A DNA stretch of 44,813 nucleotides from Methylophaga sp. (lineage in GTDB: Bacteria; Pseudomonadota; Gammaproteobacteria; Nitrosococcales; Methylophagaceae). The stretch is taken from assembly GCA_002733105.1 (NCBI GenBank), contig NVUI01000002.1, forward strand, positions 34,581 through 79,393. The letters are read 5' to 3'. Position numbers and translations under genes: made by a program. Under the pieces are notes generated by a model. It had not been told where the DNA came from. It made no database searches and was given only the letters and a program-made list of their open reading frames with translations. Shown one piece after another: positions 1 through 44,813 of the stretch (position 1 is the first letter of the stretch; each line of letters starts with the position of its first letter).

Positions 1-147
1 TTTAACAATACTACCTGTATGAAGACGATTAAATTCTGAGAAAATAGACTTTGTATCTACATAGCTAAAGAAAGAACTCTTAAAGCTCTTATACTTTATT
101 GCATATAGATATCGCCTAAAAAATATCCAAATAAAAGCATCAATCAT
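1..147 (-). CDS. N-terminal fragment of a protein, possibly a hexapeptide acyltransferase
   Basis: An open frame begins with ATG at 147-145 and runs 49 codons to the left edge of the window. The start overlaps the TGA stop of the upstream glycosyltransferase in an ATGA arrangement, which argues for a real, translationally coupled gene. The N-terminus is basic and aromatic (MIDAFIWIFFRRYLYAIKY). The visible end, SIFSEFNRLHTGSIVK, looks like the first coil of a left-handed beta-helix acyltransferase of the kind common in O-antigen loci. That family assignment is inference from a very short stretch; the coding call is firmer than the function. Confidence 0.55.
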   Translation of the reverse strand, partial: MIDAFIWIFFRRYLYAIKYKSFKSSFFSYVDTKSIFSEFNRLHTGSIVK

Positions 148-1073
148 TTCTTTAATCCCAAGCTATTTACGAGCCTATAAACAAAATTTAGAACTCTTAA
201 TCGTCGTACTTTTCTATGATATTTTGTCATCACACCATAGATATCGTTTCTATCAATAACAGGGATAAATTCAACATCAACAGGCTGTTGGGCAAGTTCG
301 ACTAAAAACGGGTTGTATTTCCACTTGGCACAATGAACTCCTGTTCCATCTATTCCAATATTCTGCACAAGTGATTTTGAAGGCATTAAGGTCAATTTGT
401 TATGCAAAAAACAACTTGCATACCATCGAATATACCAGGAGTTATTTTCTCCAGCCACTTGTTGTTTCAACATTTTAAGGTACGAATAAGGCCCATTTTT
501 TTCAAAGGACTGAGTTAAGTTGCCACTCTCAATACGATTAAGAAGAGCCTTTCCATCATCATTAAATAAATCCCACTCTACTTCCCAAGTAGCCCAGCCC
601 CAACTGTGAGGAGCCTTACAAAAAAAAGTGTTCTCTGAAATAGATAGGTTTACTGGGTACATATATCCAGATATTGAGCATACTCTACTATCAGTATCAT
701 ACATATTTAATGCATTATTCATATATTTTAGAAAATATGGAGATACAACCAGATCATCTTCTAAAACAATAATACGCCCATGCTCTTCACATATCTTTGT
801 CACACCTTCAATAACCGATCTAGCTAAACCAAAGTTAACCTCACGCTCAATGATAGTGACATCTTTGAACCCATCAATACTATGAATATAGGATCGGACT
901 TCTTGTATTATTTCATTTTCAGCATTATTTTGAGATGCATCGGAAAAAATATAAATATGAGACTCAGCGGCGCCATCGTTAGTTAACAAAGCATTTATTG
1001 TCTGTCGAGTATGATCTAACCGATTGTAAACAAATAATGCGATTGGCGCGTAAGTTCGTTGTTGCTCAACCAT
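144..1073 (-). CDS. GT2-like glycosyltransferase
   Basis: This 309-residue protein is a predicted cytoplasmic glycosyltransferase with a GT-A fold. The N-terminus has the usual opening (PIALFVYNRLDHTRQTINAL), and the nucleotide-sugar and metal site is seen as VLEDDLV near residue 104, an acidic DxD-like motif. The segment HSWGWATWEVEWD follows in the acceptor part and is common in family-2-type enzymes of polysaccharide clusters. Its start overlaps the stop of the upstream gene by 8 nt, and its own stop overlaps the next start, so it belongs to a tightly coupled run. Donor and acceptor cannot be told from sequence; transfer of a sugar onto the pseudaminic-acid-containing glycan is inference from context. 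Confidence 0.82.
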   Translation of the reverse strand: MVEQQRTYAPIALFVYNRLDHTRQTINALLTNDGAAESHIYIFSDASQNNAENEIIQEVRSYIHSIDGFKDVTIIEREVNFGLARSVIEGVTKICEEHGRIIVLEDDLVVSPYFLKYMNNALNMYDTDSRVCSISGYMYPVNLSISENTFFCKAPHSWGWATWEVEWDLFNDDGKALLNRIESGNLTQSFEKNGPYSYLKMLKQQVAGENNSWYIRWYASCFLHNKLTLMPSKSLVQNIGIDGTGVHCAKWKYNPFLVELAQQPVDVEFIPVIDRNDIYGVMTKYHRKVRRLRVLNFVYRLVNSLGLKK

Positions 1074-2568
1074 CTGTTTCTTTATTATTTGCTATATCTC
1101 GAACTAATTTAACAACTCTGTTAACTGAACCACCATCACTAGGGCCAAAAAACTGATATGAAAATTGTTGCATATTTCTCCTCATCTCAACAAACTTATC
1201 TGGATTTGTCATTACTTCTACAATCCTCTCAATAGCAGTATCTAACGATTCTACAACTATTGCAGCCCCATGATTTTCTGGATATGGGAAATAACTGTGC
1301 TGATTACTTGTTTTCAAAATAATTGGAATTACGCCACATGCAGCAGCCTCAGATAGTGTAGTTGAAGCAAAAGCAATCGCACACTCTCCCATATTCATTA
1401 TATTGGCAAGAGAAAATTCTGGTGAATTGACAATTTTTATTCGTTGTTCATTAGCTCTAGCCAATTCATAAAAGGCTGTATTTTTATCTATAGGATGCAT
1501 TCGGATCAAGATATTTATCTTGTTTGTATGCTTAATTAGGTACTCTACCAGCTGAACTAAAATAAGATAATCCTGCTCAGAAATAATTTCCATAGCAACT
1601 GGCTGGGTAAAAATAATCAAATTTTTACTATTGTGATTATTAGTAGGCTCAGAATTTGCCACTTCATCCATCAGCGGACTACCACAAGCTATATGCATTG
1701 CTTTGGGAGAAACACTTCTATATCTGTCAATAAATGCATCACCCCAACATAGCATTGTATCAAAGGGCATATTTCGGTAACCACTATGTAAAGTAGCAGC
1801 CCTCCCACTTTGTAGCCTGACTGTTGGTATATTAAGTTGAGATGCTGACAAAGCGGCCAACTCATCATAGTGAGAAGTGCCTTCGGCAAACAAAAGCACA
1901 TCTGGCTTCCAATAATGAAGTGTCGCACTAATACGTTGGTAAAAAAAACATAGCCTAAAATAAACTGGGAATAACTTATGGCTAGGGGAAATAAAAAACT
2001 CTGAAAACATTAATTTAAAGCTTTCATCCACTGCAAAAATACTATTTCTAGCCATATCTTTGGCAATACTTGTAGAGTTTGCAGCAGATGAAAAATATAC
2101 ATTCTCCTCTAAGTCAAACCGTTGTTCTATATCTTGGAAAAAATGTATAAATCGTTGACTAATAGTAAAAAAACCAATTTTCCTCTTACCTCTACCCTCC
2201 ATATTTTTTGCTCTAGGTCTACATCTTGATTTAAAGTGAAAATAATAATCACTCATAATTCTCAGCCATGAGAATACTTCGTCATAGATTTTTTTACATG
2301 AGCTACGCTGATTTGCCAAGCTATAATATCGATCATAGATAGCTATATGTTCAGAACTATTATTCTGATATCTCCACTCTTTACAAACATCAAGTACAGG
2401 CAACAATCTTTCAGGATGCACCATTGCATCAAAATAAAAATACCGCTCCATCGCACCACGCAAGTAAATATTGCCATAATATAGGTTGGCTTGTTGTGAC
2501 TCCTCAATCCAATCAAATAATAAGGTAATAAGTAATGTCAGTTCTTCTCCACGATGACCTGAATCCAC
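1066..2568 (-). CDS. GT-B-like surface carbohydrate biosynthesis protein
   Basis: This 500-residue protein begins with GTG at 2568, preceded by a good AAAGGA ribosome site six bases upstream. The middle (KPDVLLFAEGTSHYDELAA, then IPTVRLQSGR) and the C-terminal part (an ASTTLSEAAACGVIPI segment followed by ENHGAAIVV and a final helix) resemble the two Rossmann halves of GT-B enzymes such as polysialyl- or glycerophosphotransferase relatives. No signal peptide or membrane segment is seen, so it probably acts at the cytoplasmic face. It overlaps the next gene by 8 nt. It may be the transferase that adds the nonulosonic acid, but this is inference; the family is not recognised with certainty. Confidence 0.72.
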   Translation of the reverse strand: MDSGHRGEELTLLITLLFDWIEESQQANLYYGNIYLRGAMERYFYFDAMVHPERLLPVLDVCKEWRYQNNSSEHIAIYDRYYSLANQRSSCKKIYDEVFSWLRIMSDYYFHFKSRCRPRAKNMEGRGKRKIGFFTISQRFIHFFQDIEQRFDLEENVYFSSAANSTSIAKDMARNSIFAVDESFKLMFSEFFISPSHKLFPVYFRLCFFYQRISATLHYWKPDVLLFAEGTSHYDELAALSASQLNIPTVRLQSGRAATLHSGYRNMPFDTMLCWGDAFIDRYRSVSPKAMHIACGSPLMDEVANSEPTNNHNSKNLIIFTQPVAMEIISEQDYLILVQLVEYLIKHTNKINILIRMHPIDKNTAFYELARANEQRIKIVNSPEFSLANIMNMGECAIAFASTTLSEAAACGVIPIILKTSNQHSYFPYPENHGAAIVVESLDTAIERIVEVMTNPDKFVEMRRNMQQFSYQFFGPSDGGSVNRVVKLVRDIANNKETDG

Positions 2569-2626
2569 TGTCTGTCCTTTAAAGTTACTTCATTATTATG
2601 ATAGTTGAATCTAAACAATTTTCAAA

Positions 2627-3427
2627 TCATAACCGGGCTCGACAATGACCACGAATAATCCGCCTCACATAACCAGGCATTACTCGACTAGCACCATGTG
2701 ATGCATCAGTATCATGGACCAAAATGCTCCCTGCTCCCGCAGATAAAGCAACCAAATTAATTATTGGAGTTTCAACGATATTATCAACGCCTCCTATCAA
2801 TTCCTTTTTTTCTGTATAGGACTCTATACGCGTATTTCTATTTCGTGCAGCACTATGAGGTTCGATAAGCATTGGCCCTGCATCTTCCGGTAAGTCATCT
2901 AAATACACCCAATATTTTAATGTTTGAGCCCGATCCCAGTGTAATTTACCACTTAATGGCTCTATAGTTTCTGGAGTTTCATGCACAAAAGCCTCTGACA
3001 CATGAAAAAAACCAGTGCTACCAGCATAAAAAAGCCGTGTAATAGAACGTAAAACATTTGAATTATAAAAGGCATAAATAGTGGGATACCGAATAAAATT
3101 CTTGATTCTAAAAAATGGTTTCATTCGCACACAAATAGCACCATCATGACGGTCAATCCCAGAAGTCACCCCTTCAGATGAATCTATTATCGCTCGAAAT
3201 TCAGCACGCATTTTTTCAAGCACTTCACCAGTAAATACATTTGGAATTATTAAATAATTATTTTTCCTTACCTCATCAACAATATCATTTACATCAACTC
3301 CTTCGCTATCAATTGCTGTAATAATTTTTTTGTCCACTTCAGATTGAACAGAACTCCCGCTTAAAAATTTTTGTGCTAGGCCTAATATGTTCGACAGAGC
3401 TGTATTTAGTGTCTCAATAATTTTCAC
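2627..3427 (-). CDS. Phytanoyl-CoA dioxygenase (PhyH) family oxygenase
   Basis: A 266-residue Fe(II)/2-oxoglutarate-dependent oxygenase of the PhyH family. The iron-binding HxD is visible as H163-W-D165 in GKLHWDRAQ, followed by the double-stranded beta-helix strand DDLPEDAGPMLIEPHSA. The distal iron ligand is probably H244 (DASHGASR), and R255 or R256 is the likely 2-oxoglutarate-binding arginine. The start is GTG at 3427 behind AAGGAAG. It lies directly downstream of pseI by 15 nt. Members of this family hydroxylate small molecules, sugars and antibiotics; hydroxylation of a sugar or acyl group of the surface glycan is inferred only from location. Confidence 0.85.
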   Translation of the reverse strand: MKIIETLNTALSNILGLAQKFLSGSSVQSEVDKKIITAIDSEGVDVNDIVDEVRKNNYLIIPNVFTGEVLEKMRAEFRAIIDSSEGVTSGIDRHDGAICVRMKPFFRIKNFIRYPTIYAFYNSNVLRSITRLFYAGSTGFFHVSEAFVHETPETIEPLSGKLHWDRAQTLKYWVYLDDLPEDAGPMLIEPHSAARNRNTRIESYTEKKELIGGVDNIVETPIINLVALSAGAGSILVHDTDASHGASRVMPGYVRRIIRGHCRARL

Positions 3428-3442
3428 GCTTCACTTCCTTTA

Positions 3443-4495
3443 TTAGCTGTTAATAAAATCCCAACTAACTCTTGTGCCTTTTGTAACATTTTTTTTCACA
3501 ATTTTACCAAGAATTTTACCGTAATATTTAGGGGGCAGACCATAACCTGGGCGAATACTTTTAATATGCCTCTCTTGTATCGTTTCTCCTGCCGTCATAT
3601 CTTCCACAAAATATAATGATCGCCTAAACTTAGCATTATCCTTCTCGCTGGATTTTCGTTCATAATTTATAGTACCCAAAGCACCCCAGACAGCATTGAT
3701 CTCCTTACATAAGCTCATTAATTCTGTTGGCTCTAATGAAAAGCTGTCATCAGGCCCACCACCATGCCTATCTAAAGTCACGTGTTTTTCAACTATACAA
3801 GCTCCTAAGGCTACCGCAGCAATAGCCGTAGAGTTACCAATAGTATGATCAGAAAGACCTATAGGGATGCCATATCTACTTTGCATATCTGGTATAGTTT
3901 TTAAATTATAATCTTCTGCAGGAGCCGGATAACCACTTACACAATGTAGAATAGCAAGCTCTTTACACCCCCCCTCATAAGCAGCATTAATTGCATCCTG
4001 AATTTCTTCATCATTAGCCATTCCCGTTGATATAATCATCGGCTTCCTTGTTCCCGCAACATATTTGATTAAGTTAGTGTCTATTGCCTCAAACGAAGCA
4101 ATTTTATATGCTGGAGCATTCAAATCTTCCAGAAAATCTACTGCTGTTTTATCAAATGGTGAGCTAAAAATCGTTATATCTAGATTTCTAGCAAAATCAA
4201 ATAATGGCTTATGCCACTCCCACGGCATATGTGCACTTTCATATAGCTCATATAGGCTTTTCCCTGCCCACAATCCTCCGTTTATCATAAAATCTTCTGT
4301 ATCAATATCCATTGTAATAGTGTCAGGACGATAAGTTTGTAATTTTACTGCATCGGCTCCAGATTTTTTTGCAACTTCAATTATTTTCCTAGCAGCATCA
4401 ATCGAGCCGTTATGATTAGCTGAGACCTCCGCAATTACATAGGGTGCATAAAGCTCACCTATTTCTCGACCATTTATTTTTAAACTCTTAGTCAC
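3443..4495 (-). CDS. pseI: Pseudaminic acid synthase
   Basis: PseI condenses phosphoenolpyruvate with 2,4-diacetamido-2,4,6-trideoxy-L-altrose to give pseudaminic acid. The 350-residue protein has the NeuB TIM barrel followed by a C-terminal SAF (antifreeze-like) domain. Family motifs are intact: AEVSANHNG (E23, N27, H28), AVKLQ (K51), KIASFE (K131), LSDHT (H217) and VEKHVTLDR (H238), the two last histidines being the expected metal ligands, and RPGYG (R315). The start is GTG at 4495 behind GGGAAAGAGA. It follows pseG and pseH, giving the usual G-H-I order. Closely related legionaminic or sialic acid synthases are the alternative; the neighbouring pseB, C, G and H decide for Pse. Confidence 0.95.
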   Translation of the reverse strand: MTKSLKINGREIGELYAPYVIAEVSANHNGSIDAARKIIEVAKKSGADAVKLQTYRPDTITMDIDTEDFMINGGLWAGKSLYELYESAHMPWEWHKPLFDFARNLDITIFSSPFDKTAVDFLEDLNAPAYKIASFEAIDTNLIKYVAGTRKPMIISTGMANDEEIQDAINAAYEGGCKELAILHCVSGYPAPAEDYNLKTIPDMQSRYGIPIGLSDHTIGNSTAIAAVALGACIVEKHVTLDRHGGGPDDSFSLEPTELMSLCKEINAVWGALGTINYERKSSEKDNAKFRRSLYFVEDMTAGETIQERHIKSIRPGYGLPPKYYGKILGKIVKKNVTKGTRVSWDFINS

Positions 4496-4534
4496 TCTCT
4501 TTCCCTTAACTATCTACTTTATTATCTAAAAACC

Positions 4535-5026
4535 TTACATATTTTTCAATAATCCAAAGCATATAATGTCACAATAATTATTATCTATCACATGGTGCTC
4601 TTTTAGAATACCTTCTTGTTTGAACCCCAATCGTTGATGCAAACGAATAGACGATTGGTTAAAATCCAATACTTCACCAAATATTTTATGCCCTTTTAAC
4701 TCATTAAATACCTTTTTAATAACAAATTGAAGCATGCGTGTACCAGTACCTTTTTCAGACTTAGGATCAATATAGAATCCCCACTCAAAAGCCAGTGTTT
4801 GTTCGTTTCTTTGTTTCAGATGCACAAAACCAATCTCCTTAGTATCCTCTTCATATATAAACACGTGGTGCAATGAATCTTTTGATACTGAATTAAACCA
4901 TTTGATGTGGTCATCGACTGTTATATGTTTTTGTGTGCACATATACTTATTTACAGATGGGTGATTCCGCCAATACCGAATTTTATCAAGATCAGTATCT
5001 ACCATTTCCCTAAGCTCTTGTTTCAT
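4535..5026 (-). CDS. pseH: UDP-4-amino-4,6-dideoxy-N-acetyl-beta-L-altrosamine N-acetyltransferase
   Basis: PseH transfers an acetyl group from acetyl-CoA to the C4 amine made by PseC. The 163-residue protein is a single GNAT domain: an N-terminal strand and helix (REMVDTDLDKIRYWRNHPSV), a central sheet (IGFVHLKQR), the pyrophosphate-binding region (SEKGTGTRMLQFVIKKVF) and the C-terminal strands ending in RLGFKQEGIL. The ATG start overlaps the pseG stop as ATGA, so the two are translationally coupled. Length and neighbours match PseH of other pse loci. Confidence 0.92.
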   Translation of the reverse strand: MKQELREMVDTDLDKIRYWRNHPSVNKYMCTQKHITVDDHIKWFNSVSKDSLHHVFIYEEDTKEIGFVHLKQRNEQTLAFEWGFYIDPKSEKGTGTRMLQFVIKKVFNELKGHKIFGEVLDFNQSSIRLHQRLGFKQEGILKEHHVIDNNYCDIICFGLLKNM

Positions 5027-6102
5027 ATTATTTCTTTTAACCGGTCAATTACTCGCTCACATCCAATTCCATCTACCAATTTAGCTGAATTTGTAGAAAG
5101 ATTTTTTACAACCTTACCTGTTAACTCCGAAAATATTTTTATTAAACTTAATTTAATTGGTTCAGCAACTAATATTACTGCTTTATTTTGTTCTAATATT
5201 TTTGCATTATTTTTCTGGTTTTCTGCCGTAACCACCATTAATGTTGGAAGCCCCAAACAACATCTCTCCCATGAACTCGAACCTGCAGCACCTATTGCTA
5301 AATCATTTTTTGCCATATGTTCAGCTATATTGGTTATCCCTACTAGAACCTGAGTCTTACAATGCATATTTTTTGCTAGCTGTCTTACATTATCTATATG
5401 CGGAGCATTGGCTCCCATAACGATTGTAAGCTCAAATCCTATAGGCAGGTGACAATCTTTTAGTGCCACTATTATTTGACCAGTGACATCTTCTTTATCA
5501 ATTCCACCGAGAGTAATTATAAGATGCTCTATTTTTGGACTTTCTCGATATCGTAGACTGAGCTCTCTCCAATAAGAAAATTCTGATCTTAACAAAGCAA
5601 AACTTGACCCTAATAATAATATGCATTTGTCAGATATAAGCTGATAATAATCAGTAACAACTCTCCCATACGTTTGATCTAACAATACATCACAGTCATG
5701 TTTTCGATTTGCCAAATCATCTATAACCATAAGCTTACTGCAATTAGCTTTTACTATATTTTCCCATTTATAATCTAATGCATAGTGATCAACTACTAAC
5801 AAATCTATCTTAAGTCTTGCAATAATTCTATTTGTTTGACTCGCATCTTCTTCCCATGAAGAGCCTAACCACTTAGCGTACAAGCTTACCTCATCATCAC
5901 ACTTAAAAACCGCGTCTGATGAGAGTTCATATAATTTATATCCAGCCTCAGTGACAACATGATTTAAATTACCTTCATGCTTCCTTGAAATAAAAACAAT
6001 ACTTGTTGCTCTAACACGAAGTTCCTGAGCCAATGTTAAGCATCGCATAAGATGGCCGATGCCTATTGATAGAGAAGAATCAACACGAAAAACTATATTC
6101 AT
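5023..6102 (-). CDS. pseG: UDP-2,4-diacetamido-2,4,6-trideoxy-beta-L-altropyranose hydrolase
   Basis: PseG removes UDP from the diacetylated altrose intermediate, supplying the free sugar for PseI. The protein has 359 residues and a GT-B-like fold related to MurG. The N-terminal loop SIGIGHLMRCL carries H17, the catalytic histidine position of the family. The nucleotide-binding C-terminal half shows ITLGGIDKED and AIGAAGSSSWERCCLGLP, the typical uridine-binding G-x-S-WE signature. It precedes pseH with an ATGA overlap. A hydrolase rather than a transferase is the established role of this subfamily. Confidence 0.93.
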   Translation of the reverse strand: MNIVFRVDSSLSIGIGHLMRCLTLAQELRVRATSIVFISRKHEGNLNHVVTEAGYKLYELSSDAVFKCDDEVSLYAKWLGSSWEEDASQTNRIIARLKIDLLVVDHYALDYKWENIVKANCSKLMVIDDLANRKHDCDVLLDQTYGRVVTDYYQLISDKCILLLGSSFALLRSEFSYWRELSLRYRESPKIEHLIITLGGIDKEDVTGQIIVALKDCHLPIGFELTIVMGANAPHIDNVRQLAKNMHCKTQVLVGITNIAEHMAKNDLAIGAAGSSSWERCCLGLPTLMVVTAENQKNNAKILEQNKAVILVAEPIKLSLIKIFSELTGKVVKNLSTNSAKLVDGIGCERVIDRLKEII

Positions 6103-6174
6103 AAAAATTATTAGCCATTTCTCATATTTTCGAATGTAAGCTGAACAACTGTAAAAGTAATAAATAATCTTACC

Positions 6175-6999
6175 TTAAAAATTGATTCTGCCCTTAATGT
6201 AATGCCTAATCAATTTGGCCGTTCTAATAGGCCAAAACTCAATAAGCCTATATGTATCAAAGTTATTTACTTCAACAAAATATTTTTCAAACCCTGATCT
6301 CTTTTTCCAATCAGCTTTAATCGATATTTTCTCATAAAAAGACTCAGCCATAAACTGATCAAAGCATTCCGCTATCTTCGTTGACAAGTGTGTATGATCT
6401 TTCTGATTTGGATTAAAAACTGAATACCCAATAAATTTCTTATGTAACTTTCCTTTATTGGAAATAGAGGATTTTTGAGGGTCAAAGAATAAACATCCAG
6501 ATTCTCTGCACAGCTTATTCAATTTTTCATTAAGCAAAGAGCTCGCTAGGATTATTTCAGGATTGGGGGTTCCACTACCAATAATTACCGAAGGACTATA
6601 TTTAAAAAACCGAGTAATAGATATGAAGAATCCAACGCGTTTGACTAATTTATTTAGCGCGTCATCATCAACCATAAAATGTTGATTTGATTTGAATATA
6701 TCTTCCTCATCTCTCCCAATATCCCAAACACCATAGGCTAATCGTCTAACATCTGGTTCACCTATTATAAAAGCCAAAACCAAGCCACTTTTTTTCAACT
6801 TGCTTGCCGCCCTCAAATACCTATATGTAGTTACAACAAAATTAAAGTAATTCGCGAAATTATTTTTCCTTCCCTGAGCCAAGAATATTCGAGTTGTAAC
6901 ACTATCTGAAATCTTATAACTGCGAGTATGTGAATCACCTAAAAGCACTAACAATTTGTAACTCCAATTATTATTTTTGAAATAATCACACTTCAGCAA
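6175..6999 (-). CDS. SGNH/GDSL-like hydrolase or acyltransferase-associated protein
   Basis: A 274-residue protein with three SGNH-family blocks: G21-D22-S23-H24 with the nucleophilic serine (LLGDSHTRSY), GEPD at 80-83 in the place of the GxND block, and D201-H-T-H204 as the acid/base pair. There is no signal peptide or membrane segment, so a cytoplasmic site is likely. The last 60 residues (from about FEKYFVEVNN) are an extra basic tail. The start is uncertain: a TTG at 6999 is the first usable codon after an in-frame stop and no strong ribosome site precedes it. It follows the OafA gene, which carries its own SGNH domain; ester hydrolysis or acyl transfer on the glycan is inferred. Confidence 0.72.
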   Translation of the reverse strand: MLKCDYFKNNNWSYKLLVLLGDSHTRSYKISDSVTTRIFLAQGRKNNFANYFNFVVTTYRYLRAASKLKKSGLVLAFIIGEPDVRRLAYGVWDIGRDEEDIFKSNQHFMVDDDALNKLVKRVGFFISITRFFKYSPSVIIGSGTPNPEIILASSLLNEKLNKLCRESGCLFFDPQKSSISNKGKLHKKFIGYSVFNPNQKDHTHLSTKIAECFDQFMAESFYEKISIKADWKKRSGFEKYFVEVNNFDTYRLIEFWPIRTAKLIRHYIKGRINF

Positions 7000-7090
7000 A
7001 ATAAACTATTAACTTAAACAACATAGAAATATAACCTTAACTTTACTCTATCATAAGGTTTTACATATTGAACATTCATTACTATACCCA

Positions 7091-8989
7091 TCAATTAAGT
7101 GACAATATCAACAATCTATTATCCTCAATAACTAAGGAAGCCCCATACTTAGACAAATGCGCATGATCACTGTAAACAAGTTTATCGTCATCCAAAACTA
7201 TGCATTGGCTATCAGGGCACAAAGCCTTATACGGATCTATAAAAAATATCCTTCTGTTTTTATTTGAATGCTCTTTAAAACTTGAAATTAAACTAAAAGC
7301 TTCTCCCATTTTTGGTTCAAAATTTTCATTACAATTCCCCTGTCTTCTAAAGACACATTTTTTGTATCCCCCTTCCTTCAACAAATTAGAGGTAGGGACA
7401 TTCCCGACGATTACAATATCATTTGAATAATTCTTCATTTCCAATAACTTATCTATAGAGTCAAAGATTAGCCGTTGACCTTCCAGGTCTAAAATAGTGG
7501 CTTTTATATTTTTTCCTTCAGGTTTTGCCAACATCTTTATCCATCTATGCGCAATCATTATAGGTAAATTATTTGCTAAAGCTTTCTCTCTTAATATCTC
7601 TAATTGCACAAGACAACTATCTCGTACTTTATTGTTCCATAGGTTTGTGATTCCCGGTAGTGAGAGACATGCCGACTTTGTAATACTTAAAAAAGAAATC
7701 TTATTCTTTTTAGCAAAAGTTTCTAACGCTGAAATATATTGAAGAGCATGGCTATCCCCATACAATACAAATGAAGGGGAAGATTTTGTATGTCCATAAA
7801 TATTTACGCCAAAATCATAACCTTCACCACCATAAGTACTTTCAGCTTCATTGATATAATTAAACTGCTTGTCATATTGGCCTTTTATAATTCCATATCT
7901 CATTGCAATACTAGTCAAAATAACAATAGAGCTAACCACTAAAGCACTAAGAAAAATTTGTTTTCTTGTAAATTTTTGTTCTTTTCTAAATGGCTGTTCT
8001 ACATACTTCCAACTAACATATGCAAAGACAAAGGAAAGACTGCATAACAAAAACATGTGTAACCCTGAGAGCCCATCTACTATCCACAGCCTAGAAAATG
8101 CAAATATTGGTTGATGCCATAAATACACGCTATAACTTATCAGGCCTATTCCAACGAATAATTTATTAGATAATAACTTACCTACATATGTCTCAGAATT
8201 CCCATATAAAATAACTAGCGCAGTTCCCAATGTGGGGATTAAAGTATAGACGCTTGGATAAGGCGTTGAACTATCGAATGAAAATATAGAATAAATGATT
8301 AAAGCCATGCCAATTGTGGGTAGAAGCTGAAGGTTTCGACTGTTTAACAATCTGTTTTCCATCATATAAAAAGCTATCAATACTCCAATTAGCAACTCCC
8401 AAACTCTCATCGGTGTCAGATAAAAGCTGGAAAACTCAAGTGTACGCCAAGCCCACTCTGCAAGGCCGAGGCTTACTACTGCAAAGACTCCAACTAATAT
8501 AGTTGTTACTTTTTTACGCACAGCCCAAAATATCGTCATAAAAATGGGGAAGAAAATATAGTATTGTTCTTCTACAGCCAAACTCCACGTATGAAGTAAT
8601 GGCTTTGTTTCTGTCGTAGTTGTGAAGTAATCATCTTGTAGAAAAAAGAAAATATTTGAAATAAAAAATGGAACTGTTATAAGACTATTTGAAAACTCCC
8701 TCAGCTCGCTAGGCACCATCAAAAGCAGAGAAAAAGGTATGCAAATAATCATTAAGAATAATAATGCGGGTAATATACGACGAATTCGCCTGTCATAAAA
8801 TCCAGTTAACGAAAAGGTACCTTTTGTTATTTCAGCTGCAATAATGGATGTAATTAAATAACCACTTATAACAAAAAAAACATCTACACCAATGAATCCA
8901 CCTTTAAAGCATTCATAGCCCGCATGAAAGAGTACCACTGGCACTACAGCAAGGGCACGTAGCCCATCAATTTCCCTACGATATTGCAT
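7091..8989 (-). CDS. OafA-type O-acyltransferase with C-terminal SGNH domain
   Basis: This 632-residue membrane protein matches the OafA/YrhL architecture. Residues 1-360 are an acyltransferase-3 domain with about ten to eleven membrane helices, including the family histidine H22 (LFHAGYECFKGG), GVDVFFVISGYLIT and the RR motif in FYDRRIRRILPAL. After a short periplasmic linker, residues 405-632 are an SGNH domain with the nucleophile in GDSH (411-414) and the catalytic pair in D608-H-A-H611. Proteins of this design O-acetylate O-antigen or other surface glycans at the periplasmic face. It sits 17 nt downstream of the methylase gene. Which sugar hydroxyl it modifies cannot be told. Confidence 0.93.
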   Translation of the reverse strand: MQYRREIDGLRALAVVPVVLFHAGYECFKGGFIGVDVFFVISGYLITSIIAAEITKGTFSLTGFYDRRIRRILPALLFLMIICIPFSLLLMVPSELREFSNSLITVPFFISNIFFFLQDDYFTTTTETKPLLHTWSLAVEEQYYIFFPIFMTIFWAVRKKVTTILVGVFAVVSLGLAEWAWRTLEFSSFYLTPMRVWELLIGVLIAFYMMENRLLNSRNLQLLPTIGMALIIYSIFSFDSSTPYPSVYTLIPTLGTALVILYGNSETYVGKLLSNKLFVGIGLISYSVYLWHQPIFAFSRLWIVDGLSGLHMFLLCSLSFVFAYVSWKYVEQPFRKEQKFTRKQIFLSALVVSSIVILTSIAMRYGIIKGQYDKQFNYINEAESTYGGEGYDFGVNIYGHTKSSPSFVLYGDSHALQYISALETFAKKNKISFLSITKSACLSLPGITNLWNNKVRDSCLVQLEILREKALANNLPIMIAHRWIKMLAKPEGKNIKATILDLEGQRLIFDSIDKLLEMKNYSNDIVIVGNVPTSNLLKEGGYKKCVFRRQGNCNENFEPKMGEAFSLISSFKEHSNKNRRIFFIDPYKALCPDSQCIVLDDDKLVYSDHAHLSKYGASLVIEDNRLLILSLN

Positions 8990-9005
8990 CTACAAAGGTT
9001 TAGGT

Positions 9006-9623
9006 CTACTTTTCAAGTAGAAACCACGTAATGTCATCCTGTGAAAAAGCAGGATCTTTTTTATATGCAAAACCATAATCTACCAACTTGAGATCTTTAT
9101 ATTTATCCAACATTTCCCCACAAAAATCTCTTTTATATAATTTGTCAGAATGCCCGCGATAATTAATGACAACAGGGGTAGGATTATAATATTCGCCAAT
9201 TAATATATATTTTTTTGATGATGTATATAGTCGCTCGTAGGCTATCGGTAACATATCTGGATTGATATGAATTAAAACCCCTTTAATTAAGGCTAGTTCA
9301 TATTTTTCATCTGCCTCAAAATCAAAAATTGAACCATTGAATACGTTATCATCGCCCACGTATGATTTAAGCTCATTTGCCGCTTTAGTATTAATTTCAA
9401 TTCCAAACTGCTTTTGCTCAGGGAATAACAACTTTAATGCCCTGAGGTTCATTCCAATATTGCTTCCAAACTCAACTACCGAGTTCACTTTACCAGCTGA
9501 TTTTAATGCTTTTGAGAAAAAATTAAGGTTCGAAGCAAGTAACCGTTCACTATTATTCCTCTCAATATAATCGTCGCCAAAATTTCCAGCCCAAAATTCT
9601 TCTTGACTAGTTTCGTAACCCAT
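9006..9623 (-). CDS. Pseudaminic acid biosynthesis-associated methyltransferase
   Basis: A 205-residue class I SAM-dependent methyltransferase. The SAM-binding motif I is VVEFGSNIGMNLRAL (about residues 48-62), followed by an acidic strand end (FGIEINTKAA) and the post-motif LALIKGVLIHINPD. The opening TSQEEFWAGNFGDDYIERN is typical of the small methylase family repeatedly found inside pse gene clusters. It could methylate a hydroxyl or the N-acyl group of pseudaminic acid; its exact target is unknown even in the family. It lies between the NeuB paralogue and the OafA gene. Confidence 0.87.
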   Translation of the reverse strand: MGYETSQEEFWAGNFGDDYIERNNSERLLASNLNFFSKALKSAGKVNSVVEFGSNIGMNLRALKLLFPEQKQFGIEINTKAANELKSYVGDDNVFNGSIFDFEADEKYELALIKGVLIHINPDMLPIAYERLYTSSKKYILIGEYYNPTPVVINYRGHSDKLYKRDFCGEMLDKYKDLKLVDYGFAYKKDPAFSQDDITWFLLEK

Positions 9624-9672
9624 TAAACCAACACCCTCTTAAAATCATCTATAATTAAACTAACCTTGATTT

Positions 9673-10737
9673 TTAGTCTAGATCAGCCCATAAAACCTTT
9701 GTTTCTTTGCGAATATCTTTTGATACTTTTCTTCCACATAGCTGATCAACTGAAAATGCTTGTATCCCATCACCAGGCCTTCGGGCTGATAACATTTCAT
9801 CGGTAATAACATCACCTTTTTTAACATCACAATTTAGGTATAGACTTTTAAAGGCCCATTTACTGGTTGCTCGGTCATCATCCGTTGGTAAAACGGTTGA
9901 GAAGCCAAGCGTTTGCTCCAACTCTTTAACACGTTGAATCCATTTATAAAACTCACTTGGATCAAGTGCCTTAATATGGCCATTTTGTGGTATTGCTCTG
10001 TCAACAGTTAAACGCTTTTCTAAAATATTGGCACCCAAGCCAATTGCCATGTAGTCCATGTCGTTATCTCGGCCTTGAGGTGTATAACCAACAGGAAAGC
10101 CAAAGAATTCTTTCATATAAGGTATTGCACGAAAATTCATCTGAGAATGATTTGTAGTGTGGAAATCATGTAAAATTAAAACGCCTCTTCCACCAGCTTC
10201 ACTATGCCAATCTAATGTTCTCGCTAATGTTTGTGTTGTGAACATCCCGGTGTCAAGCATCAACGGCTTACCTGTTTTACCAATTTCCTGAATAAGCCGC
10301 TTATGTGTCATGCTCCATGTACATATTTTATGTATATTGACATTTATTTTTTCTAATAATGGAACAGCATCTATCGTATGCGCTGTACAAATAAACTCTA
10401 TGCCTTTGCTACGCACATACTGTGCAATTTTTATCCATTCATCTTCTGAATAATTAAGCTTCGAAAACATTTCGTACATATTTTCAGTTTTTGGTCCATC
10501 ATTCAATGTAGGGTAAGTATATTCAATACTTTTATCTCCTAATAATGTATCAGGCCCTATCATCTGAAATTTAACTGCATCTACCCCCATAGAACTAGCA
10601 AGATCAATTAAATTAAATGTTCTCTCTAAATCTCCCCCATTGGTTAACCCTAAGTCAGCCATTATGTAGATAGGCTGGCCATCACCAATATTTTTTTCAC
10701 CCACCTTTATAGTGTTGGATACCAAATTATTACTCAT
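9673..10737 (-). CDS. Diverged NeuB-family protein lacking the metal-ligand histidines
   Basis: This 354-residue protein has the same TIM barrel plus SAF-domain layout as PseI in this window and aligns with it end to end. Substrate-side lysines are kept (K56 in AVKFQ, K137 in IHKIC), as are the SAF motif RRPGDG and its arginine R320. Several active-site positions differ. PseI E23 is D28. The NHNG loop is TNGGD. The SDH motif reads TPQ, with Q221 in place of H217. EKH reads EKR, with R242 in place of H238. In characterised NeuB enzymes those two histidines hold the catalytic metal. The frame is intact, so it is probably functional but not a standard synthase. It lies between pseF and the methylase. 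A variant aldolase, a metal-free enzyme or a regulatory partner are all possible. Confidence 0.88.
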   Translation of the reverse strand: MSNNLVSNTIKVGEKNIGDGQPIYIMADLGLTNGGDLERTFNLIDLASSMGVDAVKFQMIGPDTLLGDKSIEYTYPTLNDGPKTENMYEMFSKLNYSEDEWIKIAQYVRSKGIEFICTAHTIDAVPLLEKINVNIHKICTWSMTHKRLIQEIGKTGKPLMLDTGMFTTQTLARTLDWHSEAGGRGVLILHDFHTTNHSQMNFRAIPYMKEFFGFPVGYTPQGRDNDMDYMAIGLGANILEKRLTVDRAIPQNGHIKALDPSEFYKWIQRVKELEQTLGFSTVLPTDDDRATSKWAFKSLYLNCDVKKGDVITDEMLSARRPGDGIQAFSVDQLCGRKVSKDIRKETKVLWADLD

Positions 10738-10748
10738 ATAAATACCCT

Positions 10749-11462
10749 TTATTGTTCATGTAAACCTGCCTCATATAAAAATACTGCAAATTGATATTCT
10801 AATTCAGTATCAATATCCAAGGAACGTGCAGCAGGCATAATATATGGAATTATACTCTCAGATTGATACCCTTTGTTCTTTTGGATGGCATGGGAGTTTA
10901 CAATTAATATGGCACCATTACTTCTATAGGTGCTGGGGCATTCTGTAGATTTAGTATATCTATATGACGAGTCCGGAAAGCATGGCGACAACACATCTTC
11001 GCTCTCCGTTTTATTTATTAGCCATGCATTATAAGGTGGAAATTCTGTATTCGTTACACTCAATAATGCATTATCGCCTCTATCATTGAAAACGTCCATC
11101 GCATTTTTAATATCAGCTACTGTTACAAATGGTGCCGTTGGTAACAAGACACACACTTGCTCAAAAAAATCACCTTGTTCTTTATAATAATTAAGTGCAT
11201 GTAGCACAACATCTACGATTGTTGCTGGGTCATGAGATAATTTTTCAGGCCTTATGAAAGGAACTTCTGCCCCTTGATATTTTGCTAACTCTGCTATGGC
11301 CAAATCTTCCGTTGATACACATACATGCTTAAATATTCTTGCTTCTAGAGCTTTCTTAATTGAGCGCGAAATCAATGGCTCGCCACCAAGTGGCAACATG
11401 TTTTTCCTATGCAAGCGTGTCGAACAACCTTTTGCAGGTATCAAACATAATGTATCAACCAT
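10749..11462 (-). CDS. pseF: Pseudaminate cytidylyltransferase
   Basis: PseF activates pseudaminic acid with CTP to CMP-Pse. The 237-residue protein belongs to the acylneuraminate cytidylyltransferase (NeuA/KdsB) family. The N-terminal CTP-binding loop reads LIPAKGCSTRLHRKN, with the conserved RKN but AKGCS where most members have ARGGS. Later blocks include HVCVSTEDLAIAELA, PATIVDVVLHAL and VLLPTAPFV. I chose the ATG at 11462; a TTG just before it is less likely. It follows pseC by 27 nt. CMP-legionaminate synthetase is a weaker alternative, disfavoured by the pse context. Confidence 0.9.
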   Translation of the reverse strand: MVDTLCLIPAKGCSTRLHRKNMLPLGGEPLISRSIKKALEARIFKHVCVSTEDLAIAELAKYQGAEVPFIRPEKLSHDPATIVDVVLHALNYYKEQGDFFEQVCVLLPTAPFVTVADIKNAMDVFNDRGDNALLSVTNTEFPPYNAWLINKTESEDVLSPCFPDSSYRYTKSTECPSTYRSNGAILIVNSHAIQKNKGYQSESIIPYIMPAARSLDIDTELEYQFAVFLYEAGLHEQ

Positions 11463-11489
11463 CAAGGTTCCTTGTTATAAAAAGCACGT

Positions 11490-12653
11490 TTAGCCTAATC
11501 TTACCACTTGCTTAATTTGCTCTACGACATAATCTTGTTGTTGATGCGTCATACCGGAAAACAAAGGTATTGTAATAACACTATTATAATACGCCTCCGC
11601 CTCAGGATAATCTCCTAGTTTAAACCCCAAAGACTGATAATACGGCTGTGTATGGACAGGGATATAATGTACATTTACACCAACCCCTTTACTACGAAGC
11701 TCACTAAAGATCTGACGTTTTGTTTTGGTGACCTCATCAAGCTTAAGTAGAATTGGGTATAAATGATATGACGAAATACTATCTGAATTCTGTAATGGTA
11801 TCACTACTGGAAGTTGAGCTAATTGTTCAACATATCTTCGTGCGAGTGCATGGCGATCATTTATAAACTCTTTCAGCTTTGCCATTTGACTACAGCCTAA
11901 CGCAGCTTGTATATCTGTCATTCGATAGTTGAAACCTAACATTGACTGTTGATAGTACCAGTCACCATCAGGCTCTTTACTCATTTCGCTCTGCTCACGA
12001 GTAATTCCATGGCTACGAAGCATCTCCATTCTTCTTGCTAAATTTTTCGAGTTTGTTGTCGCCATACCACCTTCACCAGTGGTAATTATTTTTACTGGAT
12101 GGAAGCTAAACACGGTTATATCTGAGTACTGGCAATTACCAACCGGTTGTTTTTTATACTCACCACCAATAGCATGAGAAGCATCTTCAATTATTCTAAA
12201 ACCATATTTCTGACTTAATTCATAAATCCTTTTCATATCACAGGATTGACCTGCAAAATGCACTGGTATGACAATTTTTGGTAAGCGATTATTAGCCTTA
12301 GCTTCAATCAATTTCTTTTCAAGCTTCTTGGCACAAAGGTTATATGACTGTGAATCAATATCAACAAAATCTACTTTAGCTCCACAATATAACCCGCAAT
12401 TTGCTGAAGCAACAAAAGTGTTTGGGCTAGTCCAAAGCCAATCATCCTCCCCAAGTTCTAGAGCAAGACATGCAATATGTAGGGCTGAAGTCCCACTATT
12501 AACAGCGACTGCATATTGACTATTCACAGAGTGGCAAACTGCCTGCTCAAATGTAGGGACAGCCGGCCCTTGAGTAAGATAATCTGACTTCAAGACATTG
12601 ATAACAGCTTCAATATCTTCATTTGAAATAGTTTGTCGCCCGTAAGGAATCAT
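11490..12653 (-). CDS. pseC: UDP-4-amino-4,6-dideoxy-N-acetyl-beta-L-altrosamine transaminase
   Basis: PseC uses PLP and glutamate to aminate the C4 keto group of the PseB product. The 387-residue protein belongs to the DegT/DnrJ/EryC1 aminotransferase family. Visible features are the opening IPYGRQTISNEDIEAV, the cofactor phosphate loop NSGTSALHIA, the EDASHAIGGEY aspartate motif and the PLP lysine K188 in SFHPVKIITTGEGGM. Its start follows the pseB stop directly (TAAATG), so the two are translationally linked as in most pse loci. Confidence 0.95.
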   Translation of the reverse strand: MIPYGRQTISNEDIEAVINVLKSDYLTQGPAVPTFEQAVCHSVNSQYAVAVNSGTSALHIACLALELGEDDWLWTSPNTFVASANCGLYCGAKVDFVDIDSQSYNLCAKKLEKKLIEAKANNRLPKIVIPVHFAGQSCDMKRIYELSQKYGFRIIEDASHAIGGEYKKQPVGNCQYSDITVFSFHPVKIITTGEGGMATTNSKNLARRMEMLRSHGITREQSEMSKEPDGDWYYQQSMLGFNYRMTDIQAALGCSQMAKLKEFINDRHALARRYVEQLAQLPVVIPLQNSDSISSYHLYPILLKLDEVTKTKRQIFSELRSKGVGVNVHYIPVHTQPYYQSLGFKLGDYPEAEAYYNSVITIPLFSGMTHQQQDYVVEQIKQVVRLG

Positions 12654-13750
<1,097 letters not shown>

Positions 13751-13752
13751 GA

Positions 13753-15549
13753 TTAGTTTATAGCCAAAATTTCTTCTGGCTTGCCCTCAGCGACAACTTT
13801 GCCTTTATCTAGTCTGTAAATATAGTCACATTTTTCTATCGTAGTTAGCCTATGGGCTATAATTAATATAGTTTTTTTCCCTTGTAGGTTAATTACGGCT
13901 TGCATCACATCTGACTCAGTCTCATGATCTAACGCACTAGTAGCTTCATCTAAAACTAAAACCTCGGGATCATGATAAAGCGCTCTAGCAATTCCGATTC
14001 TCTGTCTTTGCCCGCCGGAAATCCTAACCCCTCTTTCCCCCAGTAATGTATCTACCCCATCAGGCAATTCATCAACTAGATTTTCCAGCTGGGCGACTAA
14101 AATCGCTCGTTTTACTGCCGACTCATCTATTTCTTCATCATTTAGGCCAAAAGCTATATTGTGTCTTAGTGTATCATCAGTAAGATAAATGGATTGGGGC
14201 ACATATCCAATCAAATTTTGCCAAGCCCTTAGATTATCAAAAATATCTAAACCATCTATTTGTACTTGTCCCTGTTGAGGTGTTAACAGCCCTAAAACGA
14301 CATCAATTAAAGTGCTCTTACCTGAGCCACTTTCCCCGATAAACCCCACCATTTCACCTTTTTTGATTGTCATGTTAACCATGTTCAGAGCATATTTATC
14401 AGCTAATTGATATGTAAAATAAATATTGCGTAATGATATTTTATTATCAAACACAAATGACGATTTATCTTGTTCAGCTAATGGCGATATAGTGTCCTGA
14501 AATTCTCTTTGCATAAAGTCTGTCACTGCAGAGCCAAAATTTAGTTGATGTATTGCTCCAATTATCCTGTTAATCGAGGGCATCAACCTGAAAGAAACAG
14601 CTGCAAATACCCCCAAGACAGGTAAAATCTCACTGATTAACTTACCTTGAAACATCATAGCTGCAAAAAGTAAACTCAACCCAGACATAGCCAACACTTC
14701 TAACCAGAGCCGAGTTGCATTATGCATAAAAGAGTTACGTTGATTCATTTTCAAGCTCATCTCTGTATGACCAGCATACTGTGCTAAAAAAAACTCTTCC
14801 TTTCCATATAATTTGACATCCTTAACCGCTCCCAAGCCTTGTTGAGCATGCTTCATTCTCTGGTTTTCATGTAATTGTCGTAATTTTCCCCAAGCAGTAA
14901 TTCGTTTTTTTGTTAGCCATTGGAATAATCCGCCCACTAAGAGAAAAACACCAAAAACTGTAATAACCCCGATCGGTTCAAAAAATAATAATAACCCTAC
15001 CAGACCTAACACTACCAAAGTTTCGGCAATTAATAACATTCCGGGGCTGAGCATATATGATATAAACAAGTTTAATTCAACTTGTAGATTATTAATAAGT
15101 TCCGCGGAATTTCGTTGTAAATGAAAGGCATAAGGATGATAAAGGTATCTTCTAAACAAGCTTATCGCCAAGTCTGTCTGGGTATCAAATACGAACTTAG
15201 TTTGCTTCCAAGCTAACAAAGCTAAGTAAAGATTTTTAATACTGTATATTCCTACCAAAACCAACATAACCCCCATAAACAAAACTAACTGACTTGGGTT
15301 GCCAATTTTGTCTAATAGATCAACAACAATTGGATATTTTTCAATAAGTTCATTATTGGTAAGGATTACTATAAGTGGTAAAACAAGAGTAACTCCTAAC
15401 ATCTCAAGCATCATTCCGACGATCATCAACAGTAATAAAGAAATTGCTTTAGGTTTTTTTTCAGTGGGAATAAGAAACCATACTCTTTTAATATCTGATA
15501 GTTTAAATTTTCCCTGTGGTGGCCTTGCTGCTTGACTACTATTTTTCAC
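13753..15549 (-). CDS. ABC transporter, fused permease and ATPase (PglK/MsbA-like flippase)
   Basis: A 598-residue half-transporter that probably works as a homodimer in the inner membrane. Residues 30-340 form a six-helix ABC exporter domain. Residues 365-598 are the ATPase: Walker A GESGSGKST with K411, Q-loop VPQSIYL, signature SGGQRQR at 511-517, Walker B VLVLDE (D534, E535) and the H-loop in IIAHRLTT. The size and the placement between GDP-fucose and pseudaminate genes fit a lipid-linked oligosaccharide flippase of the PglK kind; LPS or peptide export would be alternatives. The start is GTG at 15549, seven bases after the fcl stop. Confidence 0.9.
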   Translation of the reverse strand: MKNSSQAARPPQGKFKLSDIKRVWFLIPTEKKPKAISLLLLMIVGMMLEMLGVTLVLPLIVILTNNELIEKYPIVVDLLDKIGNPSQLVLFMGVMLVLVGIYSIKNLYLALLAWKQTKFVFDTQTDLAISLFRRYLYHPYAFHLQRNSAELINNLQVELNLFISYMLSPGMLLIAETLVVLGLVGLLLFFEPIGVITVFGVFLLVGGLFQWLTKKRITAWGKLRQLHENQRMKHAQQGLGAVKDVKLYGKEEFFLAQYAGHTEMSLKMNQRNSFMHNATRLWLEVLAMSGLSLLFAAMMFQGKLISEILPVLGVFAAVSFRLMPSINRIIGAIHQLNFGSAVTDFMQREFQDTISPLAEQDKSSFVFDNKISLRNIYFTYQLADKYALNMVNMTIKKGEMVGFIGESGSGKSTLIDVVLGLLTPQQGQVQIDGLDIFDNLRAWQNLIGYVPQSIYLTDDTLRHNIAFGLNDEEIDESAVKRAILVAQLENLVDELPDGVDTLLGERGVRISGGQRQRIGIARALYHDPEVLVLDEATSALDHETESDVMQAVINLQGKKTILIIAHRLTTIEKCDYIYRLDKGKVVAEGKPEEILAIN

Positions 15550-15556
15550 AATATAC

Positions 15557-16633
15557 CTATTGTTGTGCTGTCTGTTTCACATATTGATCATAAAGATCTG
15601 CTAGACGAGCTATCAAATTATCAGGTAAAGACCATCCCAAGTCCTTCAATCGATCAATGCACATCAATTTTTGTGGTGTACCATCAGGTTTTGTTGTATC
15701 AAAGACTATCTGGCCATCGTACTCCGTTATTTCTTGAATCAATTCTGCTAGCTTTCTAATTGAGATATCTTCACCAACGCCAATATTAACGACTGGTGCA
15801 AGATTGTTACTACTATCCAGCCCAAGTAATTTCTGAAACTTTTCATCAGGGAGGTTCATTAAGAAAACACAGGCATCCGCCATGTCTTCGTTATACATAA
15901 ACTCTCGTTTTGGTATACCTGTTCCCCACACACAAACTTCTACTTTTTGTTTTTCACCACAGGCCTGAAATAACTCAGTTCGATAAGGCTCGGGAAGAAA
16001 ACCATAAATATTTTCATCTCTTTGGATCGCTACTAAATCACCATTTGAAGCCAGTTTTGCAAGGTGAAATTTTCTGATTAAAGCTGGTAGGACATGAGAT
16101 TTATTCAAATCATAATCATCATTTAAACCATATAAATTTGTTGGCATTGCTGCAAGATATTGCGTCTCATATTGGCGATTGTAACTCCAACACATTTCAA
16201 TCCCTGCAATTTTAGCAAGCGCATATGGACGGTTAGTTTGTTCTAATGATCCTGTTAACAAATATTCTTCTTTAAGTGGTTGAGGTGCAAGCTTTGGATA
16301 GATGCAGCTTGACCCAAGAAACAATAATCTTTTTACATCAGCTTTATAAGATTGGTGTATTACATTTGTCTGAATAGCTAAGTTATCATGAATAAATTCT
16401 GCTGGATAAGTATTATTAGCATAAATACCTCCGACTTTTGCTGCAGCTAGAAAAACATATTCTGGTTTTTCTGCTTCAAAGAATTTTTCCACGGCTATTT
16501 GATCAATCAAATCAAGTTCAGCGTGTGTCCGTGTAACAATGTTCAAATATCCATTACTCTCCAGACATTGTACTAATGCAGAACCAACTAATCCTCTATG
16601 TCCTGCTACATAAATTTTTGAATTTTTATCCAT
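15557..16633 (-). CDS. fcl: GDP-L-fucose synthase
   Basis: Fcl epimerises and reduces GDP-4-keto-6-deoxy-mannose to GDP-L-fucose. From ATG 16633 it has 358 residues. It shows the NADPH loop YVAGHRGLVGSAL, the SSCIYP serine motif and the catalytic pair in RPYALAKIAG, then the NLYGLNDDYD and SHVLPALIRKF segments of the family. The frame stays open upstream into gmd, but that extension (opening [11 protein letters not shown]) is unlike the family; an ATG at 16648 is the other plausible start. It lies 7 nt after the gmd stop and is expected to be cotranscribed with it. Confidence 0.96.
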   Translation of the reverse strand: MDKNSKIYVAGHRGLVGSALVQCLESNGYLNIVTRTHAELDLIDQIAVEKFFEAEKPEYVFLAAAKVGGIYANNTYPAEFIHDNLAIQTNVIHQSYKADVKRLLFLGSSCIYPKLAPQPLKEEYLLTGSLEQTNRPYALAKIAGIEMCWSYNRQYETQYLAAMPTNLYGLNDDYDLNKSHVLPALIRKFHLAKLASNGDLVAIQRDENIYGFLPEPYRTELFQACGEKQKVEVCVWGTGIPKREFMYNEDMADACVFLMNLPDEKFQKLLGLDSSNNLAPVVNIGVGEDISIRKLAELIQEITEYDGQIVFDTTKPDGTPQKLMCIDRLKDLGWSLPDNLIARLADLYDQYVKQTAQQ

Positions 16634-16640
16634 ACATCCG

Positions 16641-17726
16641 TTACTCATGGTAATCAAATACTTCATAACCATGCTTTTTGACGAGCTCATCACGTTTAGC
16701 AGATTTAAAATCTTCTTTAACCATTTCAGAGACAAGCTTTTCAAAACTAATTTTAGGCGTCCAGCCTAGTTTTTGTTTTGCCTTTGTCGGGTCACCAAGT
16801 AATGTTTCGACCTCCGTAGGACGAAAATAACGAGAATCAACTTGAACAATAGCCTTACCAACACTATCGTAACCCTTCTCTTCTATCCCTTCACCTTTCC
16901 ATGTTATTTCAATTCCAAGCTCTTTAGCCGCAATATTGACAAAATTTCTTACACTGTATTGAACGCCCGTAGCTATAACAAAATCTTCGGCTTGTTCTTG
17001 TTGTAACATAAGCCATTGCATTTCAACATAATCTTTAGCATGTCCCCAATCTCGCAATGCATCTAAATTACCAAGATACAAACAATCCTGAAGACCTAAT
17101 TTAATCCTAGCTAGTGCTCTAGTGATTTTTCTTGTAACAAAGGTTTCACCACGCAGCGGACTCTCATGGTTAAATAAAATTCCATTACAAGCATACATCC
17201 CATAAGCTTCACGGTAATTCACTGTTATCCAATAGGCATACAACTTCGCTACAGCGTATGGGCTACGAGGATAAAAAGGTGTTTTTTCTGTTTGTGGTGT
17301 TTCTTGAACAAGACCATATAATTCTGATGTTGATGCTTGATAAAAACGAGTCTTCTTTTCTAACCCTAAAATACGAATAGCTTCTAAAATACGTAAGGTG
17401 CCAATACCATCGGTATTCGCTGTATATTCAGGCGTTTCAAAACTGACAGCAACATGACTCATTGCAGCCAAGTTATAGATCTCATCTGGCTGGATCTGCT
17501 GAATTACTCGTATAAGATTTGTTGAATCTGTTAAATCACCATAATGAAGAATAAATTGTTGATTCTCAATATGAGAGTCTTGATATAAATGATCAATTCT
17601 ATCCGTGTTAAATAGTGATGTACGCCGTTTTAAGCCATGAACAATATATCCTTTTTTAAGTAGTAACTCAGCAAGATAAGCACCATCCTGACCTGTTATA
17701 CCTGTTATTAAAGCAACCTTATCCAT
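16641..17726 (-). CDS. gmd: GDP-mannose 4,6-dehydratase
   Basis: Gmd converts GDP-D-mannose to GDP-4-keto-6-deoxy-D-mannose, the precursor of GDP-fucose made by the next gene. The 361-residue protein has the NADP loop [18 protein letters not shown], the substrate segment [16 protein letters not shown], the catalytic [10 protein letters not shown] with tyrosine and lysine, and [20 protein letters not shown], a near-invariant Gmd signature. It lies 23 nt after glmS. No GDP-mannose pyrophosphorylase is in the window, so GDP-mannose must come from elsewhere in the genome. Confidence 0.97.
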
Positions 17727-17749
17727 TTGTAATTCGTCTCATTTCAAGT

Positions 17750-19621
17750 TTATTCTACAGTAACTGATTTAGCTAAATTTCTTGGCTGATCAACATCTGT
17801 CCCTTTAATCAAAGCGACATGATAGCTCAGTAGTTGCAAGGCAATGTTGAACACTATAGGTGCTGTAATACGACCCACATTTGTTGTTGCTTTTATAACC
17901 TTAAGGCCTAGCTCCGAGTTAATATTTGAATCCTCATCTTCAAAGATGATCATTTGGCCGCCTCTAGCCTTAACTTCTTGCAAATTCGATTTAAGTTTTT
18001 CCAACAAATCATCCAGTGGAGCAACAGCAATAACCGGCATTTTTTCATCAATCAAGGCCAGAGGCCCATGCTTAAGCTCCCCTGCTGGATAAGCCTCGGC
18101 ATGAATATAACTAATTTCTTTTAATTTTAAGGCGCCTTCCATCGCGATGGGATACATCGTTCCTCTACCTAAAAATAATGCATGTTCTTTATCAGCAAAA
18201 TCTTCAGCAATTTTTTCAATTTCAGCTTCATGTTTAAGAACTTTGGTGATTAAACTAGGTAATTGTTGTAATCCTTTGATAATTGAAGCTTCACGATATG
18301 CATCTATACTATTTTTGACTCTACCAATGGATACGATTAACAAAGCGAGTGTAACAAGCTGAGTAGTGAATGCTTTGGTCGACGCAACACCTATTTCAGG
18401 GCCTGCATGAGTAAGACAAGTCAAGTCTGACTCACGTGTTAGGCTAGATTCTGCCACATTACAGATAGTCAGTGTCGAAATAGAGGGTTTATCATCATTT
18501 GAATTTTGTGTGTATTTTTGTTTTATTTGCTGCAATGCAGCTAAAGTATCTGCAGTTTCACCTGACTGACTAATTGTTACAAATAAGGTTTGATCTTGAA
18601 TAACAGGGTTTCGATAGCGGTATTCACTGGCCACTTCTACCTGACAAGGCATACTAATAATATCTTCAAACCAATACTTAGCCACTAGACCAGCATGATA
18701 ACTCGTGCCACAAGCGATTATTTGCACTTGCTGGATCTTTTTAAATATTTCTTCAGCCTCTTGCCCAAAACTTGAAACTAACACCTGTTGTTGGTTAATC
18801 CGTCCTTCTAACGTATCGGCTACTGCTTGTGGCTGTTCTAAGATTTCTTTGTGCATGTAATGCTTATGTTCACCAAGTTCTACTGAGGTCGTTGATAAGC
18901 TTGATTGTTTGACTGGACGGTCTACAAGAAGACCATCAGTATCAAAAATCTGTATTTCTTCTTTCGTAATTTTAGCAATATCACCTTCTTCTAAGAAGAT
19001 AAATCGTTGGGTAACGGGCAGCAGTGCCGACACATCAGAGGCAATAAAATGTTCTCCAATCCCAATGCCAATAACAAGTGGTGATCCTTTTCTAGCAGCA
19101 ATTAAAGTTTGGGGGTCATCCGTAGCAATCACACCTAAAGCATAAGCTCCTTCAAACTGTTTAACCGCTTGCATCACTGCCTGCAGCAAATTATCATTAG
19201 TCTCCAGTTGCTGATGGATAGCGTGTACGACCACTTCGGTATCAGTTTCAGATGTAAATTGATAACCCGCGGCCAACTGATCCTGTTTTAATGTTTGATA
19301 GTTCTCAATAATGCCATTATGGACAACTACTACACTATTATTACAAATATGAGGATGAGCATTTTTTTCAGAAGGGACACCATGAGTAGCCCAACGAGTA
19401 TGAGCGATACCGATACTTCCACTAAAGTCACTTTTTTCATGCGCAATTCTAGCTTCTAGTTCTTTAATTTTACCTATCGATCTGACTCGTTTGATATTGG
19501 AATCCGCATCCAGTAATGCAATGCCAGACGAGTCATAGCCTCGATATTCAAGCCGCCTTAACCCTTCAAGTAATATTGGCACCAAATTACGCTCTGCAAT
19601 ACCACCAACAATTCCACACAT
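17750..19621 (-). CDS. glmS: Glutamine-fructose-6-phosphate aminotransferase (isomerizing)
   Basis: GlmS makes glucosamine-6-phosphate, the entry to UDP-GlcNAc. At 623 residues it is slightly longer than the usual 609. Residue C2 of MCGIVGG is the glutaminase nucleophile, exposed after Met removal. The GATase domain shows AHTRWATHG and HNGIIENYQTL; two SIS sugar-isomerase domains follow (CGTSYHAGLVA, SQSGETADTLAAL, GRGTMYPIAMEGALKLKE). The C-terminus ends PRNLAKSVTVE as in other GlmS. Its place between a sugar-nucleotide dehydratase and gmd suggests it is recruited to feed UDP-GlcNAc to capD-like and pseB enzymes. Confidence 0.98.
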   Translation of the reverse strand: MCGIVGGIAERNLVPILLEGLRRLEYRGYDSSGIALLDADSNIKRVRSIGKIKELEARIAHEKSDFSGSIGIAHTRWATHGVPSEKNAHPHICNNSVVVVHNGIIENYQTLKQDQLAAGYQFTSETDTEVVVHAIHQQLETNDNLLQAVMQAVKQFEGAYALGVIATDDPQTLIAARKGSPLVIGIGIGEHFIASDVSALLPVTQRFIFLEEGDIAKITKEEIQIFDTDGLLVDRPVKQSSLSTTSVELGEHKHYMHKEILEQPQAVADTLEGRINQQQVLVSSFGQEAEEIFKKIQQVQIIACGTSYHAGLVAKYWFEDIISMPCQVEVASEYRYRNPVIQDQTLFVTISQSGETADTLAALQQIKQKYTQNSNDDKPSISTLTICNVAESSLTRESDLTCLTHAGPEIGVASTKAFTTQLVTLALLIVSIGRVKNSIDAYREASIIKGLQQLPSLITKVLKHEAEIEKIAEDFADKEHALFLGRGTMYPIAMEGALKLKEISYIHAEAYPAGELKHGPLALIDEKMPVIAVAPLDDLLEKLKSNLQEVKARGGQMIIFEDEDSNINSELGLKVIKATTNVGRITAPIVFNIALQLLSYHVALIKGTDVDQPRNLAKSVTVE

Positions 19622-19651
19622 ATATCAATCCATTAAAGATTTAGTCTTATA

Positions 19652-19680
19652 ATTCTACACTTAACAAGCATGCATTTCAG
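19652..19680 (-). promoter_or_regulatory. Candidate glmS promoter
   Basis: On the minus strand a CTGAAA hexamer (19680-19675) is followed by a 17-bp spacer and TAGAAT (19657-19652), a reasonable sigma70-type pair. It would start transcription about 25 nt before the glmS ATG. It lies in the 96-nt gap after the CapD-like gene, so glmS may have its own promoter as well as readthrough. Confidence 0.4.
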
Positions 19681-19717
19681 TAGATTTCAGCACATATTTT
19701 AATAATATTTTTTTGGC

Positions 19718-21646
19718 TCAACTCAACCAATCTTCTATCTCACATTGAGGCTTAAAACCATTCACATGTGCAAGCAATATTTCTCTTACTCGTATGCAAT
19801 CCTCTGCCTCATTAGCCTGTTCTAATTGTTGTAAAATTTCATTTAATTGTTGCCATGGAATAATATCTTCTTCAGCCCGCATAATTTTACTATGCTGCGT
19901 GGTTGAAACATTATCGCCAATCAATAATTCCTCATACAACTTTTCACCTGGCCGCAAACCTGTATAAGTAATTTCAATATCACCTTCTGGATTCGTATTA
20001 TCCTTTTCCGTAAAGCCACTTAGATGGATCATTCGTTTGGCTAAATCAACAATTCGAACAGGTTCCCCCATCTCTAATACAAACACATCACCGCCTGTTC
20101 CCATCGCACCTGCTTGAATAACTAATTCTGCCGCTTCTGGAATAGTCATAAAGTAACGAATAATGTCTGAGTCGGTAACAGTAAGGGGACCACCATGAGC
20201 AATTTGTTCACGAAACAATGGCACAACGGATCCTGATGAGCCTAATACATTGCCAAACCGAACCATTGTAAAGCGTGTTGAATCAACATTTTTTCCTTCG
20301 GCTAATGCCTGCAGCACTAACTCTGCAAATCTTTTGCTTGCGCCCATAGTATTGGTAGGTCGAACCGCTTTATCGGTAGAAATCAATACAAAAGTTTCGA
20401 CCCCAGAAGCAATGGCAGCTCTAGCACAGCTTAATGTACCAAAAATATTGTTTCGAATACCTTCGCTGGTATTTTTCTCAACTAAAGGCACATGTTTATA
20501 GGCTGCCGTATGATATATAGTATCAACCTTAAATCGCTGACAAATACCCTCTAACCGTTGCTGATTCTGTACTGAGCCCAGCACAGCAATAACAACTAAC
20601 TTGTCATTAATCCGTCTCAGTTCTTTTTCAATAGCGTATAAAGAAAACTCATTGAGTTCGTATAAGATGATACTTTTCGGTTGTAATTGGGCAATCTGAC
20701 GACATAATTCTGAGCCTATAGAACCACCAGCTCCCGTAACCATTACCACTTTACCAGCAATATTAGCATTTAATAAATCAGCGATTGATGCAACTTGTTC
20801 TCTTCCTAACAAATCAGTAATATCAATTTCCTGAATATCAGAAACTGTTATTTTTCCTTCCGTAATATCATTTAAATCTGGCAGTGTTCGCACATGAACA
20901 GGGTACGGTTCCAATAATCTAATAATTTCACTTCGCCGATACCTCGAAGCTGATGGCATTGCTATCAACACATCTCGTACAGCAAATTTTTCGATCAAAT
21001 AACTTAATTTATCAAAAGAGTAAACCAAAATACCATTTATTTGCTGCTTATGTAGTTCCTTAGCATCATCAATAAAGGCAATTGGCTTTTGCTTGCGCCT
21101 TATCTTCAAAGCCTCAGCCATCTGTACGCCTGAGTCACCCGCCCCATAAATGATTACGGGAGGAATTGAGGCCACAGATCGGCGATCATAATATTTTTCT
21201 GCATGATAATCTGCAAACCACCAACGAGCTACCAAGCGACTACCACCAACAAACAGCAATAATATCAAAGCATTGATGCCATAAACTGTCCTAGGGACAA
21301 CCCCTGTTTGGTCGGCTCCAACAATCAGTAATGTTACTGAAAACAATAAAGTGTATAGGGTGACAGCATTAAACACTGTACCTAAGGCATGCAGACCAAT
21401 ATATCTGACAATCGCGCGATAAAGCCCCAATCTGATAAATACTGGGATAGCAATTACTGGAGCAAGTAAAAAAATCCAAAGCTGATTTTGTACGGGTATA
21501 TATAGTTCACTATACCTAAGTGAAAATGCTAGCCATAAAGCAAATACGATCGCAATAAAGTCGACACATAGTGTAATGAAACGTTTAACACCTCGTGACC
21601 GTGATAAAAACCATTGTGAGATAGCCAATAGATTGTTATGAATCAT
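19718..21646 (-). CDS. Membrane-anchored sugar-nucleotide 4,6-dehydratase (FlaA1/CapD/WbpM family)
   Basis: A 642-residue inner-membrane enzyme. Residues 20-135 contain four predicted membrane helices. Residues 165-280 form a CoA-binding-like Rossmann domain (IYGAGDSGVQMAEAL), and from about 295 there is the catalytic SDR domain (VTGAGGSIGSELCRQ). The active-site stretch reads STDKAVRPTNTMGASKR, with methionine in place of the SDR tyrosine, the hallmark of the long WbpM/PglF subfamily that makes UDP-4-keto-6-deoxy-GlcNAc. It is the first gene of the polysaccharide run. It supplies a 6-deoxy-HexNAc such as QuiNAc or bacillosamine precursor; which one is not decided here. Confidence 0.93.
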   Translation of the reverse strand: MIHNNLLAISQWFLSRSRGVKRFITLCVDFIAIVFALWLAFSLRYSELYIPVQNQLWIFLLAPVIAIPVFIRLGLYRAIVRYIGLHALGTVFNAVTLYTLLFSVTLLIVGADQTGVVPRTVYGINALILLLFVGGSRLVARWWFADYHAEKYYDRRSVASIPPVIIYGAGDSGVQMAEALKIRRKQKPIAFIDDAKELHKQQINGILVYSFDKLSYLIEKFAVRDVLIAMPSASRYRRSEIIRLLEPYPVHVRTLPDLNDITEGKITVSDIQEIDITDLLGREQVASIADLLNANIAGKVVMVTGAGGSIGSELCRQIAQLQPKSIILYELNEFSLYAIEKELRRINDKLVVIAVLGSVQNQQRLEGICQRFKVDTIYHTAAYKHVPLVEKNTSEGIRNNIFGTLSCARAAIASGVETFVLISTDKAVRPTNTMGASKRFAELVLQALAEGKNVDSTRFTMVRFGNVLGSSGSVVPLFREQIAHGGPLTVTDSDIIRYFMTIPEAAELVIQAGAMGTGGDVFVLEMGEPVRIVDLAKRMIHLSGFTEKDNTNPEGDIEITYTGLRPGEKLYEELLIGDNVSTTQHSKIMRAEEDIIPWQQLNEILQQLEQANEAEDCIRVREILLAHVNGFKPQCEIEDWLS

Positions 21647-21719
21647 GAAAATGTATATTTACTTTAGAACAACTGTTCAAATTAAGTATCATATATTCCA
21701 TCATTATTTAGATTGTAAA

Positions 21720-21796
21720 TGGTACGCCCGACAGGATTCGAACCTGTTACCCTCGGCTTAGAAGGCCGATGCTCTATCCAAGTGAGCTACGGGCGC
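21720..21796 (-). tRNA. tRNA-Arg (anticodon TCT)
   Basis: The minus strand folds as a complete 77-nt tRNA: a seven-pair acceptor stem GCGCCCG/CGGGCGT with discriminator A and an encoded CCA, D-arm TAGCTCA, anticodon arm CGGCC-TTCTAAG-CCG with TCT in the loop, and T-arm with GGTTCGAATCC. It lies 43 nt downstream of tRNA-Pro and both share one upstream promoter. Confidence 0.97.
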
Positions 21797-21838
21797 ATTG
21801 TATAATCTTAGCAGCGGATATTATATAGCTTTTTGAAG

Positions 21839-21915
<77 letters not shown>

Positions 21916-21951
21916 ACATTTCGAAGAGTAGACATCCCCGAAGAAAGCGAA

Positions 21952-21980
21952 ATGATACGCTGATGACTTTCATCAGTCAA
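21952..21980 (-). promoter_or_regulatory. tRNA-Pro/tRNA-Arg promoter
   Basis: On the minus strand TTGACT (21980-21975) and TATCAT (21957-21952) are separated by exactly 17 bp, each matching five of six consensus bases. Transcription would begin some 30 nt before tRNA-Pro. A 7-bp inverted repeat with a three-base centre (CTGATGA/TCATCAG, 21960-21976) fills most of the spacer. Confidence 0.7.
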
Positions 21981-22046
21981 TTGCTGTTTTGATGTTATCT
22001 GCTCAACATGAGAACATAGCCCTTTTTGATTTCTCGGAAACACTTT

Positions 22047-22901
22047 ATGAGCGCCCAAATTATAGATGGGAAAGCCACAGCAATTGCATTAAAACAAGAA
22101 CTGAAACAAGCAACAAAACGCCGGTTAGCAGAAGGAAAACGTAGACCTGGGTTAGCCGTAGTACTGATTGGTAATGATTCTGCTTCTCAAGTTTATGTCG
22201 GCAGTAAGCGCCGCAGTTGTGAGGAAATTGGTTTTAAATCTGATTCTTATGATTTACCTGAAACCACATCAGAAGCTGAACTCCTTTCGCTCATTGACAC
22301 ACTCAATAATGATAATGATATAGACGGTATTCTAGTACAGCTACCTTTACCCAAACACATCAATACCAATGTAGTGATAGAACATATCGTGCCAGACAAA
22401 GATGTTGATGGCTTCCATCCTTATAATATAGGACGACTTGCCCAGCGAAATCCTCAACTTCGCCCATGCACACCAAAAGGTATCATTACTTTATTAAATC
22501 GGATTGGCATCGATTTGCGCGGCCAAGATGCTGTCGTAGTAGGCGCCTCAAATATTGTCGGTCGCCCGATGGCGCTAGAGCTATTATTAGCGGGGTGTAC
22601 CACCACTGTATGCCATCGTATGACAAAAAACTTGGAAGATCAGGTACGTCGTGCAGATATTCTTGTTGTTGCTGTCGGTAAACCTAATTTCATTCCTGGA
22701 GATTGGATAAAACAAGGCGCCGTTGTGGTTGATGTGGGTATTAATCGTCTTGAAGATGGCACTTTAACCGGTGATGTTGAGTTTGATGTTGCTAAAGAAA
22801 AAGCATCATGGATAACACCTGTCCCTGGTGGTGTTGGCCCGATGACCGTTGCAACATTATTAGAAAACACCTTATACGCTGCTGAAAAATTACACGATTA
22901 A
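22047..22901 (+). CDS. folD: Bifunctional methylenetetrahydrofolate dehydrogenase/cyclohydrolase
   Basis: FolD interconverts 5,10-methylene-, methenyl- and 10-formyl-tetrahydrofolate with NADP. From ATG 22047 it has 284 residues, the normal length; the longer frame from 22026 adds seven unconserved residues. Visible are the catalytic region [15 protein letters not shown] with lysine, the [13 protein letters not shown] motif, DKDVDGFHP, the NADP loop [17 protein letters not shown] and the terminal [15 protein letters not shown]. It is transcribed alone and converges on cysS. Confidence 0.97.
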
Positions 22902-22907
22902 ATAACT

Positions 22908-22937
22908 GCTCCTACGAAAAAGGATCAACGTAGGAGC
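22908..22937. terminator. Bidirectional hairpin between folD and cysS
   Basis: A perfect 9-bp stem GCTCCTACG/CGTAGGAGC with a 12-nt loop fills the 39-nt gap between the two convergent genes. It can serve both strands, although the flanking T-tracts are short. Confidence 0.6.
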
Positions 22938-22940
22938 TAT

Positions 22941-24329
22941 TTACACACGCCGCCAGCTGGTTTTTCCTGCTGCATCTTCAATCACGATACCCATTGAAGT
23001 TAATTTATCACGAACTTGATCAGCCATCGCCCAATCTTTTGCGACACGAGCGGCATTTCTTTGTTCAATTAATGATTCAATTTTAGCCACGTCGTCATCA
23101 TTATTATCACCCAGTAAAAAGTCATCTGCAGCTTGCTGAAACAGACCTAAAACACCACCAAAAGAACGTAATAAAGCTGCTAAATAGCCTGCCTGTTCTG
23201 AATTGCTCTGTTCATTCGCTCTATTCAAAGCTTGGCGAACATCAGCCATCACGGATAAGGCTAACGCAGTGTTAAAGTCATCATCCATTGCATCACCAAA
23301 TCGTGGAGCAAACTCTTTATCATCTTTCCAATTCACGTTATCTTGGGGCACTACACCTCTTAATGCGGTGTAATAACGGGTTAATGCAGATTTTGCCTGT
23401 TCTAACGAATCATCTGAATAATTTAATGGGCTTCGATAATGACTGGTTAAAATAAAGTAACGAACGATTTCTGCAGAATATCTAGCCAAAACTTCTCGAA
23501 CAGTGAAAAAGTTACCCAATGATTTCGACATTTTCTCATCATCAATGCGTACAAAGCCATTATGCATCCAGTAATTTACTGACTGGCATCCATGGGCACC
23601 TTCTGATTGTGCAATCTCATTCTCATGATGGGGAAATTGTAAATCTTGCCCACCACCGTGAATATCAAAATGTTCACCTAAACAAGTTGCCGACATGGCA
23701 GAACATTCAATATGCCAACCAGGTCGACCTCTACCCCAAGGTGAGTCCCACGCAGGTTCTTCTGGCTTTGCCTCTTTCCACAAAACAAAATCTAAAGGAT
23801 CATTTTTAGCTTCATTGATAGCAACTCGTTCACCAGCACGTAATTCATCAATATTACGGCCTGATAACTTGCCGTAATCATCAAATTTACTCACGTCATA
23901 ATAAACATCACCATTATCTGCTGCATAAGCAAAACCTTTTGCAATCAATGTTTCGATCATGGCGATAATTTCTGCCATTGATTCTGTTGCTTTGGGTTCT
24001 TGGTCAGGTCTTAAGACACCTAGAGCATCTGCATCCTGATTCATTTCATCAATAAACCGTTCCGTCAAAGATTGGATGCTCTCACCATTCTCATTGGCAC
24101 GCGCAATAATTTTATCGTCAATATCAGTAATATTTCGAATGTAAGTAACCTCATATCCACTATCCCGCAAATAACGTGTCACTACATCAAATACCACCAT
24201 TACCCGCGCATGACCGATATGACACAAATCATAAACCGTCATCCCACACACATACAATTTAACCTTGCCTGGTTCTATAGGCGTAAAGACTTCTTTTTGT
24301 TTGGTTAAGCTATTATGGATCTGTAGCAT
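22941..24329 (-). CDS. cysS: Cysteinyl-tRNA synthetase
   Basis: CysRS charges tRNA-Cys. The 462-residue protein is a class I synthetase: the HIGH motif is [13 protein letters not shown] is in [12 protein letters not shown], and the zinc site draws on C28 (YVCGMTVYD), the HIECSA cysteine and [13 protein letters not shown]. The DALR-type C-terminal region ends in [13 protein letters not shown], a common bacterial CysS ending. It is divergent from the cyclophilin gene. Confidence 0.98.
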
Positions 24330-24491
24330 GTAGTGCTCACTTATTAATTACTCAATATATTTAACTTCCAGCTGCATATTTTACGGTATGTAGACAATGA
24401 AAAGTAGTTCAAAATCTGTTAAATATTCCACTTAAAACGTTAATTGTTCTATCATTACTATTTCAATGTTAATCATGGATGTAAATTTTCG

Positions 24492-25076
24492 ATGAAAACT
24501 TTTTTTCGAGTCCTAGCGCCACTATTAATAATGGTTCTATCATTCCCTGCAATTGCTGAAGGAGACAAAGTCTTGCCACAAGTTAAACTAGAAACTAATC
24601 ATGGTGATATCATCATCGAATTGGATGATGATAAAGCACCCAACACCGTCGCTAACTTTTTAACCTATGTTGAGGACGGGTTTTATGATGGCACTGTGTT
24701 TCATAGAGTCATTGAAAATTTCATGATCCAAGGTGGTGGATTTACAGAAGACTTGGAGAAAAAGACAACTAGCTCTCCCATTAAAAATGAAGCTGATAAC
24801 GGCTTAAGTAATGTGGCAGGTTCTGTTGCAATGGCACGCACAGGTGATCCACACTCAGCAACAGCTCAATTTTTTATCAACACTGTTGATAATCACTTTT
24901 TAGACTTCCAAAAGAAGAATGGCCCAGCATGGGGTTATGCTGTTTTTGGTAAAGTGGTCGAAGGCATGGATGTTGTTAACGAGATCCGAGCGGTACAAAC
25001 AACGAGTAAAGGGCCTTTTCCAACAGACGTACCTGTCGAAAATATCATTATCAATAAAGCCACCTTAGTTGAATAA
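24492..25076 (+). CDS. Periplasmic peptidyl-prolyl cis-trans isomerase (cyclophilin)
   Basis: A cyclophilin-type prolyl isomerase. From ATG 24492 the protein has 194 residues, opening with a clear Sec signal peptide (MKTFFRVLAPLLIMVLS, cleavage after AIA). The domain motifs FHRVIENFMIQGGGF, GSVAMARTGDPHSATAQFF and GYAVFGKVVEGMDVV contain the catalytic arginine and substrate-pocket residues. The signal peptide indicates a PpiA-like periplasmic enzyme and not cytoplasmic PpiB. An in-frame start at 24444 would put extra residues ahead of the signal peptide and is rejected. Confidence 0.93.
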   Translation: MKTFFRVLAPLLIMVLSFPAIAEGDKVLPQVKLETNHGDIIIELDDDKAPNTVANFLTYVEDGFYDGTVFHRVIENFMIQGGGFTEDLEKKTTSSPIKNEADNGLSNVAGSVAMARTGDPHSATAQFFINTVDNHFLDFQKKNGPAWGYAVFGKVVEGMDVVNEIRAVQTTSKGPFPTDVPVENIIINKATLVE

Positions 25077-25084
25077 AGTCCATT

Positions 25085-25112
25085 ATTCAGCCCTCTTAAA
25101 CGGGGGCTGAAT
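25085..25112 (+). terminator. Hairpin between cyclophilin gene and lpxH
   Basis: A 9-bp perfect stem ATTCAGCCC/GGGCTGAAT with a 10-nt loop lies in the 45-nt gap. There is no T-tract, so it may act as an attenuator or mRNA-processing site and not as a full terminator. Confidence 0.45.
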
Positions 25113-25121
25113 GACACTACC

Positions 25122-25871
25122 ATGACCACACTGTTTATTTCAGATCTTCATCTTAGTCCTGATAACCCAGATCTCACCCAACTCACTATTGAATTCCTCC
25201 AACAAGAAACCCAAGGAGTAAAAGCACTCTATATTCTCGGTGATTTATTTAATACATGGCTGGGTGATGACATCATACCCGCAGAATTTACCCTGCTTAT
25301 AAAACAGTTACACCATTTACATACCACCGGTATTAAAATCTATTTAATGGTAGGTAATCGTGATTTTATGATGGGTAAAGGTTTAGCAAAAAAAATAGGT
25401 GGTGAACTGCTTGAAGATACCTGCGTCATTGATCTCTATGGCACAAAAACATTACTGCTTCACGGTGACACTCTATGTATTGATGATCTGAGCTACCAGC
25501 GCTATCGTCGCTGGACACGTAATAAACTTTTACAATGGTGCTTTCGGCATTTACCGGCAAGTTATCGCCAACAGATTTCCAATAAGATCAAACAAAAAAG
25601 TCGACAACAAAAACGGTCAAAATCAGCAATAATCATGGATGTAAATCAGTCAGAAGTTGTCCGTGTCATGCAACAATTTAGCGTGACACAAATTATTCAT
25701 GGTCATACTCATCGCCCTGCCATTCATCAACTCAAAATGGGTAATATACCCGCCCACCGTATCGTATTAGGTGACTGGAACAAAAATGTCAGTGCGTTGA
25801 AATGTAACGCACAGCAATGTCAGCTTGTCGACTACAGAGTCGCAGAGAAGGACTCTTTTCTCATTAATTAG
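25122..25871 (+). CDS. lpxH: UDP-2,3-diacylglucosamine diphosphatase
   Basis: LpxH cleaves UDP-2,3-diacylglucosamine to lipid X in lipid A synthesis at the inner face of the membrane. The 249-residue calcineurin-like phosphoesterase has all metal motifs: SDLHLS, GDLFNTWLGDD, GNRDF, LLHGDTL and IIHGHTHRP. The basic loop RQQISNKIKQKSRQQKRS fits the membrane-facing helix of the family. Pairing with a cyclophilin gene upstream is common in gammaproteobacteria. It converges on dsbC. Confidence 0.96.
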   Translation: MTTLFISDLHLSPDNPDLTQLTIEFLQQETQGVKALYILGDLFNTWLGDDIIPAEFTLLIKQLHHLHTTGIKIYLMVGNRDFMMGKGLAKKIGGELLEDTCVIDLYGTKTLLLHGDTLCIDDLSYQRYRRWTRNKLLQWCFRHLPASYRQQISNKIKQKSRQQKRSKSAIIMDVNQSEVVRVMQQFSVTQIIHGHTHRPAIHQLKMGNIPAHRIVLGDWNKNVSALKCNAQQCQLVDYRVAEKDSFLIN

Positions 25872-25899
25872 TCTTAAGCATACCGTGTTATGCTTAAGA
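25872..25899. terminator. Bidirectional hairpin between lpxH and dsbC
   Basis: An 11-bp perfect stem (TCTTAAGCATA/TATGCTTAAGA) with a 6-nt loop begins right after the lpxH stop and overlaps the dsbC stop codon at 25896-25894. The two convergent genes share it. Confidence 0.65.
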
Positions 25900-26613
25900 A
25901 GCAGCTGCTCGTTCATCCAATATTTTCTTCAGCCGCTTTGGTGCCACATATCCCGGCAACATTTCTCCTGACTCCAAAAACAATGATGGTGTACCTTTAA
26001 CCCCTAATCTCTGCCCCATTTCATATTGAGCTTTGACCGGTGAATCACAACGGTCTGAGACAACGTGTTTGTCATTTTTAGCATCTGTCATTGCTTGTTG
26101 ACGATCTTTAGCACACCAAACATCCTCTGCCTTATCAAAAGCTTCTGAATCAACTCCAGATCGTGGAAAGGCCATATATCGAATACGGATCCCCTGTGCA
26201 TTATATTCAGCCATTTGCTTATGAAGCTTGCGACAATAGCCACAGTCAATATCGGTAAATACTGTGAGAGTATGTTCAACTTTTTCAGGTTCATAAATAA
26301 TTAAATCAGCTTCATCTAACGAAGCCAAACTTTTCTTTTTCATATTTACACGTTTAATTTCTGTCAGGTTTTGGCGTGTTTCCAAAGAAATTACATCACC
26401 TTGAATGGCATAACGTGCATCTTCTGAAAAGTAGAGGATTTCCCCATTGATCACCACCTCATACAAACCAGTATTATCCAATGGCTGAAGACTCTCTATA
26501 TTAACGCCAGGCATCACCAATTCTAATTTTTCTCTCATTTCGGTATTATCAGCTGCTTGAGCAATACCCATCCACGCTAGCAATATCAACCATAAGCACT
26601 GTCGTTTTAACAT
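25894..26613 (-). CDS. dsbC: Thiol:disulfide isomerase DsbC
   Basis: DsbC reshuffles wrong disulfides in the periplasm as a V-shaped dimer kept reduced by DsbD. The 239-residue precursor has a signal peptide (MLKRQCLWLILLAWMGIAQA), an N-terminal dimerisation domain to about residue 85, a linker helix, and a thioredoxin domain with the active site C124-G-Y-C127 and the cis-proline in GVKGTPSLF. Two further cysteines (in DVWCAKD and SDRCDSP) match the structural disulfide of DsbC. The yajQ gene lies 6 nt upstream. Confidence 0.94.
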   Translation of the reverse strand: MLKRQCLWLILLAWMGIAQAADNTEMREKLELVMPGVNIESLQPLDNTGLYEVVINGEILYFSEDARYAIQGDVISLETRQNLTEIKRVNMKKKSLASLDEADLIIYEPEKVEHTLTVFTDIDCGYCRKLHKQMAEYNAQGIRIRYMAFPRSGVDSEAFDKAEDVWCAKDRQQAMTDAKNDKHVVSDRCDSPVKAQYEMGQRLGVKGTPSLFLESGEMLPGYVAPKRLKKILDERAAAS

Positions 26614-26619
26614 TATTAT

Positions 26620-27105
26620 TTAATCTCTAAAATTATTAAATTGCAGTGGCATCTCAATACTTTCGTTGTCGCGTAGCAATGCCATTGCACCTTGTAGATC
26701 ATCACGTTTTTTACCCGTAATACGAACACTATCACCTTGTATCGCAGCCTGAACCTTAGCCTTACTTTGTTTAATCAACTTAACTATTTTACGAGATAAA
26801 TCTTTATCAATTCCTTCACGAATAATGACATCCTGCTTACGCATTTTGCCATTTCCTACAGAATCTTTAACTTCTAAGCAACTAACTTCAATACCTCGTT
26901 TCACCAGTTTAAGCCGTAAAATATCTAAAACTTGATCTAATTGAAAATCACTATCAGCATGTATCGTCAATAATTTATCTGACTGTTCTACCTGTGCATC
27001 AGTTCCACGAAAGTCAAATCGATTACCAATTTCACGATTAGCTTGATCTACAGCATTGGTAAGTTCATGTTTATCTATCTCTGAAACGACATCAAATGAT
27101 GGCAT
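26620..27105 (-). CDS. yajQ: YajQ family nucleotide-binding protein
   Basis: A 161-residue protein of the YajQ (UPF0234) family. The opening [21 protein letters not shown] and the segments [12 protein letters not shown] and the ending PLQFNNFRD are near-invariant in the family. The fold is two ferredoxin-like domains that bind RNA; some homologues bind cyclic di-GMP and affect gene expression. It is 6 nt from dsbC, so the two are likely cotranscribed. Its function here is not known beyond nucleotide binding. Confidence 0.95.
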
Positions 27106-27149
27106 AGCATTCTCCTGGATCTGGTTTAATGGTCATTATTTTAGCATTA

Positions 27150-28052
27150 CTATCCGCGTGGATGATGTGTTGCGTGCAGACTTTTTAGCCGTTCTTTAGC
27201 GACATGCGTATAGATTTGCGTTGTTGATAAATCAGCATGCCCTAATAGTAACTGTACAACACGTAAATCAGCACCATGATTCAATAAATGTGTTGCAAAT
27301 GCATGCCGCAAAGTATGAGGCGAGAGATCCTTTTCTATCCCCGCCTTTTTGGCATAACGTTTAATTAAATACCAAAAAGCTTGTCTTGTCATAGCCTTGC
27401 CACGCTGTGTTGGAAATAGGTCTTCATTGACAGTACCTTTTAACAGCACAGGGCGACTTTCTACAAAATATCGTTGCAACCAATCCAATGCAATCTCCCC
27501 CAAAGGTACTAATCTTTCTTTATTACCTTTACCCACACAACGGACTAGGCCTTGCCGCATATTGACTTGACCAAAGGATAATCCCACCAATTCTGACACT
27601 CTCAATCCTGTTGCATACAATACTTCCAACATTGTACGATCACGTAAGCCCAAAGCAACATTAACATCCGGCTGCTCTAACAAAGTTTCGACTTCAACTT
27701 CAGTCAGACTAGCGGGTAAAGGCCGACCCAAGCGAGGAGATTCAATTTGAGCCGTCGGGTCAGAGTCTCGAATATCTTCACGGCATAAATATCGGTAAAA
27801 GCGTCTTAACGTTGATAACAACCGGGCTTCACTACGAACTTTTCTGCCCTCTCTTAATCGCTCAGTTTGATAACGTAATATATCTTGTCGACTAGCGGCA
27901 GCTAAATCAATGTCGAACTGTGTTAACCATGTAGTAAAACCAATAAGATCTCGCTGATAGGCTTCAACTGTATTCTGACTTAGTCCTGATTCCAACCATA
28001 GTGAATCTAAAAATGGTTGTAAATAATAGCTAGTGTTATCTTTTTTGCTCAT
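27150..28052 (-). CDS. xerD: Site-specific tyrosine recombinase XerD
   Basis: XerD with XerC resolves chromosome dimers at dif under FtsK control. The 300-residue protein has the N-terminal SAM-like domain (LSQNTVEAYQRDLIGF) and the catalytic residues R151 (TGLRVSEL), K175 (GKGNKERLV), H246 and R249 (SPHTLRHAFATHLL), H272 (LLGHADLSTTQIYTHV) and Y281. Length and wording favour XerD over XerC. It is a housekeeping gene, not part of an integron or island. It overlaps the upstream ogt gene by 17 nt. Confidence 0.95.
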   Translation of the reverse strand: MSKKDNTSYYLQPFLDSLWLESGLSQNTVEAYQRDLIGFTTWLTQFDIDLAAASRQDILRYQTERLREGRKVRSEARLLSTLRRFYRYLCREDIRDSDPTAQIESPRLGRPLPASLTEVEVETLLEQPDVNVALGLRDRTMLEVLYATGLRVSELVGLSFGQVNMRQGLVRCVGKGNKERLVPLGEIALDWLQRYFVESRPVLLKGTVNEDLFPTQRGKAMTRQAFWYLIKRYAKKAGIEKDLSPHTLRHAFATHLLNHGADLRVVQLLLGHADLSTTQIYTHVAKERLKSLHATHHPRG

Positions 28053-28509
28053 GCTCTAATAACCACTGTTTCACCCTTATTTCATTCCCTATTATTTTAC
28101 CTGCAAAGCCACCAATTCCAGATTTTGATACCACACGATGACAAGGTACAACAATGGGGAAGGGATTTGCGTGACAAGCATTGCCGACAGCACGTGCTGA
28201 ACTATTTAATACCTCAGCCACTTCTGAGTAGCTACGTGTTTCACCCATCGGAATAGATCGTAAACACTGCCATACCCTTTGCTGAAAATCAGTGCCTGCA
28301 TACATTAATGGTATTGACCATTCATTATGTGCCTGTACAAAAAAGGCTTGTAGCTCGCGAGTAAGTTGTTGTGTAAGTGGAGATCCTTGGAATGTCATAG
28401 CTGTTGACGATTTGAACAAGTCAATACCTTGTATATAAGATTCAGATGCAGCAAGGGTTATTTGTCCAAAAGGTGCATCAATACTAACTTGGTAAATGGG
28501 TGGCTGCAT
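28036..28509 (-). CDS. ogt: Methylated-DNA-[protein]-cysteine S-methyltransferase
   Basis: This suicide enzyme removes alkyl groups from O6-alkylguanine onto its own cysteine. From ATG 28509 it has 157 residues. The acceptor C123 lies in the IVVPCHRVV motif, preceded by the DNA-binding helix-turn-helix (SYSEVAEVLNSSARAVGNA, with the arginine finger). A TTG six bases upstream is a less likely start. No AdaA domain is present. The 3' end overlaps xerD. Confidence 0.94.
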   Translation of the reverse strand: MQPPIYQVSIDAPFGQITLAASESYIQGIDLFKSSTAMTFQGSPLTQQLTRELQAFFVQAHNEWSIPLMYAGTDFQQRVWQCLRSIPMGETRSYSEVAEVLNSSARAVGNACHANPFPIVVPCHRVVSKSGIGGFAGKIIGNEIRVKQWLLEHEQKR

Positions 28510-28555
28510 GATCAATATTCTAATACAAAAATATCATCACTAGATAATTTTATAT

Positions 28556-28591
28556 AAAAAAAGGGCACAACCTTATCAGTCGTACCCTTTT
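28556..28591 (-). terminator. Terminator of the rpsP-rimM-trmD-rplS operon
   Basis: On the minus strand a 13-bp stem (AAAAGGGTACGAC with GTTGTGCCCTTTT, two G-U pairs) and a 7-nt loop is followed by a run of T residues, about 45 nt after the rplS stop. This is a standard intrinsic terminator. Confidence 0.9.
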
Positions 28592-28634
28592 CCAAACTAT
28601 ACAGAATTGTTTAAAACAATCCTGATAATAGTAT

Positions 28635-28982
28635 TTAAGACAATTTTTCTTTAATACGAGCAGCTTTACCCGTTAACTCACGTAAGTAATAAAGTTTGGC
28701 GCGACGAACATCACCACGACGAATAACATTAATACTTGCAATCGCTAAACTATGTGTTTGGAAAACACGCTCAACCCCCACACCATTAGAGATTTTGCGG
28801 ACTGTAAATGCTGAATGTAAGCCACGATTGCGTTTTGCGATCACCACACCTTCAAAGGCTTGTTCACGCTCACGTTCACCCTCTTTAATTCTTACTTTGA
28901 CAACAACAGTATCACCTGAAGAAAATGCAGGAATGTCCTGTTTCATTTGTTCAGCATTAAGCTGTTCAATAATATTACTCAT
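28635..28982 (-). CDS. rplS: 50S ribosomal protein L19
   Basis: L19 sits at the 30S-50S interface. The 115-residue protein has the family core [20 protein letters not shown] and [22 protein letters not shown], and ends in [18 protein letters not shown] strong AGGAG precedes the ATG. It is the last gene of the rpsP-rimM-trmD-rplS operon, with a clear terminator downstream. Confidence 0.99.
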
Positions 28983-28999
28983 CTTTGTACTCCTAATTC

Positions 29000-29749
29000 C
29001 TACTTCTCTTCTTGCCTATATTCGGCAATAAATTGCTCTAATAATGCTGTCTGCTCATCAGTTAATGTTGCCATTTCTAATAAGTCAGGCCGCCGTAACC
29101 ACGTTCGTCCTAAAGACTGTTTAAGACGCCACTTACGTATCGCCTTATGATCTCCACCTAACAACACCTTTGGCACTGTTTGGTTTAATAATACTTCTGG
29201 TCTGGTGTAATGTGGATGGTCTAATAGACCTGCCATAAAAGAATCTTGCTGTGCAGACTCTTCATGTCCCAATACACCTGGTAACAATCTTGCCAGACCA
29301 TCAATCATGATCATCGCAGCAAGTTCACCACCACTGAGAACATAGTCTCCAACCGACCACTCCTCATCAATCTCTTGTTCAATTAGACGTTCATCAATGC
29401 CTTCATAACGCCCTGCAACAAAAATCATTGTTTCTCTTGTTGCCAATTCTTGCAAACCTTGCTGGTCAAGCCTTCGACCTTGTGGTGACATATATGCCAC
29501 TTTTGTTTGCGGGCCTAAAGCTTTTTTTGCAGCTTGGATAGCACCTTGCAATGGCTCAACCTTCATCACCATGCCAGGGCCACCACCATAAGGCCTATCA
29601 TCTACTGTCCGATGTTTATCCAACGTGAAATCACGCGGATCCCAACACTCAATATTGATCTTGCCCTGCGATACTGCACGGCCAGTAACACCATATTGCG
29701 TTATTGCATCAAACATTTGAGGAAACAAGGATACAACACCTAGTCGCAT
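29000..29749 (-). CDS. trmD: tRNA (guanine-37-N1)-methyltransferase
   Basis: TrmD methylates G37 next to the anticodon of certain tRNAs, preventing frameshifts. From ATG 29749 it has 249 residues, with a GGGGTGG site six bases upstream; the TTG five codons earlier is unlikely. The SPOUT fold with trefoil knot is seen in the motifs [33 protein letters not shown] and [13 protein letters not shown]. It lies 17 nt before rplS and 21 nt after rimM. Confidence 0.98.
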
Positions 29750-29770
29750 TTTTTGCCACCCCAAATTTAA

Positions 29771-30289
29771 TCAGTAATCTAACTTCCAATTAACCCGGAT
29801 AAAATGATTATCCAAATCAACCTCATCAACGATCTCATCCATTACAAAGGGTATCAATCGCTGTGTTTTATGTTCCTTATCTTGAACAACCAACACATCA
29901 TTTGCACCCGTTTCAAGCAAACTATCAACTTGCCCTAATTTTTCATCTTGCAAATTGATAACAGTTAATCCTATCAACTCAGACCAGTAAAACTCATCTT
30001 TACCTGCTGGTTTTAACTGCGGCTTAGTAATGGCTAGTTCAGCCCCTATCAAAGGTAGAACTTGGTCAGGGTCTGTTACGCCCTCCACACTTACTACTAT
30101 GCCTTTACCTTGGACACGTCCATCTGTTACATCCAACGCTATCCACTCACCTTTACGTGATATATAAAGAGGCGAATAGCTTAAAATATTGCTTCGAGGT
30201 TCTGTGAATGAAAATATTTTCATCCATCCCTTTATTCCAAAAGCACCAGAAATTTTGCCGACAAGAATAAAGTCTTCAGGAACTACCAC
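29771..30289 (-). CDS. rimM: 16S rRNA processing protein RimM
   Basis: RimM helps mature the 30S head together with S19. The 172-residue protein has the N-terminal RimM barrel (LVGKISGAFGIKGWMKIFSFT) and a C-terminal PRC barrel (FYWSELIGLTVINLQDEKLGQVDSLLETGANDV is split over residues 100-132). The start is GTG at 30289 with TAGGA upstream. It is the second gene of the rpsP operon. Confidence 0.97.
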   Translation of the reverse strand: MVVPEDFILVGKISGAFGIKGWMKIFSFTEPRSNILSYSPLYISRKGEWIALDVTDGRVQGKGIVVSVEGVTDPDQVLPLIGAELAITKPQLKPAGKDEFYWSELIGLTVINLQDEKLGQVDSLLETGANDVLVVQDKEHKTQRLIPFVMDEIVDEVDLDNHFIRVNWKLDY

Positions 30290-30306
30290 AATATCCTACA
30301 AAAAAC

Positions 30307-30555
30307 TTAAGCAGCTTTTTGAGCTTGCCCAATTAATTTAGCAACACGATCTGATGTTTGTGCGCCTTTACCAGACCAGTATGCAATACGTTCAAGATCC
30401 AAACGTAACGTTTCTTCTTGGCCGCGAGCTAAAGGATTAAAAAACCCCAAACGCTCAATGCAACGACCATCACGTTTATTACGTGAATCTGTTACTACTA
30501 CCGTGTAATAAGGCCGCTTCTTTGCGCCGCCACGAGATAATCTAATTGTTACCAT
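30307..30555 (-). CDS. rpsP: 30S ribosomal protein S16
   Basis: S16 is an assembly protein of the 30S body. From ATG 30555 it has 82 residues starting [17 protein letters not shown], exactly as in other bacteria; an open frame 13 codons longer is ignored. [15 protein letters not shown] is conserved. It heads the rimM-trmD-rplS run. The 87-nt leader after ffh has a 7-bp inverted repeat (ACTGGAT/ATCCAGT, 30574-30580 and 30608-30614) of unknown meaning. Confidence 0.99.
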
Positions 30556-30642
30556 AAGTCCTGCCTGTTGAAAACTGGATCGAAAAACAGACACATTCTA
30601 CGCAACTATCCAGTGTTTGAAAAGCTTAACTTCACTTTATCT

Positions 30643-32010
30643 TTAGAAAGGTAAACCACCACCCATCGGAAATTTACCACCCAATGCTCGCATCATCTTA
30701 GCCATACCGCCTTTTTGGCTCATTTTTTTCATCATTTTCTGCATTTGAGCAAATTGTTTTAACAGACGATTCACATCTTGGATCTGTGTGCCAGACCCTG
30801 CTGCAATACGCTTTTTCCGTGATCCCTTAATAATATCTGGTCGCTGCCGCTCTTTTTTAGTCATTGAATTAATAATCGCTTCTAACTTACCCATTTCTTT
30901 ATCATTAACTTGCTGTTTCGCAGCAGCTGGAATATTACCCATGCCAGGCATTTTCTCCAACATTGAGCCAATGCCACCCATATTACCCATTTGCCGCAAT
31001 TGATCTCGAAAATCATCCAGATCAAAGCCCTTACCTTTTTTCAGCTTATTAGCTAACTTTTCGGCCGAGCCTTTATCCATCTTTTGCTGTGCTTCTTCAA
31101 CTAAAGACAGTACATCACCCATACCTAAAATTCGTGAAACGACACGCTCAGGATGAAATAACTCTAAGGCTGCTGTTTTCTCACCCACTCCCATGAACTT
31201 AATAGGCTTGCCGGTAATATGGCGAATTGATAATGCAGCACCACCACGTGCATCACCATCTGTTTTGGTCAAAATAATCCCTGTTAAGGGTAATGCGTCA
31301 TTAAAGGCTTTTGCTGTATTCGCGGCATCTTGTCCTGTCATACTATCGACAGTAAACAACGTTTCAATCGGATTAATCGCTGCATGGATCTGTTTAATTT
31401 CAGTCATCATATCGTCATCGATATGCAATCGACCGGCCGTATCAATAATGACAACATCCATAAATTGTAATTTGGCTTGAGCTACTGCTGCTTTGGCAAT
31501 CTCAACTGGATCCTGATCTATCTGACTAGGAAAAAACGCTGCATCAACTTCATCGGCTAACGTTTTCAATTGTTCAATCGCCGCAGGACGATAAACATCC
31601 GCACTGGCTACCATCACTGATTTTTTTTCGCGCTCTTTTAACCATCGAGCTAATTTGGCTACACTGGTTGTTTTACCGGCCCCCTGCAAACCAGCCATTA
31701 AAATAACTGCTGGTGGTTGCATATTTAGATTTAGCGTTTCATTGGCTTCACCCATCACCGCAACAAGTTCATCATTAACAACTTTAACAAGTGCTTGGCC
31801 AGGCGTTAGACTTCGAAGCACATCTTGGCCTAGCGCACGCTCTTTAACCTTATCAATAAACTCACGAACGACAGGTAAGGCGACATCAGCTTCAAGCAAT
31901 GCCATTCGTATTTCACGGAGAGTGTCTTTGACATTATCTTCAGTAATACGACCTTGGCCACGAATTTTCTGTAACGTGCTGCCAAGTCTTTCGCTCAAAC
32001 TATCAAACAT
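30643..32010 (-). CDS. ffh: Signal recognition particle protein Ffh
   Basis: Ffh is the SRP54 GTPase that brings nascent membrane proteins to FtsY. The 455-residue protein shows the N domain, the G domain (P-loop GLQGAGKTTSVAKLA, DTAGRLHIDD, TKTDGDARGG) and the methionine-rich M domain from about residue 330 (QMGNMGGIGSMLEKMPGMG, then GSRKKRIAAGSG for 4.5S RNA binding). It is divergent from the CcsA-like gene and precedes rpsP. Confidence 0.98.
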   Translation of the reverse strand: MFDSLSERLGSTLQKIRGQGRITEDNVKDTLREIRMALLEADVALPVVREFIDKVKERALGQDVLRSLTPGQALVKVVNDELVAVMGEANETLNLNMQPPAVILMAGLQGAGKTTSVAKLARWLKEREKKSVMVASADVYRPAAIEQLKTLADEVDAAFFPSQIDQDPVEIAKAAVAQAKLQFMDVVIIDTAGRLHIDDDMMTEIKQIHAAINPIETLFTVDSMTGQDAANTAKAFNDALPLTGIILTKTDGDARGGAALSIRHITGKPIKFMGVGEKTAALELFHPERVVSRILGMGDVLSLVEEAQQKMDKGSAEKLANKLKKGKGFDLDDFRDQLRQMGNMGGIGSMLEKMPGMGNIPAAAKQQVNDKEMGKLEAIINSMTKKERQRPDIIKGSRKKRIAAGSGTQIQDVNRLLKQFAQMQKMMKKMSQKGGMAKMMRALGGKFPMGGGLPF

Positions 32011-32160
32011 GATTCACCTTAAATTCAATTTTACTGACTGATTTCAGCCACTAATTCATAAAAAATGAAATTATAACTGAATATATTGTTCCAATTATAA
32101 TTACATCGTTTATCATTCCACTATGATTAATATAGAACACAAATTAAGGAGCAAGTAATT

Positions 32161-32961
32161 ATGGCTATTGCCAATGCATTAGCTTTTCTGCTCTACCTAA
32201 GTTGCAGTGTCATTCTGATCCGCCGCTTTGTTCAACCTAGCCAAGCAACATCTATTACTTTCCCTATCGGGATCGCAACTATTATGGCTTTGTTATTCCA
32301 TGGTGTGGATATCTTTTTCACTATGCAACACGCTGGAGGGTGGGATCTAGGTCTATTTACCTCTTTATCCATAGCAACATGGTTAATGGCCTTGATCACT
32401 TTTGTTATTGGCTCAAAATCACCTAAAGCGCATCCAGGCATGTTAATTTATCCTCTAGTTGCGTTTAGCTTGGTGATGAAAACTCAATTACCTAGTAGCC
32501 AGGCTACCTCCCTTCCTGACCCTGCTCTGGAATGGCATATCCTATTATCTCTAGCAGCTTATAGTTTATTTACCTTAGCAGCTATACAAGCGGTTGTACT
32601 TGCCATTCAAAACCAACAGCTACGCCAACGACATGTTGCAGGCTTAATAAGAAAATTACCGCCATTACAAACCATGGAAACGAGCTTATTCCAACTCATT
32701 ACTGTTGGTTTTATTTTGCTGACTGCAGGCCTATTAGCAGGCATATTTTTTATTGAGAATATTTTCGCCCAACATCTTGTCCATAAAACCATATTATCGA
32801 TTATTTCTTGGTGTGTCTTTGCTACATTATTATGGGGGAGACAGAGATATGGCTGGAGAGGAAATACAGCTATAAAATGGACACTCATTGGCTTCATTTT
32901 TCTTGCCTTTGCCTATTTGGGAAGTAAATTGGTACTGGAGTTTTTATTAAGCACTGCTTAA
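32161..32961 (+). CDS. CcsA/YpjD-type cytochrome c assembly family membrane protein
   Basis: A 266-residue inner-membrane protein with about eight membrane helices. It resembles the short CcsA-like proteins (YpjD in E. coli) that sit opposite ffh in many gammaproteobacteria. Features are the second-helix histidine (LLFHGVDIFF), AGGWDLGLF in the position of the WxWD-like loop, HILLSLAAYSLFTLAAIQAVVLAI and LLTAGLLAGIFF. A full AAGGAG lies nine bases before the ATG. A part in heme handling is suggested by the family but the exact role is not established. Confidence 0.87.
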   Translation: MAIANALAFLLYLSCSVILIRRFVQPSQATSITFPIGIATIMALLFHGVDIFFTMQHAGGWDLGLFTSLSIATWLMALITFVIGSKSPKAHPGMLIYPLVAFSLVMKTQLPSSQATSLPDPALEWHILLSLAAYSLFTLAAIQAVVLAIQNQQLRQRHVAGLIRKLPPLQTMETSLFQLITVGFILLTAGLLAGIFFIENIFAQHLVHKTILSIISWCVFATLLWGRQRYGWRGNTAIKWTLIGFIFLAFAYLGSKLVLEFLLSTA

Positions 32962-32967
32962 CAAATT

Positions 32968-34248
32968 ATGCTTGAATCAACCTCACTCGCTTTATTATTT
33001 TTTATTTTATTCATCCTATTGCTGCTGTCTGCCTTTTTTTCAAGTTCAGAAACAGCATTGATGTCATTGAATAGATATCGTCTGCGCCACCTTGAACATG
33101 AAGGGCATACAGGTGCAATACGTGCTAGTGAATTATTAGCTCGCCCTGATCGCCTAATCGGTTTGATTTTATTGGGAAACAATTTTGTCAATATTTTTGC
33201 TTCTGCTATTGCCACCGTTATTGGTATCAAATTATTTGGCGAAAATGGTATTCTCATTGCAACATTAGCACTCACCTTAATCATTTTGTTGTTTGCTGAA
33301 GTTACCCCAAAAACCTTGGCAGCACTCCATCCTGAACGTATTGCATTCCCTGCTAGCTTTATACTCAAGCCCTTATTGTTCTTGCTCTATCCTTTGGTAT
33401 GGCTTATCAATATTATTACTAATCAAATGCTGGCATTATTTGGTGTATCTCCTCAAGAGTCTTCTTCAAGTGCTATTAACCGAGAAGAGCTCCGTATTGC
33501 ACTCATGGAAGCGGGCAGCATGATCCCCAAACGCCATAAAAAAATGCTAGTCAGTATTCTTGACCTAGAAAAAGTGACTGTCGATGATGTCATGGTGCCT
33601 AGAAATGAAATCGAAGGTATTGATATCAATGCGCCTTTAGCAGATATCATGAAGCAGCTCTCTTACTGCGGCTTCACCCGCTTACTAGTATATAAAGACA
33701 GTATGGACAATATGGTGGGTATTCTCCATGTTCGTAAAGCCTTACATTTACTTGCTCAAAACAACCTAACAGTTGAAACCTTAAGTAGTATCGTCAAACA
33801 GGGCTATTTTGTACCCGAAGGCACCCCTTTAAATACCCAATTAATCCAATTCCAACGTCACAAAAGAAGGACGGGGCTTGTCGTTGATGAATATGGTGAT
33901 ATCCAAGGCCTAGTCACATTAGAAGATATTTTCCATGAAATTGTGGGGGAATTTACTGATGATTTTATTGACGAAGATAAAGATATTCACCCTCAACTGG
34001 ATGGTAGTTATCTTATAAATGGTTCGGCGAATATTAGAGAAGTTAATCGAAATAACCAGTGGAATTTGCCTACTAATGGGCCCAAAACTATTAATGGTCT
34101 AATTTTAGAATACTTAGAAAGTATCCCTAATCAAGATGTTAGCCTTCGTATCGGAAATTATATTATAGAAATTGTGCAAACAGCAGATAATACTATCAGA
34201 ACCGTACGAATTAAAAATATACAGCCAACACAAGATGAGAGCCATTAA
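32968..34248 (+). CDS. CNNM/CorC (HlyC) family CBS-domain membrane protein
   Basis: A 426-residue inner-membrane protein. Residues 1-190 form the DUF21/CNNM domain with three to four helices (SSSETALMSLNRYRLRHLE is the conserved signature; also LLLGNNFVNIFASA). Two CBS repeats follow (VDDVMVPRNEIEGID, then GLVVDEYGDIQGLVTLEDI), and the C-terminal CorC_HlyC domain (GSYLINGSANIREVN). Homologues are linked to magnesium or divalent cation efflux. It begins 6 nt after the CcsA-like stop, a well-known neighbour pair, and its stop overlaps the next start by one base. Confidence 0.93.
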   Translation: MLESTSLALLFFILFILLLLSAFFSSSETALMSLNRYRLRHLEHEGHTGAIRASELLARPDRLIGLILLGNNFVNIFASAIATVIGIKLFGENGILIATLALTLIILLFAEVTPKTLAALHPERIAFPASFILKPLLFLLYPLVWLINIITNQMLALFGVSPQESSSSAINREELRIALMEAGSMIPKRHKKMLVSILDLEKVTVDDVMVPRNEIEGIDINAPLADIMKQLSYCGFTRLLVYKDSMDNMVGILHVRKALHLLAQNNLTVETLSSIVKQGYFVPEGTPLNTQLIQFQRHKRRTGLVVDEYGDIQGLVTLEDIFHEIVGEFTDDFIDEDKDIHPQLDGSYLINGSANIREVNRNNQWNLPTNGPKTINGLILEYLESIPNQDVSLRIGNYIIEIVQTADNTIRTVRIKNIQPTQDESH

Positions 34249-36191
34249 TGCCCGCTTTTCGGATCAAATTATATGGTCTAAGTGATGCCGATAAAACATC
34301 TCTTAAATCAATGCTTAAGCTAGTCAGTGATCTACTTACACATCAGTGGGTAATTGTTGGTGTGAAAAGTGATGCGGAATTGTCTATTTATTCTTTTGAC
34401 AGTGAGGAAGGTATTGCTGCCTGGCAACAGCGTGATAACACTTTAACCGCTTTATTAACCAACAAAGGTAACATCACTGAACCCATTGATATCGTATTGA
34501 AAAAGCCATTAAGAACCAGCAATTTCTCCGAGGTGCTTAACATTGTTGAAGATAAAATAACCAGTAAGAATCAAGCTTTAGTGGCCAAAGAAAAAAGACC
34601 AACAGAGCAGGTTAAAGAAGTAAAAAATTCAGCTAAGAAGTCACCCTCTCTTTTTGCATCACTATCTTCAAACTTGTCTAAATATCTAAGCAAACAAGAA
34701 AAAGTTGCCCCTAAACCTGAACTTATACTCAAAATAGTCGAAGAATCCCCTATCCCTGCAGATTCTATTCTAGAAATAGCTGCACTGAAAAAATGGATAG
34801 AACAACAGAATAACCAAGACAATCACATCTTTGTGTCAACGCTACTAAGTAACCTAGTGCCATTAAATCGCACCCCCGTTCCATCACAGAAACGGCTGGA
34901 GTTACTAGAGCTTTATCACAATGCAATAAACAACATCATATTCACCCACGTCGCCACCGAAAATCAACAGTTTAATCGTACGCTTGATCTTGCTTTAGAA
35001 GAACTGGCTATCGGTTATAAAATTGTTGTCAATTTCATTTTTAATGATGAAAGTAAACCCTATTCGAACGGTATTTTCATTTTTGCTGTCAACCGTGCAG
35101 TAAGACAACTGATACTACATATTTTACATGCCTATACCATTTACGCTGTGGAACCTAAGCATGCATTTCACGAATTACACCAACTCTATATGTATGCTGA
35201 CCAGTATAAATTTAGCCATAAACAAATCACCCTTAAAAAACTAAAAACATCTGGCAACATCTTTCATTTCTACAACCAATTTATGCTGTGTGCAATAGCC
35301 GACCCATATAGCTTGGCAAAACGAGAAGTTATCAAATTATTTAACCTAATGGATAAATTGGCTGATAAGGTTGAGATCACCTCTCTTACCAAAAAGCAAA
35401 TAGCCGCCACCAGTGACTTCTTAATGACAGGCCATTTTTGTATTGATCCTGCCAGTGATAAACTACCAATAGCGCTCACTAAAACCCCCACTGAAATACG
35501 CTCTTTAGCTCAAACTCGTCTATTAAATACCCAAACAATATTACACATCATAGGAGACATAATTCAGCACAATTCTCTTGATGGGCAAAATATTCATGAA
35601 ATTGATGTTCAATTATTGAAAAAAATACTTCCCCAGCTAAATACAACATACGAGCGTGAATTTCATCGTCTACCCGCGGCTAAAAACCGATACATTACTG
35701 TTGCTATTGGAATTGCTTCAATCCATGCTCATATTTGTGAACTTCCATCAGAAGACACAGTCATATGGACTGTACTCAATCAAGGTGAAGGTGGTTTACT
35801 TACCAGCAGTAGTGAAGACCGAGATGATAAGCCTTTAAGGATCGGCGATTTTATCGGTATTTTCGAACCAGATATGCCCATAAAATTAGCTGAAATAAAA
35901 TGGCTACAAATGACAAGGGATGACATCACAGCTATCGGACTTGAGTATCATCTAGGTGAGCCTACCGCAGTAACATGCACAGCTGATAATGAAGATAGTA
36001 GCTACCCAGCACTTTTAATCCCAGAACATGATCGGATACATCAGCCAACACTCATTGCAGAAAAAGGCTTATTTTCAGCAAGCCGTGGACTGACCATCAT
36101 TAATAAAGATAAGCCCATGACCATAACTGCTGATACCTTAATTGAGAATGCCTTTAATTACGAGCAATTTAGCTTTACTATTAGCAAATAA
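34248..36191 (+). CDS. Large cytoplasmic protein of unknown function, possible PilZ-like C-terminus
   Basis: I do not recognise this 647-residue protein. Its ATG overlaps the CNNM stop as TAATG. There is no signal peptide or membrane segment. Residues 1-105 resemble a receiver-like fold ending in a KPLR loop (DIVLKKPLRTSNFSEVLN). A lysine-rich linker follows (about 108-160), then a long helical domain to about 465. The last 180 residues look like a beta-barrel: the segment VIWTVLNQGEGGLLTSSSED near 505-525 recalls the N-x-S/G-x-x-G pattern of PilZ or related barrels, but the key arginines are not obvious. A part in regulation or envelope signalling is only a guess from this layout. Confidence 0.8.
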   Translation: MPAFRIKLYGLSDADKTSLKSMLKLVSDLLTHQWVIVGVKSDAELSIYSFDSEEGIAAWQQRDNTLTALLTNKGNITEPIDIVLKKPLRTSNFSEVLNIVEDKITSKNQALVAKEKRPTEQVKEVKNSAKKSPSLFASLSSNLSKYLSKQEKVAPKPELILKIVEESPIPADSILEIAALKKWIEQQNNQDNHIFVSTLLSNLVPLNRTPVPSQKRLELLELYHNAINNIIFTHVATENQQFNRTLDLALEELAIGYKIVVNFIFNDESKPYSNGIFIFAVNRAVRQLILHILHAYTIYAVEPKHAFHELHQLYMYADQYKFSHKQITLKKLKTSGNIFHFYNQFMLCAIADPYSLAKREVIKLFNLMDKLADKVEITSLTKKQIAATSDFLMTGHFCIDPASDKLPIALTKTPTEIRSLAQTRLLNTQTILHIIGDIIQHNSLDGQNIHEIDVQLLKKILPQLNTTYEREFHRLPAAKNRYITVAIGIASIHAHICELPSEDTVIWTVLNQGEGGLLTSSSEDRDDKPLRIGDFIGIFEPDMPIKLAEIKWLQMTRDDITAIGLEYHLGEPTAVTCTADNEDSSYPALLIPEHDRIHQPTLIAEKGLFSASRGLTIINKDKPMTITADTLIENAFNYEQFSFTISK

Positions 36192-36233
36192 ACTACCGAA
36201 ACACCCCCTATTATTAAGTCAGGAAGTCAAACA

Positions 36234-38684
36234 ATGCGTACCCTTATAAAAGTATTTTTTCTAGTTATTATCCTAGTTATAATAGGATTAATTGCACTAC
36301 CCTTTATGATTGATCCTAATGACTATAAACAACAAATTTCCAGTCAAGTTGAAAAAATTACTGGCCGCACATTAACGCTGGATGGTGATATTGGCTTATC
36401 TGTTTTCCCATGGATAGCTCTCGAATTAGGCCCTTTATCACTGAGTAATGCTAAAGGCTTTAAAGCAGATACTTTTGCCAAAGTTAATGCTGCTCAAATA
36501 CGCATAAAATTAATGCCTTTATTAAAAAAACAGTTAGAGATGGATACTATTGTGCTGGATGGATTAGTACTTAACCTTGAAAAAAATAAAGCGGGAATAA
36601 CCAATTGGGATGATCTTGCTGGTAATAACCAAGACAATAATACGGAGAAAAAAGCTGATAGCAGTGCACCAGCACTTGCAGCTGTCAGCATTGCTGGCGT
36701 TAAATTAACCAATGCTAATGTCTACTGGTCAGATGCGAGTACTGATGAAATTTACCAGCTAGAAAATTTTAATCTTAATACCGATCCTTTAGTGCCAGGC
36801 AAACCAACTGCTATTGAAATGGATTTCAATATCCTTAGTGCAAAACCCCAAGCCAAAGCTCATATTAGCTTAGAGACCAAAGTAATGATTGATCTTGAAA
36901 ATCAGCAATATGCCTTGACAGGACTTAACTTTAGCACTCAAGCTGAAGGACAAGACCTACCCTTTTCAACTGCTGATATCTCTTTAAAAGGTGATATTAA
37001 TGCTGATATGGTTAAGCAACTGATCTCAATAGAGGGTTTATCGCTCACCGCTAACGCCAACAAAGGTGAGCAACACATCAGCGCCAAATTATCTGCCCAA
37101 GTTTCAACCAATTTAGCCAATCAGCAAACTCACTTAAAATCTGTAGAGTTAATAGCAGATGTAACAGATGCTTCATTGCCCGGCGGCAAGGCAACATTAA
37201 ATTTAACCACTGATATCTTTGCCGATATGCAACAGCAAACAGTGACGCTATCTGCACTAGTATTACAATTACAGGGTTTATTAATTAACGGTGACATCAA
37301 AGCCAGCAAGTTACTGTCAGACAACCCAAATTTTGCAGGAAATATTGCTGTTAAGGCCTTTAATTTAAGGCAATTAGCTAACAAGCTTGCTATTGAGTTA
37401 CCGCCTATGTCCGATGGTTCAACACTGGAATTAGTTGCATTAAATACTGAATTTACCGGCTCAACTCAACATTTTGATGCAAAGCAGTTAAATATAACGT
37501 TAGATCAAAGTAAGTTAAGCGGCCAATTAGCGGTGAAAAACTTTGCCCAACCCGCTATTAAATTTAAGCTAACTTTAGACCAAATTGATCTTGATCGATA
37601 TTTACCTCCTGCAAGCAAAGAAGACAAACAAACTGTCGCACCACCAGCAACTGCGGCCGCAGCAGGCGCAAGTGAATTACCACTTGAAGCATTAAGACAG
37701 GTGAATGCTAACGGCACCTTTGATATTGGTAAATTGAAAGTCAGTGGCACCCATAGTGAAAAAATTCATTTAGAAATAAAAAGTGCTGATGGCTTAATTA
37801 AATTAAGTCCTATGAGTGCCAATATGTATGGTGGGCAATATCAAGGTGATATCAGTTTAGATGCGCGTGGAAAAACCTTAAAATTAGCTATTAATGAAAA
37901 ACTCAAAGACGTTCAAGTTGGTCCTTTACTCAAAGATTTGTCTGGTGATGACAAATTATCAGGTACTGCTAATGCACAAGTAAAGTTAACAGGGAATGGT
38001 GCTACAGTTGAGCAAATAAAACGGACGCTTTCTGGTAATGGGCAGTTTTCATTTGCTGATGGCGCATTAAAAGGCATCAATGTTGCCGAAAGTATTCGTA
38101 AAGCCAAAGCAGCATTATCTGGTAAAAAGATACCCCCTTCAGATGAGCCAGTAAAAACGGACTTTTCTAGTTTGACCGGTTCATTTATTGCCAAAAATGG
38201 CATTATTGATAATCAGGACTTACAAGTATCATCCCCCTTATTACGTATCAACGGTGCAGGTTCAATCGATCTCCCTAAAGAAGGTATTAATTATGGTCTT
38301 AAAGTCTCCATCGTAGGCACATCAACAGGTCAAGGAGGCATAGATTTAGCAGATCTCAAAGGCCTAACAATCCCCGTTAAAATTACCGGTACATTTAACA
38401 ACCCTAAACCAACGGTTGATCTTGCCAGCATGTTCAAGCAACAAGCTACAGACAAAGTGAAGGAAAAAGTGGCAGACACATTAAAAGATAAGCTAGGAGA
38501 CGACTTAGGTAGCTTATTAGGCGGTGCACTTGGTGCTAAAACTGATGAATCTACTGCTGAAGATAAACCTAGCGCTACAGTAGAAGCAACTAAAGAATCA
38601 GAAAAACCACCAGCTGAACCCACTAAATCTCTGGAAGACCAAACAAAAGATGCCCTTAAAGATAAATTGAAAAATTTATTTTAA
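36234..38684 (+). CDS. AsmA family protein
   Basis: An 816-residue envelope protein. One N-terminal membrane anchor (LIKVFFLVIILVIIGLIAL) is followed by a long AsmA-type repeating-beta-groove periplasmic region; the opening DPNDYKQQISSQVEKITGRTL is typical. AsmA-like proteins belong to the RBG group thought to help move phospholipids between membranes. The C-terminus (residues 740-816) is a low-complexity stretch of lysine, aspartate and alanine (TDKVKEKVADTLKDKLGD and similar), as in other AsmA proteins. AGGAAG lies before the ATG. It is followed by a large palindrome and mutY. Confidence 0.92.
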   Translation: MRTLIKVFFLVIILVIIGLIALPFMIDPNDYKQQISSQVEKITGRTLTLDGDIGLSVFPWIALELGPLSLSNAKGFKADTFAKVNAAQIRIKLMPLLKKQLEMDTIVLDGLVLNLEKNKAGITNWDDLAGNNQDNNTEKKADSSAPALAAVSIAGVKLTNANVYWSDASTDEIYQLENFNLNTDPLVPGKPTAIEMDFNILSAKPQAKAHISLETKVMIDLENQQYALTGLNFSTQAEGQDLPFSTADISLKGDINADMVKQLISIEGLSLTANANKGEQHISAKLSAQVSTNLANQQTHLKSVELIADVTDASLPGGKATLNLTTDIFADMQQQTVTLSALVLQLQGLLINGDIKASKLLSDNPNFAGNIAVKAFNLRQLANKLAIELPPMSDGSTLELVALNTEFTGSTQHFDAKQLNITLDQSKLSGQLAVKNFAQPAIKFKLTLDQIDLDRYLPPASKEDKQTVAPPATAAAAGASELPLEALRQVNANGTFDIGKLKVSGTHSEKIHLEIKSADGLIKLSPMSANMYGGQYQGDISLDARGKTLKLAINEKLKDVQVGPLLKDLSGDDKLSGTANAQVKLTGNGATVEQIKRTLSGNGQFSFADGALKGINVAESIRKAKAALSGKKIPPSDEPVKTDFSSLTGSFIAKNGIIDNQDLQVSSPLLRINGAGSIDLPKEGINYGLKVSIVGTSTGQGGIDLADLKGLTIPVKITGTFNNPKPTVDLASMFKQQATDKVKEKVADTLKDKLGDDLGSLLGGALGAKTDESTAEDKPSATVEATKESEKPPAEPTKSLEDQTKDALKDKLKNLF

Positions 38685-38698
38685 CCTCCTCAATTAAA

Positions 38699-38728
38699 AG
38701 AGCTGTTAGCGAATTCGCTAACAGCTCT
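38699..38728. repeat. Perfect 30-bp palindrome between asmA and mutY
   Basis: From 38699 to 38728 the sequence is a complete palindrome centred on GAATTC (outer arms AGAGCTGTTAGC), with no spacer. In RNA it would form a very stable hairpin of 13 or so pairs. It ends 7 nt before the mutY ATG, occupying the place where a ribosome site should be, and no T-tract follows. It may end asmA transcription, act as an mRNA processing site or limit mutY translation. Confidence 0.9.
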
Positions 38729-38735
38729 CACTATT

Positions 38736-39782
38736 ATGACTTCATCATCGACGTTTAGTGATCGCCTATTAATCTGGTTTGATCTCTATGGCCGGAAAGA
38801 TCTGCCATGGCAACAAAATCCCACACCTTATCAAGTGTGGTTGTCAGAAATTATGCTGCAACAAACACAAGTATCATCCGTCATTCCTTATTACCAACGT
38901 TTCACTAATACATTCCCTGACATTAAGGCACTGGCCAATGCCTCTATGGATGATGTACTCGCTTTATGGACGGGGTTAGGTTATTACGCCAGAGCACGAA
39001 ACCTACATAAAACAGCCAGAATAATGATTGCCGAACATCAAGGTGATATGCCGTTAACACTCGAGCAATTATTAGCACTACCGGGGATCGGACGCTCAAC
39101 TGCTGGCGCCATCATGACACTGGCGCATCATCAAAACTTTCCTATCCTTGATGGCAATGTAAAACGTGTACTCACACGCTATTTTGCCATCAGTGGTTGG
39201 CCAGGAAATAAAAAAATTGAAGACCAGTTATGGCTAAAAGCTACACAACTATTGCCCAAAACACGTATCGCCAACTACATCCAAGCACAAATGGATCTTG
39301 GTGCAACATTATGTACACGTTCAAAACCTGATTGTGAGCATTGTCCCCTTAATATTGACTGCCAAGCCTGGCAACAAGGTAACGTGACTTCTTATCCAAC
39401 CCCTAAAGCCAAAAAATTGATCCCCACACGGCAAACCAATTGGTTAATTGCTCAATCTATTGATAATAAAATATTATTACAACAACGCCCCACTCATGGA
39501 ATATGGGGAGGGCTATGGAGCTTTCCTGAAATCTCTAACCAAGATAATATCGAACTGTGTTATAACCAATTTAATATTGATGTGACCAGTATTATTAATC
39601 GACCGGTTATTCACCATGTTTTTACCCACTTTAAATTAGATATTCAGCCACACATACTGCGGTGCACTGTCACCTCAAATAAAATTGCCGAGAATAAAAA
39701 CCTAGTGTGGTATAAAATAAGCGACGCATTAAAACTAGGTTTACCCTCACCGGTTAAATCATTTATACAAACATTACAGTAG
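38736..39782 (+). CDS. mutY: A/G-specific adenine DNA glycosylase
   Basis: MutY removes adenine paired with 8-oxoguanine. The 348-residue protein shows the catalytic E38 ([10 protein letters not shown]) and D139 ([10 protein letters not shown]), a helix-hairpin-helix ([14 protein letters not shown]), the 4Fe-4S cluster cysteines spaced C-x6-C-x2-C-x5-C ([18 protein letters not shown]), and a C-terminal NUDIX-like domain for 8-oxoG recognition ([11 protein letters not shown]). The ATG lacks a clear Shine-Dalgarno and follows a strong hairpin. yggX starts 8 nt after its stop. Confidence 0.97.
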
Positions 39783-39790
39783 GAAAGATT

Positions 39791-40057
39791 ATGGCCCGTA
39801 CAATTAACTGCATTAAGCTCAATAAAGAAGCTGAAGGTTTAGACTTTCCACCCTACCCAGGTGATCTTGGTAAAAAGATCTATCAATCAGTGTCAAAAGA
39901 AGCCTGGCAGTTATGGTTGAGCCAACAAACCATGTTAATCAATGAATATCGATTATCTTTGGCTGACCCAAAATCACAGCAATTTCTTAAAGATGAGTTA
40001 GAAAAATTCTTCTTTGGTGAAGGCTCAACACCGCCAGCTGATTTTGTTGCTGAATAG
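39791..40057 (+). CDS. yggX: Probable Fe(2+)-trafficking protein YggX
   Basis: An 88-residue protein linked with oxidative protection of iron-sulfur clusters. It has the family opening [20 protein letters not shown], with the conserved cysteine C7, and [29 protein letters not shown] lies before the ATG. The mutY-yggX pair is a standard gammaproteobacterial arrangement, coupling repair of oxidised DNA and Fe-S care. Confidence 0.97.
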
Positions 40058-40373
40058 CTAGTAACAATAACTTGCAGTAGAAAAATCTGTTATTTCGCGC
40101 AAATGAGTAATTATCATGCTTTTACCTTAAAAGTAACAATGAATATCATTACAGAACATAATCCATTCTAAAGCGATATGTATCAACGATATAGCATGAT
40201 TAACAGCTTCATAATCCTTGAAAAACAATTCAACGATGTTATTGTTTTATAATAAAAAACTGTAGCCAACAAACATTCGCGAGTACAATCTTGGTAGCTT
40301 CATCTGAAGCATAAGTAGAGTTAACTCCACATTTTAGGGTTAGTGAAAAAAATTAAGTAATATTGAGGTTGAT
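40058..40373 (+). promoter_or_regulatory. Non-coding region and long leader of the cold-shock gene
   Basis: This 316-nt gap holds no gene. A perfect TATAAT (40248-40253) gives a candidate -10; no good -35 stands 17 bp before it. The resulting leader would be about 115 nt, in line with cspA-type genes, whose long 5' leaders sense temperature. It contains small hairpins GCTTC-ATCT-GAAGC (40297-40310) and GAGT-TA-ACTC (40318-40327), and a TGAGG ribosome site before the ATG. The first 190 nt show nothing clear. Confidence 0.5.
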
Positions 40374-40583
40374 ATGGCAGAGCAAGTTACAGGAACAGTT
40401 AAGTGGTTCAATGATGCAAAAGGATTCGGTTTTATTGAGCAATCAGATGGACCTGACGTATTTGTACACCACAGTGCAATTCAAGCAGATGGTTTCAAAT
40501 CATTAAAAGAAGGTCAAGCAGTAACAATGGAAGTTACTCAAGGTGCAAAAGGTCCTCAAGCTGAGAACGTTGTACCTACCTAG
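40374..40583 (+). CDS. CspA-family cold-shock protein
   Basis: A 69-residue single cold-shock domain that binds single-stranded nucleic acids and melts RNA structure. It has both RNA-binding motifs, KGFGFI (RNP1) and VFVHHSAI (RNP2), and the opening [11 protein letters not shown]. The codon choice looks biased and the long leader and strong terminator fit a highly expressed monocistronic gene. Which Csp paralogue it is cannot be told. Confidence 0.97.
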
Positions 40584-40613
40584 TTAAGTAAACCTTACTA
40601 GGATAGAATATCG

Positions 40614-40646
40614 AAGGCTGGTTGAAATTTTCAACTGGCCTTTTTT
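40614..40646 (+). terminator. Terminator of the cold-shock gene
   Basis: A 13-bp stem (AAGGCTGGTTGAA with TTCAACTGGCCTT, including two G-U pairs) and a 3-nt loop is followed by TTTT, 30 nt after the csp stop. It should insulate the next gene. Confidence 0.9.
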
Positions 40647-40685
40647 ATTGCCTTCCAAAATCCTCTTTAACCATAAAACGATACT

Positions 40686-41477
40686 ATGAAAGTATTTAGT
40701 TTTAGAAATATCCGTATCGTATTTTTACTAAGTCTATTAGCTATAGCTGCTATTTACACTCAAGATCAACGGTTAAATACCACATCGTGGTATCAGTCTA
40801 TTGACGTTATTATCTATCCAATTAACGGTGATGGCAGCGCCATAACTGAAGACTACATTAACAACTTATCAAAAAAACATTTTATTGATATTGATGATTT
40901 TTTTACCCGCGGTGCAAAACAATACCAATTGACTGTTGTGACCCCCATTATCACTCAGTTAGGCCCCATAATCACATCACACCCTCCTGCTCCACCTGCC
41001 GATCGCAACGCTATTTTCCAAGTTATGTTATGGAGCATGAAACTACGTTACTGGGCTTATAAAAACACGCCTGACAGCACCTCAAATACTGACCGTATCC
41101 GACTATTTGTGTTATATCGGCAAGGTGAAAATAATCAAGCACTATCTCATTCACTAGGTTTACAAAAAGGCTTGCTAGGTATTATCCACGCTTATTCAAA
41201 ACCGAAGCAGACCAGGCAAAATGCACTGGTGATGGCACATGAAATATTACATACCGTGGGAGCCAGTGATAAATATAATTACCGTAATAATCAACCCGTT
41301 TTTCCAGATGGCTATATCAGACCTAATAAACAACCACGTTATCCTCAACGTTACTGCGAAATTATGGCTGGGCGTATTCCCATCTCGGCAACGCAAGCTA
41401 CAATGCCAAAAGATTTACGTTTTTGCCAAGTCGGTGAAATAACAGCCCAACAAATTAATTGGATATTGACACCATGA
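40686..41477 (+). CDS. Predicted membrane-anchored metzincin-like zinc protease
   Basis: A 263-residue protein with one N-terminal membrane anchor or uncleaved signal (IRIVFLLSLLAIAAIYT), placing the rest in the periplasm. The zinc site is H185-E-I-L-H189-T-V-G-A-S-D195, the HExxHxxGxxD form with aspartate as third ligand seen in some metzincins. A methionine 32 residues later (CEIMAG, M227) fits the Met-turn. Two cysteines (C224, C247) could form a disulfide. I do not know a named family. Its stop overlaps the next start as ATGA, so the pair is coupled. A protein substrate is unknown. Confidence 0.8.
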   Translation: MKVFSFRNIRIVFLLSLLAIAAIYTQDQRLNTTSWYQSIDVIIYPINGDGSAITEDYINNLSKKHFIDIDDFFTRGAKQYQLTVVTPIITQLGPIITSHPPAPPADRNAIFQVMLWSMKLRYWAYKNTPDSTSNTDRIRLFVLYRQGENNQALSHSLGLQKGLLGIIHAYSKPKQTRQNALVMAHEILHTVGASDKYNYRNNQPVFPDGYIRPNKQPRYPQRYCEIMAGRIPISATQATMPKDLRFCQVGEITAQQINWILTP

Positions 41478-41917
41478 AAAAACTTGATCCAAAACAATTT
41501 ATTCACTCTCAGAAATATGGTGTGTTATCAACACACTCACAATCTGAAGCTGGCTATCCCTTTGGTTCCGTCACACCTTATATCATTAGTGAACATGGTG
41601 ATATTGTAATATTCATTAGCCATCTGGCAGAACATACCCATAATATTCAAGCCAATCCTAAAGTATCATTGACAATTTTTGACCCTACTGATGTTGATAA
41701 CCCAAGTGCTGGTGCACGTGTCACTTGCTTAGCTAATGCAGAACTGGCTAAAGATGAAACTCAACTACGCACACACTATCTTGACAAATTTCCTACCGCT
41801 TCGATGATATTAGCATTACCCGGATTTAACTTTTATTTATTAAAATTATCTAAAATTAGATTAGTAGCAGGCTTCGGCCAAGTAGAATGGTTAGATCCAA
41901 CATTATTAGATCTTTAA
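41474..41917 (+). CDS. PNPOx-fold (HugZ-like) flavin- or heme-binding protein
   Basis: From ATG 41474 this protein has 147 residues and the split-barrel fold of pyridoxamine-phosphate oxidase relatives: KYGVLSTHSQSEAGYPFGSVTP (residues about 13-34), an ISHLAEHTHNIQANPKVSLTIFD strand-helix-strand, and an ending VAGFGQVEWLDP typical of HugZ/PNPOx-like proteins. The C-terminal DUF2470 of true HugZ is absent. The start overlaps the protease stop. Binding of FMN or heme is possible but not shown. Its 3' end overlaps the 3' end of cbbR by 12 nt. Confidence 0.85.
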   Translation: MKKLDPKQFIHSQKYGVLSTHSQSEAGYPFGSVTPYIISEHGDIVIFISHLAEHTHNIQANPKVSLTIFDPTDVDNPSAGARVTCLANAELAKDETQLRTHYLDKFPTASMILALPGFNFYLLKLSKIRLVAGFGQVEWLDPTLLDL

Positions 41918-42808
41918 TATTGTACCCGTTTCATCTATCACTAACCGCTTGAACGCTTCCATTAATGCCGTTAAACGTTTGCCTCGACGATGCACTAGGT
42001 ACCAATGACGTACAATAGGAAATGATTCTACATCCAATACATGTAATCGTGCTGAAGAAAGTTCCGCTTCTACAGTATGCAGTGATGCAATACCCAAACC
42101 CAATCCTGCTTCAACAGCCTGACTAATAGCTTCATTACTACTCATTTCCATTACGGAGCTAATGCTATAACCATTTTGTTCAAAAAAATGCTCCATTGCG
42201 ATCCTTGTACCCGATCCATGCTCACGCATAATAAAGGTCTCCTGCTGCAAAACAGATAATGGGATTTGTTTTTGGGTAATTAATTCATGTCCTTTAGGCG
42301 CGATAACAACTAATGCATTTTCCAAAAAGGGAGTTGCTTCGACATCCAACCCTTCTGGTGGTTGCCCCATGATCACCATATCAACCGTATTATCATTCAA
42401 ATGATTTAATAAACTTTCACGATTGGTGACATCTAGACTAATTTTTGTACTCGAAAATCGCCGATAAAATTCGCCTAATAATTTCAAAGAAAAATAGTTA
42501 GCGGTTGTTGCGACAGCAATAGTCAGTCGCCCTCTTTCACTTCCTCGTATTTCATTGAACACATCATCTAACTCGACGAGTTGTTGTGAAATGTTCCGTG
42601 CGTAAATAAGTAATTCTTCACCAGCTTCAGTTAAAAATAATTTTTTACCTATCCGTTCAAACAAAGGGACTTCAACTTCATTTTCCAATTGTTTTATTTG
42701 CATTGAAACAGCCGGCTGGCTTAGATATAGTAATTCAGCCGCACGGGTATAACTTAAATGTTGTGCAACAGCTTCAAAAATTTGAAATTGGCGTATTGTT
42801 ATGTTCAT
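41906..42808 (-). CDS. cbbR: LysR-type regulator CbbR
   Basis: CbbR controls the RuBisCO operon, sensing metabolites of the Calvin cycle. The 300-residue protein has an N-terminal winged helix-turn-helix (HLSYTRAAELLYLSQPAVSMQIKQLE) and a C-terminal substrate-binding domain starting near residue 90 (RLTIAVATTANYF). It is read away from cbbL across a 257-nt region with two AT-rich palindromes. LysR proteins of other types cannot be excluded, but this divergent position next to cbbL is the rule for CbbR. Confidence 0.93.
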   Translation of the reverse strand: MNITIRQFQIFEAVAQHLSYTRAAELLYLSQPAVSMQIKQLENEVEVPLFERIGKKLFLTEAGEELLIYARNISQQLVELDDVFNEIRGSERGRLTIAVATTANYFSLKLLGEFYRRFSSTKISLDVTNRESLLNHLNDNTVDMVIMGQPPEGLDVEATPFLENALVVIAPKGHELITQKQIPLSVLQQETFIMREHGSGTRIAMEHFFEQNGYSISSVMEMSSNEAISQAVEAGLGLGIASLHTVEAELSSARLHVLDVESFPIVRHWYLVHRRGKRLTALMEAFKRLVIDETGTILKI

Positions 42809-42827
42809 AAGCTATATCATAAGTAAT

Positions 42828-42870
42828 TTTTATATATAAAATCAATATAATTGAGTTTTATTTATATAAA
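42828..42870. promoter_or_regulatory. Tandem AT-rich palindromes, candidate CbbR sites
   Basis: Two perfect palindromes, TTTTATATATAAAA (42828-42841) and TTTATATAAA (42861-42870), have centres 31 bp apart, close to three helical turns, and lie 20-60 bp upstream of the cbbR start on the cbbL side. LysR regulators bind such paired AT-rich dyads. The remaining leader to cbbL (about 195 nt) has no certain promoter; a GCTTACGTATGC near-palindrome sits around 42953-42964. Confidence 0.45.
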
Positions 42871-43065
42871 AAATGGCCTACACTTCTCCCACGTCAAAAA
42901 TTAGACGAGTAGATTATAAATATCGAATTGCAGAGAAACTCCTACCGCTTACGCTTACGTATGCTAACGTGTAAGTGTTAGATGTTTAGGGCCAAGTCAA
43001 TAAACAATTTTTGGACTAGGGGGAGTTATTCCGCTAGTCAAATATAGAAAAAGAGGATGCGAGCA

Positions 43066-44487
43066 ATGTCAGAAAAAAAATATACTGCTGGTGTAAAAGC
43101 GTACCGTGAAACGTACTGGATGCCAGAATACACTCCGAAAGAAACAGACCTTTTGGCCTGTTTTAAAATTACACCACAAGACGGTGTGCCTCGTGAAGAG
43201 ATTGCGGCAGCAGTTGCTGCTGAATCTTCAACAGGAACATGGACCACAGTCTGGACAGATCTATTAACTGATCTCGACTACTACAAAGGCCGTGCATACG
43301 CTATTGAAGATGTGCCAGGCGATGACACTTGTTTTTATGCATTTATTGCCTACCCAATCGATCTATTCGAAGAAGGCTCAGTTGTTAACGTATTAACATC
43401 TTTAGTGGGTAATGTGTTTGGCTTTAAAGCACTTCGTGCACTTCGCCTAGAAGATATCCGTTTCCCTATTGCTTACGTTATGACATGTAATGGTCCACCG
43501 CAAGGTATCCAAGTTGAACGTGACATCCTTAATAAATACGGTCGCCCATTATTAGGTTGTACTATCAAGCCTAAACTAGGTCTATCTGCGAAAAACTACG
43601 GTCGTGCTTGTTATGAAGGTCTACGTGGTGGTTTAGATTTCACCAAAGATGATGAAAACGTAAACTCACAACCATTCATGCGTTGGAGACACCGTTTTGA
43701 TTTTGTAATGGAAGCGATTCACAAAGCTGAAGCCGAAACAGGTGAACGCAAAGGTCACTACTTAAACGTTACTGCCCCTACCGCTGACGAAATGATGAAA
43801 CGTGCTGAATACGCAAAAGAAATCGGCGCACCGATCATCATGCATGATTACTTAACGGGTGGTTTATCAGCGAATACTCAACTTGCACAATGGTGTCAAG
43901 ATAACGGTATGTTGTTACATATTCACCGTGCGATGCATGCGGTACTTGATCGTAACCCACACCACGGTATTCACTTCCGCGTATTAACTAAAGTATTACG
44001 TCTGTCAGGTGGTGATCATCTGCATTCAGGTACTGTTGTGGGTAAATTAGAAGGTGACCGTGATGCAACATTAGGTTGGATCGACATCATGCGTGACTCA
44101 TATATCAAAGAAGATCGTTCACGCGGTATCTTCTTTGACCAAGATTGGGGCGCAATGCCAGGTGTTTTTCCTGTTGCTTCTGGTGGTATCCATGTATGGC
44201 ATATGCCAGCATTGGTTAGCATCTTTGGTGATGATTCTTGCCTACAGTTCGGTGGTGGTACATTAGGCCATCCTTGGGGTAATGCTGCTGGTGCTGCTGC
44301 TAACCGTGTTGCGGTTGAAGCCTGTGTTGAAGCTCGTAACTCTGGTGTTGAGCTTGAGAAAGAAGGTAAGGACATCCTTACTAAAGCGGCGAAACACAGC
44401 CCAGAACTCAAGATCGCTATGGAAACGTGGAAAGAAATCAAATTTGAATTTGATACTGTTGATAAAATCGACGTTGCGCATAAATAA
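43066..44487 (+). CDS. cbbL: RuBisCO large subunit, form I
   Basis: CbbL fixes CO2 on ribulose-1,5-bisphosphate. From ATG 43066, eight bases after AGAGGA, the protein has 473 residues, the length of proteobacterial form IA; an ATG three codons upstream is less likely. K168 and K170 in TIKPKLGLS, the carbamylated lysine K194 in [25 protein letters not shown] (loop 6) and [13 protein letters not shown] are all present. The opening [19 protein letters not shown] matches green-type IA enzymes. cbbS follows in the same operon. Confidence 0.98.
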
Positions 44488-44511
44488 GCAAAACGACATT
44501 AATCATCAAAC

Positions 44512-44532
44512 GCAAGGTGCTTTGCACCTTGC
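44512..44532 (+). terminator. Hairpin in the cbbL-cbbS spacer
   Basis: A perfect 9-bp stem GCAAGGTGC/GCACCTTGC with a TTT loop lies 24 nt after cbbL. No T-tract long enough for full termination follows. It more likely stabilises the cbbL message or attenuates, tuning the large-to-small subunit ratio. Confidence 0.6.
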
Positions 44533-44576
44533 TGTTTAATCAAAATCAATTTTAACTACAAATTGGAGTCAATCAC

Positions 44577-44813
44577 ATGAGTGATATGCAAGATTATAAT
44601 TCAAGCTTGAGCGATGCAGCTCAAAGCCGTAAATATGAAACATTTTCATATCTACCACCTTTAAGCGCAGAATCTACACGTGCTCAAATTCAATACATCG
44701 TTGATAACGGCTGGAACCCAGGTATTGAACACACTGAACCTGAACATGCGATCAGTAACTACTGGTACATGTGGAAATTGCCACTGTTCGGTGAAACAGA
44801 TGTAGATGTTATC
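44577..44813 (+). CDS. cbbS: RuBisCO small subunit (N-terminal part)
   Basis: The first 79 codons of the small subunit lie before the right edge. TTGGAG precedes the ATG by seven bases. [37 protein letters not shown] and [14 protein letters not shown] are typical of form I CbbS. The N-terminal extension [20 protein letters not shown] is of the length seen in form IA enzymes. It is read with cbbL. Confidence 0.97.

Follow-up and report, generated by a model that had tools for sequence, protein, structure and literature searches.

Synthases of the NeuB family are treated as catalyzing a single reaction in which one sugar substrate can stand in for another, and where they are found, genome annotation predicts sialic-acid-like sugars. 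The active sites of the NeuB-type barrel fold lie at the C-terminal ends of the strands, and the characterized family members need a metal for full activity. In the synthase of Neisseria meningitidis this is Mn, which is held by H215 and H236. The published list of ligand contacts in this enzyme includes H215 and E25, and within NeuB dimers the SAF domain is swapped together with its Arg (PMC6795526). At one position of the pocket, PseI has a Phe where the Neu and Leg synthases have a Gly (PMC7371886).

The window analyzed here, a stretch of 44,813 nucleotides from Methylophaga sp., carries a pse operon on its minus strand that contains a second NeuB-family gene. In order of transcription, the operon encodes PseB (12654..13682; TIGR03589, 556 bits), PseC (11490..12653; TIGR03588, 583 bits), a PseF-like cytidylyltransferase (10749..11465; TIGR03584, 163 bits, under the cut-off of 205.7), the NeuB-family paralogue (9673..10737), a Pse-associated methylase (9006..9623; TIGR03587, 304 bits, cut-off 112), an AT3-SGNH acyltransferase (7091..8989), a 274-aa protein with no Pfam match that is 62% identical to a protein of the L033 cluster described below (6175..6999), PseG (5023..6102; TIGR03590, 308 bits), PseH (4535..5026; TIGR03585, 126 bits), a canonical PseI with all metal-site residues present (3443..4495; TIGR03586, 501 bits, cut-off 340) and, after pseI, a PhyH-type (Fe/2-oxoglutarate) dioxygenase (2627..3427). 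Among the named Pse genes, PseF is the only one that does not exceed its family cut-off, and the steps from UDP-GlcNAc to CMP-Pse are all covered by genes other than the paralogue. The acyltransferase and the 274-aa protein suggest a possible O-acylation of the sugar. The dioxygenase, which has relatives in the same cluster of L033 (44%) and L034 (27%), could act as a hydroxylase on the nonulosonic acid or on a precursor of it. Elsewhere in the window, a form I RuBisCO large subunit (43057-44487, plus strand) is recognized by eye in the translation, and upstream of it lies a divergent regulator of the LysR type (41906-42808, minus strand); this suggests that the bacterium is autotrophic, perhaps sulfur-oxidizing.

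The open reading frame of the paralogue is intact and encodes 354 aa. Its ATG is found 11 bases past the stop of the pseF-like gene and is preceded, seven bases 5', by AAGGG. The location in the middle of the operon, beside pseF and the methylase, agrees with the original prediction. Both Pfam domains score above their cut-offs (NeuB PF03102, 162.4 bits against 22.1; SAF PF08666, 28.2 bits against 21), and both equivalog models score below theirs (TIGR03586 for PseI, 164.1 bits against 340.25; TIGR03569 for NeuB/NnaB, 208 bits against 399.65). An AlphaFold2 model built with 48 aligned rows reached a pLDDT of 94.1, and its best solved matches were N. meningitidis NeuB (TM 0.80) and C. jejuni PseI (TM 0.81 to 0.84). 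VIA-align gave Z scores of 36.3 to 36.4 for NeuB (1xuu) and 33.7 for PseI (8h2c), compared with 25 to 28 for KDO8P and DAHP synthases. By its domains and predicted fold, the paralogue is a member of the NeuB superfamily. The window's assembly, which is ~83% complete, shows only two NeuB-family genes, the paralogue and PseI.

We aligned the paralogue with PseI of the same window and with the solved N. meningitidis NeuB, using E25, K53, K129, H215, H236, and R314 of the latter as reference columns. The two metal-ligand histidines of the characterized NulO synthases (NeuB, LegI, and PseI) are absent. Instead, the paralogue has Q221 (codon 10075..10077, minus strand like all codons below; H217 in PseI, H215 in N. 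meningitidis), which is part of an invariant TPQGR, and R242 (10012..10014; H238 in PseI, H236 in N. meningitidis), which is part of an invariant EKRLT. The family-invariant Glu (E23 in PseI, E25 in N. meningitidis) is replaced by D28 (10654..10656) and the NHNG loop by T32-N33-G34-G35 (TNGG; 10633..10644). All of these changes had been predicted from comparison with PseI, as had the retention of the pocket lysines K56 (10570..10572; K51 in PseI, K53 in N. meningitidis) and K137 (10327..10329; K131 and K129) and of the SAF arginine R320 (9778..9780; R315 and R314). The constant offset of four residues on which that comparison relied is found for residues 217 to 238 only; it is five at E23, K51, and R315 and six at K131.

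Five changes go beyond those originally listed. H120 (10378..10380) is a new invariant pocket His at the position of F112 in N. meningitidis, S142 replaces E134, and D162 (10252..10254) replaces the serine of the STG motif (S154). After strand 6, the C..GYP segment has given way to D191-F192-H193-T194 (DFHT; 10156..10167), which is two residues shorter and puts H193 at the position of Y186. Finally, N252-G253-H254-x-K256 (9970..9984), part of an NGHxKA motif common to the clade, replaces GPDxxxS, and with G253 in place of D247 the invariant family Asp is gone. The positions taken by H120 and H193 line the ligand pocket of the N. meningitidis enzyme. In addition, W141 (10315..10317) is found where PseI has Phe and NeuB and LegI have Gly. 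Q58, T118, and E240, which correspond to Gln55, Thr110, and Glu234 of N. meningitidis, are kept.

One scan of 84,980 species genomes yielded five clear relatives with 45 to 68% identity to the window protein: one in a bin labelled Flavobacteriales (L033, 68%), three in Roseobacteraceae (Tateyamaria, L034; Ruegeria sp. ANG-S4, L035; and R. atlantica, L036; 47 to 48%), and one in SAR116 (L037, 47%). A protein of Nitrospiraceae (L038, 34%) is more distant. We refer to the window protein and L033 to L037 as the core clade, six sequences of which one comes from a metagenome bin with a label that may be wrong. D28, T32-G35, H120, C139, W141, S142, H145, D162, D191-T194, T219-R223, E240-T244, N252-H254, and K256 are present without exception in all six, and K56, K137, R320, Q58, T118, and E240 are invariant as well. 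The same replacements in five relatives rule out a sequencing error or a pseudogene. By comparison, His is found at both metal positions in all 41 other NeuB-family proteins aligned, including the six PseI of the same operons, in line with the original description of a paralogue without metal-ligand histidines. L038 has Lys and Arg at these two positions, carries an Asn at that of H120, and lacks D191.

Conservation within the core clade is concentrated in the pocket. We mapped 19 pocket positions onto the paralogue, a set drawn from two papers on NeuB (PMC6795526 and PMC7371886) and supplemented with K53, G133, and H236. Sixteen of the 19 are invariant in the core clade, compared with 92 of the 292 other positions (Fisher P = 7e-6). 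Six of these 16 have the N. meningitidis residue (K56, Q58, T118, K137, E240, and R320), and ten differ from it. A different residue is found at 13 of the 34 columns that are both conserved in the family and invariant in the clade. According to the model and the alignment, most of the changed residues are located at, or adjoin, the C-terminal ends of barrel strands. That a new set of pocket residues is strictly conserved and shared by the clade speaks against both a decaying protein and an inert scaffold.

The core clade received a support of 100/100, with L038 as its sister (100/98 in the first tree, 100/99 in a second sampling). In neither tree is it the sister of PseI, which rules out a recent PseI duplicate and places the paralogue on what is, judging from these trees, an old branch. 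The PseI proteins from paralogue loci form no group apart from those of genomes without the paralogue in either tree. Divergence of the paralogue between genomes is of the same order as that of PseI: the window and L033 are 67.8% identical for the paralogue and 67.8% for PseI, the window and Ruegeria L035 are 47.5% and 59.4% identical, respectively, and Tateyamaria L034 and Ruegeria L035 are 89.6% and 78.7% identical.

The core clade is not the only group in which PseI is accompanied by a second NeuB whose metal site is damaged. In two genomes, an EKT-type second NeuB is encoded between pseC and pseF, upstream of a canonical NeuB or PseI (G121, L155:4646-5707; G1472, L177:7300-8370, minus strand), and in a third, the copy at the same place is broken and split over two ORFs (G365, L171:6724-7793, minus strand). 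These proteins keep the first His, the Glu, and the C..GYP segment; the second metal His is a Thr, and they have LDTG, as in the core clade, rather than STG. The first tree groups them with the core clade at 95/69, with L008 as the next branch, and the second tree separates them, with a p-AU of 0.158 for the joint grouping. A very divergent NeuB-like protein with EKG for EKH, on a long branch, was also met near a LegI-type NeuB (L156:8385-9422).

The paralogue appears to be rare and patchy, given that it was not found in the samples of order, class, phylum, and family. It was not found in 62 other genomes of the window's order, 28 of which belong to the same genus, which rules out a gene particular to the genus. 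Four weaker matches in the order scored 177 to 193 bits, compared with 627, and at three of these four loci the longest ORFs resemble, by eye, neighbors of the NeuC type. Nor was the paralogue found in 368 other genomes of the class (best non-self match, ~30% identity) or in a further 397 genomes from the phylum sample. The family of L035 (394 other genomes), the order of SAR116 (135), and the Nitrospiraceae sample (97) likewise yielded no copy. Viral contigs held ordinary NeuB relatives only (≤32% identity), and plasmids gave matches below 60% only; two Azospirillum plasmid NeuB copies, found with an EKT-type query, have His at both positions. Spread by transfer would most simply account for this distribution. 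In the open-access literature, we came upon no relevant work on NeuB paralogues without catalytic residues or on a sialic acid synthase that is independent of metal, and an earlier description may have been missed.

With respect to its neighbors, the paralogue is encoded at the same locus as an intact PseI in all seven genomes, the six core genomes and that of L038. L033 has the gene order of the window (pseB-pseC-pseF-paralogue-methylase), L034 and L036 have pseB-pseC-paralogue-pseF, and pseF directly follows the paralogue in L035 and L038. At all seven loci, the neighboring PseF scores under the equivalog cut-off (150 to 186 bits). The expectation that proteins with the TPQ/EKR signature would always be accompanied by an intact PseI and the methylase thus holds for PseI; the methylase (TIGR03587) is found in all six core genomes, at the same locus in only four, and was not found in the 1.6 Mb available for the L038 genome. 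Among 239 genomes of the window's class that we sampled for comparison, 22 non-window genomes have a PseI over the cut-off but no paralogue, and four of these (G089, G116, G221, and G232) have the methylase. The hypergeometric probability for 6/6 versus 4/22 is 5.6e-4 (calculated by hand), in genomes that are not independent and belong to different classes, and the link between paralogue and methylase is an association only. The NeuB genes of G197 and G221, where the methylase is present and the core clade is absent, keep EKH. In three paralogue clusters, formyltransferase-like proteins (PF00551) were observed in stretches with no PseH match (L033:6648-7289; L036:1881-2504, minus strand; L037:12198-12800), which points to possible N-formyl variants.

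The functions offered in the original prediction were a metal-free synthase, one of altered specificity, a step yielding a modified nonulosonic acid, and a non-catalytic partner of PseI. With its conserved pocket, the paralogue is more plausible as a protein that binds a ligand and is probably catalytic than as an inert partner; our computations do not distinguish between a metal-free synthase, an enzyme of altered specificity, a relocated metal site, and a ligand-sensing partner. If the gene were a functionless PseI duplicate, in decay or broken not long ago, this would explain the loss of residues that all other family members keep. Such a duplicate is highly improbable, however, as the gene is intact in all six core genomes, its replacements are common to proteins across 45 to 68% identity, the clade is not the sister of PseI, and the only broken copy belongs to the separate EKT-type group. 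The constant presence of an intact PseI, the retention of R320 and the SAF domain, the domain swapping of NeuB dimers with this Arg (PMC6795526), and the loss of both metal ligands could instead indicate a non-catalytic or ligand-sensing partner of PseI. In a mixed domain-swapped dimer, R320 would complete the PseI site, and the paralogue's own pocket would bind a pathway metabolite in a regulatory role. We consider such a partner unlikely, because the pocket is the most invariant part of the paralogue, beyond what a scaffold needs, and because no sign of a partner-adapted PseI is seen in the grouping of PseI in the trees.

It is also conceivable that the paralogue is a metal enzyme with a relocated site, in which H120, H193, H145, D191, D162, or D28 would bind the metal at another place in the pocket. 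This arrangement would fit the presence of three invariant histidines that are new (H120, H145, and H193), with H120 and H193 at the ligand-lining positions of F112 and Y186, and of the acidic D28, D162, and D191. Against it, the sister L038 has already lost both old ligands and yet has neither H120 nor D191, and a nearby metal is not what one would expect from an Arg and a Gln at the old site, so we rate a relocated site as rather improbable. We favor, at somewhat better than even odds and well ahead of the other readings, an active enzyme without the canonical Mn site, Mn-independent or re-specified, representing a rare and widely scattered NeuB-fold subfamily that works beside a normal PseI. 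Catalysis is the step that we infer from the conserved pocket. Several points count against an active enzyme: both metal ligands are gone, and conservation of the pocket fits a ligand sensor as well. Since the route from UDP-GlcNAc to CMP-Pse is covered by other genes, no vacant step points to its reaction. Moreover, D162 and D191 bring extra negative charge into a lysine-retaining pocket, and this could disfavor PEP.

As an active enzyme, the paralogue probably would still bind an amino sugar of the Pse type in its open-chain form, together with a partner that resembles phosphoenolpyruvate or pyruvate. Ligands of this kind are suggested by the retained lysines, Gln, Thr, Glu, and SAF Arg. The part of the metal in orientation and charge stabilization might fall to R242 and Q221, possibly assisted by H120 and H193; otherwise, the chemistry may have changed. 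Because the CMP-Pse pathway is complete without it, the paralogue should add, replace, or control a step. The nonulosonic acid that it might make or modify would differ from plain Pse. Activation of this sugar could then fall to the divergent PseF encoded next to the paralogue, and the co-occurring methylase might methylate it. A possible, if less than probable, reading is that of a previously unrecognized class of nonulosonic-acid enzyme, with a NeuB barrel in which an Arg/Gln/His set replaces the Mn site, that would use metal-free PEP condensation or other chemistry to make or edit a new, perhaps methylated, Pse-type sugar beside PseI. Such other chemistry could, for example, be an aldol reaction with pyruvate that is based on a lysine, K56 or K137. 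Some gene clusters that are annotated as plain Pse pathways probably yield another product or are under different control, and the paralogue offers a natural experiment in the loss of the metal from a barrel that condenses PEP.

Compared with known systems, the paralogue shares with PseI (TIGR03586; PDB 8h2c) the barrel and SAF fold, the pocket lysines, the SAF Arg, and the operon. With Trp for Phe, it also keeps a bulky aromatic where the residue tells Pse enzymes apart from those for Neu/Leg, whereas the metal His, E23, the NHNG loop, and the YP and GPD motifs are replaced and identity is ~23%. With NeuB/NANAS (TIGR03569; PDB 1xuu and 2wqp), it has in common the fold (Z 36, 342 residues aligned) and K53, Q55, T110, K129, E234, and R314, and it differs in H215 (Gln), H236 (Arg), E25 (Asp), D247 (Gly), Y186 (His), F112 (His), and S154 (Asp). 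The NeuB-domain gene SfmA (SO_3261) of Shewanella oneidensis lies in a flagellin modification cluster and is needed for a fully functional filament (PMC3765264). At 290 aa, SfmA is set apart from the paralogue by its length; proteins of similar length met here are SAF-less with both His (EFH). These SAF-less NeuBs (L164 to L169) are mostly 285 to 288 aa long with EFH for EKH, one of them (L169) is encoded beside PseB and PseC homologues, and they may be related to SfmA. The known enzymes of 8-epimerization, EpaA/EpaB, comprise a cytidylyltransferase-reductase and a dehydrogenase (PMC12053666); they are not NeuB-like, and an enzyme of this known type was rejected. The EKT-type second NeuB resembles the paralogue in its place between pseC and pseF beside a canonical PseI/NeuB and in the loss of the second metal His, but not in its first His, Glu, and C..GYP segment, all of which it retains. 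In the wider superfamily, the metal-independent KDO8P synthases set a precedent for PEP condensation without a metal. There, one Cys ligand has become an Asn while the remaining ligands stay, whereas in the paralogue the whole site has been rebuilt, and we use these enzymes as an analogy only.
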